Positions 1-41,951 of a stretch of DNA of 41,951 bases are shown here, one piece after another (the first letter of the stretch is position 1; the number at the start of each line of letters is the position of its first letter). The notes beneath the pieces are model-generated. The model was given only the letters and a program-made list of their open reading frames with translations. It made no database searches and had not been told where the DNA came from. This stretch comes from a virus, in the IMG/VR virus record IMGVR_UViG_3300009481_000027, positions 1 to 41,951 of that record. One strand, given 5' to 3'. The position numbers were made by a program, and so were the translations under genes.

Positions 1-2
1 AG

Positions 3-1115
3 GTTCACGGTGACGCCGATGGTCTGCCGGGGCCCACGGGCGGCCACATGCTCAACGGTGAGAAGGTTGACCGGGCACGGTATGACCATTACCAATACCA
101 GAAGGGGACCAAGAAGGTCGCAGTCGCCACGATCAGCAAGGGCGGCACCGGCATGAGCTACCACGACACACGGGGCGGCAGAAACCGTCACCAGTTCAAC
201 GTGGGGCTCCCGTGGCACTCGCGCGAGTACGAGCAGGTCATGGGCCGCTCACACCGGCTCGGCAGCAAGTCGGACACGAACGTGCACAACTACATCGGCG
301 ACGAGGCGGTCGAGCAGAACGTGGCAGGAGCCTTGCTGAGACGAGCGAAGCAGTCCGGCGCGCTGACCGTTGGGGATACCGACATCAACGTGGACGAGGG
401 CTTCAACGCGGTGTACGAGCAGGGCGGCGGCAGCGGTAGCAACTCTGAAGACGCCGAGTGGAACAACGAAGGCGAGGGCACCCGTAAGACCTTCTCTGAC
501 ACGGTTGACCAGATGCAGGGGATCGTTGATGAGGGGAAGAGTCGAGCCGAGGCTGGACAGAGTCTAATCGCAGCGGTTGGCGAGTACCAGCACAAGGAGT
601 CGGAGCGCAAGGCCTCGTGGTATCAACGCAAGGCAGCGGCTGAGGTCATGGCCAAGTTCCCGGTGAAGATCGAGCAGATGGCCCGACCGGACCACTGGAA
701 AGCCACAGACGGCAAGGGCCGCGCTGCAGTGGGCGAGAACCCGGATAACGGCTGGATCATGCGTGACGTGCCGCCTGAGCTACACGCTCACCTCCAGAAG
801 ATGGCCAGCGGCACCCAAAGCTACGCGAAGCCGAAGTTCGCCAAGAACGCGAAGCAGGCAGCCAAGTATGGGATCCCGGAGGGCACGTGGTACCTGCCCA
901 ACCCAAGTAACCTGACTCGACTGTCACGCAACTACGCCAAGACCTCGACCTCGCACCGCAGCGTGTCGGCCATCAAGAGTTGGGACTCTGGCGACGTGAG
1001 TGCTCACTATGCGATTCACCACGGTAAGAAGAAGCGGGTGGCGAAGGGTCGGTTTGAGGCGTTGACCAAGGGCCCGTTCGCGGATCTTGTGCGGCAGGCT
1101 CGGAGGCAGGGCTAG
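3..1115 (+). CDS. Strawberry-notch-type helicase, C-terminal part (5' partial)
   Basis: The reading frame is open to the left window edge, so only the second RecA-like helicase lobe and the C-terminal extension are present. Helicase motif V is seen as ATISKGGTGMSYHD and motif VI as QVMGRSHRLGS, the QxxGRxxRxG arginine-finger pattern of superfamily 2 enzymes. Spacing and wording of these motifs resemble the strawberry-notch/SNF2-like helicases of large phages. The family couples ATP hydrolysis to movement on nucleic acid; its role in phages is not well fixed. The roughly 240 residues after motif VI are basic and unassigned. The stop codon directly abuts the next start. Family assignment is fairly sure, substrate unknown. 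Confidence 0.8.
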   Translation, partial: VHGDADGLPGPTGGHMLNGEKVDRARYDHYQYQKGTKKVAVATISKGGTGMSYHDTRGGRNRHQFNVGLPWHSREYEQVMGRSHRLGSKSDTNVHNYIGDEAVEQNVAGALLRRAKQSGALTVGDTDINVDEGFNAVYEQGGGSGSNSEDAEWNNEGEGTRKTFSDTVDQMQGIVDEGKSRAEAGQSLIAAVGEYQHKESERKASWYQRKAAAEVMAKFPVKIEQMARPDHWKATDGKGRAAVGENPDNGWIMRDVPPELHAHLQKMASGTQSYAKPKFAKNAKQAAKYGIPEGTWYLPNPSNLTRLSRNYAKTSTSHRSVSAIKSWDSGDVSAHYAIHHGKKKRVAKGRFEALTKGPFADLVRQARRQG

Positions 1116-1358
1116 TTGACGGTAAAGCGCCGGAAGAGAGCAACCAAGCCCCGCGACCCGTTCTCGTGCAAGAAGTGCGGGACGCCCTTCGCTCAGAGGC
1201 TGGACGGAAACCGGGTCAAGCTGCTGGTCAAGGGGAGGGCCTTGTTCATCCGCGACGGCAAGGTAGAGATCCGGTGCTATGCTGACAGGTGCAAGACAGA
1301 CAACGTTCTGCCATTTATTTTAGATCCGGAGTTGACAGGCACCTCGACTCTGCCGTAG
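1116..1358 (+). CDS. Small zinc-ribbon (Com-like) protein
   Basis: An 80-residue basic protein with two cysteine pairs: CKKC near residue 18 and CYADRC near residue 54, separated by about 33 residues. This arrangement recalls the Mu Com translational regulator and related phage zinc fingers, so a nucleic-acid-binding role is plausible but inferred. The start is TTG, immediately after the helicase stop codon. GGAGG at 1102-1106 inside the upstream gene gives a well-spaced ribosome binding site, which supports this start and translational coupling. It is the last gene before a hairpin that closes this operon. Confidence 0.65.
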   Translation: MTVKRRKRATKPRDPFSCKKCGTPFAQRLDGNRVKLLVKGRALFIRDGKVEIRCYADRCKTDNVLPFILDPELTGTSTLP

Positions 1359-1361
1359 CGT
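1332..1361 (+). promoter_or_regulatory. Possible sigma70-like promoter for the virion block
   Basis: TTGACA (1332-1337) is a perfect -35 box, followed after 18 bases by TAGCGT (1356-1361), a weak -10. It overlaps the end of the zinc-ribbon gene and lies upstream of the hairpin at 1424. The weak -10 and the intervening hairpin make this tentative. Confidence 0.25.
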
Positions 1362-1423
1362 GCCACCTGTAACGACGCGCTCCCATGGCGGGTCAGAGTG
1401 GGCAGGATTCTGAGGCTCCAGAG

Positions 1424-1453
1424 AGGGCGACACCGTTTAGGCGGGGTCGCCCT
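1424..1453 (+). terminator. Hairpin between helicase and virion operons
   Basis: AGGGCGAC (1424-1431) and GTCGCCCT (1446-1453) form a perfect 8-bp stem with a 14-base loop, followed by the T-rich run TTCGTCGTCTT. Its place between two operons suggests an intrinsic terminator. The T-run is imperfect. Confidence 0.55.
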
Positions 1454-1479
1454 TTCGTCGTCTTAGGGGAAGATTCACG

Positions 1480-2232
1480 GTGATTCACAGCGACTACATC
1501 AGCCTTTGGGCCCCAATCGACCCGATTGGCAAGTCCGGCGAAGGTGAGGCCGAGCGCGGCAGCATCGTGGGCCTGTGTAGTACCGAGGCCAAGGACGCTG
1601 ACGGTGAAACGATTGTCCAGAAGGGCATCGACTTCAGCGAGGCCTACTGGCTGACCCTTGAACACCCCGCCTTGCCGAACACTGTGGTTGGTGAGCCGAC
1701 CGCATTTGAGCCGTGCACCATCGAGAAGGGTGGCGTAGAGATCGCGGCAACCCGAGTCAAGGGCGACCTGTTCTTGCACGACCGGATCGCCAAGGGCATC
1801 TACAACAAGTCGGTGACTCTGCAGAAGGCCAAGGCGAAGCAGCGCCTCGGGCTCAGCATCGAGGGACGGGCGGTCGAGCGCTGCAGCAAGGACCCGAAGC
1901 GGATCTTGCGTTGCAAGGTGACCAGCATCGCGGTCAGCACTCAGCCCAAGAACCCATTCACACAGTTTGACCCGGTGATGGCGTCAATGTTCGCGCGACT
2001 CAACTTGTTCCGTGGGGCCGAAGTGGGCTACCCGGCGCAGGGGGTCCCGACTTCCCACGCGATTGGCGCGCTGACCCCGCAGAGCATGCAGGGCACTGGC
2101 GCGTCGGCCACGTACAAGCTGACCACAATCGAGGCGATGGTCGCACGGTTGCTATCAAAGGTCCCGGGCCTGACTTGGGCACAGGGCGTTGCAGCTATCG
2201 AAGCACTCTTGAAGGAGAAGAAGACCAAATGA
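1480..2232 (+). CDS. Prohead (capsid maturation) protease
   Basis: A 250-residue protein at the head of the capsid genes. It resembles the herpesvirus-assemblin-like serine proteases of phage proheads. The likely catalytic serine is S126 in LGLSIEGRAVER, the usual GxSIEG strand, and the likely catalytic histidine is H62 in LTLEHPAL. Such proteases cleave scaffold and capsid N-termini inside the prohead, and also themselves. The C-terminal tail (residues 183-204) carries GYPAQG and ALTPQSMQ, matching residues 41-63 of the capsid protein, so the tail may be a processing site. GTG start at 1480 has AGGGGA nine bases upstream. Its stop overlaps the scaffold start (ATGA). Confidence 0.8.
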   Translation: MIHSDYISLWAPIDPIGKSGEGEAERGSIVGLCSTEAKDADGETIVQKGIDFSEAYWLTLEHPALPNTVVGEPTAFEPCTIEKGGVEIAATRVKGDLFLHDRIAKGIYNKSVTLQKAKAKQRLGLSIEGRAVERCSKDPKRILRCKVTSIAVSTQPKNPFTQFDPVMASMFARLNLFRGAEVGYPAQGVPTSHAIGALTPQSMQGTGASATYKLTTIEAMVARLLSKVPGLTWAQGVAAIEALLKEKKTK

Positions 2233-3047
2233 ACGCAACCCAAATGTTCGACGCGCTGGTCAAGTCCGGCCTGACCGAGAAAGAGGCCAAGGACCGGGTC
2301 CAGAAGGCCATTGACTGCGGCGCGTGCGAGGCCGACGACAAGTTCGCCAAGAGCGGCGGTGAGCCGCCGACCACGGACCTGTCGACCTCCGAGATCGACG
2401 CCTTGGGCGACCGCATCGCGAAGGGCATTCTCAAGGGGGGCGACTCGGATGACGACGACGATGATGACGATGATGATGACGATGACGATGACGATGACGA
2501 GATGAACGCCGACGACGACGAGTACGAAGAGTACGAGAAGTCGGGCGGCGCGCGAGCGGACAGCGAGGACTACGATATCGTGGCCATCGTGTCCAAGGGC
2601 GCGGACCACATTCTCGGCTCGGTCGAGAAGCAGAACCGACTGCTCGCCAAGGGGTACATGACCCTGTCCAAGGTGACCGGCGAACAGAACGCCGCGCTCA
2701 AAGAGCAGGGCGTTCTGATCAAGGCCCAGAGCGCCGAGATCGACCGGCTCTCCAAGGGCATGGACCAGCTTCTGGGCGCGCTCGGACAGGCCGTTCCCCC
2801 GCGCAGCATCGACAGCGATGACGTGGTGGTCGAGCCCGCACCCGGCGAGAAGGTTCAGAAGGGCGACGACGACGACAATAACGCCGATGATGCCCTGACC
2901 GAGCGTTCGGTGCTCATGCAGAAGGCACATGACCTGATCAAATCGGAAGGCGACCAGTCCCGGCGCATGGAGCTTGCGCAGGCCGTGGCCGCGCTCGACG
3001 CATGGCAGGACCCGAAAGAGGTGGCCGCGCAGTACCGACTGCACTGA
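2229..3047 (+). CDS. Acidic scaffold / prohead core protein
   Basis: A 272-residue, strongly acidic protein between the protease and the capsid gene, the normal place for the internal scaffold. It has a helical N-terminus (1-30), an uninterrupted run of 17 aspartates (74-90) followed by a Glu/Asp/Tyr-rich stretch, a long helical and probably coiled-coil middle (about 115-190), and a second acidic patch (about 218-228). Low complexity, acidity and position all fit a core protein removed during maturation, and a role in keeping DNA out of the prohead is inference. Start ATG overlaps the protease stop. A longer frame from 2175 is possible but lies inside the protease gene. Confidence 0.7.
   Translation: MNATQMFDALVKSGLTEKEAKDRVQKAIDCGACEADDKFAKSGGEPPTTDLSTSEIDALGDRIAKGILKGGDSDDDDDDDDDDDDDDDDDEMNADDDEYEEYEKSGGARADSEDYDIVAIVSKGADHILGSVEKQNRLLAKGYMTLSKVTGEQNAALKEQGVLIKAQSAEIDRLSKGMDQLLGALGQAVPPRSIDSDDVVVEPAPGEKVQKGDDDDNNADDALTERSVLMQKAHDLIKSEGDQSRRMELAQAVAALDAWQDPKEVAAQYRLH
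2448..2498 (+). repeat. GAY triplet microsatellite (17 Asp codons)
   Basis: Seventeen consecutive GAC/GAT codons encode the Asp run of the scaffold. The mix of GAC and GAT shows that the protein run, not a pure DNA repeat, is maintained. Length could vary by slippage. Confidence 0.9.
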
Positions 3048-3129
3048 TCGAAGCGGGGTTATGCCGACGCCCATGTGGGCACAGGCCTGACCCAACTGAC
3101 TGAACGCACCAGCACGGAGGACACTACAA

Positions 3130-4620
3130 GTGCTCGCTAACCAACTAGACCAAATGACGCCCGGTCAGAACGTTTCGGTAGAACGACTGTCCGCTCTCAA
3201 CAAGGCGCTGCGCGCCAACGGCAACCTGCTCGCGAAAGCGGCTCAGGCGGGGTATCCTGCACAGGGCCAAGCGGTGACGGGAGGAGATTACGCCGCCCTG
3301 ATTCCGCAGAGCATCCAGAACACGCTTGACACGGCCTCGTTCACCGAGCACGCCATCAAGTTCTGGACCAAGATCTTCAAACAGCCCGTGGCCAGCACGC
3401 TCCACGAGTCGGCGGTGACGCAGGCCTACGGTGAGATGGCGCTCGACCCGTTCATCTCGGAAGGCGGCGTCGGAAGCACCAGCGACGGTGTGTACGACCG
3501 GAAGATCGTCAAGATCAAGTACCTCGCCGAGAAGCGCGAGATCAGCGACGTGGCGACCATGGTCGGTATCGTGGGCTACAACGGTGTGAGCAAGCAGGGC
3601 CTCGCCCAGCAGACGCTCGACGGCACCCGCGCCCTGCTCGGCAAGACGGAGCGCGCCCTGTTCAACGCGAACAGCAGCCTCTCGCCGCTGCACTTCGACG
3701 GTCTGTTCCGGCAGATCGCGCGCAACGCCGACGATACGGCGTTCAGCGCCAACTACTCGGATCTGGAGGGCGAGGCCTGCACTCCTCAGAAGATCATCGA
3801 GCGCATGTATCAGGTGGCCGACAGCCCGAACTTCGGGTTCACCAACCTGATCATGGTGCCGCCGCGCCTGTACGCCTCGCTGGTGGCCATCGCCATGAGC
3901 TACGGTCGCTTCGACCAAGCCAAGGCCGGACACGGCGAACTGGTGTTCGGCTCCGAGGGCCTGAAGATCGTGGGCCCCGGTGGCCTGATTCCGGTCGAGC
4001 AGTGCCCCCTGATGCTGCAGCCCCAGACCGTGACGGCTGGCGTGGGCACCATCGACCCCAGCGCGGCCGTGGCAGTGCAGACGCAAACCGCCGCCTCCAT
4101 CGACGCCGCCTCTCGCTTCCGCGCGAAGGACGAGGGCGACTACAAGTACAGCGTCGTTGGCGTTGGCGACAAGGGTGTGAACGCCGAGACGACCGACCTC
4201 AATGTCGTGTCCGTTGCGACCGGGGAGAAGGTCACCTTCACCCTGAACGACGACGGGCTCGCGGCGGCGGGGACTCCGAACGGCATCCGGTATTACCGGG
4301 TCTACCGCTCGGCGGCTGACGACACCACGGGAGCGCGCACCCACATGGTGGACGTGGCGCGTAACCTGAACGCGGACGGCACCCCGGCGGGCAAGACCAC
4401 CATTACGGATCTCAACGAGTTCCGGCCCGGTACCGCTCCGGTCTACCTGCTTCAGATGACCCCGGACGTGATGTATTGGGCGCAGCTGCTTGACTTCATC
4501 CGACGCCCACTGGCTCAGGTGACGACGACTGTTCCGTTCCTGCTCATGCTGTTCGGAGCCTTGCACGTCAAGGTCCCGACTAAGTGCTGGGTGATCGGTA
4601 ACGCCGCGCAGTCGCTGTAG
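3130..4620 (+). CDS. Major capsid protein (HK97 fold) with Ig/FN3-like insertion
   Basis: A 496-residue protein directly after the scaffold. The body (about 60-325) has the long helix, E-loop and A-domain pattern of HK97-type capsid proteins and most resembles those of SPO1-like and related large myoviruses. The stretch GLKIVGPGGLIPVEQCPL fits the A-domain. Residues about 329-430 form an inserted beta-rich domain with the look of an FN3/Ig-like fold (GIRYYRVYRS, followed by TTITDL), probably displayed on the shell. The chain then returns to the capsid fold. The first 46 residues probably form a removable delta domain ending near GYPAQG. GTG start at 3130 is preceded by GGAGG at 3116-3120. This must be a highly expressed gene. 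Confidence 0.85.
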   Translation: MLANQLDQMTPGQNVSVERLSALNKALRANGNLLAKAAQAGYPAQGQAVTGGDYAALIPQSIQNTLDTASFTEHAIKFWTKIFKQPVASTLHESAVTQAYGEMALDPFISEGGVGSTSDGVYDRKIVKIKYLAEKREISDVATMVGIVGYNGVSKQGLAQQTLDGTRALLGKTERALFNANSSLSPLHFDGLFRQIARNADDTAFSANYSDLEGEACTPQKIIERMYQVADSPNFGFTNLIMVPPRLYASLVAIAMSYGRFDQAKAGHGELVFGSEGLKIVGPGGLIPVEQCPLMLQPQTVTAGVGTIDPSAAVAVQTQTAASIDAASRFRAKDEGDYKYSVVGVGDKGVNAETTDLNVVSVATGEKVTFTLNDDGLAAAGTPNGIRYYRVYRSAADDTTGARTHMVDVARNLNADGTPAGKTTITDLNEFRPGTAPVYLLQMTPDVMYWAQLLDFIRRPLAQVTTTVPFLLMLFGALHVKVPTKCWVIGNAAQSL

Positions 4621-4698
4621 AGACTGCCTTGGTGGCCTCGCGACCTGTATGCTAGGGTCGCGGGGCGAGCCAAACCATCAAGCCAAGGAGCACCCGCC
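4621..4698 (+). terminator. Hairpin after the capsid gene
   Basis: CGCGACC (4638-4644) pairs with GGTCGCG (4654-4660) around a 9-base loop. It lies just after the capsid stop and before AAGGAG (4685-4690) of the next gene. No T-run follows, so it may be an RNA-stabilising hairpin or a partial attenuator rather than a full terminator. Confidence 0.4.
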
Positions 4699-5307
4699 AT
4701 GTGGCAACACCGAGTCCTACGAGATCAATCGATTGCGGTCGGTCCCGAAACATTCCACCTCGACAGCGAGGGTCGGATTGACCGGCTCCCCGGCGAGGCG
4801 GGGGTTCAGGCTCGGTTCATCAAGGCGAAAAACTGGTTACCATGCAAAGAGGGCGAGTGGACTCCGCGCGAGTTGCCGATGCTCACCGAGCGTCGCGATC
4901 CTCCGAGCGCCGCAGAATTCGTCAAGATGACGGGCCTGCCTTACCCGATCTGCGATGCGATGGCAAAAGTCGAGCAGGCGTTCGCGGACAACGACTACGA
5001 GCCCTATGGGCCTAAGAGTCGCTTCCAGCAAGCCGCCAAAACCGAAGAGGCCGACCGCCGCCGTGCCCGCGAGGAAGACGGCGCCTTCAAGGCCGACGAT
5101 CCGGCGGAGGACAAGAACGAGGCATGGGAAGGGGATTCCCTGCCCGACGCCGCCGAGGGCGCCGACAAGGCTCCTGCGCCCGTCAGTGAGCAGGGGCAGG
5201 AGGCCGAGGCCAAAGAGCCCGAAACCAAGTTCAAGTCGGAGCCGTTCACTGGCGGTGACGAGGCAAAACCTGCGACCAAGAAGCCCGGTCGCCGAAAGAA
5301 GAAGTAG
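4699..5307 (+). CDS. Head-region protein with Lys-rich tail, unidentified
   Basis: A 202-residue protein not recognised as a known family. The N-terminal part (1-110) looks folded, with aromatic and Pro-rich segments such as LPYPICDAMAKVEQAF. From about residue 115 it is low complexity: Glu/Asp/Ala-rich, then ending in the basic KKPGRRKKK. Its place directly after the capsid gene suggests a minor head or head-assembly protein. ATG start is well supported by AAGGAG nine to fourteen bases upstream. The basic tail could touch packaged DNA, which is speculation. Confidence 0.6.
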   Translation: MWQHRVLRDQSIAVGPETFHLDSEGRIDRLPGEAGVQARFIKAKNWLPCKEGEWTPRELPMLTERRDPPSAAEFVKMTGLPYPICDAMAKVEQAFADNDYEPYGPKSRFQQAAKTEEADRRRAREEDGAFKADDPAEDKNEAWEGDSLPDAAEGADKAPAPVSEQGQEAEAKEPETKFKSEPFTGGDEAKPATKKPGRRKKK

Positions 5308-5318
5308 GGGACTAGCCA

Positions 5319-5996
5319 ATGGCAATCACATCATTTGACGAGACCTTGACGGCTCCCCTCTCGGAAGCCGTTGCCAAGCGTGCCGACGCGGCTGGCGGTC
5401 CCGACGCACGGGAGCACAGGCTGTTCCAGCGTCAGGCTCAGGACCAGCTTCGGCTCAACCGTCTGGAGGAAAGCACCACTGGCGTCCAGAGCACGAAACT
5501 CGCCGCTGGCGGTGACACTCTTGCGGAGGCAGCGGCTTTCACGGCGTTCGCAACCACCGGGATAGTGCAGGGCGCGGCCAACGCTTCCGAGGGCAATGAT
5601 GATGTGGCCGTTGGCCAGCGTCTCAAGGCCAAATGGATCCTGAATCAGGTCAGCCATCAGGGCGTTGACACGGTTCAGGTTCGGATCAAGATCGGAACCA
5701 CGGTCATCTGGACCAGCGCAGCCACCGAGCAAGCCGACGCCAGCCCGTTCTGCATCGAGCTTGACGCGGAGTTCATCCAGCTTGGCGCGACTGGTAAGCT
5801 CACGGGGAGTATTCGCGCGCTCGACATGGCAGGAGAGAGCGACGTGCTCCTGTTTGAGACGGCCTGCGGTGACTTTGACGCGCTGCCCACCCCCGGGCTG
5901 TCGATGGAAGCCATCTACAGTGCAACGGGCGGCGTCACGAGCAACGACATTGACCTGCGCCAGTTCGATACCCAGACGGTCTCACCGGCAGGCTAG
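5319..5996 (+). CDS. Putative virion protein (head decoration or accessory)
   Basis: A 225-residue protein with a predicted helical N-terminus (1-50, RLFQRQAQDQLRLNRLEEST) followed by a beta-rich, Ala/Thr/Gly-rich body typical of phage surface proteins (VDTVQVRIKIGTTVIWTS). No family recognised. It sits between capsid and neck genes, where decoration or minor head proteins are usually found. It is separated from the upstream gene by 11 bases and from the next by 67 bases. Confidence 0.55.
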   Translation: MAITSFDETLTAPLSEAVAKRADAAGGPDAREHRLFQRQAQDQLRLNRLEESTTGVQSTKLAAGGDTLAEAAAFTAFATTGIVQGAANASEGNDDVAVGQRLKAKWILNQVSHQGVDTVQVRIKIGTTVIWTSAATEQADASPFCIELDAEFIQLGATGKLTGSIRALDMAGESDVLLFETACGDFDALPTPGLSMEAIYSATGGVTSNDIDLRQFDTQTVSPAG

Positions 5997-6010
5997 ACCT
6001 CGTCAACACA

Positions 6011-6043
6011 GGGTGCCCCCTGATACCACTGGGTGACGCACCC
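6011..6043 (+). terminator. Hairpin between head and neck genes
   Basis: GGGTGC (6011-6016) pairs with GCACCC (6038-6043), with further short pairings inside. There is no T-run. It lies just before AGGAG (6052-6056) and the TTG start at 6064, so it may insulate or stabilise rather than terminate. Confidence 0.3.
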
Positions 6044-6063
6044 CTCGGATCAGGAGAGGCCTC

Positions 6064-7092
6064 TTGCCGCTTACCGACTATATAACCCCTCAGTGGCTCA
6101 AAGACCGCTACCTACTGATCGACCTGACGGATGACAACAAGGTCCCGTTCAAGGACGAAATGTATGAGCACTGCATCGAGGGTGCCATTGCGGTAGTCAG
6201 TACCGAGCTTGACATTGAGCTTGACTGGCGAGAGGTGGCCAGCGAACGCCACGACGTCAGCGACCATATCTACAGCAGCTTCTTCTACACGCAGCTAAAG
6301 GTTCGCCCGACTCGCTCCGTCACCGGCATGGACGTGAAGTTCGGCGCGTACCCGAAGAACGACCTGCCCGCTGGCTGGGCAGTGCTGAGCAGCCCAAATC
6401 ATGGCCAGCTTCAGATCATGCCGGGTCCAGAAGGGATCGGGAGCGTCATCTACAGCGGTGGAGTCCCGTTCTTGGGGATCTCGGGGATGATGGGTCGCGC
6501 CTACACGCCTCACTGGCTCGGTGTGAGCTACGAGGCCGGATTCACCGACCAGCGTGTGTCGATGCCGCTTGGAGTGGCTTCTGTGACCAACTTTGTTGCA
6601 CAGGGCCCGGTCACGGTTACACCGCGTAAGGCCCCCACCGCAGGAGGGTCGTTCACCGCCACGGTCAACGGCATCAACAAGGCCACCGGGGTCCTCGACA
6701 GCGAGGTTCTGACGTGGAGCGCCACCGAGCGCCGCGCGCAGAGCACGGTGAAAGAGTTCACGACGGCAGACATTGATTTTGCTGAAGCGGTCACCTCCGT
6801 GGACCCCACGTTTAACGTCACGAGCAAGTGGCCCGTGCCAGCGGATATCATTGACTGCATCGCCATGACGGCGGCCATGCTGCCGCTTGATATCGCGGGC
6901 GACCTGATCATTGGGGCCGGTATCGCCAGCAAGAGCATCAGCATTGACGGCCTCTCGACCAGCGTCGGGACCACGTCATCGGCTGAAAACAGCGGCTACT
7001 CGGCCAGAATCAAGTCGTTCCAGAAGCGGTACAAGGAAACCATCAAGGCCATCAAGCGCCGATGGCGCACTCCGAGGATGGCAATATTTTGA
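6064..7092 (+). CDS. Neck / head-tail connector protein with inserted beta domain
   Basis: A 342-residue protein. The outer parts (1-160 and 240-342) look like the helical adaptor proteins that sit on the portal: an N-terminal helix pair with LDIELDWREV, then PTRSVTGM, and a basic C-terminal helix ending RWRTPRMAIF. The middle (about 175-240) is an extra beta-rich domain. The position at the start of the connector gene set supports the call; the exact connector type is not certain. Start is TTG with AGGAG eight bases upstream. The next gene overlaps its end. Confidence 0.6.
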   Translation: MPLTDYITPQWLKDRYLLIDLTDDNKVPFKDEMYEHCIEGAIAVVSTELDIELDWREVASERHDVSDHIYSSFFYTQLKVRPTRSVTGMDVKFGAYPKNDLPAGWAVLSSPNHGQLQIMPGPEGIGSVIYSGGVPFLGISGMMGRAYTPHWLGVSYEAGFTDQRVSMPLGVASVTNFVAQGPVTVTPRKAPTAGGSFTATVNGINKATGVLDSEVLTWSATERRAQSTVKEFTTADIDFAEAVTSVDPTFNVTSKWPVPADIIDCIAMTAAMLPLDIAGDLIIGAGIASKSISIDGLSTSVGTTSSAENSGYSARIKSFQKRYKETIKAIKRRWRTPRMAIF

Positions 7093-8171
7093 GTCGCATC
7101 TTCACCACGCTGGAGCCTAAGAAGCTCAAAACGCTCGCGGAGATGACCGAGGCCGACCTTCGCAAGGAGGTCTTGGCCCATGGACTTAATCTGCAGTGGG
7201 AGATGGCCGCAGAGTGCCCCTGTGAGCGCCGAATGAGCCTCACAGGGGGTGGAACCACCGTAACCGAGGAAACGGGCGAGGCAAGACCTGACTGCCCTCG
7301 CTGTGGCGGCTCTCGGTGGTACTACCACAGCAAGCAGCCGGTGAAGGGCGTGATCTTGGCCTCGGAGAAGCAGCCCGAGCGGTTTGCCCACTACGGGCGC
7401 ATGGGAATCGGGTCAGTCCGGATCACCACGCTGGGCGAGCATCTGCCGGGGTTCATGGACCGGTTCACCGTCACAGACCGCGCCGTTGTGTTCAGCGAGA
7501 CCCGCGACCGCACTGCAGCCACCACCGAGGCGCTGCGCTACCCCATCACGCCGCGCAGCATGGTACTGGGCGTTGACGGCGACGAGACCACGGCGCAGGC
7601 AGTCGAATGGGGAGTGCTGAATATCATTCGCACCGATGCCGATGGAGTCGCCCTGCCCGGTGATCTGGTGGATGGGGTTGATTACGACGTGGTCGGCGGC
7701 AAGATCGACTGGTCAAAGGGTGAGGACACTGTCACGGCGGCTGGCCCGAGGATCGTGTTCGATGCGGCGGCCAGAACGATAGTCAGGGATGCCGGGGACT
7801 GGGTGGCAGACGGGTGGCTCGCCGGGGACGCGATCACGGCCAGCGGTGCACAGACACCGGCCAACAACGGCACCTACTACATCGACACGGTCACGGCCCT
7901 GATGCTCACCCTGCGCGTTGGCGATCTGGTCACCGACGATGGCGGCGATGATGTGGTGTCGTTCGCGGGCGGGCGGGCTCCCGTGCTCGGGGCCAAGTAC
8001 GGCGTGCACTATTACACCGAGCCGGTCTACCGCGTGCACACGTTCCCCTATGCGAACCGTGACACCTACGTGCGGGACGGGTCGAGCCGGATCTACCAGA
8101 CCCTGCCGGTGCTGGCCGACTGCTCGCTGGAGTGGCTGGGCAGCGCGGACCCGAAGGCCGGTGACGTGTAA
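7062..8171 (+). CDS. Neck / head-closure protein with zinc-ribbon
   Basis: A protein of about 369 residues in the connector set. It carries ECPCERR (C52, C54) and DCPRCGGSRWYY (C78, C81), a probable zinc-binding ribbon. Residues about 225-305 contain a small beta domain of a type widespread in phage structural proteins (ANNGTYYIDTVTALMLTL). The C-terminus (YYTEPVYRVHTFPYANRD) resembles head-tail joining proteins of large myoviruses. Two starts are possible: ATG 7062, without a clear ribosome site and overlapping the previous gene by 31 bases, or TTG 7089, with GAGG eleven bases upstream and a 4-base overlap. The second may be the true one. The next gene starts in TAATG. Confidence 0.6.
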   Translation: MAHSEDGNILSRIFTTLEPKKLKTLAEMTEADLRKEVLAHGLNLQWEMAAECPCERRMSLTGGGTTVTEETGEARPDCPRCGGSRWYYHSKQPVKGVILASEKQPERFAHYGRMGIGSVRITTLGEHLPGFMDRFTVTDRAVVFSETRDRTAATTEALRYPITPRSMVLGVDGDETTAQAVEWGVLNIIRTDADGVALPGDLVDGVDYDVVGGKIDWSKGEDTVTAAGPRIVFDAAARTIVRDAGDWVADGWLAGDAITASGAQTPANNGTYYIDTVTALMLTLRVGDLVTDDGGDDVVSFAGGRAPVLGAKYGVHYYTEPVYRVHTFPYANRDTYVRDGSSRIYQTLPVLADCSLEWLGSADPKAGDV

Positions 8172-8932
8172 TGCCGGGGCGCAGGATCAACCTCGCTCAG
8201 GTGCTGGGCGTCAGCAAGAACGGTGGGTGGGACAGGTCAGATGCGGCGGCCCTCGTTGTGCAAAACGAATGGAAGCGACTGGCGCAGAAGCATCTGCACG
8301 CCAGCAGCGACACGATTTCGTCATACATCAGGAGCATCAGCATCCGGAAGCAGGGCGGGCGCGTGTTCGTGGAGCTTGCGGACCCGCCGCCCGACAGGAA
8401 TGGTCGCCGGGGAGCGCTCCCGAATATGATGGAGCAAGGCCTTGGCCCCGGTGGAGTCGGGACAGAGGGCGCCTTCGATATCCGAATCAATGTGCTGAAA
8501 GCGAAGCAGTCCGCCGCGATCCCCTTCGACCACACTATGGAGAGCATCAAGTCGCTCGCCATGGGCGGGGCCGCCATGAACATGAGTCGGGCCGAGAACG
8601 TGCTGAGCGAGGTCAAGGGCCTGCTGGCTCGCCACACTGAGCGCATGGAGGGCAGCAGTCGTGCCGCCACAACTGACAAGGGTGAGAGGTTGGGCGCAGG
8701 GCACGTACCGAAGCGCCCCGGCCATGTGACGGACCTTCTGCATGGCCTTGTCGTCCACCGAAAGACTCACACCGATGACAACCCGGATGCGGGCGGGCCC
8801 GTGTTCAGCACGTTCCGGACTATCAGTTGGAAGTCGAAGCCGTGGATCCACCCCGGCATCACAGCGCGTCGGATTGCCGGTCGCGTGATGAACGCGATGC
8901 CGCGAATTATGAAGGACGTCTACGGTGATTGA
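8171..8932 (+). CDS. Tail completion / neck protein (HK97 gp10-like)
   Basis: A 253-residue basic protein. The N-terminus (ALVVQNEWKRLAQKHLHASS) and the C-terminal ISWKSKPWIHPGITAR match the pattern of HK97-gp10-like and related neck proteins, where a helix leads into a beta strand and an HPG turn. These proteins join the head to the tail. ATG overlaps the upstream stop (TAATG), and the next gene overlaps its end by 8 bases, so the connector genes are probably translationally coupled. Confidence 0.6.
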   Translation: MPGRRINLAQVLGVSKNGGWDRSDAAALVVQNEWKRLAQKHLHASSDTISSYIRSISIRKQGGRVFVELADPPPDRNGRRGALPNMMEQGLGPGGVGTEGAFDIRINVLKAKQSAAIPFDHTMESIKSLAMGGAAMNMSRAENVLSEVKGLLARHTERMEGSSRAATTDKGERLGAGHVPKRPGHVTDLLHGLVVHRKTHTDDNPDAGGPVFSTFRTISWKSKPWIHPGITARRIAGRVMNAMPRIMKDVYGD

Positions 8933-9563
8933 TCTTCACTACGCGATGACTATCAGGGCGGCGTGGGCCGCGCTCGCCGGGGATCTGCCCGCGTGGCGAG
9001 AGATGTTGCCGCCTGACTCGCGGATCAGTCAAGAGGTCAAGGACCAGTGGCACGACCTGCTGTTTCCGGGCGGGCGCTCAATTGTTGAGTTCGGTCAGTC
9101 ATACGACGGCAAGAAGCCGAAGGTGCTTCAGGTCACAGTCGGTGTGATGGACAATGCGTCAGAGCACCAGCCCCTTGGGTACGCCGTGGGCCGGGATGAC
9201 GACGGCACGCCTCTCGTTGGCCTACTTGCTGACGAGCACCTTCTGGTCAACTGCTACGGCCCCAACAAGGAGCTTGTGCGGGCCATCTGGTGGGTAGTCA
9301 GGTCGATTACGATCCAGTACGGTGCGTTTATGCTCCGGGCGGGCTATGAGAACTTCAGCTATGTCGGAGGCGGCGACCTGATGGGCGAGCAGGGCATGGC
9401 GTTTGAGGCGAACGGGGTCTTTGTCCGGACAACGAGATGGACCTATACCGAAACGGTAACAGTCCGCGTGCCTTCTGAGGACATTCCAAGTATAACCAGT
9501 GTGATCGTTGCGCATGTCGATGCTACAGTTGACGGCGACAGCGGCGGCGCGACGCCACTCTGA
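8925..9563 (+). CDS. Tail terminator / tail completion protein
   Basis: A 212-residue protein between the neck gene and the sheath gene, the usual place of the tail terminator that caps the tube. It has an alpha/beta pattern: a helical start, LLVNCYGPNKELVRAIWWVV (a strand leading into a helix), and a final strand EDIPSITSVIVAHVDAT. No sequence motif is decisive; the call rests on size, fold impression and place. GTG start at 8925 overlaps the previous gene by 8 bases. Confidence 0.5.
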   Translation: MIDLHYAMTIRAAWAALAGDLPAWREMLPPDSRISQEVKDQWHDLLFPGGRSIVEFGQSYDGKKPKVLQVTVGVMDNASEHQPLGYAVGRDDDGTPLVGLLADEHLLVNCYGPNKELVRAIWWVVRSITIQYGAFMLRAGYENFSYVGGGDLMGEQGMAFEANGVFVRTTRWTYTETVTVRVPSEDIPSITSVIVAHVDATVDGDSGGATPL

Positions 9564-9586
9564 GACAGAGGGGGAGTAGAGACAAA

Positions 9587-11599
9587 ATGTCACCAAGTGC
9601 AATCAACTTCAACGGCGCCACGACCCGACGCCCCGGCATCTACGCGACCGTGGATGCGACAGCCCTCGCCCAGAAGGCCTTGGAGACCAACCGAGTCGCG
9701 GTGTTGGGGGACTTCCCGTTTTTGGAGGCGGCAACGCCCCGAACGGTCGGCTCGGCCCGCGCCCTTCGCAACCTTCTGCCCGTAGACACGCGACTGGCGA
9801 ATCTCGCCAAACTGCTCTACAGCCCCGCCAGCGATGATCGTGTGCTCGGCGGACCCTCGGCAGTGGTTCTGGTCAACCGACAGTCGGTGGGTCAAGCTTC
9901 CTTGACCCTTACCGATGGAGCCAAGGCGACTCTGAAGCTTCTGGCCAAGGTGTGGGGCGCGGCAGGGAACCGCACCAGCGCCAAGGTCGAGGCTGGAGCG
10001 ACCGGCAAGAAGGTCACCATTCAGCGTGACGGGCTGGTGGAGGTCTACGACGATCTCACCAGCGGCAACGTGCTACGACTGAAGTACACCGGCTCCGAGC
10101 TTGCTGCCGTTGGCGAGGACATGACCGCCGAGTACGCCATTGCGGCAGGCAGCGGCATCGAGTTGAAGTTCACGCAGATCTTTACCGTGGCCGCTGGCCA
10201 GAGCGTGGACTACCCGATCAGTGGCGATGGTGACATTTCGCTCGCTCCGGACGCGGCCCCCGGCGCGGGTGAGACCACCACCATCGTCATCACCGGCATC
10301 AGTCTGGCTGGCGTACCGGGCACCAGCACCATCATCTGGGCCGAAGCGGACGGTGCGGCCAAGACGGTGGCCGCTGACGGCGAGTCGGGAAGCATCACGA
10401 GCTTCGCCAGCATCTCGGACGTGGAGGTGACCAAGTCGGGGGGCTCTGCCACGGCAGATATCACCGCGACCGGCACGGCGGTGCAGTGCAAAGAGGCGCA
10501 ATACCCGACTCTGATCGATGCGGTCACCTTCATCGACGCGCTGCCCTCGTTTGAGGCTGAGATCTTGGAGCCCCGGTTTACGTCGCTGGCGCTGACCAAG
10601 TTCGATGCTCTCGCGGCAACCACCATCGAGGGCGCAGACAAGCACGTCACCGCGAACGTGGAGTTCACGCGGGCCGCGCTGGCCAAGAGCATCCTCGTGG
10701 AGGTGGAGCGCGACGCAGCGGCTGACACAGCCCTTGCCGATGCTGCACAGGAACCTCTGGCGGGTGGCACCGAAGCGGCGGCAGACAGCGCCGCGACTAC
10801 GGCTGCTCTGAACGCTCTGCGTATCGAGGACGTGCAGATCGGCGTGGCCCCCGGCGTTACGGACCTCGCGAGCCACAAGCTGATCCGGACTCACTGCCAG
10901 TACATGGCCGGTAAGGGCGGCGGCGAGCGCAACTGGTGGGTCGGCATGCCCGGAGACACCAGCAAGGCAACGGCGTTGACGAACGTCAAGGCGCTCAACA
11001 CCCGGCACCTCAGCGCCGCGTTTGAGAGCATCGAGATCGAGAGCCCGGTAACGGGTGGCCTTATCACGCTCGACCCGTCGTGGCAGGCCGTGCAGATGGC
11101 CGGGATTCAGGCCGGCACGCCGGTCGGCACCCCCGGCACGTGGAAGCGGCCCGACGTGGTCGATGTGGTTGCAGCTTCGACCATCGACCTTGAGGACGAT
11201 ATCGAGGAATTGCTAGCGAACGGGCTGTGCTTCTACACGAAGGACCGGCTCGGGTGGAAGCTGGAGCGCACGGTTACGACCTACGTGACCGACGACAACC
11301 CGGCGTTCAGCGAAATGAGCGCCAACGAGTCGATCAACACCAGCATCCGCGACCTGCGGAACAACCTGCTAAGCCTGATTGGCGACCCGGCTACGGCCAC
11401 CACGGCTGGTAACATTCTCAGTCGCGCCAAGAGCGTGCTGCGAGATCAGGTCGCCGCCAAGATCATCAAGGCGTTCGATCCCGACTCGGTCACCGTGGAT
11501 GACCTTGGTGATACGTTCAGACTGAACTTCGCCATCGCGCCCATCGAGCCGGTCAACTTCATCGAGATTGCTGCTTCGGTCATCCGGATCGCAGCGTAG
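9587..11599 (+). CDS. Contractile tail sheath protein
   Basis: A 670-residue sheath subunit. It polymerises around the tail tube and contracts during injection. The N-terminus TTRRPGIYATVDATA is the typical opening of sheath proteins, which start with an RPGxY strand used in subunit donation. The middle (about 110-300) is an extended beta-rich surface region with Ig-like strands. The C-terminal third carries the conserved core (DRLGWKLERTVTTYVTDD, SINTSIRDLRNNLLSLIG, and the final strand AIAPIEPVNFIEIAASVI). A GGGGGAG site precedes the ATG. The tube gene follows after 14 bases, as in most myoviruses. Confidence 0.92.
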   Translation: MSPSAINFNGATTRRPGIYATVDATALAQKALETNRVAVLGDFPFLEAATPRTVGSARALRNLLPVDTRLANLAKLLYSPASDDRVLGGPSAVVLVNRQSVGQASLTLTDGAKATLKLLAKVWGAAGNRTSAKVEAGATGKKVTIQRDGLVEVYDDLTSGNVLRLKYTGSELAAVGEDMTAEYAIAAGSGIELKFTQIFTVAAGQSVDYPISGDGDISLAPDAAPGAGETTTIVITGISLAGVPGTSTIIWAEADGAAKTVAADGESGSITSFASISDVEVTKSGGSATADITATGTAVQCKEAQYPTLIDAVTFIDALPSFEAEILEPRFTSLALTKFDALAATTIEGADKHVTANVEFTRAALAKSILVEVERDAAADTALADAAQEPLAGGTEAAADSAATTAALNALRIEDVQIGVAPGVTDLASHKLIRTHCQYMAGKGGGERNWWVGMPGDTSKATALTNVKALNTRHLSAAFESIEIESPVTGGLITLDPSWQAVQMAGIQAGTPVGTPGTWKRPDVVDVVAASTIDLEDDIEELLANGLCFYTKDRLGWKLERTVTTYVTDDNPAFSEMSANESINTSIRDLRNNLLSLIGDPATATTAGNILSRAKSVLRDQVAAKIIKAFDPDSVTVDDLGDTFRLNFAIAPIEPVNFIEIAASVIRIAA

Positions 11600-11613
11600 G
11601 GAGGTAAGTACGA

Positions 11614-12036
11614 ATGGGCGACCGAGCAGTAACTAGCGCACGGGCCAAGGTTCACGTCAACGGCAAGGAAGCCGGATGGGCCACTGGCGTCGGTGTGGAC
11701 GAGAGCATCAACCAGATCCCGATTGAGGTTCTGGGCGAGATCGACGCGGTGGGCATTGAGGCGACTGGCCGCACGGTCTCGGTCACATGCGACTTCGTCC
11801 GGATCAAGGGCAAGAGCCTGATGGAGCAGGGGATCTGGCCGCGAGGCGGGACCAAGGAGGTCGTGGAGGCCCCGCCGCTCACCATCGAGCTTTACGATGT
11901 CATCACTGACGAGCCCATCGCGAAGGTGGAGGGCTGCAAGGGCCAGAACATCTCGTGGCGGGTTGACCGTGGCGGGATCAAGACGGTCAACGCGCGCTTC
12001 ATCGGCATCCGTCAGTACGACGAGTCGGACGCCTAA
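11614..12036 (+). CDS. Tail tube protein
   Basis: A 140-residue beta-rich protein directly after the sheath. The size, the start ARAKVHVNGKEAGWATGV and the strands EVLGEIDAVGIEATGRTV and LTIELYDVIT fit the tube subunits of contractile tails, which form stacked hexamers inside the sheath. GGGAGG lies eight to thirteen bases upstream of the ATG. It is followed after only 3 bases by the tail assembly chaperone. Confidence 0.85.
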   Translation: MGDRAVTSARAKVHVNGKEAGWATGVGVDESINQIPIEVLGEIDAVGIEATGRTVSVTCDFVRIKGKSLMEQGIWPRGGTKEVVEAPPLTIELYDVITDEPIAKVEGCKGQNISWRVDRGGIKTVNARFIGIRQYDESDA

Positions 12037-12039
12037 CCG

Positions 12040-12525
12040 ATGACTGAGCCACGCCAAACCATCGACATTCTGGCGATGAAGAAGGAACTCTCGGAGCCTG
12101 CGCCCGACGCGGATTCGGTCCTTATCGAGCGGGATCACCCGGTGGAGGTTCGGTATACGGACCCGGCCACGGGTAAGCTCAGGTCGTGCACTTGCATCAG
12201 CCATGTTCCTGACAAGGACGGCAGGACCCTGATTGCCCGCATGGAAGCCACCATGGCGGGAGTCGCTTGGGCAACCCTGCCGCCCGTGCAGCAAGGCCGG
12301 TTCCATGCCCTGTCAACAGTTGCCGTGCAACTCAACGACCCACCGACGTGGCTGATCGAGGCGTGCGGCGAAGACGACGACCTACTCGTGAGCCTGCTGG
12401 GCGTGCTGGAGAGTCACGCCGACCGTTACTTTCGCGGAGACCGCGAAAAGGGTGACCTACGCGCGAAGGGCCGGGTTCTGGCCGTTCGTCTCGTGGGCAC
12501 TGGCACCGCTGGAGCTACCGGCTGA
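12040..12525 (+). CDS. Tail assembly chaperone, upstream part
   Basis: A 161-residue protein between the tube and the tape measure, the fixed place of the tail assembly chaperone (equivalent of lambda gpG). It starts MTEPRQTIDILAMKKELS and continues with a beta-rich segment and a helical part. The last 30 residues (GDLRAKGRVLAVRLVGTGTA) are low complexity, as expected for a frame normally left by a share of ribosomes. A second open frame in the +1 register begins at 12392 and continues to 12721. Chaperones of this type bind the tape measure during tail assembly and are absent from the virion. Confidence 0.7.
   Translation: MTEPRQTIDILAMKKELSEPAPDADSVLIERDHPVEVRYTDPATGKLRSCTCISHVPDKDGRTLIARMEATMAGVAWATLPPVQQGRFHALSTVAVQLNDPPTWLIEACGEDDDLLVSLLGVLESHADRYFRGDREKGDLRAKGRVLAVRLVGTGTAGATG
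12430..12433 (+). other. Candidate +1 frameshift site TTTC
   Basis: In the first chaperone frame TTT (12430-12432) is followed by C. Slipping one base gives TTC, a better match for a GAA-anticodon tRNA-Phe. Reading then continues GCG GAG ACC in the frame of the second chaperone ORF. The second frame is open only from 12392, so the shift must lie between there and 12525. No -1 slippery heptamer would reach the correct frame. Confidence 0.35.
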
Positions 12526-12721
12526 GGCCCTGCTAGCACCAGACGCTGCCACCTTGGAGAGCATCTTGCTGAGGATGCCCGACAAGGCATGGCAGAAGGT
12601 ACTGCTGCAGCAACTCGATAGCGGCGAGTACACGACCGGCGACCCGGTCATCGACCGGCTTGAGCGAGAGCTTTTGTCGGAAGTAGATTTTGACTGGCGC
12701 GAGGGCCCTCCGAGTGACTGA
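12452..12721 (+). CDS. Tail assembly chaperone, downstream (frameshift) part
   Basis: An 89-residue frame overlapping the end of the upstream chaperone ORF in the +1 register. It begins with GTG, but no usable ribosome site precedes this start, and the frame is open 20 codons further upstream, so it is more likely made as a fusion with the first frame (equivalent of lambda gpGT). The protein is helical (ATLESILLRMPDKAWQKVLL, then DPVIDRLERELLSEVDF), as expected for the T extension that contacts the tape measure. It overlaps the tape measure start. Confidence 0.6.
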   Translation: MTYARRAGFWPFVSWALAPLELPAEALLAPDAATLESILLRMPDKAWQKVLLQQLDSGEYTTGDPVIDRLERELLSEVDFDWREGPPSD

Positions 12722-14246
12722 ACAACGACACCGCACAGTTATTGAAATTGGCGCTGACGCCAAGGCGGCGCACCGTGAGGTCGAGCGTCTTCAGAAGGCC
12801 GTGGACCGTCTTCACGAATCTGCTGGGCGGCTATCGTTCGGGGTCGGCGTCAGCACTGACGGCACCGTAGGCGTAGGAGCCGTGGGTCCCGCTGGACCGG
12901 GCGGCGGCGGTGGCGGCTCTGGTGGCGGCGGTGGTGGCGGCTCTGGTGGTGGCGGCGGGGGAGGCGGCCCCGGTGGAGGCGGCGGGGGAGGCGGCCCCGG
13001 CCCCGGAGGCGGTGGCAGGCGCAACCTTGCCGGTGCGATGGCCTCTATGGCCTTGACAAAGGCCGGGAGCGTTGCCAGCCAGTACATGGGGCAGGACGTG
13101 AACGTGGACCCCGGCACGAGGTATCGTCAGGCCGGTACCGTAGGCAAGGGCATCGGGGAGATGGTCGGCATGGGGCTGATGATGGCCCCGCACCCGCTGG
13201 CCAAGGCGGCTGGCGGCTTGGTCATGGCTGGCGCTTCCATCTTCGGGGCCAGCCAAGAGCAGAAGGCGACTGCTGCAACGGCGGTCTACAACGATGCCGC
13301 TCGCTACGCTGGCGTGGACCGGATGCGGCTCTTGTCGGGAACGACCGGTGACAAGTTCGGCATGCGTAATGCGGTGAACATCGCTCAGAAGTACGGCATG
13401 AAGCCGGAAGAGTTGGCGAGTCAGTATACCGAGTTTGGCCGCATGGCCGGGTTCAGTGGCGCGAACGTCAGCGAGGACATGATCGGCAAGATGGCCACCT
13501 CCGGGATCAGCATGGGGTCGATGGCGAGCTACCATGGCCTGCGTGCCGCTGGAGCGGGCGGTCGGGGTGGGAGCTTCAGCAGGGCGGCTGGCATCGCTGC
13601 CGGTGACGGGCTCCGGGGGGCCAAGATCGATGAATTCCTGAGCATGATCGCTTCCAACACGAGTCAGATGGCCAACGATGGTCTGCAGATCGATCTGGGC
13701 AAGTCAGAGCGGTTCATGGCGGCCCTCAGTAGCGAGGGCAAGTTCGGGGTGGATCTGGCGCGGACGAGCACAAAGCTCATGTCGCCGATTCAGGGGGCGA
13801 GGCAGCAGTTGCTTGCGCCCTTCCAGAGCCTCGGTCAGAGCGCTGTGCTCATGGAAGCCCTCTCACAGGGCGGTGGGGATATTGGCGGCTCCGTGAAGGC
13901 TCTGGAGGGCATGAGTCGCAAGGGGCCCATGAGCACCGTGAAGGCCATGCGTAAGCACTTCCCTGGCATGAGCGAAGGGTTCATGGCGATGGGATTGAAC
14001 AGCGAGATAAGCGGGATCCTTGCTGACGGGGACTTCGACGTAACCAACCGCAGGGTCAGACGCGGGCTCGGCGGCATGCCGGGGATCAATCCGGCTGAGC
14101 TCTCTCCAGTCAGCAAGAAGTCATTCGAGGGGGATGCCGACGCCTTTCGGCACATTCTGAACAACATCGGCAAGATGCCACGGATCATGAACGAAGTAGT
14201 CAAGGAGCTTCGCGGGCTCCGGACGGACCTGTACAACAAGCTATGA
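12714..14246 (+). CDS. Tape measure protein, short, with poly-Gly segment
   Basis: A 510-residue protein. The N-terminus (VIEIGADAKAAHREVERLQK) is the beta strand plus heptad helix typical of tape measures. Residues 61-101 are almost only glycine with a few Ser/Pro. Then follows a helical, Ala/Gly/Met-rich, partly hydrophobic body (MVGMGLMMAPHPLAKAAGGL) and a C-terminal helix MNEVVKELRGLRTDLYNKL. Its position after the chaperones and before the hub supports the role: setting tail length and passing into the host membrane. With about 1.5 angstrom per helical residue the tail would be about 75 nm, an estimate. GTG 12714 was chosen because GAGG lies nine bases upstream; a TTG at 12690 is possible. 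Confidence 0.75.
   Translation: MTEQRHRTVIEIGADAKAAHREVERLQKAVDRLHESAGRLSFGVGVSTDGTVGVGAVGPAGPGGGGGGSGGGGGGGSGGGGGGGGPGGGGGGGGPGPGGGGRRNLAGAMASMALTKAGSVASQYMGQDVNVDPGTRYRQAGTVGKGIGEMVGMGLMMAPHPLAKAAGGLVMAGASIFGASQEQKATAATAVYNDAARYAGVDRMRLLSGTTGDKFGMRNAVNIAQKYGMKPEELASQYTEFGRMAGFSGANVSEDMIGKMATSGISMGSMASYHGLRAAGAGGRGGSFSRAAGIAAGDGLRGAKIDEFLSMIASNTSQMANDGLQIDLGKSERFMAALSSEGKFGVDLARTSTKLMSPIQGARQQLLAPFQSLGQSAVLMEALSQGGGDIGGSVKALEGMSRKGPMSTVKAMRKHFPGMSEGFMAMGLNSEISGILADGDFDVTNRRVRRGLGGMPGINPAELSPVSKKSFEGDADAFRHILNNIGKMPRIMNEVVKELRGLRTDLYNKL
12895..13017 (+). repeat. GGN triplet repeat (poly-Gly codons of tape measure)
   Basis: Almost uninterrupted GGC/GGT/GGG/GGA codons encode the 41-residue Gly-rich segment of the tape measure. 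Two blocks of GGAGGCGGGGGAGGC type suggest growth by duplication. Confidence 0.85.
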
Positions 14247-15967
14247 GCGACCTTCTCGGCGTCGTTGTGGAACTCCACAAGGACACAGGCGACAGCCCCG
14301 GCCTGCCTGCCACCGGCCTGAACCCGTGGGTCCGCTCTGTCTCGTGGGTGGGAGCTACCCATGACCCGTGGGACAGTGTGTCGCTCACGCTGCGGTTGCC
14401 GATGGAGCTTCTGATCACGAGCGACGGCGAAGGCACGCGCATCAGGCCGGTGTCGGGCGACTGGATCGTCATTCGTGAGTCAAGGAAGGGTCCGCTTCTC
14501 GCTCTTGGGTACGTGGATACCGCCAACTACGCAGTCTCGGTAGAGCAGTCACCTAACGATGCCGGTGATGCCGCCGATACGGTCAGCCTGTCCGACTACC
14601 AAGTCAGCTGCATCGGTTGGATGGACTTGCTGAATCGAGTGCAGGTGCTGGCCAGCGCGACCATCAAGAACAGAATCGGCACGATCTTCTCGCTTCAGTC
14701 GTGGTCTGAGGTAATCAAGGCTTTGGTCATGGGCGCTACCGAGGACGTGGGCCCGTCGCTGTCACACTTCCTGTATCTGGTCGCTCAGGTGAAAATGCCC
14801 AAGTCGCTGGGTGAGTCCCTGATCAGCAATATGGTGGCCGTGGTGCACGGGATTCAGTCCAGAAACGCCTACGCCTCTGTTCCGGATGGAATGCTGGAAG
14901 GGGCACCCCGCCGCGAGGCCGAGTCGATTCCGGGGCCAACGCTCAACGCGCTTCAGGCGGTTGGCGGCACCGAGGCGACCAGCGTGACCGGGCTGATGGT
15001 CGGTGCCTATGGCGCTGATCCCGGCATGATCGAAATGTTCCCGACTATCGAGGGCGGCGGGGACCTGTCGCTGGGTGACGACCCCGTTGACACGGCAGAC
15101 ATCGGGAAGAAGGTCCTGCTGCTCAGGAGGAATGCTGCCCGGTCGCGTACAACGGAGGCGCTCGATAGCCAACCCGGCGACGAGAGCAGTGCAGCCAATG
15201 TCAGAACGGCCAACGCGTCGCTGCAGCGGAATCTGGTGCTGATGTACCGCATGCGACCTTGGCGTGACGTGCCGCTCGGAACGTACAAGAAGTACGCGAA
15301 GAAGTGGCGCATGAGCACTCTCGGCATGTTCGACGGGGTCACGTGGAATCCCGAGCAGGCCGTGACTGTCAAGCGTAGCAAGGTGTTCTCTCTTGCGCTC
15401 GGGATCGCGGAGAACGACAAGATCAACGCGGTCACCGTGGGCTTGCCGTTCGCGCAGGACTCGGCGGTTCGGTACTACCAGAGCGCTGGGCTGCCTGTGC
15501 AGGACAAGTCAAGCGTGATCAGGCACGGTCTAAGGCTGTACCAGCCCAACTGGCCGTTCCTGCCTGACATTGACAACGGCAGGCTGCCCAAGAACTTCAA
15601 CTATCTCGCGTTCATGCGGACCATCGCACTGCAGGCGTATCAGTGGCACTACGACTCGTCACGGTTCCTGTCCGGCGTTGCAACCGTGCACTTCGACCCG
15701 AGACTGAGGCACGGCGAGATCGTCAGGGTGGAGGTGCCCGAGAAGCTGCTACCCAAGCACTTCAAGTCGGACACGATGGTCGGCTACGCGGAGAAGGTCG
15801 AGCACACAATCACAGTGGTAGGCTCGACGGCGATGAAGCGAACGACCGTCTCGTTTGTTCGCGGACTGTACTCAGAGCAGTTCCGGTCAGCGCCAGAGGT
15901 GGACATTCCGAGGCGCGGAGGTCGAGAGGCACCGAGCGCTCAGGGCAGAAGAAGGAGGGAGCCATGA
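14243..15967 (+). CDS. Baseplate hub protein
   Basis: A 574-residue protein starting in ATGA overlap with the tape measure gene. The first 130 residues look like a hub barrel: VRSVSWVGATHDPWDSVSL, then GDWIVIRESRKGPLLALGYV, a pattern shared with gp27/gpD-type hubs. The C-terminal part (HFDPRLRHGEIVRVEVPEKL and EHTITVVGSTAMKRTTVSF) also fits a hub's second tube-like domain. Between them lie a helical stretch and a low-complexity linker. The hub caps the tube and holds the central spike. The Arg-rich end (GGREAPSAQGRRRREP) is probably flexible. Confidence 0.7.
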   Translation: MSDLLGVVVELHKDTGDSPGLPATGLNPWVRSVSWVGATHDPWDSVSLTLRLPMELLITSDGEGTRIRPVSGDWIVIRESRKGPLLALGYVDTANYAVSVEQSPNDAGDAADTVSLSDYQVSCIGWMDLLNRVQVLASATIKNRIGTIFSLQSWSEVIKALVMGATEDVGPSLSHFLYLVAQVKMPKSLGESLISNMVAVVHGIQSRNAYASVPDGMLEGAPRREAESIPGPTLNALQAVGGTEATSVTGLMVGAYGADPGMIEMFPTIEGGGDLSLGDDPVDTADIGKKVLLLRRNAARSRTTEALDSQPGDESSAANVRTANASLQRNLVLMYRMRPWRDVPLGTYKKYAKKWRMSTLGMFDGVTWNPEQAVTVKRSKVFSLALGIAENDKINAVTVGLPFAQDSAVRYYQSAGLPVQDKSSVIRHGLRLYQPNWPFLPDIDNGRLPKNFNYLAFMRTIALQAYQWHYDSSRFLSGVATVHFDPRLRHGEIVRVEVPEKLLPKHFKSDTMVGYAEKVEHTITVVGSTAMKRTTVSFVRGLYSEQFRSAPEVDIPRRGGREAPSAQGRRRREP

Positions 15968-16752
15968 GCGGTGGCGGCAGTCAGCAGGGGGGAGTGAGCG
16001 GTCGGACGAACGCGCAGGGCATGTGGCGTCGGATCTCCAGCAACTGCTCGCTCGTGCTCGTGACCAAGAGCTACCTCCAGAGGGGGCGGCAGGTCATCAA
16101 CTGCTGGGATCCGAACACCGGCCACACGTGGGTTGCGGTGCCTGTCCTCTCACAGGGCGGCGGTAAGGGCGTTCAGTCAAGGGTCGTAATCGCAGGGGCT
16201 GGCAAGAAGGAAGCGGAGCTACTAGCGAACCCTGAGCGCACGAACAGGCCGCAGGCGATCCTTATTCGTCACGGCGTCGCAAGGTCGCCCTACTGCGTGG
16301 GGTTCATTCCGCACTCCAAGTCATCCTTGAACAAAGGCAGCGCTGGCGGCGACGAAGAGTCGGATCGCAAGGATGGCCTGCACGAGGACGATACCGGTTG
16401 GGAGCTTGGCGGTGGCGTGGTGGCGCTCGACAAGAACGGGTCGTTCACGGTCAACGTCAACAAGTCGAAGCACAAGATCATGCGCCTGCAGGGCGGGGTG
16501 TTCCGGGTCAGTCTTAGCGGCTCTGCCCCGGATCGACTCATGCTGGCGAGCACCAGCCTGACCTACCTCGCAGCGCTTGAGCAGTATGTCTCGGCTCTTC
16601 AGTCCCGTGTGGCGGCTATTGAGACATGGGCACTGGCCGTACAGCACCCCCCGTATGTCGATACCGAGATACCGCAGCCAGAGCTACCGGACTCTGCCAC
16701 AAGTAAGCTAAAGTCCAAGCGGATCCATATCTCTTCTGAGTCGGAGGACTAG
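15964..16752 (+). CDS. Baseplate spike-like or hub-associated protein
   Basis: A 262-residue protein overlapping the hub stop by 4 bases. It begins with a Gly/Ser-rich arm, then a beta-rich region (QVINCWDPNTGHTWVAVPVL) compatible with an OB-type domain, and a later repeat-like stretch (KNGSFTVNVNKSKHKIMRLQ) of the kind seen in spike shafts. A C-terminal helix (YLAALEQYVSALQSRVAAIE) may trimerise. A central spike is expected at this position, but no catalytic or metal-binding tip motif was found, so the call is tentative. Confidence 0.45.
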   Translation: MSGGGSQQGGVSGRTNAQGMWRRISSNCSLVLVTKSYLQRGRQVINCWDPNTGHTWVAVPVLSQGGGKGVQSRVVIAGAGKKEAELLANPERTNRPQAILIRHGVARSPYCVGFIPHSKSSLNKGSAGGDEESDRKDGLHEDDTGWELGGGVVALDKNGSFTVNVNKSKHKIMRLQGGVFRVSLSGSAPDRLMLASTSLTYLAALEQYVSALQSRVAAIETWALAVQHPPYVDTEIPQPELPDSATSKLKSKRIHISSESED

Positions 16753-16754
16753 AA

Positions 16755-18428
16755 ATGGCGGGGCCCACAAACTTTCTGGCGGCGACGACTGGCGGCGACC
16801 CTACCGCGCCGAAGTATGGCCCGACTGCTGTCCGGTACATTATTGAGGTGTACGAGGCTCGCAACCTCGCCATTGACAACCTGAAGCCGTCCATCCAGTT
16901 CAAGCGTGCCATCGAGATCCCGCTGGTTAACCACTACGATTACGACCGGACGGAGTCAACGCTACTCACGTGGACGCTGGGCGAGTTCCCGGTCAGAGAG
17001 CACAGCGGGGTACGAGAGCAGTCGCTGACGATTCGCGGGCGCAGCGGCGTGGATGTCCGGCTTGGCGTGGACGCTCAGGGCGCAGATCTATTTGCCAGCG
17101 GGACCGACCTGTTTCGCGAGTTTGAGGCGTTCATGCGCCAGTACCAGACTGACGCGAGGGACGCCGAAGCGAAGCGCAACAACACCGAGCTACTGATGGT
17201 TGTCAGGGCGCTCTGGGAGCAACACAACTTCTTTGTCGAGCCCCGGAAGTTCCACCTGTTCCGGACCACCGGCACCAGTCGACACAGCTACGAGTACGAC
17301 ATGCGACTCACGGCCTACGCCGAAGCGCAGGCCCCGGCCCTGAATTTGTGGGGTCAGGTTGCCGAGTTGGCCAAGAAGGCGACCAAGTACATCGATCAGG
17401 CTTCCGCGTATATCCTAAAGGCCGACCAGATGGTTGCCGAGTTCAGCAGCGCCATGGACGCTTGGATCGAGCCGGTCAACGCCGTGCGGCGGGTCATCGA
17501 AAGCTCGACCCAACTGGTCAACACCTCCGCTGGAGTCTACGACCTTCACCGGAAGCTGATGAACGCGGTGTTTCGGGTCGCCGAGGCGGGGATCCTGCTC
17601 ACGCGGGCCACCATTGACGCCATACCGCACCTGAACCGGACAGAGGCCCTGAAGGGATGGCACGCCGACGCCCTCGGGGCCATGCAGGATGCCCAGATGT
17701 CAGCTTTGAACTGGCTGGGCTACGACAACTCAAGCACGGTGAACACGCCCACGCCCGTTGATATCAAAGGGTACGTGACGAACGACCTGTCAGATGGTGA
17801 GGTGCAGGCCCCATTGCACGTGATCAGCTACACAGTCAAGGAGGGCGACACCCTTGAGAGCATCGCAGAGAAGCTGGTCGGCACCCCTGACGGGGCAGAT
17901 GAAATTGCCGAACTGAACGGCATGCCGGACACGCTGACGGCCCCCAACGGAGCCCCGTTGTACGCTGGCCTTGTGCTGGTCATACCGACCGACGAGGATC
18001 ACGGAGTCGCCGGGGCTCTGGCTGACAAGGGCGGTGTGTTTGGCGTCGATTTCGCGCTGACGGCTTCCAGCGGCGGGTTCGACTTGATGCCGGTTGGCGG
18101 GGAGAACCCGACCGACATTGCGCTCATAAAGGGACCGCCGCTCCTGACTCAGGCCCTGATCATCAGGTTCCTGACAAGAAAGGGCGAGCACGCGGTGTTC
18201 CCCGGCTACGGCATCTTGAACCTGATCGGGACCCCAGCGCTCCTGAAAACCCGAGGGCTCTTGGCCAGCGACGTGCTTCAGCAGTCACTTGCTGAGAAAA
18301 GAATCGACCGCGTGGCACGGCTGTCCGTGCTAGACCGAGGCGACGGGTACGAGGTAGACTGCACCCTCGTTGCAAAAGGCGGGGAGCCGTTGGACCTGCG
18401 GATCCCGATCAGCGGAGGAGCTAAGTGA
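16755..18428 (+). CDS. Baseplate wedge protein: LysM domain fused to gp25-like domain
   Basis: A 557-residue protein with three parts. Residues 1-195 are a beta-rich baseplate domain, followed by a helical region (about 200-325). Residues 357-412 are a LysM-like domain (ISYTVKEGDTLESIAEKLVG, with GLVLVIP at the end), of the kind that in baseplates may bind peptidoglycan or simply serve as structure, as in T4 gp53 and Mu-type proteins. Residues about 430-553 resemble T4 gp25 (LLTQALIIRFLTRKGEHAVF and the closing strands EVDCTLVAKGGEPLDLRIPI), the wedge protein that starts sheath assembly. These domains are usually separate genes. Start ATG two bases after the previous stop; its end overlaps the J gene. 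Confidence 0.75.
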   Translation: MAGPTNFLAATTGGDPTAPKYGPTAVRYIIEVYEARNLAIDNLKPSIQFKRAIEIPLVNHYDYDRTESTLLTWTLGEFPVREHSGVREQSLTIRGRSGVDVRLGVDAQGADLFASGTDLFREFEAFMRQYQTDARDAEAKRNNTELLMVVRALWEQHNFFVEPRKFHLFRTTGTSRHSYEYDMRLTAYAEAQAPALNLWGQVAELAKKATKYIDQASAYILKADQMVAEFSSAMDAWIEPVNAVRRVIESSTQLVNTSAGVYDLHRKLMNAVFRVAEAGILLTRATIDAIPHLNRTEALKGWHADALGAMQDAQMSALNWLGYDNSSTVNTPTPVDIKGYVTNDLSDGEVQAPLHVISYTVKEGDTLESIAEKLVGTPDGADEIAELNGMPDTLTAPNGAPLYAGLVLVIPTDEDHGVAGALADKGGVFGVDFALTASSGGFDLMPVGGENPTDIALIKGPPLLTQALIIRFLTRKGEHAVFPGYGILNLIGTPALLKTRGLLASDVLQQSLAEKRIDRVARLSVLDRGDGYEVDCTLVAKGGEPLDLRIPISGGAK

Positions 18429-19828
18429 CAGACGCAATCTTTGAACCGAGGGACAGTGAAGAGATCCTGACGGACCTCGTTGCCCGAGTTGTCGCGAGAA
18501 GCCCCCTGACGGACGTCAGCGAGGGGAGCGCGCTTCTGACGGTTCTCGGAACGGTTGCCGAAGAGATCGCCAGCAACGAGCGGAAGATCAAGGGCGTGCG
18601 CGAGGCCTACTGGCTACGCAGAGCGAAGGGAGCCCGCTTGGACGCTCGGCTTCGCGATCTACCGGGCACCGGGCTCGGCAGGGAGGGCGCGGCCCCGGCA
18701 AGCGGCACAGGGTGCCTTGTCACGCGAGACGATACCGTTGGCGAGTTGCTGGTAGAGGGGGCAGTGTTTGGCCGCTCTGACAGCGGTGACGTGCTCTACA
18801 TCGCGGAGGACTTCACCATTCCCGATGGTCAGGCCACGTATCCAGTTGGCGGCGACGATCCTATCCGGGTCACCGCTTCGGCTACGGGCCTTGAAACCAA
18901 CGCCCCGGCAGGCTCCATCGACACGGTAGTCAGCGCCCCGCCTGAGATCACGATTGTCACGAACGCCCAAGCCATTGGCGGCGGCATGGATGGCGAGGAT
19001 GACGGCGAGGCCGTACAGCGCGGGCTCGACTACATGGCGGGGCTGGCCCACGTACAAGGGCCCGCGCTCAGGGCCTTGGCCAAGGCGTTCACGGACAGCA
19101 CAGGCCGAAGGCTGCGCCATGCGTTTGTGTGGGAGTCGCCGACACGACCGGCCTACAGCGAGCTTGTGGTCGATGACGGCGATGGGCTCGTCGGCTATGA
19201 GAAGGAAGGGGTCGCCACCACCGGGGTCGTTCCCGTTGGCGATGACGCGCTAAAGCAGACACTGATCTACCACGAGGCCCCGGCCAAGGACCCGATCACA
19301 GGGGCTCAATTCCTGATCGACGGGGTCCCTGCTGACGAAAGTAAGTATGTCAGCATCCCGGAGCGGGGCCTGATCTACGTCACCGACAACACTCTCATGG
19401 ATGCCGGGGCCACGTGGACCATCAGCGGGTACACGGTCTACTCTGGGCCGATTCGCGAGCTTCAGAAAGTTGTCGAAAGTGACCCGGCGCTCGCGGCGGT
19501 GTTTGATGCTGCCGGATACCGGCCCAGCGGCGGGCGTTGTCGGGTGTTGCCGCCCGACGTGGAGTACATCAGCAGCCTTGACATGATCATCGTGTTCACT
19601 GATGGGTCGAACCTGTCTGACGAGCGGGATCGGGTCATTGACGAGTGCGTCAACTACGGGCGCACGGTTCCCCCAGGCAAGCCGTTCGTCCTGTACGACC
19701 TCGGCTGCAAACTCAAAACACTTGACACGGTCCAGAACGTCCACTTCACAGCCCCAGTAGACGACTGGTACCCTGTGTCCACGCGCGGTGCAGTCAGAGT
19801 GAAGGCCGCCGATATCGAGGTGTCATAA
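18425..19828 (+). CDS. Baseplate J-like wedge protein
   Basis: A 467-residue baseplate J protein, the family of P2 gpJ, Mu gp47 and T4 gp6. The N-terminus has the typical helical arm SEGSALLTVLGTVAEEIASN followed by REAYWLRRAKGARLDARLRD. The middle has the beta domain with GCLVTRDDTVGELLVEGAVF, the conserved segment in which these proteins begin their repeated beta layer. The protein forms the ring linking wedges around the hub. GTG start overlaps the gp25-fusion stop by 4 bases, and its TAATG end starts the next gene. Confidence 0.88.
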   Translation: MTDAIFEPRDSEEILTDLVARVVARSPLTDVSEGSALLTVLGTVAEEIASNERKIKGVREAYWLRRAKGARLDARLRDLPGTGLGREGAAPASGTGCLVTRDDTVGELLVEGAVFGRSDSGDVLYIAEDFTIPDGQATYPVGGDDPIRVTASATGLETNAPAGSIDTVVSAPPEITIVTNAQAIGGGMDGEDDGEAVQRGLDYMAGLAHVQGPALRALAKAFTDSTGRRLRHAFVWESPTRPAYSELVVDDGDGLVGYEKEGVATTGVVPVGDDALKQTLIYHEAPAKDPITGAQFLIDGVPADESKYVSIPERGLIYVTDNTLMDAGATWTISGYTVYSGPIRELQKVVESDPALAAVFDAAGYRPSGGRCRVLPPDVEYISSLDMIIVFTDGSNLSDERDRVIDECVNYGRTVPPGKPFVLYDLGCKLKTLDTVQNVHFTAPVDDWYPVSTRGAVRVKAADIEVS

Positions 19829-21009
19829 TGGCAGAGCGAGTCCTGTTTGAAGATGACGAGCGACTGGATCGCCCCGACGTAGAGGCGCTTCAGGATCTGG
19901 TCTACGAGTATCTGCAGCGCGGCCCTGCCGGGGCCATGATCGGGGCAGGTCCGAGCAAGCACGGTGGGCTGCTCACCAAGATCAACTACTCGGTCGCCGG
20001 GACCGTGGTCACCCTGCTCAACTCGTTTCACTTCGCCTACGTCGGATGGGACGATGACACGCCAGCGGACGGCAACAAGGCCAGTACCGATGTGGTCCGG
20101 TTTGACTCGGCCCTATCCAGCCAGCAGCTTACGGTTGACGCTGCGGGCTACCTCGCGGGTGAGGACGAGGCTTGGTTGTGGGCCAAACGGATCGTGGTCG
20201 CATCTGACAAGGCCAACCGCCGCAAGTGGGACACCATTGGCGTGTCAGAGACTAGCTTTAGCCCGAACACTCGGGAGCGGGAGCGTGTGGAGTTCCAGTT
20301 CAGCCTCGCCAACCCCGATCCGTCTGTTCGGTGGGTTCGCGTGGCCAAGATCTTCCAGTGGGTCGGCGGCGAGCCGACGCTTCGCGGACATAGCTTCTAC
20401 AGCGACTTCGACATCGCCGACTACGAGGACGCCAGTGATAAGTACGTGCTGGATACCAACTGTGGCAAGCTCGATGCGGTTGGCTCATGGGGCGTTGCCG
20501 ACATTCTGTACGAGTTCATGTACAGGCACTACAGGCACCTGACGTGGGGCGACCCCGGCAAGCTGCCGTTCGGTGAGGCGTGGTCGGACGACCCGGCAAA
20601 CCGGGGCATCAACAAGCTCGATATCGATCTGGCGACAGCCGAGGCCGGTCTAGTCACAACCAACGGTTTGCAGGCGGGGACGACGAAGGTTCTGTGGGCG
20701 ACTGCCAGCATCTACTGGTCGGGCGGTATCTACAATATCCAGTTCGACCGGCACGTACTGACTGCGGTAAAGACCGCCACGGGCAGAGTTGACGTGACTA
20801 TCACCGCAGCACCAGCGGTGGGCGGCGCTGACGTTATGCCGATTATGGGGTTCGCTGGCGCAGGACTCGGCACCGATGTGCCGTGCGTCGTTATCGCCAA
20901 GCGGTCAACACCGACCCTGATCAAGGTCGAGATCTACGACATGGCGGGGGTTGACTTGGACGCCAACTTCTCAGTCCACTGCTACACGAAGGGCGCGGGA
21001 GACATTTAG
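19828..21009 (+). CDS. Baseplate wedge / tail fibre attachment protein, unidentified
   Basis: A 393-residue protein directly after baseplate J and overlapping it by one base. A short helical N-terminus (RPDVEALQDLVYEYLQRG) is followed by beta-rich sequence. No family was recognised. The N-terminal pattern, LxDLQxxxxYxxxR-like, is common in myovirus proteins that join fibres to the baseplate, and the place in the operon fits. The C-terminal 100 residues (VDVTITAAPAVGGADVMPIM) look like a small surface beta domain. Confidence 0.5.
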   Translation: MAERVLFEDDERLDRPDVEALQDLVYEYLQRGPAGAMIGAGPSKHGGLLTKINYSVAGTVVTLLNSFHFAYVGWDDDTPADGNKASTDVVRFDSALSSQQLTVDAAGYLAGEDEAWLWAKRIVVASDKANRRKWDTIGVSETSFSPNTRERERVEFQFSLANPDPSVRWVRVAKIFQWVGGEPTLRGHSFYSDFDIADYEDASDKYVLDTNCGKLDAVGSWGVADILYEFMYRHYRHLTWGDPGKLPFGEAWSDDPANRGINKLDIDLATAEAGLVTTNGLQAGTTKVLWATASIYWSGGIYNIQFDRHVLTAVKTATGRVDVTITAAPAVGGADVMPIMGFAGAGLGTDVPCVVIAKRSTPTLIKVEIYDMAGVDLDANFSVHCYTKGAGDI

Positions 21010-21012
21010 AGC

Positions 21013-22110
21013 ATGGCCAACCCAACAGCAGACGCGGGAGCCGATCAGGTTATCGACCTGAGCGCTGTCAGCTTTCCGCAGAACAAGAGCTTCGACGGCG
21101 TGGCGAGCAGCCCCGGCTCAGGGTCGATCATCACAGGGTGGGACTGGGAGTTGCTGGACGAGCCCCCCGGCTCCGGGGCTACGCTTGCCGACCCCACCAC
21201 GCAAACGCCGGACCTGAACGGCATCGACACGTGGGGCAACCATCGCCTGTTCCTGAAGGTCAAGAACGACCTGAACGTGTGGAGCGAGCAGGACCCGCTC
21301 TTGGCCCCCGACAGCGCGTTTGTCATCGTTCGGATCCAGAGCGCCAAGCTCGGCATCGAGAAGCCCGCCAAGGGCGAGCGCAACTGGCAGCAGCCGTTCC
21401 GCGACACGATGGGCGATCTTGAGCAGTTGAAGACCGATTTCGACAACCGGACGGTCGCCGGGATCTCGGACACGCACGCCAGCACTACCGGCGTCAGCCT
21501 TCGCCACAACACTGAGGGAAACTACGCCACCGACGACGGGCTGGCTGGCGGCACGCCCCTGCACAAGCACCCGGTCGGCACCGTGGACCCGGCCACCACC
21601 ACCACGCTCGGAACGGTCAAGCTGGCAGAGGCGGCGCTTGACCCGGCCAACCCAAAAGCGGTCACCAAGGACCGAATGGGCTACGCCGGGACGGTCCAGG
21701 GCACCTACCAGAACACAGGCTGGATCCCGCGAATCAAGCCACCCAACGCGAGCGGCGGCGCTGGCAGCTTGGCGCATATGGCGTACTACGTTCAGGAGCC
21801 GTTCACGTGTACCGAGTTCACGGCGATCTTGGCCGATGGTGGACTCGCTGCTGACACATACGTGATCAAGCTCTACAAGATGACCACGACTCAGTACGCG
21901 GCCAACGACTTCGCAGGGGCAACGCTCATGGCGACGGTCAACCTGAGCCCAGCATCGGACCACGAGGGCATCGCCGCCGATGTTCCGACCTTCAGTCAGG
22001 CCCTGATCCTTCGCGATGTGGTGGCAGTCAAGGTGGAGGGCGGCCCTGCTGCTGATGTAGATCTCGGGCACACCTTGTCATGCGTCATCGCAGGCAAGAA
22101 GGAGTGGTAG
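21013..22110 (+). CDS. Tail fibre protein with PKD-like N-terminal domain
   Basis: A 365-residue protein. Residues 1-110 resemble a PKD/Ig-like domain: ADAGADQVIDL at the start, the ITGWDWELLDEP core strand and a closing FVIVRI. Residues about 110-220 are fibre-like, with a His-containing Gly/Thr-rich section (THASTTGVSLRHNTEGNY). The C-terminal domain (about 235-365) is beta-rich with FTCTEFTAILADGGLAADTY, probably a small receptor or carbohydrate-facing module. The PKD call is moderate; the fibre role comes from the composition and place. Confidence 0.55.
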   Translation: MANPTADAGADQVIDLSAVSFPQNKSFDGVASSPGSGSIITGWDWELLDEPPGSGATLADPTTQTPDLNGIDTWGNHRLFLKVKNDLNVWSEQDPLLAPDSAFVIVRIQSAKLGIEKPAKGERNWQQPFRDTMGDLEQLKTDFDNRTVAGISDTHASTTGVSLRHNTEGNYATDDGLAGGTPLHKHPVGTVDPATTTTLGTVKLAEAALDPANPKAVTKDRMGYAGTVQGTYQNTGWIPRIKPPNASGGAGSLAHMAYYVQEPFTCTEFTAILADGGLAADTYVIKLYKMTTTQYAANDFAGATLMATVNLSPASDHEGIAADVPTFSQALILRDVVAVKVEGGPAADVDLGHTLSCVIAGKKEW

Positions 22111-22113
22111 AAG

Positions 22114-22671
22114 ATGCCAGAGTGGGGATTTGGGTCACCGAGCAGCATTCCGGGTAGCTCGCAAACGGTTCACGACTGGGGCTTTGGCAGCCCTACGCCC
22201 GCCCTTCTCGACGCATCGCGTATTGACACCGGCTTCGGGTCACCGTTCGGCAGCGAGGTTGCACCGCAGGTTGATCTGGCAGACGGTCAGGCCATCCCCG
22301 ACGATGGCGGGACAGTCATCAACCTGACGGCGAACTGGATGGAAGAGGGTCCGTACTCAGTTCGGCTGCTCGACGCTGAGAGCACCCTGTTCCCGGTCGC
22401 TACCGACTGCTATAGCGCCGTGCCGGGTCAGGGCAACGTGTGCTACACCGACGCCGCCAAGGGCGTGCTGAAGTTCTCAACCCCCCGACTGCCGGTCGGC
22501 ATCTACAGCATCCGGCTCCAGTGGGGTGCCGGGAACGAAGTCACCCTGAGCAACGCGCTCACCGTGGTGAGGCGAAACCGGTCAATCAACACCGTGCGGA
22601 TCCGGACGCGCTACCCGAAGGTGTACGTCACTGGCCCGCGCAGTATTCGCGGCGAGAAGGTGCTGACGTGA
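22114..22671 (+). CDS. Tail surface protein with GFGSP repeats and Ig-like domain
   Basis: A 185-residue protein. The first 50 residues carry three copies of a GFGSP motif (EWGFGSP, DWGFGSP, TGFGSP) spaced 17-22 residues apart, probably a flexible arm with short binding sites. Residues about 52-155 form an Ig/TIG-like beta domain (GGTVINLTANWMEEGPYSV). The last segment is basic (RIRTRYPKVYVTGPRS). It lies among fibre genes; a linker or adhesin role is inferred. Its stop overlaps the next start (GTGA). Confidence 0.5.
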   Translation: MPEWGFGSPSSIPGSSQTVHDWGFGSPTPALLDASRIDTGFGSPFGSEVAPQVDLADGQAIPDDGGTVINLTANWMEEGPYSVRLLDAESTLFPVATDCYSAVPGQGNVCYTDAAKGVLKFSTPRLPVGIYSIRLQWGAGNEVTLSNALTVVRRNRSINTVRIRTRYPKVYVTGPRSIRGEKVLT

Positions 22672-22982
22672 CAGAGTTTGAGGCCCTGTACCGCACGAGC
22701 GGCACGAACGGCGAGCCCGCCGATGTTGTTGTCAGCCTTCATGCGCCCGGTAGTCATGCCTTTAGTGCCTACGAGAGGGGCGAGGTGCCGGGTAGCCCGT
22801 TTGCAGTGGTGACTGTGAGCGTCACAGCAAATGAGCTTGAGGCCTACCGGGCGGGCCACCCTCTCAAGGTTCATGGCGACCGATGCAAGAAGGTCACAAA
22901 GCGAGAGTGGCCGCACGAGTTCAAGACGGTCAGGCAGGTCAAGAAGGCCGAAAAGCAGCGGCTGAAGCGGGAGGGCCAGTAG
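22668..22982 (+). CDS. Small basic protein in fibre operon, unidentified
   Basis: A 104-residue protein, GTG start in overlap with the upstream stop. The middle is beta-rich (FAVVTVSVTANELEAYRAG), the last 35 residues are strongly basic (KTVRQVKKAEKQRLKREGQ). Not recognised. It is translationally linked to both neighbours: the next gene starts directly after its stop. It may be an assembly factor for the fibre or spike; this is inference from position only. Confidence 0.5.
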   Translation: MTEFEALYRTSGTNGEPADVVVSLHAPGSHAFSAYERGEVPGSPFAVVTVSVTANELEAYRAGHPLKVHGDRCKKVTKREWPHEFKTVRQVKKAEKQRLKREGQ

Positions 22983-25235
22983 ATGGCCGATTGGATTGTA
23001 GGCGCGGGCGAGGCCCATACGCTGGTCAGCAGTGTGATTGCAGACCCCGGACTACTGGATGGGGACACTATCCGCGTGAAGCCGGGGACCTACGTTGAAA
23101 CCATTGGCAACGGCGGTCACATCAACATCACGGTTGAGGCCTACGACCCGCTAGTCAGGCCGGTGTTCGACGGCAACGATGCATGGGAGATAGCAATTGC
23201 CCCGACAACGGGGTGGGTCTTGAGGAATCTTGAGTTCACCGACTACCTGCCGGGGATCTCTGGAGCGGTCAACGGCGGGACCGGCTGGACGATGGAGGGC
23301 TGCTACGGTCACGACTTGGCCAGATTCATTCAGGGCGCAAGCGGTCAAACCGTTCGGGACACGATCGCCAAGGACTGCGAGTATTTCAACATCGGTCAGG
23401 GCGGTGCCCCGGTGTTCACGAACTGCATCTCGGCCAACATGTCAGGCTGGTACGCCTTCAAGTCAGGGTCAACCGGCGCAACATTCCTCGGGTGTGCAGT
23501 CATCGATCTGAACACAGGAAAGAAGGGCTTCGACATTGGGAACATGGCCCAGCCTGAGATCCTGAATTGCATCGTGCTGGCCAAGGACGGCCACACGCCT
23601 GACATTGGGATCAGCATTGGGCCTGCCGCGTTCCCCCGTCATGGGTTCAACGTTGTTGTCGGAACTTACAGCGGTGTGGCCATCGGGTCGGTGGTCACGG
23701 ATCACAGCGTGTTGAATGAGCTTGTAACGGCCTCCCTCGACCCGCTATGGACGGATCCAGTCGCGCTCGACTACAGGCCGGGGCAGGCGAGTCCGCTGAG
23801 AGGCCTTGGCCGGTCATACGCGGCGCTTCAGGATGATCTGTCTGGCCAGCAGCGCGGCAATGGCGGCGCGGCGAACTACGTCGACGAATCGCTGAACCTC
23901 GACCACGCCGAAGATCTGCAGTGGGTCAACTGCGAAACCATCGGCGACGATCTCACCGGGTCAATCTTCTCGGTCAGCCTATGGGTGAACGGCAACGATC
24001 TGGCCGATACCAAGACGCTGGTCGCGTTCAAGGCCTCTGGCGGCGCTGAGCACTTCCGAGTCGAGGATAGCTCAGCCGGGATCAAGGTCAGGGTGGACGC
24101 AGGGGCCGCAGAGGGCACGCCCACACTTCTGCCTCTGCGTGACAAAATGTGGCACTTGGTTGTGGTCACTGTCAGCGGGACAACCTGCAAGGTGTACGTT
24201 GATGGAGTGCTCGATTACACCGAGACGCTGTCAGCCACCCCCGTGCTCGCCGCGAGTGAGATCTTCCTGCTCGGGAGCTACCAAGAGAACGGGTCTCAGG
24301 GCGGCAACACCGCCCGGTTCAGTCATGTGGCAGTGTGGGGCGCTGTGCTCGTGCAAAGCGATGTGGACGAGCTATGGGCCTACAACGGCGACGATGACAA
24401 TCGCGGCGCTCCCTACGATCTGAGCGTTCACCCGCAGATTACGAGTCAGAAGCTATGGTGGCGGTGCGACGGCGATTCTGCGCCAACCCTCGCGGATCAG
24501 TCCGGAAACGGCAACGACGGCAACATGAACGGGTCGTGTGAGCTTGTGGCCACCACCGATCTGTACCCCGGAGTCGAGGTGGGGCCGATGGAGATCGCCA
24601 ATCTGCTCAAGCTGATCGGGGTCACGGTCACGTCGCTGCGCGCCATCACGGCGATATTCAACCATGCCCCGACCGGTGGTTACGCCCTTCCGGAGAACTG
24701 GTCGCTCGCACCCACAGCCGCATGGGCACCGCTCGTGCCAGAGGCCACAGTCAAGAGCTTGTCGCCGCTCAATGGGGCCGAGCTACCAATGCAGGTCTCC
24801 GGGCTCGTGGCGGGGGCAGACTATCTGGCCTTGGGCAGCGATCTGGTCGATGGCAACGGGGCAGCCGACGACAACTCGGAGGCATTCAGCGTACTCGCGA
24901 GCCTGCAGTCCGGAGCGAGGGCCGCAGCGCAGCTTGAGGACAGGGGATTGCTGGAAGTCATCACCAACGCGATCGGCCAGTCGCTGCAAGAGCACGCGGG
25001 AGTGGTCAGCACACGATTGCTGGAAGAGTACAGCCCCGGCGAGACTGTGATGGTCGTGGAGTCAACCCTTGCTTGGGCTGATGTTGGCGGCGGGTCGGTT
25101 CGTGGTGCTATGTTCAACTACACGGGGCGAACGGACAGCAGCCTTACCGGGGTCACGTTCGATGTGCCGCGACTCAAGAGCATCCCCCCGCTAGTGGAGG
25201 TTCACAGTGACTCTCAACGTACATTCCCAACTTGA
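22983..25235 (+). CDS. Tail spike: beta-helix plus LamG-like domain
   Basis: A 750-residue protein. Residues about 10-280 read as a right-handed parallel beta-helix: an opening GDTIRVKPGTYVET, then short repeated rungs such as GWVLRNLEFTD, ENCI-like turns with cysteines, and FTNCISANMSGWYAF. Residues about 290-490 resemble a LamG/concanavalin-like lectin domain (SIFSVSLWVNGN, MWHLVVVTVSGTTCKVYVDG, ETLSATPVLAASEIFLLGSY). Residues about 515-620 look like a linker with an Ala/Pro-rich part, and the end (AMFNYTGRTDSSLTGVTF) is another small beta motif. Such a protein would bind or degrade host surface sugars. No catalytic residue can be named. Confidence 0.65.
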   Translation: MADWIVGAGEAHTLVSSVIADPGLLDGDTIRVKPGTYVETIGNGGHINITVEAYDPLVRPVFDGNDAWEIAIAPTTGWVLRNLEFTDYLPGISGAVNGGTGWTMEGCYGHDLARFIQGASGQTVRDTIAKDCEYFNIGQGGAPVFTNCISANMSGWYAFKSGSTGATFLGCAVIDLNTGKKGFDIGNMAQPEILNCIVLAKDGHTPDIGISIGPAAFPRHGFNVVVGTYSGVAIGSVVTDHSVLNELVTASLDPLWTDPVALDYRPGQASPLRGLGRSYAALQDDLSGQQRGNGGAANYVDESLNLDHAEDLQWVNCETIGDDLTGSIFSVSLWVNGNDLADTKTLVAFKASGGAEHFRVEDSSAGIKVRVDAGAAEGTPTLLPLRDKMWHLVVVTVSGTTCKVYVDGVLDYTETLSATPVLAASEIFLLGSYQENGSQGGNTARFSHVAVWGAVLVQSDVDELWAYNGDDDNRGAPYDLSVHPQITSQKLWWRCDGDSAPTLADQSGNGNDGNMNGSCELVATTDLYPGVEVGPMEIANLLKLIGVTVTSLRAITAIFNHAPTGGYALPENWSLAPTAAWAPLVPEATVKSLSPLNGAELPMQVSGLVAGADYLALGSDLVDGNGAADDNSEAFSVLASLQSGARAAAQLEDRGLLEVITNAIGQSLQEHAGVVSTRLLEEYSPGETVMVVESTLAWADVGGGSVRGAMFNYTGRTDSSLTGVTFDVPRLKSIPPLVEVHSDSQRTFPT

Positions 25236-26448
25236 GCAGGCGTTCCGTGACACCCTGATCACCTACGCTGAGGGTCAGGCGCTCACGGAGCTTGGCTTTC
25301 TGCATGGGGTGCCACGGCCAGTCGGCTACGACCGAGAGGCCTACAGGGCGGCGCTCAAGGTCGCCGCGTATGGCCACCGAGGCACGCCGGGAGTCACCCG
25401 CTCGTTTCTTGAGGCCATCATGGCCCCGAACAACGTCACGATCCCGGTCACGGTCGATCCGGCCAACCCGCAGAGAGTCACGGCGGCCAGCGGCACGCCT
25501 TTCGCTCAGGAGCACGTGGGCAGTTGGGTGAGGGTAGACGGCGTGCCCTACGCCGTTGTCGGGCCTGCTGACGTGGATGGCGCGGGGAACACCTACCTTG
25601 AGCTTTGCCCCGTGGAAACGGCCTACTGGTCGGCCTGCGATTGGGGCTCACTGAGCGGGGTCGAAAATCGCGACTTGGTGGTCATCCCGTTCCGATACGA
25701 CGAGCCTACGCCAGCGCCTCACGACGCTGCCGATGACGCCCTCGCAGCCAAGGTCATCATTCGGTCAACCTCGACGGTTAGCCTTCTCCCGGCAAGCTAC
25801 CTTCAGCCCGCCACGTGGTGGCTGCTGTACGACGCCGAGGTCACCCCGTTCGTGGTGGGCGAAGTAGTCACGGGCGGGATCAGTGGCTGCTCTGCCGTGG
25901 TGCGCCGAGTCATTGACAACGGCGGCACCGGGGCGCTCATGTTCGGTGAACTCAGCCCCCCTGACACCGTGTTCGCCGACAACGACCCGCTGACTGGCAA
26001 TCTTGGTGGAGAGGCTACGGCCCACGGGACGCTCGGGGGCGTTCTGCAAGAGTACGACAACGAGGTCGCTGGCGGCTTCGCAGTCGGGCTCACTGTGGTC
26101 GGTGGCACTTCTGGCGTGTCAGGACTTATTCGGGGCCTTCAGGACGACGGCACCGCGGGCCTTCTGGTCATCCACTTCCTTGGTGACGAGGGTATCTACC
26201 TCGACGGTGAGGATTTGGAGATCACCGCAGTCAAGCGCGGTGAGGCTGTTGGCGACTCGGTCACTCAGGTCAGGCCAGCCGGTCAGCCCGATGGCGGTCA
26301 CCTGCAAGAGGATGCCTTTGAGGGCGGGGATCAGGTCGTCGGCCCGTTCCCGATCTACCTCGGCGGGTCAGGCCTTCTCGGAGTGGTCGGCGATCTGGTC
26401 GAGGCTCTTTTGCCTGCCGGGTTCCACGTCGTGGTCGCAACAGTCTAG
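25207..26448 (+). CDS. Tail / baseplate protein with duplicated beta domain
   Basis: A 413-residue protein whose GTG start lies 29 bases inside the spike gene. The N-terminal 75 residues are helical (LEQAFRDTLITYAEGQALTE), resembling wedge proteins. Two related beta modules follow: residues 215-265 and 291-341 share FxVGxxVxGGxSGxSxxxR, then DxGxxGxLxxxxL and DxDxL. These look like an internal duplication of a surface domain. It is the last gene of the virion block. Exact role unknown. Confidence 0.5.
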   Translation: MTLNVHSQLEQAFRDTLITYAEGQALTELGFLHGVPRPVGYDREAYRAALKVAAYGHRGTPGVTRSFLEAIMAPNNVTIPVTVDPANPQRVTAASGTPFAQEHVGSWVRVDGVPYAVVGPADVDGAGNTYLELCPVETAYWSACDWGSLSGVENRDLVVIPFRYDEPTPAPHDAADDALAAKVIIRSTSTVSLLPASYLQPATWWLLYDAEVTPFVVGEVVTGGISGCSAVVRRVIDNGGTGALMFGELSPPDTVFADNDPLTGNLGGEATAHGTLGGVLQEYDNEVAGGFAVGLTVVGGTSGVSGLIRGLQDDGTAGLLVIHFLGDEGIYLDGEDLEITAVKRGEAVGDSVTQVRPAGQPDGGHLQEDAFEGGDQVVGPFPIYLGGSGLLGVVGDLVEALLPAGFHVVVATV

Positions 26449-26590
26449 TCAGTCGGCGGGGTCACCCGCGATTCCTTTACAGTAACGCAAGCCCGCGTAA
26501 GGCGGGGCCATGGAAAGTCGTCAAAGGCTAAGGGCCGCACTTTGCCGTTTTTATGGTATTTTTTTCAAAAAAAGTAATAAAAACAAAAAC

Positions 26591-26621
26591 TTGCGCTCAA
26601 CTAAAGTTGCCGTGGTATAAT
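26591..26621 (+). promoter_or_regulatory. Strong sigma70-like promoter with AT-rich UP-like tract
   Basis: TTGCGC (26591-26596) and a perfect TATAAT (26616-26621), separated by 19 bases, with an AT-only style tract directly upstream. The bases 26590-26606 (CTTGCGCTCAACTAAAG) recur exactly at 37792-37808 in front of the HTH regulator, where the -10 is different. The spacer is longer than optimal. Confidence 0.65.
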
Positions 26622-26625
26622 AGAA

Positions 26626-26868
26626 CAGGTGGCAGGGAATACCAGCCACAACGGATGCACTTTGAAAATTCAATCGGGCAGCGGGGGGCCAGCGGAAACG
26701 CAAACACCCGAAGGGGCGCACACAAACCCCGAGCCAAGTAGGAACCGGCGAAAGCTAGGCCGAACACGGCGGCCACGAACCCCTGCGCGGGACGTGGCCT
26801 GACACAGAGAGCAACGCGCATCGTAGCCCGCGCTCTGTGGACACAGGATACGACTCCTTATTTTTTCA
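26626..26868 (+). ncRNA. Candidate phage non-coding RNA
   Basis: Downstream of the promoter, before any gene, the transcript would fold into several hairpins: GGCCACG/CGTGGCC near 26771-26800 with an inner CCC/GGG stem, and CACAGAG/CTCTGTG near 26803-26840 with inner pairings. AGGA/TCCT with the following TTATTTTTT (to about 26866) would act as an end signal. There is no supported ORF. It could equally be a long leader for the first accessory gene. Confidence 0.4.
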
Positions 26869-26875
26869 AAGCATC

Positions 26876-26983
26876 TCCCCAACGCTGTGAAGCGCGGGGG
26901 ACTCGCACAAAGGTGACGCCTTGACGTGGCGTGCGAGCTTCTTGACTAAGAGCACCTATCCCGATGCAAACCCAAAACAGGAG
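26876..26983 (+). promoter_or_regulatory. Structured leader element, copy A
   Basis: HP1: TCCCC/GGGGA around CGCT-GTGA-AGCG (GNRA loop). P1: CTCGCAC (26902-26908)/GTGCGAG (26931-26937). P2: CGCC/GGCG with loop TTGACGT (26921-26927). P3 pseudoknot: AGGTG (26911-26915) in the linker with CACCT (26953-26957) downstream of ACTAAG (26945-26950). Then GATGCA (26963) and AGGAG (26979). This architecture recurs in copies B-G. The same bases can be read as TTGACG-18-ACTAAG, a promoter. Confidence 0.75.
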
Positions 26984-26993
26984 ACTACGAACG

Positions 26994-27347
26994 ATGGCGC
27001 GAAGTGACCACTTCAAAGGCGACGGGTACAAGATCCCGAAGCTGAGCACATTGACCAAGGACTTGCGGGCTGCATTCGGCAAGCGAGGCGACCGGACGCT
27101 CTACGCGGGCTTGACTGTTCGTGCGGGCGGCTGGTGCCTTAGCTTGGCGTATGGCAGAGACGGCGAAGCCCTTGACGAGCACCTTGACGACTACCGCATT
27201 GACAAGCGCTATGCGGTAGCCTCGGCGCTGCTCGTGAAGGACCCCGGCGAGGCCTCGACCATCCTGCTGACCAGCATCTGGCGAGCGCTGGACGGCGACC
27301 ATCCCAAGAAGGCCCACGCGGCAGCGACCAGAGCGCTGGCGGCGTGA
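26994..27347 (+). CDS. Small basic protein, unidentified
   Basis: A 117-residue protein, the first gene of the accessory region. It reads as a small alpha/beta fold: strands around TLYAGLTVRAGGWCLSLAYG and a long C-terminal helix STILLTSIWRALDG. Not recognised. ATG 26994 has AGGAG ten to fourteen bases upstream within leader element A. An in-frame ATG at 26964 lies within the GATGCA motif and would add ten residues, but it precedes the ribosome site. It forms a single-gene unit between elements A and B. Confidence 0.6.
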   Translation: MARSDHFKGDGYKIPKLSTLTKDLRAAFGKRGDRTLYAGLTVRAGGWCLSLAYGRDGEALDEHLDDYRIDKRYAVASALLVKDPGEASTILLTSIWRALDGDHPKKAHAAATRALAA

Positions 27348-27353
27348 CTTTCT

Positions 27354-27445
27354 GGCCCGACCGGGCCACCCCTACGATAATCAGGCACCTTGACGCGGTG
27401 TGGGGGCTTTCAACTAAGACCTGACCCGATGCAAACCCAAAGGAG
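27354..27445 (+). promoter_or_regulatory. Structured leader element, copy B
   Basis: HP1: GGCCC/GGGCC with loop GACC. P1: CCCCTAC (27369-27375)/GTGGGGG (27400-27406), one wobble. P2: CACC/GGTG with loop TTGACGC (27390-27396). P3 pseudoknot: TCAGG (27381-27385)/CCTGA (27420-27424). ACTAAG 27413-27418, GATGCA 27428, AGGAG 27441. Confidence 0.75.
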
Positions 27446-27453
27446 AGACCAAC

Positions 27454-27693
27454 ATGATGCAAGTGACTGCAATTCCGGCAACCCTCAACTCTGTCCTGCC
27501 TGACAGCCGCCTACGCAAGATGACCGAGCCGACCAAGGCGCGGCCCTACTTCGTGGTGGCGGGCAAGACGAGTTGGCGCAAGCCGTTCAGCGTGTATTTG
27601 GCGACCGACAAGGACCCGACCGAGGTGTGCTGCACCGACGTGGCTGCCAACGCCGACCTGATCGCCAAGTCGCTCAACGACCAGTTCGCATGA
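27454..27693 (+). CDS. Small protein, unidentified
   Basis: A 79-residue protein with a beta-rich centre (ARPYFVVAGKTSWRKPFSVY) and a C-terminal helix. Not recognised. Two ATG codons, 27454 and 27457, follow the leader's AGGAG; either is usable. Its stop overlaps the next start in ATGA, so the two genes are probably co-translated from the same leader (element B). Confidence 0.55.
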   Translation: MMQVTAIPATLNSVLPDSRLRKMTEPTKARPYFVVAGKTSWRKPFSVYLATDKDPTEVCCTDVAANADLIAKSLNDQFA

Positions 27694-28061
27694 GACACCA
27701 GATCATCGTAGGCAACGTCGGCACGGTGTGTGACACCGATGACGGGCTGGAGGCTCAAAAAGACTTCAGCGCGTACCTGAACGCGGACAACGCGGGACGG
27801 GCCGATGGCGAGACGCTGACGTGGATGGACGGCGGCGAGGTCAAGGCTGAGCGGATCGTGGGCGAGGGCCAAGGCCTGACCTTGTGTAAGCACTGCGCCT
27901 TCGTGGTGGCCAGCGGCGACCCTACGCCGTTGGACTTCCACCACGACGCAGAGCAGGCCGAGCGACTGCATGAGTGGCTTGGGCGCGTTCACAGCGCGAC
28001 CAAGATCCGCACCATCGCGGACGACGACTGGACCACCCGCTGCGACGCGGGCCACTGTTGA
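27690..28061 (+). CDS. Small acidic protein with CxxC, unidentified
   Basis: A 123-residue acidic protein starting in ATGA overlap. It has one CKHC pair (near residues 67-70) and further cysteines at the end (RCDAGHC), so metal binding is possible but not shown. No family recognised. It is the second gene of the unit driven by element B and is followed directly by the hairpin of element C. Confidence 0.55.
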   Translation: MRHQIIVGNVGTVCDTDDGLEAQKDFSAYLNADNAGRADGETLTWMDGGEVKAERIVGEGQGLTLCKHCAFVVASGDPTPLDFHHDAEQAERLHEWLGRVHSATKIRTIADDDWTTRCDAGHC

Positions 28062-28066
28062 ACCCT

Positions 28067-28157
28067 GCCCCGCAAGGGGCACCCCATCAATCTGGACGCC
28101 TTGACGTGGCGGTGGGGCTTTTTGACTAAGAGCCAGAACGATGCAAAACCCAAGGAG
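28067..28157 (+). promoter_or_regulatory. Structured leader element, copy C
   Basis: HP1: GCCCC/GGGGC with GCAA tetraloop. P1: CCCCAT (28082-28087)/GTGGGG (28112-28117), one wobble. P2: CGCC/GGCG with loop TTGACGT (28101-28107). P3 pseudoknot: TCTGG (28091-28095)/CCAGA (28133-28137). ACTAAG 28125-28130, GATGCA 28140, AAGGAG 28152. Confidence 0.75.
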
Positions 28158-28166
28158 ACAGACAAG

Positions 28167-28460
28167 ATGACTCAACCGAGAAGATACATCACGCACGAGT
28201 CGTGCGAAGCGACCAAGACCCGCCCCCAAAAGCTGGCCGTGGTTGCGGCGAACGCTCACGTGATGGAGGACAACGGCAAGACGCTCCGGATCATGACTGA
28301 CCGGCGTGGCGTGTCGGTATTGGCCAGCATCTTCGCCTTCCGGACCACCTTCAAGACCTCGCGGGACGCCTTCGGCAACCGTGAGGCCGTGTTGACCCTG
28401 AAGCGTGAGAATGTGCTCGTGGTGGGCGCTCCCGACCTTAGCTGGCGGGGGTGCGCATGA
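28167..28460 (+). CDS. Small basic protein, unidentified
   Basis: A 97-residue basic protein. It contains a beta-rich middle (GKTLRIMTDRRGVSVLASIF) and a C-terminal strand KRENVLVVGAP. Not recognised. The ATG lies nine bases after AAGGAG. It opens a four-gene unit under element C in which every junction overlaps or abuts: ATGA to the next gene, directly abutting at 28760, ATGA at 29179. Confidence 0.55.
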   Translation: MTQPRRYITHESCEATKTRPQKLAVVAANAHVMEDNGKTLRIMTDRRGVSVLASIFAFRTTFKTSRDAFGNREAVLTLKRENVLVVGAPDLSWRGCA

Positions 28461-28759
28461 GCGAGGGAATCATCAGCATCACCGTGAAGACGGAGGCAGG
28501 ATCGTTCGGAGCGGTCAAGCCCTCGGAGCACGCGACTTCGGTCCACTGCAACCGCACAGCACACAACTGCAAGGTGAACAGGACTGACCGGCTGGTGGTG
28601 CGTGGCGGTGAGGTGACCATCGGTCACGACACCTACACGGCCCCGTGCCAGTGCTGCGACTGTGACGAGATCATCGGCACGCTCGTGGTGAAGGTATCCA
28701 CCATCTTCGGCATCGAAGAGGACGCGCGCGTGTTGAACGGGCGTTACCGGGTGTATTAG
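28457..28759 (+). CDS. Small Cys-rich protein, unidentified
   Basis: A 100-residue protein with six cysteines: VHCNRTAHNCKV near residues 30-38 and PCQCCDCDE near residues 64-69. This may be a zinc-binding module. Starts at ATG 28457, overlapping the upstream stop (a GTG six bases earlier is possible). Not recognised. Its stop directly abuts the next start. Confidence 0.55.
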   Translation: MSEGIISITVKTEAGSFGAVKPSEHATSVHCNRTAHNCKVNRTDRLVVRGGEVTIGHDTYTAPCQCCDCDEIIGTLVVKVSTIFGIEEDARVLNGRYRVY

Positions 28760-29182
28760 ATGCCCGACTACACCGTAGACCTCGCCGGGCTGCCCTTCGG
28801 GCGGCTCTGGCAGCACAGCGTTCTCGTGGTGGCTGACTACCCCAATGACGCCATCCTGAAGGTTGCCCCCACGGTTGCCACCGGCATTTACATGAAGGTG
28901 CGCGACAGCGAGGGCATCTGGCAGGCCAACATGGGCAAGCTGGACCCGTTCGTGCCCGATCAGGACAGCGTTCCGGTCGAGGTGGCGATGGCGCTGAAGC
29001 AGACCGGCGCGCAGCGTGAAGCGCTCGCAGGGCTGTTGACGCGATACCCCGATCACACCAAGGTGGACCGGGTTCTCGGTGGCGGCGGCCTCCCTAGCGA
29101 CTGGCTGCTGTTCACCATCTGGGACGGCAAACGCAACGTGCTGACCGGTGGCATCGACCCGCAAGGGGGGATCAACACATGA
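28760..29182 (+). CDS. Protein of unknown function in element C operon
   Basis: A 140-residue protein starting directly after the preceding stop. It is alpha/beta (LWQHSVLVVADYPNDAILKV; SVPVEVAMALKQTGAQREAL) with a Gly-rich loop (VLGGGGLPSDW). Not recognised. The end overlaps a further very short gene. Confidence 0.55.
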   Translation: MPDYTVDLAGLPFGRLWQHSVLVVADYPNDAILKVAPTVATGIYMKVRDSEGIWQANMGKLDPFVPDQDSVPVEVAMALKQTGAQREALAGLLTRYPDHTKVDRVLGGGGLPSDWLLFTIWDGKRNVLTGGIDPQGGINT

Positions 29183-29322
29183 TCCGGAGGACCGACAGCA
29201 ACCCGCGCGACGCCGTTGCGGTGGCATGGCGGCAGCTTATTGACGCGACCGTGACGCTGCTGACACTTGGCCGGTACACCACCGACTTCGCATTCCGGCA
29301 TATGTTCCGTAGCGATGCCTGA
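29179..29322 (+). CDS. Very small protein (47 aa), unidentified
   Basis: A 47-residue frame, MIRRTDSNPRDAV at the start, then a helix AVAWRQLIDATVTLLTLG and a basic end. ATG overlaps the upstream stop (ATGA), and the stop is followed at once by the element D hairpin, exactly as for neighbouring genes. This context, rather than its length, supports it as real. GGGGGG about ten bases upstream may serve as ribosome site. Confidence 0.5.
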   Translation: MIRRTDSNPRDAVAVAWRQLIDATVTLLTLGRYTTDFAFRHMFRSDA

Positions 29323-29323
29323 C

Positions 29324-29415
29324 GCCCCTTACGGGGCACCCCCACATGAGACAGCGCCTTGACGTGGCGTGGGGGCTTTCAACTAAGCTGACTCACCCGA
29401 TGCAAACCAAGGAGA
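29324..29415 (+). promoter_or_regulatory. Structured leader element, copy D
   Basis: HP1: GCCCC/GGGGC with loop TTAC. P1: CCCCCAC (29339-29345)/GTGGGGG (29369-29375). P2: CGCC/GGCG with loop TTGACGT (29359-29365). P3 pseudoknot: TGAGACAG (29347-29354)/CTGACTCA (29388-29395), one A-A mismatch. ACTAAG 29382-29387, GATGCA 29399, AAGGAG about 29409. Confidence 0.75.
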
Positions 29416-29423
29416 CAGGAAAA

Positions 29424-29696
29424 ATGACCAAGCAAGAGCTATTCGATTCTCTTGACGAGGCGCACCACGGCACGGTGCAGCGATGGCTGGACCGGGGCGA
29501 TGGCGTGGCCGTCTACGAGAACGCGGAACTCGGCCACCCCGACCTCGGTCACAAGAAGTTCGTGAGCTTCGGTAGCGCTCAGGCGCGACTGGAGCCCAAC
29601 GTGTGCGACGATGACGGCAACCCGCCTCAGCGGATGCCCGATATCGGCGGGCAGATCAACTGGCGGTACCAACTGACGGGAACGGTGAGAGCATGA
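29424..29696 (+). CDS. Small acidic protein, unidentified
   Basis: A 90-residue acidic protein, helical at the N-terminus (TKQELFDSLDEAHHGTVQRW) and beta-rich after. Not recognised. It opens the three-gene unit of element D. An in-frame ATG in GATGCA (29400) would extend it by eight residues, but lies before the ribosome site. Its stop overlaps the next start in ATGA. Confidence 0.55.
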   Translation: MTKQELFDSLDEAHHGTVQRWLDRGDGVAVYENAELGHPDLGHKKFVSFGSAQARLEPNVCDDDGNPPQRMPDIGGQINWRYQLTGTVRA

Positions 29697-30037
29697 GCAG
29701 TCGAACAAACGAGCGCGGCAACATCATCGTTGACGAATTCACGGGACCGTTCGCAGAGCGGTACCAGTTCGACCGTGAGTATCTCGCGGCAGGGTTCAAG
29801 CAGTGGGACACGGATCAGGACGCCAGCTACTTCGGCGTTTGGGTCCATGTGGAGACCCGTGTGATTGTCACCTTCGCAGAGGGCGACCTGAGCACGGTGA
29901 CCTGCCCCACGGACGAGTCGTTCAAGGCTGAGATCGCGAATATGCGAGCGTTCTACGGGGACGTGCCTCGCGCCTTCGCCATACTTGACCCCGACGCGGG
30001 CACGCTGACAAACGTGCACGTGGCGAGGCCGGCATGA
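29693..30037 (+). CDS. Protein of unknown function
   Basis: A 114-residue acidic protein; beta-rich with aromatic residues (ASYFGVWVHVETRVIVTF). Not recognised. ATGA overlaps on both sides place it in one translational unit with its neighbours. Confidence 0.55.
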   Translation: MSSRTNERGNIIVDEFTGPFAERYQFDREYLAAGFKQWDTDQDASYFGVWVHVETRVIVTFAEGDLSTVTCPTDESFKAEIANMRAFYGDVPRAFAILDPDAGTLTNVHVARPA

Positions 30038-30429
30038 GCAGGCTGCACTTCCCCGACCGACCGTTCCGGGACCTGTTCACGAAGGTGACCCCGCCGCCGA
30101 CCAGACCGGCGTGGATCTACTTCCGCGAGGCAGGGACGCCGTTCGTGATTCGCGAGGCCGAGAGCGAGCGACGCAACCCCTCTGGCGTGATCATCAGCGA
30201 GTACATGACGATCAGCGGGTATGAGCACCCGCATGGCAGCATGTACGTTGCCCCGACTCGGGAGCTTTCCGAGTTCATCTGGGACAACATGGTCGCGGTT
30301 GACTACGACCGGATCTACTTCAAGGCAACGGTGCGCACCAACGGCATCGTTCTGCTCAGCGCGCACTACAACCAAATCCTCGGAGGCCGATGGCTGACGA
30401 CGATGCCGCTGGCAGATTTTCCGCAATAG
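30034..30429 (+). CDS. Protein of unknown function
   Basis: A 131-residue protein, alpha/beta (SEYMTISGYEHPHGSMYVAP; FIWDNMVAVDYDRIYFKATV). Not recognised. Last gene of the element D unit, closed by a hairpin (30440-30474) that starts the variant leader H. Confidence 0.55.
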   Translation: MSRLHFPDRPFRDLFTKVTPPPTRPAWIYFREAGTPFVIREAESERRNPSGVIISEYMTISGYEHPHGSMYVAPTRELSEFIWDNMVAVDYDRIYFKATVRTNGIVLLSAHYNQILGGRWLTTMPLADFPQ

Positions 30430-30439
30430 TGACTAGACA

Positions 30440-30570
30440 CGCGCCCGCCATGGACGTTAGACCTGACTGGCGCGATGTTCCCCCATGGGCAGCCACCTCC
30501 GCGTGGTGGGGAACGGGCAACGCACAGCCTTGTGCGGCAAGGGCTGACCCCGATGCATTCTGAAAAGGAG
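30440..30570 (+). promoter_or_regulatory. Variant structured leader H (no TTGACG, no ACTAAG)
   Basis: HP1-like hairpin CGCGCC (30440-30445)/GGCGCG (30469-30474). P1: GTTCCCC (30477-30483)/GGGGAAC (30508-30514). P2: ACC/GGT with 7-base loop TCCGCGT (30498-30504). P3 pseudoknot: CAGCC (30490-30494)/GGCTG (30542-30546), with hairpin CGCACA/TGTGCG (30521-30536) in the connector. GATGCA 30552, AAGGAG 30565. The promoter-like boxes of copies A-G are missing while the fold is kept. Confidence 0.6.
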
Positions 30571-30578
30571 AACACGAG

Positions 30579-31328
30579 ATGACGACTTCGTACACCGAGC
30601 AGCAGATCGCCAAGATGGGCCAGAAGGACCTCGTGGCGGCGCTGGACGCGATGGAGGTGGACTACATGGGCACGGGCAAGACCGTGCCCAAGGCCGACAC
30701 CCTCCGGAGCATCCTGCTGCGCGAGCAGGCGAAGGCCGACAAGGCCGCCGCCAAGAAGAAGCCCGCCGCCAAGAAGAAGGCCCCCGCCAAGGCGGAGACC
30801 AAGAAGCCCGCCGCCAAGAAGGCCACCGAGGGCGACAACAGCGGCGGCGACTCGGACGACCTCGACGCGGCCTTGGGTGACGCCAACGCCAAGACGGCGG
30901 CCAAGAAGGCGGCCAAGAAGCAGGTCGACCGGGTGGGTCGCTCGGGCAGCCGTGGCTGGGCGCTGATGATGCTTTCGGCCATCGTGACCGAGGGACCGGT
31001 CAGCCTCACCGACCTGTACAAGCAGGAAGAGGCCGACCTGTACAGGTTCGGACGTGGCGGCAACCCGCGCACCGAGAGCACCGTCGAGGTGCGGGCGCGC
31101 GAGTTCCGCAAGTACGGTCGCTGCTTCGGCGTGACCGTGAACGTCAGCCTCTCGGCCAAGACGCTGGAGATCGACCGCAAAAAGACCAACAAGTCCGTAC
31201 TAAAGGCCATGGACAAGGCCGTGGGCGAGATCCTGACCGAGACCGAGCCGCCCGCCGACTTCAAGCCGCCCGCGCTTCAGGGCAGCGACAAGGCCAAGGC
31301 GGCCCGCGCCAAGAAGAAGGCCGCGTAA
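30579..31328 (+). CDS. Histone H1-like / SAP-like DNA-binding protein
   Basis: A 249-residue basic protein. Residues 1-50 (KDLVAALDAMEVDY, then KADTLRSILL) resemble a SAP/HeH helix-extension-helix motif. Residues 52-115 are Lys/Ala/Pro-rich like the tail of histone H1 and bacterial H1-like proteins (AAKKKPAAKKKAPAKAETKK). Residues 115-220 form a folded, mostly helical domain with GSRGWALMMLSAIVTEGP, reminiscent of a winged helix. The end is again Lys/Ala-rich. It probably binds DNA; whether it shapes phage or host DNA is unknown. ATG has AAGGAG nine to fourteen bases upstream. Confidence 0.6.
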   Translation: MTTSYTEQQIAKMGQKDLVAALDAMEVDYMGTGKTVPKADTLRSILLREQAKADKAAAKKKPAAKKKAPAKAETKKPAAKKATEGDNSGGDSDDLDAALGDANAKTAAKKAAKKQVDRVGRSGSRGWALMMLSAIVTEGPVSLTDLYKQEEADLYRFGRGGNPRTESTVEVRAREFRKYGRCFGVTVNVSLSAKTLEIDRKKTNKSVLKAMDKAVGEILTETEPPADFKPPALQGSDKAKAARAKKKAA

Positions 31329-31440
31329 GCAGCCTGCCCCTTCGGGGGCTGCGCCCCGTAGACACAACCTCCCCGTGGTGGGGCGTGGGTAACGCCAATA
31401 GTGTCTAACCAACCCGATGCAATCTTTGACTAACAGGAGA
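31329..31440 (+). promoter_or_regulatory. Variant structured leader I (no TTGACG)
   Basis: HP1: GCCCC/GGGGC with TTCG tetraloop (31336-31349). P1: CGCCCC (31352-31357)/GGGGCG (31380-31385). P2: ACC/GGT with loop TCCCCGT (31370-31376). P3 pseudoknot: TAGACAC (31359-31365)/GTGTCTA (31401-31407). GATGCA 31415, AGGAG about 31435. Shares ACCTCC, CGTGGTGGGG and GGGYAACGC with variant H, so the two are paralogues. Confidence 0.65.
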
Positions 31441-31446
31441 ATCGAA

Positions 31447-32460
31447 ATGGGAACCAGAACTACGGCCGATGCCGTTGTGGACTCCGCCACCAAGATCGCC
31501 ACCAAGATCGCCAGCGCGGCCAACACCGACTACCTCGGCTACTTCGCGTGGTACGAGGTGGACTCCGGGCTGGGGATCGGGAACGACGATCTCAAGGCGC
31601 TGTTCGCCACGCATGGGCTGGACGACAAGTACCTCCCCACGCTGCCCAGCAACCGCCTCGTGTTCAGCCGACTGATCGGCAAGGTGACCAAGGGCCTCGC
31701 CGACACCATCGTCGCCCCGATCCAGAAGGGCGGCCTGAATAAGGCTGAGGTCCATGGCCTCTACCCGGTCGAGACGACGGATGACGCGAAGGTGCTGGAC
31801 AAGGACGCTAAGCTGGGCGACCCGCTCACCAAGATCGGGTTCATCCCCGGTGACCTGCGCGCGGACGGCAACGACACCGTGCTGTTCAAGCCTGCCCACC
31901 CGGCAGCTGGTGCGCTCAAGGCCAACTGGCTGACTCAGTGTGGGCAGTTCGCGTCCCCGGACGTGAGCAGCTTCGTACGCGACCTGTTCCGGCAGATGGC
32001 GCGCGTGCGGCTCAAGCGGTTCGGGCACATTTACTTCGTGCCCGGTCAGTACGGCGACCTGCTCGCCAAGCTGAGCGCTGTGGTCAATGCCCTTCCGGGT
32101 GAGACCGCGCTGCGCACCATCCCGGTGCCCAACGTGCCCGAGAGCGTCATCGCCATCCAGAGCGAGGCGCGCAAGGGCCTTGAGGGCGACGTGAAGGCGC
32201 TCACCGAGCGCATCGAGGCGTTCGGTGACAAGACCCGTGAGACCACGCTGGACGCGGCTATCGAAGAGGCGAGAGCGCTCAAAGAGATGGGCGCGCTCTA
32301 CAAGGCCGTGGCTCAGACGCGGGTCGATGACTTGCAGGCCTCGCTCTGCAAGCTCGCCAACGAGACCCGCAAGAAGCTGGGCATGCCCCCGCTGTACGAC
32401 GGCAAGGGCAACGAGATCGAGTACGACGACGACGGCAACCCCGCCGTGGACGCTGACTAG
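31447..32460 (+). CDS. DUF6744-like phage protein upstream of MoxR/VWA
   Basis: A 337-residue protein. The N-terminal half begins with a helix (VVDSATKIATKIASAANTDY), then YFAWYEVDSGLGIGNDDLKA, which reminds me of the DUF6744 family found with MoxR-like ATPases in phages; this match is from memory and tentative. The C-terminal half is a long coiled-coil-like region (VKALTERIEAFGDKTRETTL) ending in an acidic tail (EIEYDDDGNPAVDAD). Likely an accessory partner of the ATPase genes downstream. ATG follows AGGAGAATCGAA. Confidence 0.5.
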   Translation: MGTRTTADAVVDSATKIATKIASAANTDYLGYFAWYEVDSGLGIGNDDLKALFATHGLDDKYLPTLPSNRLVFSRLIGKVTKGLADTIVAPIQKGGLNKAEVHGLYPVETTDDAKVLDKDAKLGDPLTKIGFIPGDLRADGNDTVLFKPAHPAAGALKANWLTQCGQFASPDVSSFVRDLFRQMARVRLKRFGHIYFVPGQYGDLLAKLSAVVNALPGETALRTIPVPNVPESVIAIQSEARKGLEGDVKALTERIEAFGDKTRETTLDAAIEEARALKEMGALYKAVAQTRVDDLQASLCKLANETRKKLGMPPLYDGKGNEIEYDDDGNPAVDAD

Positions 32461-32514
32461 CACCCGCCAAGCGCCCACAACCTGCCCCACCCAAGCATAC
32501 CCACCGAGAACCTG

Positions 32515-32618
32515 CCAGAGTGGCTGACATGGCCCCTCTGGCCCCGCCTCGATACGCTCACACCCCCGTGGGCGTATGGAGATGGGTGTGTTTTCACCTG
32601 ATTCTGATGCAAAAGGAG
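32515..32618 (+). promoter_or_regulatory. Variant structured leader J (pseudoknot with U-run)
   Basis: HP1-like hairpin CCAGAG (32515-32520)/CTCTGG (32536-32541). P1: ATACGC (32552-32557)/GCGTAT (32572-32577). Crossing stem: CACACCC (32559-32565)/GGGTGTG (32584-32590), followed at once by TTTT. There is almost no inner hairpin. GATGCA 32606, then AAAAGGAG. The second stem plus TTTT also looks like an intrinsic terminator, exclusive with P1 if not pseudoknotted. Confidence 0.55.
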
Positions 32619-32628
32619 AACCTGACTA

Positions 32629-32961
32629 ATGAACAACCTGACTCATTACGTGAACGGGTGCCACCCCTCAAGGGTGAGCGCGTCCACGGCAAGCACAAGC
32701 GATGACCTTGACGAGGTCGATTGCGGCGCATGCCTGAACATCACGAAGGGCAAGATGATCCCGACCGCGCACGACAAGGCGCACTTCGCCGAGACCATCA
32801 AAGGCCTGCGTGAGCCTGACGAGACATTCGACTGCTGCGAGAGCGGCGGTTGTGACTGCCACATCAGCGAGACGATCATGACCAGCTTTGGCTACGCCGA
32901 GGCCTACCGTGACGGCGAGGTGATCTCTGGCGGGCGAGTCGTGTGGAGGGAAGAGGCATGA
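32629..32961 (+). CDS. Small Cys-rich protein, unidentified
   Basis: A 110-residue protein with several cysteine clusters: VDCGACLN (near 31-35) and DCCESGGCDCH (near 69-77), suggesting metal binding. Not recognised. ATG lies twelve bases downstream of AAGGAG in variant leader J. ATGA overlap with the next gene. Confidence 0.55.
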   Translation: MNNLTHYVNGCHPSRVSASTASTSDDLDEVDCGACLNITKGKMIPTAHDKAHFAETIKGLREPDETFDCCESGGCDCHISETIMTSFGYAEAYRDGEVISGGRVVWREEA

Positions 32962-33500
32962 TCACCTGCAGCTACTTCGACGTCCTGATCCAGCGGGTTG
33001 GCAGTGACGAGCCGATCCACCACCATCGCGGTGACGAGCGCCCGTTCACGCTGGCCAACGACGACCTTCAGGTCAACGCCGAGCTTATGGGCCGGGGACT
33101 CCCTCCAATCGAGGGTTGGACTCCCGACCCGGACAGCCCCGGCGTGTACATGCTGAGCCAGCAAGAGGACGGCGACGGGATGGAGGCGCCCGATGGCGAC
33201 TTCATCGCTGTCTACACCATCAAGCTGGTGTGTCACGGCGGCGAGTTCTGGCCACACGGTCACCGGCCGTGGCACCGGAACCCCGCCCTTCTGACCGAGC
33301 TTTCCGAGCAACTGGCCAATCCGGACTACTACCGGACGGTCTACGGGTGCATTGAGGTGACGGTCCACGGTAGCGATGGCGAGAAGATCGCATCGTGTGC
33401 GCCCGACTACTTCCTCGACATGTACAGCAACGGGTTCCACCAAGACGGCAACGCCGTTGACTGGAGCGACGTGCGGTCACTGACCGTGCGGACCATCTGA
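32958..33500 (+). CDS. Protein of unknown function
   Basis: A 180-residue protein, beta-rich (DFIAVYTIKLVCHGGEFW; RTVYGCIEVTVHGSDG), rich in His, Asp and Trp. Not recognised. ATG overlaps the upstream stop. Its stop is followed by two hairpins, GAGCG/CGCTC (33514-33529) and the HP1 of element E. Confidence 0.55.
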   Translation: MITCSYFDVLIQRVGSDEPIHHHRGDERPFTLANDDLQVNAELMGRGLPPIEGWTPDPDSPGVYMLSQQEDGDGMEAPDGDFIAVYTIKLVCHGGEFWPHGHRPWHRNPALLTELSEQLANPDYYRTVYGCIEVTVHGSDGEKIASCAPDYFLDMYSNGFHQDGNAVDWSDVRSLTVRTI

Positions 33501-33513
33501 GGCTAGGCCTCAT

Positions 33514-33529
33514 GAGCGTTTCGGCGCTC
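33514..33529 (+). terminator. Hairpin after the element J operon
   Basis: GAGCG (33514-33518) pairs with CGCTC (33525-33529) around TTTCGG, followed by CTTGTGTTTG. Short stem with a mixed T-run; a modest terminator candidate before element E. Confidence 0.35.
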
Positions 33530-33547
33530 CTTGTGTTTGCATCCGGT

Positions 33548-33646
33548 CGCCCCATGTTGGGGCGGCCACCCCGGTGATGGCTGACCACCTTGACGTGGTG
33601 CCGGGGCTTCTGACTAAGAGTTGGCCGCAACCGATGCAACAAGGAG
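33548..33646 (+). promoter_or_regulatory. Structured leader element, copy E
   Basis: HP1: CGCCCC/GGGGCG with loop ATGTT. P1: CCCCGG (33569-33574)/CCGGGG (33601-33606). P2: CACC/GGTG with loop TTGACGT (33590-33596). P3 pseudoknot: TGGCTGAC (33578-33585)/GTTGGCCG (33620-33627), with wobbles. ACTAAG 33613-33618, GATGCA 33633, AAGGAG 33641. Controls the MoxR gene. Confidence 0.75.
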
Positions 33647-33655
33647 AAATGACTA

Positions 33656-34795
33656 ATGGACGATACAAGAACCCGAATCACCAAGGCGATCCAGTTCACG
33701 AACACGCAGTTCGCGGAGCGTGAGCACATGGTGAGCCTGATCTGGGCGGCGTTTCTGGCGCAGTTCCACGTGTGGCTGGTGGGCCCTCCGGGGTCGGCCA
33801 AGTCGATGCTGATCCGCTACCTCGCGGCTCAGATCACCGACTCGCGCTACGCGGAGAACCTGATGAGCAAGTTCACCAAGTACGAGCAGGTCTTCGGCCC
33901 GCTCAAGCTGAGCAAGCTCAAGCAGGACGTCTACGAGCACGACACGGATGGATACCTGCCGACCGCGCACGTGTACTTCGCTGACGAGGGCGGTCGGGCC
34001 AACGTGGCCATCACCGAGGCCATGCTGACCGTGATGAACGAGCGCTTCTTCCAGAACGGCAAGACCCGCGCGAAGGTCCCGACCTTCACGATCCTCTCGG
34101 GCTCCAACACCGTTCTGACCGACGCCGAGCAAGCGGCCTTCGTTGACCGCTTTCTTGCCATGGTGTTCTGTGAATGGGTGCGCTCTGACAGCGCGCTGCA
34201 TGACCTGATGGGTCGCGGCGCTCCGAAGGTGTGCCCGCACACGGTGACGCTGGGCGAGTTGGCCAAGGCGCAGGACGAGGTGAAGCGGATCCACGTGCCC
34301 GACCCGTTCAAGGACGCTGTCATCTCGGTGAAGCGTGGCCTGAGCGAGAAGGGCATCACCCACAGCACGCGCCGCTGGCTGGCCATCGTGTCCGGTCTCA
34401 AGGCGTTCGCGTGGATGGACGGCGACGCTTCGCTTCAGGTCCACCATCTCGACCACGCGATCAACATGCTCTGGCAGCGCCCCGAGCATCGCACCGTGGT
34501 CGAGGGCGTGGTCGGCAACCAGTGCAACCCGCTGATCGCCGAAGCCGTAAAGCTCAAGGATCGGGCGACCATCGTGCTCCGGGACATGCCCGCGAGCATG
34601 GACGAGGCCGGTGCGTTCAGCAAGGCGGGGCGGATCAACTCCACCCTGACCGACGTGCTGGCCGACCTGAAGAAGATCATCGACAGCAACCCCCCGGCGC
34701 GGACGACCGCCGTGCGAACGATTCACCGCGACGTGAAGAGCAAGCATGACGAGATGCTGCGCATGCTGCGTGAGAACAGCGGCGGTCTGGTGTGA
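33656..34795 (+). CDS. MoxR-type AAA+ ATPase
   Basis: A 379-residue AAA+ ATPase of the MoxR/RavA type. Walker A is GPPGSAKS (43-50), Walker B VYFADE (106-111), the sensor-1 region LSGSNTV (148-153), and the arginine finger region VDRFLAMVF (R165). MoxR ATPases act with VWA-domain partners as chaperone-like machines that remodel or load proteins; that partner is encoded next door. The C-terminal helical lid follows (HSTRRWLAIVSGLKAFAWMD). It has its own structured leader (E), and the VWA gene has another (F), suggesting separate but co-ordinated control. Target unknown. Confidence 0.8.
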   Translation: MDDTRTRITKAIQFTNTQFAEREHMVSLIWAAFLAQFHVWLVGPPGSAKSMLIRYLAAQITDSRYAENLMSKFTKYEQVFGPLKLSKLKQDVYEHDTDGYLPTAHVYFADEGGRANVAITEAMLTVMNERFFQNGKTRAKVPTFTILSGSNTVLTDAEQAAFVDRFLAMVFCEWVRSDSALHDLMGRGAPKVCPHTVTLGELAKAQDEVKRIHVPDPFKDAVISVKRGLSEKGITHSTRRWLAIVSGLKAFAWMDGDASLQVHHLDHAINMLWQRPEHRTVVEGVVGNQCNPLIAEAVKLKDRATIVLRDMPASMDEAGAFSKAGRINSTLTDVLADLKKIIDSNPPARTTAVRTIHRDVKSKHDEMLRMLRENSGGLV

Positions 34796-34801
34796 TGTGA
34801 C

Positions 34802-34894
34802 GCCCCTTCGGGGGCACCCTTGCGATGCTCTGACCCCTTGACGTGGGGCAGGGGCTTTTGACTAAGCTCAGGGCAACCGATGCAAACCAAGGAG
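34802..34894 (+). promoter_or_regulatory. Structured leader element, copy F
   Basis: HP1: GCCCC/GGGGC with TTCG tetraloop. P1: CCCTTGC (34817-34823)/GCAGGGG (34848-34854), one wobble. P2: CCCC/GGGG with loop TTGACGT (34838-34844). P3 pseudoknot: GCTCTGA (34827-34833)/TCAGGGC (34868-34874), one wobble. ACTAAG 34861-34866, GATGCA 34879, AAGGAG 34889. Controls the VWA gene. Confidence 0.75.
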
Positions 34895-34901
34895 AAAAAC
34901 A

Positions 34902-36335
34902 ATGCGATTCAATATGACTAGTTGGGTTCTCGGTATGTGGCGCGAGTTCATGCGGCCACGTCTGATGACCATCGAGAAGGCCCCGGAGGTGCGAACCTTC
35001 ACCGACCTGATCGAGGATATCTGGGCGCTGCTCTTGGACTCGCTAAACCAGACCAAGGCCCCGGTTCGCCGAGGGCACGAATGGGCTGACCGCGTTCTCA
35101 CGATGATCGAGAGTCTGCCCGAGTTCCAGCGGCTCCATCGACGGTGCGGGCTGGACCCGTGGCGCTCGCTGGTGTCTACGTCGGTGCTCATGGAGGCGCT
35201 GGCCAAGGCGCTTCCCGAGTTCGCGAAGGTGGTCGATGACGCCGAGCGGATGCAGGACGAGCTTCGCGGGCTGGCTGACCTGCAGGCGCATGGCGTGGTG
35301 GTGTCCGCTCTCAGCGGTCCGACCCATGCCCTCGCCCTGCTCGACGCCGCCGACCTTGAGTACGCCGACCTGTGCGATGCGAGCGCGGCTGACATTCGGC
35401 AGTGCGTTCGTGACGCCTGTGAGGCTGCCGGGACTCGGATCTCGGAGCTTGAGGACATTGTCGAGGCCATGCCCGGTAACGGGTGGGGTCAGGGCAAGAG
35501 CACCGGCACAATGACGGCTGCTGACGTTCGACAGCGCGAGAAGCTGGCCAACAAGGTCGCGCGCGGTGGCAAGATCAAGCGCATCCTGCAGATGGCGGGC
35601 CGCATGATCCGTGTCGCCGAGCGTGTCCAGTCCAGCAAGGTGGACACGCTGGCCAGCGAGGTGGTGGGGATCGAGCGCGGCGCAGACACCGACCGCTTGC
35701 TTCCGAGCAGCCTGCTCGGGCTGGTGGGCGGGCCCGCGATGGAGACTCATTTCTACACGCAGTTTCTGCAGGAGGACTTGTCACAGTACAAGATGGTCGG
35801 CAGGGACAAGGTGGCTCGCGGGCCGGTGGTGTTGCTCATGGACTGCAGCGGCAGCATGAGCGGCCCGCGTGAAGAGTGGGCGAAAGCAGTGGGCTGGGCT
35901 CTGGCCAAGCTCGCCGCCAAGCAGAGCCGCAGCTTCATCGCCGCCGAGTTCAACACGAAGATCGTCAAGAAGTCGGTGTTCGTGATCGAGGCGGGGCAGG
36001 ATGCCGACACTGAGGCGCTGATGCGATGGCTGACGCACTTCACGGCCAGCGGTGGCACGTCGTTCGACGGCCCGCTGGACTGGGCCATGGGGCAGATCGA
36101 GTCGAGCCCCGCGTTCAAGAAGGCCGATATCGTGCTCGTCACCGATGGGCAGTGCGGTGTCTCGGATGCGTGGCTGACCCAGTTCCAAGCCAAGCGTCGA
36201 AGCATCGGCACACGGCTGCTGGGCGTGGGCATCGCTTGCCGGGTCAACCTGCTGGCGACGCTCTGCGACGACGTGGCTCGTGTGGATGACCTCGACCCCG
36301 ATGGGCCCCACGCTGCCGTGGTGTTCAGCGTGTGA
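34902..36335 (+). CDS. VWA-domain protein (ViaA/CoxE-like partner of MoxR)
   Basis: A 477-residue protein. The N-terminal 300 residues are helical. The C-terminal von Willebrand A domain carries an intact MIDAS metal site: DCSGS (D314, S316, S318), T386 in SGGTSFDG, and D415 in LVTDG. This layout, helical region then VWA at the end, is that of ViaA/CoxE-type partners of MoxR ATPases. With the ATPase upstream it should form one machine, with the VWA domain recognising the substrate through a bound metal. AAGGAG lies seven bases before the ATG; a second ATG at 34914 is possible. Confidence 0.8.
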   Translation: MRFNMTSWVLGMWREFMRPRLMTIEKAPEVRTFTDLIEDIWALLLDSLNQTKAPVRRGHEWADRVLTMIESLPEFQRLHRRCGLDPWRSLVSTSVLMEALAKALPEFAKVVDDAERMQDELRGLADLQAHGVVVSALSGPTHALALLDAADLEYADLCDASAADIRQCVRDACEAAGTRISELEDIVEAMPGNGWGQGKSTGTMTAADVRQREKLANKVARGGKIKRILQMAGRMIRVAERVQSSKVDTLASEVVGIERGADTDRLLPSSLLGLVGGPAMETHFYTQFLQEDLSQYKMVGRDKVARGPVVLLMDCSGSMSGPREEWAKAVGWALAKLAAKQSRSFIAAEFNTKIVKKSVFVIEAGQDADTEALMRWLTHFTASGGTSFDGPLDWAMGQIESSPAFKKADIVLVTDGQCGVSDAWLTQFQAKRRSIGTRLLGVGIACRVNLLATLCDDVARVDDLDPDGPHAAVVFSV

Positions 36336-36340
36336 CTCTG

Positions 36341-36431
36341 CGCCCTTCGGGGCGTACCCTTGCAAGCCAGCCGCCTTGACGCGGCGCAAGGGCTTTGAAA
36401 CCAAGTGCTGGCGCAAACCTGATGCAAGGAG
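36341..36431 (+). promoter_or_regulatory. Structured leader element, copy G
   Basis: HP1: CGCCC/GGGCG with TTCG tetraloop. P1: CCCTTGC (36357-36363)/GCAAGGG (36386-36392). P2: CGCC/GGCG with loop TTGACGC (36376-36382). P3 pseudoknot: GCCAGC (36366-36371)/GCTGGC (36407-36412). The connector box is ACCAAG (36400-36405) rather than ACTAAG. GATGCA 36421, AAGGAG 36426. Confidence 0.75.
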
Positions 36432-36438
36432 ACTGAAA

Positions 36439-37182
36439 ATGGACCAAGGAAGAAACAGGCTGTCCCTGCTCTACTCGGGATATGGACTTGACGTGAACGT
36501 GCCGTGGTGGATCTGCAAACGGCTGGGGTACCAACGGAGCTACGACAAGGGCTCGCCCGAGCGGTTCCAGATCGTCCAGCAGGTCAGGGGCACCGTGTCC
36601 GCGAAGCTGTCAGCCGACGGGGTTTCGCACAGCCGGGACGACCTCATTGCCTTGGAAGAGCTTGACGTGACCAGCACGTTCTGCCTCTACCGGGCCATGA
36701 TGGTGCTGTCATACTCGCTGAACGGCGAGGGCGACCCCGACGCCGACTGGAACCCGGAACACGTGTGCGACTGGGTGCCGGACGACGACGGCTACACGCG
36801 CAAGCGCTTCTGGCACTGCGTTCAGTTCGTGTACCAGAAGTGCCGCGTGCACCTCTCGCACGTTCTGGGGAGCGTTGTCAGCGCGTTCGCCAGTAACACG
36901 GGCGTGCCGCCCGAAGGATGGCTGGAAGAGCCCGGAGAGCCGGTGACTGTTGTGCACCGGCTGGCGGGGGAGCCTCTGGCCCCCGGCGTTCACCGGGTGA
37001 AGGTGACCGATGTGAAGGTGACCGATGGGAAGGTGGTGGTGGACATGGAGCGATTCAGGCCCGCCGTTGACTTCTCGGGATTTGGCGAAGAGGACGAGGC
37101 ACCCGCAGAGCCTCGCCGGGTCAGGCCGCGCGGAATGCGGGACCCGATCCAGCGCGGACCCGAGGAAGAGGGGCCGTTCTAA
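36439..37182 (+). CDS. Protein of unknown function
   Basis: A 247-residue protein. Mixed alpha/beta with aromatic-rich stretches (RLSLLYSGYGLDVNVPWWIC; KRFWHCVQFVYQKCRVHLSH), then a flexible acidic and basic C-terminus (PAEPRRVRPRGMRDPIQRGP). Not recognised. ATG follows AAGGAG by seven bases. Its stop overlaps the next start in TAATG. Confidence 0.55.
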   Translation: MDQGRNRLSLLYSGYGLDVNVPWWICKRLGYQRSYDKGSPERFQIVQQVRGTVSAKLSADGVSHSRDDLIALEELDVTSTFCLYRAMMVLSYSLNGEGDPDADWNPEHVCDWVPDDDGYTRKRFWHCVQFVYQKCRVHLSHVLGSVVSAFASNTGVPPEGWLEEPGEPVTVVHRLAGEPLAPGVHRVKVTDVKVTDGKVVVDMERFRPAVDFSGFGEEDEAPAEPRRVRPRGMRDPIQRGPEEEGPF

Positions 37183-37682
37183 TGGGAGAGGCCGACAAAC
37201 TAAAGGAGCGATGGATCTACAGGGGCGTTCGCGTATCGACCAAGAACGCGATCACATTCACGTACCTCGATCCGACCGGCGAAATCCTGTGCTTCCCGAA
37301 GGCCCCCAACGGCAAGAAGGGCAGCGCGGGATGGGGTCAGATCGGCGGGACCTATGAGGTTGACCTGCTTCGACCCGAGGGCGGCGGGGTGATGGTGTGG
37401 TTCCCGTTCAAGTGGCTGAGCGGCACCACCGAGAAGGACGAACGTGCCCCGGAGTGGACCATCGAGGCCCGAGAGGCGTTCAACGAAGTTGCTTCGCACA
37501 AGAAGCACAAGGCCATCACGAAGGTCAAACCACACCTTGATCCGGAGATCATCGAACCTCTGCGTCGGGCGTACCACAACGCCCCCGGCCAAGCGCGCGA
37601 CCTCACTCTCGCTGAGATCGTGGCAGCCGTGACCAACAGACCAACCAAGGCCGAACGCGACAAGTGGCGCTCCCGCTACTAG
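37182..37682 (+). CDS. Protein of unknown function
   Basis: A 166-residue basic protein. The N-terminal half is beta-rich (ITFTYLDPTGEILCFPKAPN; VMVWFPFKWLSGTTEKDERA), the C-terminal half helical (EIIEPLRRAYHNAPGQARDL). Not recognised. Starts in TAATG overlap, last gene of the accessory region before the second strong promoter. Confidence 0.55.
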   Translation: MGEADKLKERWIYRGVRVSTKNAITFTYLDPTGEILCFPKAPNGKKGSAGWGQIGGTYEVDLLRPEGGGVMVWFPFKWLSGTTEKDERAPEWTIEAREAFNEVASHKKHKAITKVKPHLDPEIIEPLRRAYHNAPGQARDLTLAEIVAAVTNRPTKAERDKWRSRY

Positions 37683-37792
37683 TCGCCCCCACCCGGCAGC
37701 GCCGCCCCTCTGGACAACCAGTTGGCAGAGCGGCGCAACTACCCTAAAAAATTAGGCCAGAGAAAAAAAAGAGCGAAAAACGCCACCTGTTC

Positions 37793-37821
37793 TTGCGCTC
37801 AACTAAAGCCTGTGGTTAGCT
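37793..37821 (+). promoter_or_regulatory. Promoter of the HTH regulator / recombination region
   Basis: TTGCGC (37793-37798), 17 bases, then TTAGCT (37816-37821). An A-rich tract (37743-37780) lies just upstream. Bases 37792-37808 are identical to those at 26590-26606. The -10 box is weaker than its relative's TATAAT, which may leave it more dependent on a regulator. Confidence 0.55.
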
Positions 37822-37860
37822 CCCAACTCCACAGCGGAAGTGTGTGCAGGGAGAGATGCA

Positions 37861-38121
37861 GTGACGGTTCTGGAGCGGCGAATAAAGGCGAGGGCGATCC
37901 TGATGGGGTTGACCTTGGCCAAGGTGGCAGAGCTTGGCGGGGTGACCTACCAAGCCCTGCGCGTGTGGCTCCAGAGCGGTCGCCTGACGAAACGGGGCAC
38001 TGCCTCGTTGACTCAGGCGCTCGGGGTGAGTCAGGAGTGGCTTACCAGTGCCTCGCTTGAGGACGTTGGCGTTGATCTCGACGCACTGGTGATGCGGAAG
38101 TCAGAGAGTCAGATTGGTTGA
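37861..38121 (+). CDS. Small HTH (XRE/Cro-like) regulator
   Basis: An 86-residue protein with a helix-turn-helix of the XRE/Cro type: LTLAKVAELGGVTYQALRVW, where TLAKVAEL is the first helix and TYQALRVW the recognition helix, followed by LTQALGVSQEWL. The size matches a phage repressor or Cro-like switch protein. GTG start at 37861 with GGGAGA upstream; GATGCA stands directly before it. Its promoter shares 17 bases with that of the accessory region, so both may answer to the same factor, possibly this protein. That is inference. Confidence 0.7.
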   Translation: MTVLERRIKARAILMGLTLAKVAELGGVTYQALRVWLQSGRLTKRGTASLTQALGVSQEWLTSASLEDVGVDLDALVMRKSESQIG

Positions 38122-38128
38122 TTGAAAG

Positions 38129-38191
38129 GTCCGTGGGCAGCGGCGGGCTTGCACCCGCCGCCGCCCTCGGTACTCCCCGATGCAAAAGGAG
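38129..38191 (+). promoter_or_regulatory. Stable hairpin and GATGCA leader of the nuclease gene
   Basis: GCGGCGGG pairs with CCCGCCGC around CTTGCA (about 38142-38163), extended by GGGC/GCCC outside, a very stable 12-bp hairpin with no T-run. GATGCA (38179) with AAAAGGAG follows, the same ending as in the other leaders, but no pseudoknot could be found. Confidence 0.55.
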
Positions 38192-38203
38192 AGTTGGGAA
38201 ACT

Positions 38204-39526
38204 ATGGGCACCCCCGATAATAGCCGGATGCAGCTTTTGATCAAGCTGCTTGGTTCCGGCACCCTCGTAGACGGTACCGCGTATCCAGCGCTGTACCCCT
38301 TTGAGCGCATGCATTTGCGCGAGATCATCACGCAGAGCATGTGGCGGGCCTTCGGAACCTGTCAGGAGGCATTTCGGCTGAAGTACGTTGTCGGCCTCGA
38401 CACGATCAGCACGGCAATGCCGCTTCTGCTCGGCAAGCTCGCCGACGAGATCTTCGCGGACCTCGGTATGGGCGTGCTTCGACCTGACCAGTTTGAGGAT
38501 CGCGTCACAGCGTGGGCCACCGAGCAAGAGCAGAAGTGGCACGCTGCGGTCAGGAAGCGTATCCCAGTCCGCTGGGACCTGCAGAAGCTGTACGACAGCA
38601 CGAACACGCTAATCTCAATGGTTGACCTCTGGCTCAAGAAGCCTCTCACCGAGGCGACCCCCATCGCGACCCACGTCAAGTTCCGGGTGCCACTGCCGCA
38701 CCCGACGACCGGCAGGCGCGACCCGATCTACGACTACGGTGGCGAGTGGGACGGCCTGCTGGTCGGCCACCACGAAACCCTCTGGCTTTGGGAGCGCAAG
38801 ACTACGGCTGAGGGCGACCCCGACGAGTACGAGCGCAAGCTTGAGCACGACCCACAGCGCTGGGGCTACTGCTGGGCGCTCAGCGTCATCACCGGCAGGC
38901 CCGTTGGGATCCTGTACGACGTGACTCGCAAGAAGCCCCCCACTGTACCGGGGTTCTTGGTCTGCAAGAAGGGACCGTGCGGCAAGACCCGGAAGGCCGC
39001 TGGCGGCAAGAAGGTCGGCGACCCGCACTGCGGAGTCTGCGGCGGCTCGGGCATCATCGGCATCAGCAAGACTGTGACCGACACCACGCTCGATCTGTTC
39101 GACGCCGCCCTGATGCAGCTTCGGCTGCTCAGTCCTGCCGGTAAAGAGGCCATCGAGTCGGGCCAGTACAACGAGCAGCGCGAGAAGATCCGACGAAACG
39201 AGCACCGCTTCACGTTCCGGATCTGGCGCACTATGGGCCGCGAGTACATGGAGGCGGTCCCGAAAGAGCTATACGCCGTGGCACGCGAGATCGGTCGCAA
39301 GAAGCGGGGCACGACTCCGTTCCTGCACCACCGTGGCAACTGCCGACAGATCGGGCGTAGCTGCGAGTTCCTGCCGATCTGCCCGACCATCGGGAGCGGC
39401 GAGGCGCTGCGCAACTTCAAGAAGCGGGACGCGACCGTCCCCGTGGAGTTGAGCGACGCGCCCGACACCGAGCATTGGATGACTGATGACGATGACAACA
39501 ACAACTTCGGCGACATGCCGTTCTAG
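38204..39526 (+). CDS. PD-(D/E)XK nuclease with probable Fe-S cluster
   Basis: A 440-residue nuclease of the RecB/AddB/Cas4-like superfamily. The catalytic pattern is D183 (GGEWDGLLVG) and E197-x-K199 (LWLWERKTT). Four cysteines suited to an iron-sulphur staple are C53 (GTCQEAFRLKY) and C380, C387, C393 near the C-terminus (NCRQIGRSCEFLPICP), as in AddB and Cas4. A second CxxxxC/CxxC group (C254, C259, C276, C279) may be a zinc ribbon. The end, DDDDNNNFGDMPF, resembles an SSB acidic tip. It probably trims DNA ends for recombination. ATG 38204 was chosen; an in-frame ATG at 38180 lies within GATGCA. Confidence 0.8.
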   Translation: MGTPDNSRMQLLIKLLGSGTLVDGTAYPALYPFERMHLREIITQSMWRAFGTCQEAFRLKYVVGLDTISTAMPLLLGKLADEIFADLGMGVLRPDQFEDRVTAWATEQEQKWHAAVRKRIPVRWDLQKLYDSTNTLISMVDLWLKKPLTEATPIATHVKFRVPLPHPTTGRRDPIYDYGGEWDGLLVGHHETLWLWERKTTAEGDPDEYERKLEHDPQRWGYCWALSVITGRPVGILYDVTRKKPPTVPGFLVCKKGPCGKTRKAAGGKKVGDPHCGVCGGSGIIGISKTVTDTTLDLFDAALMQLRLLSPAGKEAIESGQYNEQREKIRRNEHRFTFRIWRTMGREYMEAVPKELYAVAREIGRKKRGTTPFLHHRGNCRQIGRSCEFLPICPTIGSGEALRNFKKRDATVPVELSDAPDTEHWMTDDDDNNNFGDMPF

Positions 39527-39544
39527 CAGGAGAACAGACCGACT

Positions 39545-40474
39545 ATGGCACTGACAATTGACGACCTTCGCGAGCAGACCTCTGCCCCCATCGGGGACCG
39601 ACCTGCCATTCTCACCAGACACATGGCAGTGATCGGCTCGTCCGGTGCTGGCAAGACCACGTGGGCGGCGGGCCGCGCCGACGACACCAAGCGCCTGCTC
39701 GGGCAGGACAGCGATGACCTGCTGGAGGTGCTGTGCGTGGTGGGCGAGTCGCAGGCCTTGGGCCGGATCCGCGAGGCCAACCCGCGAGCCCACGTCGTTG
39801 TGGTGAACGACGTGGACGATATCGCGGAGGTGCAGAACTGGCTGGTGACCGAGGTGTGCGTGACGGGCAACGCGGGCTGGCGGCCCGACCTGATCGTCGT
39901 GGACAGCGTCACCGAAATGTGCCGCATGATCGATGACCGGCTGACCAAGGGCGGCAAGGACGATCAGGACTGGGGCTATTGGGGCAAGTACAAGGCCGCG
40001 TGCATGCGGCTGGTGCGCAAGTTCCGCGACCTTCCGAACGTGACGGTCATTGCCACGTTCTTCGATGACGAGAGCAAGGACGGCAAGAGCCGTGGCCTCG
40101 ACATGGGAGCCCGGAAGAGCGCCAACGGCATGGCCGGACTGTTCGACCTGTGCCTCTGGGCCGTGATGGTCGAGCGTGAGGGCGGCGAGGTGTACGCGCT
40201 GCGCACCAAGCCGGGTGTCCAGAGCGGCCAGCGGCTCGTGCAGGGCAAGGGGCACCCCGTGCTTGGCACGTGGGTTGACCCGAGCGTCTACAGCCCCGCA
40301 CGGTGCCTGCACGCCATGAACACGTGGGTCAAGGGCGAGTCCCAGCCCGTGGGCAAGCAGGACGACTGGGACGCCACCGCCGAGAAGATCGCGGCGGCGT
40401 CCAAGCTCAAGGCGAAGGCCAAGGCGAAGGCCAAGGCGAAGGCCAAGGACAAGGACAAGGACAAGGGCAAGTAG
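39545..40474 (+). CDS. Sak4-like RecA-fold ATPase (single-strand annealing)
   Basis: A 309-residue ATPase. Walker A is GSSGAGKTT (31-39), Walker B LIVVDSV (116-122). The fold is RecA-like and most like the Sak4-type recombinases and AAA_24 phage proteins that promote annealing with SSB. Its neighbours, a nuclease before and SSB after, fit that role. The last 30 residues are a Lys/Ala then Lys/Asp repeat (KAKAKAKAKAKAKDKDKDKG), probably a DNA-contacting tail. AGGAG lies eleven bases before the ATG. Confidence 0.75.
   Translation: MALTIDDLREQTSAPIGDRPAILTRHMAVIGSSGAGKTTWAAGRADDTKRLLGQDSDDLLEVLCVVGESQALGRIREANPRAHVVVVNDVDDIAEVQNWLVTEVCVTGNAGWRPDLIVVDSVTEMCRMIDDRLTKGGKDDQDWGYWGKYKAACMRLVRKFRDLPNVTVIATFFDDESKDGKSRGLDMGARKSANGMAGLFDLCLWAVMVEREGGEVYALRTKPGVQSGQRLVQGKGHPVLGTWVDPSVYSPARCLHAMNTWVKGESQPVGKQDDWDATAEKIAAASKLKAKAKAKAKAKAKDKDKDKGK
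40408..40472 (+). repeat. AAGGCS tandem repeat in the Sak4-like gene
   Basis: Repeated AAGGCGAAGGCC units followed by AAGGAC units encode the (KA)n(KD)n tail. Such hexamer repeats are prone to copy number change. Confidence 0.75.
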
Positions 40475-40536
40475 CCCGCAACCGAGCGATGTGTGAAGAG
40501 AGTGACTTTTACCAATTCAGGAGATAGCGATAGCCA

Positions 40537-41136
40537 ATGAGTGACCAAAACCAAGAGCAAGACTTCGGCAACTTCGACCCGAACGCGACCGAGCCCAGCA
40601 AGAGCTTCAAGGCCCTGCGACCCGGTCGGTACATCATGCGGTTCACGGGCTTCCACCGTGGGCGCAGCCAGAAGTCGGGCAAGGACCAGCTGATCTTCAA
40701 CCTCAAGGCGCTGCAGGGCCCGTCGCAGGGCGACTGCCTGCACTTCGTGACCTTGATCGACTCCGGTGCGGGCTTCGTGTCCGCTGCGGTGCGCTCCGCG
40801 ATCCGGCCCGACTGGGAGGGCAAGGTCGATCTCTACACCGACGACGTGGTGCGCCGCCTGTTCCTCGGTAAGACCGTGATCTGCGAGATCAGCAACAAGA
40901 CCCAGAAGGGCAAACTGCGTGCCAACGTGGACGAGATCGAGAAGCCGAACGACGGGCTGCTCGCGGCCAACCCCGACCTTGACCCGCAGGAGTTCTGGTC
41001 GAACCGGGCCTTCAAGGCCAAGAGCGGCGGCGGCGGCGGTGGCGGCGGGCGTCAGAACGACTTCGGCAACTACGGCGGCGGCGGTCAGGGCGGCGGCAAC
41101 GGTGGCGGCTTCAACGACGACGACATTCCTTTCTAG
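40537..41136 (+). CDS. ssb: Single-stranded DNA-binding protein
   Basis: A 199-residue protein with an OB-fold-like body (about 25-145: RPGRYIMRFTGFHRGRSQKS; DQLIFNLKALQGPSQGDCLH), a Gly-rich linker (about 167-192) and the acidic tip DDDIPF, the signature of bacterial-type SSB that recruits partner enzymes. The body resembles DUF669-type phage SSBs rather than the E. coli sequence. It coats single strands in replication and works with the Sak4-like annealing ATPase upstream. Its AGGAG site is about 13 bases before the ATG, which is slightly far. Confidence 0.8.
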   Translation: MSDQNQEQDFGNFDPNATEPSKSFKALRPGRYIMRFTGFHRGRSQKSGKDQLIFNLKALQGPSQGDCLHFVTLIDSGAGFVSAAVRSAIRPDWEGKVDLYTDDVVRRLFLGKTVICEISNKTQKGKLRANVDEIEKPNDGLLAANPDLDPQEFWSNRAFKAKSGGGGGGGGRQNDFGNYGGGGQGGGNGGGFNDDDIPF

Positions 41137-41168
41137 CTTCTGAGTTCGGGAGCCGTGCAGCTCAGAAG
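41137..41168 (+). terminator. Hairpin after the SSB gene
   Basis: CTTCTGAG (41137-41144) and CTCAGAAG (41161-41168) pair perfectly over 8 bp with a 16-base loop, immediately after the SSB stop. No T-run. It is followed by a small GCCC-TTCG-GGGT hairpin. Confidence 0.45.
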
Positions 41169-41483
41169 AGGTCCGCCCTTCGGGGTCAGCCTCATCAGGC
41201 AGAGCACCGGCAATAACCGGGGATGGCGTGGGTGTGAGGCCCACCATGGTCTCCCGGCTCAGACAGCGCCCCGACCCGGTCACCCCCGAGTCGGATCGGT
41301 AGCCGTAGCACAGCGGCGACCGTGTAAACGGCGTGAGGTGTGCTTGCGGGGATGGGAGTCCCCGCTGAATCCAGTGCCCTCCCGGAAATAAGTCACCGGG
41401 AAGGGGGAGAGGGGTGACGCCTGACCGAGTTCGATACTCGGCACTGGATCCTTGTAGCCAAACGTAACCGGACTGGATTGGAA
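41169..41483 (+). other. Structured stretch without a gene
   Basis: About 315 bases with no credible frame but many short stems: CCGG/CCGG around CAATAA (41210-41225), GTGGG/CCCAC (around 41231-41247), CCGAC/GTCGG, CCGT-GTAA-ACGG (41320-41335), GCGGGG/CCCCGC (41346-41365) and the tRNA-like element at the end. Parts read like D-arm or anticodon-arm pieces (CAGGCAGAGCA), but none closes into a full tRNA. Confidence 0.5.
41370..41448 (+). tRNA. tRNA-like element, anticodon arm unclear
   Basis: A 7-bp acceptor stem TCCAGTG (41370-41376)/CACTGGA (41442-41448) directly abuts a T-arm CCGAG-TTCGATA-CTCGG (41425-41441) with a nearly canonical T-loop. Between them lie 48 bases, more than the usual 41. 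A TCCCGG/CCGGGA stem with a 10-base loop can form there, but no normal 5-bp anticodon stem with a 7-base loop was found, and CCA is not encoded. It may be a divergent or decayed tRNA, or an RNA that mimics one. Confidence 0.35.
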
Positions 41484-41951
41484 GTGTCAGCCATCACCCT
41501 GCCCCCACGTTGGGGGCAAAACAGCTTCTCGCGCTCTGTAGGCTGGATAGGCCGAGCGGCGATAGTCGAGATGGCGACCCTTGCCGAAGAGTTGGGGACG
41601 TGGCCCTCTCTGAGTCGTGAGAACTGTCACCCGAGCAGGCTGGCGCTCCAGACCGGGATGATCGGTATGGAGAAGCAGATTACTTCAGCAATAAAAGCAG
41701 CGATTACGGCAGGTTTCTTTGTCGTAGCTGACGCCGGGGCCTCTCTCAGGGTTGGGACGGACTACTCGTCACAACACCCCGAATCTGCTGATGTTTCAGC
41801 CGAAGAAGTGGTCACGGTGAAGGTGATCGGTGCCCACGGAGCGGACCTCAGCCTTGACCTTTTTGTTTCGGGAAAAGGCCAGCAATCCCTTGCACTTGGA
41901 GATGCAAAGCGGGCCCCAACTTCCAGCCAAATCCATGGTTCCCCCTGTTCC
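41484..41951 (+). CDS. Protein with possible winged-helix domain (3' partial)
   Basis: A frame without stop from 41418 to the window edge; the likely start is GTG 41484 with GGATTGGAA upstream, or ATG 41571. The segment SVGWIGRAAIVEMATLAEEL and, after it, SRLALQTGMIGMEKQITSAI looks like a winged helix-turn-helix as in replication initiators or regulators. The following sequence (VVTVKVIGAHGADLSLDLFV) is beta-rich. It uses more A/T-ending codons than the other genes, so it may have been acquired or be non-coding in part. Not otherwise recognised. Confidence 0.4.
   Translation, partial: MSAITLPPRWGQNSFSRSVGWIGRAAIVEMATLAEELGTWPSLSRENCHPSRLALQTGMIGMEKQITSAIKAAITAGFFVVADAGASLRVGTDYSSQHPESADVSAEEVVTVKVIGAHGADLSLDLFVSGKGQQSLALGDAKRAPTSSQIHGSPCS

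Follow-up and report, generated by a model that had tools for sequence, protein, structure and literature searches.

Candidate HDV-like self-cleaving ribozymes arranged in series in the mRNA leaders of a phage gene block

A block of same-strand genes, located at about 26.9-36.4 kb of a 41,951-base virus record (the window, i.e. the whole stretch of DNA that was analysed), contains seven minimal-type and two canonical-type HDV-like elements. We propose, with a probability of nearly 0.9, that the seven minimal elements, which stand in gene leaders, belong to the class of HDV-like self-cleaving ribozymes, in a small form that has a variant active-site loop and lacks P4, and that together with their two canonical neighbours they would cut the transcript serially; this assignment is based on sequence analysis. 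The HDV-like class is already known; what appears to be new is this sequence subtype, together with its use in series within leaders of mRNAs. Nine cleavage sites are predicted within about 10 kb. No tRNA was found in a search of the window, and a search of the whole window against all Rfam families at gathering thresholds returned no match.

Fold and active-site positions of the nine elements

The candidate ribozymes and the hairpins that precede them are listed below, in positions of the window.

26876..26901, + strand: hairpin upstream of ribozyme 1 (-16.3 kcal/mol; 0 nt gap to P1), predicted 3' end of the upstream RNA
26902..26957, + strand: minimal HDV-like ribozyme 1 (P1 26902-26908; L3 26921-26927; catalytic C 26946; predicted cut 26901/26902)
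27354..27368, + strand: hairpin upstream of ribozyme 2
27369..27424, + strand: minimal HDV-like ribozyme 2 (catalytic C 27414)
28066..28081, + strand: hairpin upstream of ribozyme 3
28082..28137, + strand: minimal HDV-like ribozyme 3 (catalytic C 28126)
29324..29338, + strand: hairpin upstream of ribozyme 4
29339..29395, + strand: minimal HDV-like ribozyme 4 (catalytic C 29383; P2 with one mismatch)
30440..30474, + strand: hairpin upstream of canonical ribozyme A (stem interrupted)
30477..30548, + strand: canonical HDV-like ribozyme A (has P4; L3 UCCGCGU; J1/4 GGGCAAC; catalytic C about 30538)
31336..31349, + strand: hairpin upstream of canonical ribozyme B
31351..31407, + strand: HDV-like ribozyme B with canonical L3 (P4 vestigial; L3 UCCCCGU; catalytic C about 31395; descriptor score 16.9)
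33545..33567, + strand: hairpin upstream of ribozyme 5
33569..33626, + strand: minimal HDV-like ribozyme 5 (catalytic C 33614), preceding the MoxR-like AAA ATPase gene 33656-34795
34802..34815, + strand: hairpin upstream of ribozyme 6 (UUCG loop)
34817..34875, + strand: minimal HDV-like ribozyme 6 (catalytic C 34862), preceding gene 34902-36335 (phrog_24053)
36339..36356, + strand: hairpin upstream of ribozyme 7 (UUCG loop)
36357..36412, + strand: minimal HDV-like ribozyme 7 (catalytic C 36401; box ACCAAG)

The first-pass annotation of this DNA had described seven copies of a pseudoknotted leader RNA, and all seven are found where it had placed them, with P1 starting at 26902, 27369, 28082, 29339, 33569, 34817 and 36357. 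Its start positions give the right locations and take in the upstream hairpin, which it had not described; its count of seven omitted two related elements in the same block, at 30477 and 31351. It had also recognised no named family with this layout. The layout does have a name: the order of its outer stem P1, 5' strand of P3, inner stem P2, P1' and P3' is that of HDV P1, 5' strand of P2, P3 with L3, P1' and P2', and the catalytic cytosine of J4/2 is in place.

In the HDV register, the outer stem, previously given as 6-7 bp, is a P1 of exactly 7 bp in all seven copies (49 of 49 pairs). The stem of the inner hairpin corresponds to HDV P3, which is contiguous with P1 and has 3 bp (21/21 pairs over the seven copies). 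Its loop, the 7-nt L3, had correctly been called invariant: it reads UUGACGY in every copy, with the U20, C24, G25 and Y26 positions present. The L3 G and its U partner are important in HDV-like ribozymes (PMC3774820). The ACTAAG box occurs in six copies and is replaced by ACCAAG in the seventh; it carries the C-N-A-A of J4/2, including the catalytic cytosine, and J4/2 reads CUAAG in the six copies and CCAAG in the remaining one. The J1/4-J4/2 segment of 7-8 nt is too short for a P4 in any of the seven. The catalytic cytosine and the C24 and G25 positions of L3 are unchanged in 9/9 elements of the window.

The pairing of the linker across P1, rightly taken for a pseudoknot in the earlier reading, is HDV P2. 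It consists of 5-8 contiguous bp, except in copy 4, where 7 of 8 pairs form and a single mismatch is present. When strands were exchanged between copies, pairing of P1 fell to 5.38 of 7 (permutation p = 4e-4), and that of P2 was 3.17 as against 5.46 for a copy's own strands (permutation p = 1e-4). A structural descriptor of the fold, applied at a score of at least 13.5, gave seven matches on the + strand of the window, namely six of the seven minimal copies and the element at 31351, and zero matches on the - strand; copy 4 was missed because of the mismatch in its P2. The chance level of the descriptor was 0.005 matches per window (200 Markov resamplings), and a single match was obtained in 4.15 Mb of Markov-resampled sequence vs 127 distinct folds in the collected loci.

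In P1.1, a G22:C38 pair is possible in all copies and the second pair, U21/U39, is non-standard, which leaves at most one standard pair. The pair at the cleavage site is C1:G37 in all seven minimal copies, whereas position 1 is usually G in characterised HDV ribozymes. Since C1:G37 stands in place of the usual G1, the cleavage rate and the exact site are uncertain. The predicted cuts are placed to within 1 nt on either side.

The two additional elements were analysed in a relaxed-threshold scan with all 4227 Rfam families. Ribozyme A matched RF02682 (HDV-F-prausnitzii) with 37.9 bits (E 4.7e-4), and ribozyme B matched RF02682 at 31351-31408 with 33.7 bits (E 0.0045) and RF00094 with 31.8 bits; both RF02682 scores lie below the gathering score of 44. 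As the leaders at 30477 and 31351 match HDV models, the block contains nine HDV-like elements of two types. Both canonical elements sit in leaders of the gene block that they share with the seven, and in both, as in the seven, a hairpin comes before the element and a GATGCA box with a Shine-Dalgarno sequence after it. The best of the seven minimal copies reached 16.4 bits on the Rfam HDV model against the cut-off of 44, and none of the nine window elements reached the gathering score of the Rfam HDV models. An Rfam search had been suggested as a test of novelty; at gathering thresholds it is indeed empty, and the sub-threshold matches to RF02682 come from the canonical neighbours. The seven minimal copies are invisible at gathering thresholds because the subtype falls outside the Rfam models, and the low scores are probably explained by an inverted inner P1.1 pair, described below, and by the missing P4.

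Relatives of the minimal subtype and covariation

IMG/VR was scanned with degenerate patterns in which L3 and J4/2 were fixed. With the strict pattern, five IMG/VR contigs were obtained, all five of which fold completely; the same pattern gave no match when 257 Gb of genomes from bacteria and archaea were scanned. Eleven genome matches to a looser pattern were discarded, as they are absent among the folds found by the descriptor. When N was allowed at position 23 of L3, 68 stretches were retrieved, and 41 distinct sequences among them pass the descriptor. Building a covariance model and searching phage sequences with it had been proposed earlier, and such a model was built from five sequences (R1), with P2 left out. 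It gathered 71 members, 55 of them distinct and seven of these from the window; in the viral contig scans, the subtype thus gained about 50 further distinct members in unrelated phages.

Among the 55 distinct sequences, P1 is 98.4% paired and P3 100%, and double-sided changes are observed at each of the seven P1 pairs. The covariation score was 0.723, compared to 0.197 for shuffled and at most 0.14 for slid alignments, and none of 500 shuffles reached it. P2, although it was not modelled, showed 6.54 pairs between own strands vs 3.43 between swapped ones. These values bear out the suggestion, made from the seven copies, that an RNA structure is under selection. The search patterns fix the inner two P3 pairs as well as G22 and C38, and these positions therefore carry no covariation information inside the subtype; the invariance of G22:C38 within it is partly due to this.

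Information on P1.1 was obtained by comparing subtypes. In about 100 of the collected HDV-like folds, C21C22 faces G38G39, as in P1.1 of HDV, and in a few folds UC faces G38. In the type found in the window, U21G22 faces C38U39. The inner P1.1 pair is thus inverted in the subtype, being G22:C38 instead of the canonical C22:G38, and the change between the subtypes reads as a compensated one. We lean towards the view that the UUGNCGY ribozymes form an undescribed phage-specific branch of HDV-like ribozymes with an inverted P1.1, which would serve a general strategy of hairpin, ribozyme and Shine-Dalgarno sequence by which polycistronic mRNA is cut into defined, end-protected messages, e.g. the capsid mRNA of crAss-like phages and the single-gene mRNAs of the block analysed here.

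HDV-like elements of both types were observed repeatedly in other phages. In a GC-rich 16-kb contig (L173, record G008), a stretch of 3.1 kb holds five canonical HDV-like ribozymes, all of them in leaders. Record G013 has four, and three UUGNCGY copies occur in L270. About 22 crAss-like contigs carry one UUGNCGY ribozyme 85-540 nt downstream from the gene for the capsid protein, which matches a major head family; a ribozyme of this type is also present in crAssphage ctcc615 (MH552500.1, L322) and in a human faecal phage clone (L323). No ribozyme was found after the capsid gene of two cultured phages, the crAss-like Cellulophaga phage phi17:2 and Leptolyngbya phage Lbo-JY46. A search for relatives of the window phage by means of its ATPase returned none, and its larger ORFs share no proteins with the earlier-collected part of the loci. 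As the loci compared share no proteins with the window phage, the serial arrangements are not simply those of one lineage, and for the same reason the nine-fold arrangement stands without a close comparative series.

Two other candidates were rejected on inspection. The one Klebsiella phage blastn match that was inspected is an ordinary terminator, and the leader at 32559-32592 forms an H-type pseudoknot that has no P3 hairpin and is not HDV-like.

Flanking hairpins and proposed cutting of the transcript

A stable hairpin, often with a UUCG or GNRA-like loop, ends 0-2 nt upstream of P1 at all nine sites of the window, and a Shine-Dalgarno sequence with a start codon follows within 90 nt downstream at all nine. 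By the criterion of -8 kcal/mol or better, the background frequency of such hairpins is 6% for positions drawn at random from the loci and 18% for grid positions in the GC-rich window. In the subtype as a whole, 34 of the 55 members have the upstream hairpin, and in five a tRNA 3' end is found instead. Since the cut made by HDV-like ribozymes falls at the 5' edge of P1, the upstream hairpin or tRNA would form the new 3' end. On inspection, GATGCAA was rejected as an alternative start codon because its frame relative to the gene varies. The idea that the A before P1 and the C opposite it, after P1, make a conserved wobble pair at the cut was likewise discarded, position -1 being also U or C outside the window.

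We suggest that each ribozyme would fold during transcription of a long phage RNA and cut just 5' of P1. The upstream message would then terminate in a stable hairpin bearing a 2',3'-cyclic phosphate, and the downstream message would begin with a 5'-OH and a compact pseudoknot, followed by the Shine-Dalgarno sequence and the start codon. A likely use would be to divide the polycistronic RNA transcribed from these small genes into mRNAs that are separately stable and separately translated, with no need for host RNases. A ribozyme or a processing site had been among the functions initially considered for the leaders, and the HDV-like geometry favours these candidates.

It is improbable, in our estimation, that the fold is HDV-like with its cleavage lost or irrelevant, the leader influencing stability or translation as a 5' element or binding a protein or ligand. 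The leader pseudoknot could act by itself, and a C at position 1 is unusual for an HDV-like ribozyme; however, the catalytic cytosine and the C24 and G25 of L3 have been kept in every window element, and a hairpin flush with the predicted cut makes sense mainly if the cut occurs.

A still smaller chance is given to the proposal that the repeated TTGACG-N17/18-ACTAAG supplies every gene group with a sigma-70-like promoter of its own, the inverted repeats being incidental. The two boxes are always 17-18 nt apart and stand upstream of genes, which would agree with it, but a sigma-70 scan of 26600-36600 detected no site (shuffle mean 1.0), ACTAAG is poor as a -10 element, and compensatory changes in P1 and P2 are not predicted for promoters. 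Moreover, the leaders at 30477 and 31351 have a canonical HDV-like ribozyme in place of the motif, and elements are also found abutting the 3' end of a tRNA or downstream of a capsid gene. Least probable of all are transcription terminators or attenuators, in which the GC-rich P1/P3 hairpin would be followed by CTTTT: a GC-rich stem followed by 2-5 T is present, but just one of the seven copies was called terminator-like (34835-34854), the eight calls in total are at the level expected from shuffles (6.8), the T run is broken, the covariation of P2 is left unexplained, and a T run is absent from the canonical HDV-like copies.

Comparison with known ribozymes

Few functions are known for the HDV-like ribozymes of bacteria and phages, and the role published for phages is the processing of tRNA 3' ends (PMC10879173). 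The anatomy of the leaders described here points to segmentation of mRNA: one genome has nine predicted cuts, with a flush 3' hairpin before each of them and a ribosome-binding site after it. The same cassette occurs in unrelated phages, with a conserved place behind the capsid gene of crAss-like phages. The subtype also supplies an RNA-family model that is absent from Rfam, and its natural P1.1 pair inversion should help in relating structure to function at the HDV active site. In the literature searched, from which subscription journals were mostly missing, we found no report of the UUGNCGY type or of HDV-like ribozymes placed in series in the mRNA leaders of a phage; some sequences of the subtype may already stand in the supplementary tables of the theta-ribozyme paper (PMC10879173).

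A serial self-cleaving arrangement had previously been proposed only for hammerheads. In the clusters around prophage genes described by Perreault et al. in 2011, three arrangements were reported to cleave in vitro and one in E. coli; the hammerheads flank single genes or short blocks, and processing of a long phage transcript was proposed (PMC3088659). As in the window, several self-cleaving ribozymes per phage genome are located around genes, but the ribozyme class and the fold are different, and a flush 3' hairpin is not described in the passages of that paper that were consulted. RF02682 and RF00094 have the P1/P2/P3/J4-2 topology in common with the window elements, whereas the seven minimal copies lack P4 and the canonical L3 and P1.1.

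The theta ribozymes, described in 2024, are minimal HDV-like ribozymes of phages that are active in vitro and located mostly at tRNA 3' ends; 58% of the set have a cleavage site adjoining a tRNA 3' end, and 526 matches away from tRNAs were left by the authors without an assigned function (PMC10879173). One ribozyme quoted there, drz-Mtgn-1, has UUCCCGU as its L3, with the catalytic C embedded in GACUAA, and is, judged by sequence, the nearest described relative of the window subtype. The theta ribozymes, drz-Mtgn-1 among them, and the window copies are all phage-borne, without P4, and have a nested double pseudoknot; the L3 of drz-Mtgn-1 is 7 nt long, as in the window copies. The window copies differ in that they stand between protein genes behind a hairpin and not at tRNA 3' ends, in having the L3 UUGACGY and a P1.1 of G22:C38 instead of C22:G38, and in being present as seven copies, with two canonical ones, in one genome.

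Conserved box and a possible further structured RNA in the window leaders

A conserved GATGCA(A) box was observed immediately 5' of the Shine-Dalgarno sequence in 11 leaders of the window, whether a ribozyme is present or absent. By inspection, the box is unlikely to serve as a start codon, because its reading frame relative to the gene start varies among the leaders.

GATGCA(A) boxes in the window: 26963, 27428, 28140, 29399, 30552, 31416, 32606, 33633, 34879, 36421, 38179
Window 32515-32595: hairpin and H-type pseudoknot, leader of the gene at 32629

The gene at 32629 has a leader in which a hairpin (CCAGAG...CTCTGG) lies 5' of an H-type pseudoknot, whose stems are ATACGCT/GGCGTAT and CACACCC/GGGTGTG. 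An HDV-like P3 is absent from this leader, and the region may represent a further structured or cleaving RNA.

Canonical and possible variant folds in other contigs

Five canonical HDV-like ribozymes lie within 3.1 kb of L173, a GC-rich contig of an unrelated phage, in leaders carrying hairpins and Shine-Dalgarno sites.

L173 2851, 3353, 4884, 5396, 5919: canonical HDV-like ribozymes

Near L173 4306, an apparent remnant, consisting of the P1 5' strand only, precedes a ribosome-binding site. Separately, a possible HDV-like fold with GUUACGU as L3 was seen in contig L321 (2500-2570, cr272_1); its P1.1 would be U22:A38, and position 20 is G, not U.

Positions behind head genes and tRNAs

In approximately 22 crAss-like phage contigs, an HDV-like ribozyme with the UUGNCGY L3 loop follows the gene for the major head protein at a distance of 85-540 nt (L006, L010, L017, L029, L268, L269, L275, L278, L283, L284, L289, L290, L296, L307, L309, L311 and others).

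In the window, non-coding positions 41165-41500 contain tRNA-like pieces, ATCCAGTGC...GCACTGGAT flanking a T-arm-like GAGTTCGATACTC, for which ARAGORN and Rfam gave no call.

L308 2677 and 3039 (-): UUGNCGY ribozymes at tRNA 3' ends

A few UUGNCGY ribozymes directly abut tRNA 3' ends (contigs L308, L303, L266 and L287), a position that they share with the theta ribozymes, the minimal HDV-like ribozymes of phages (PMC10879173).
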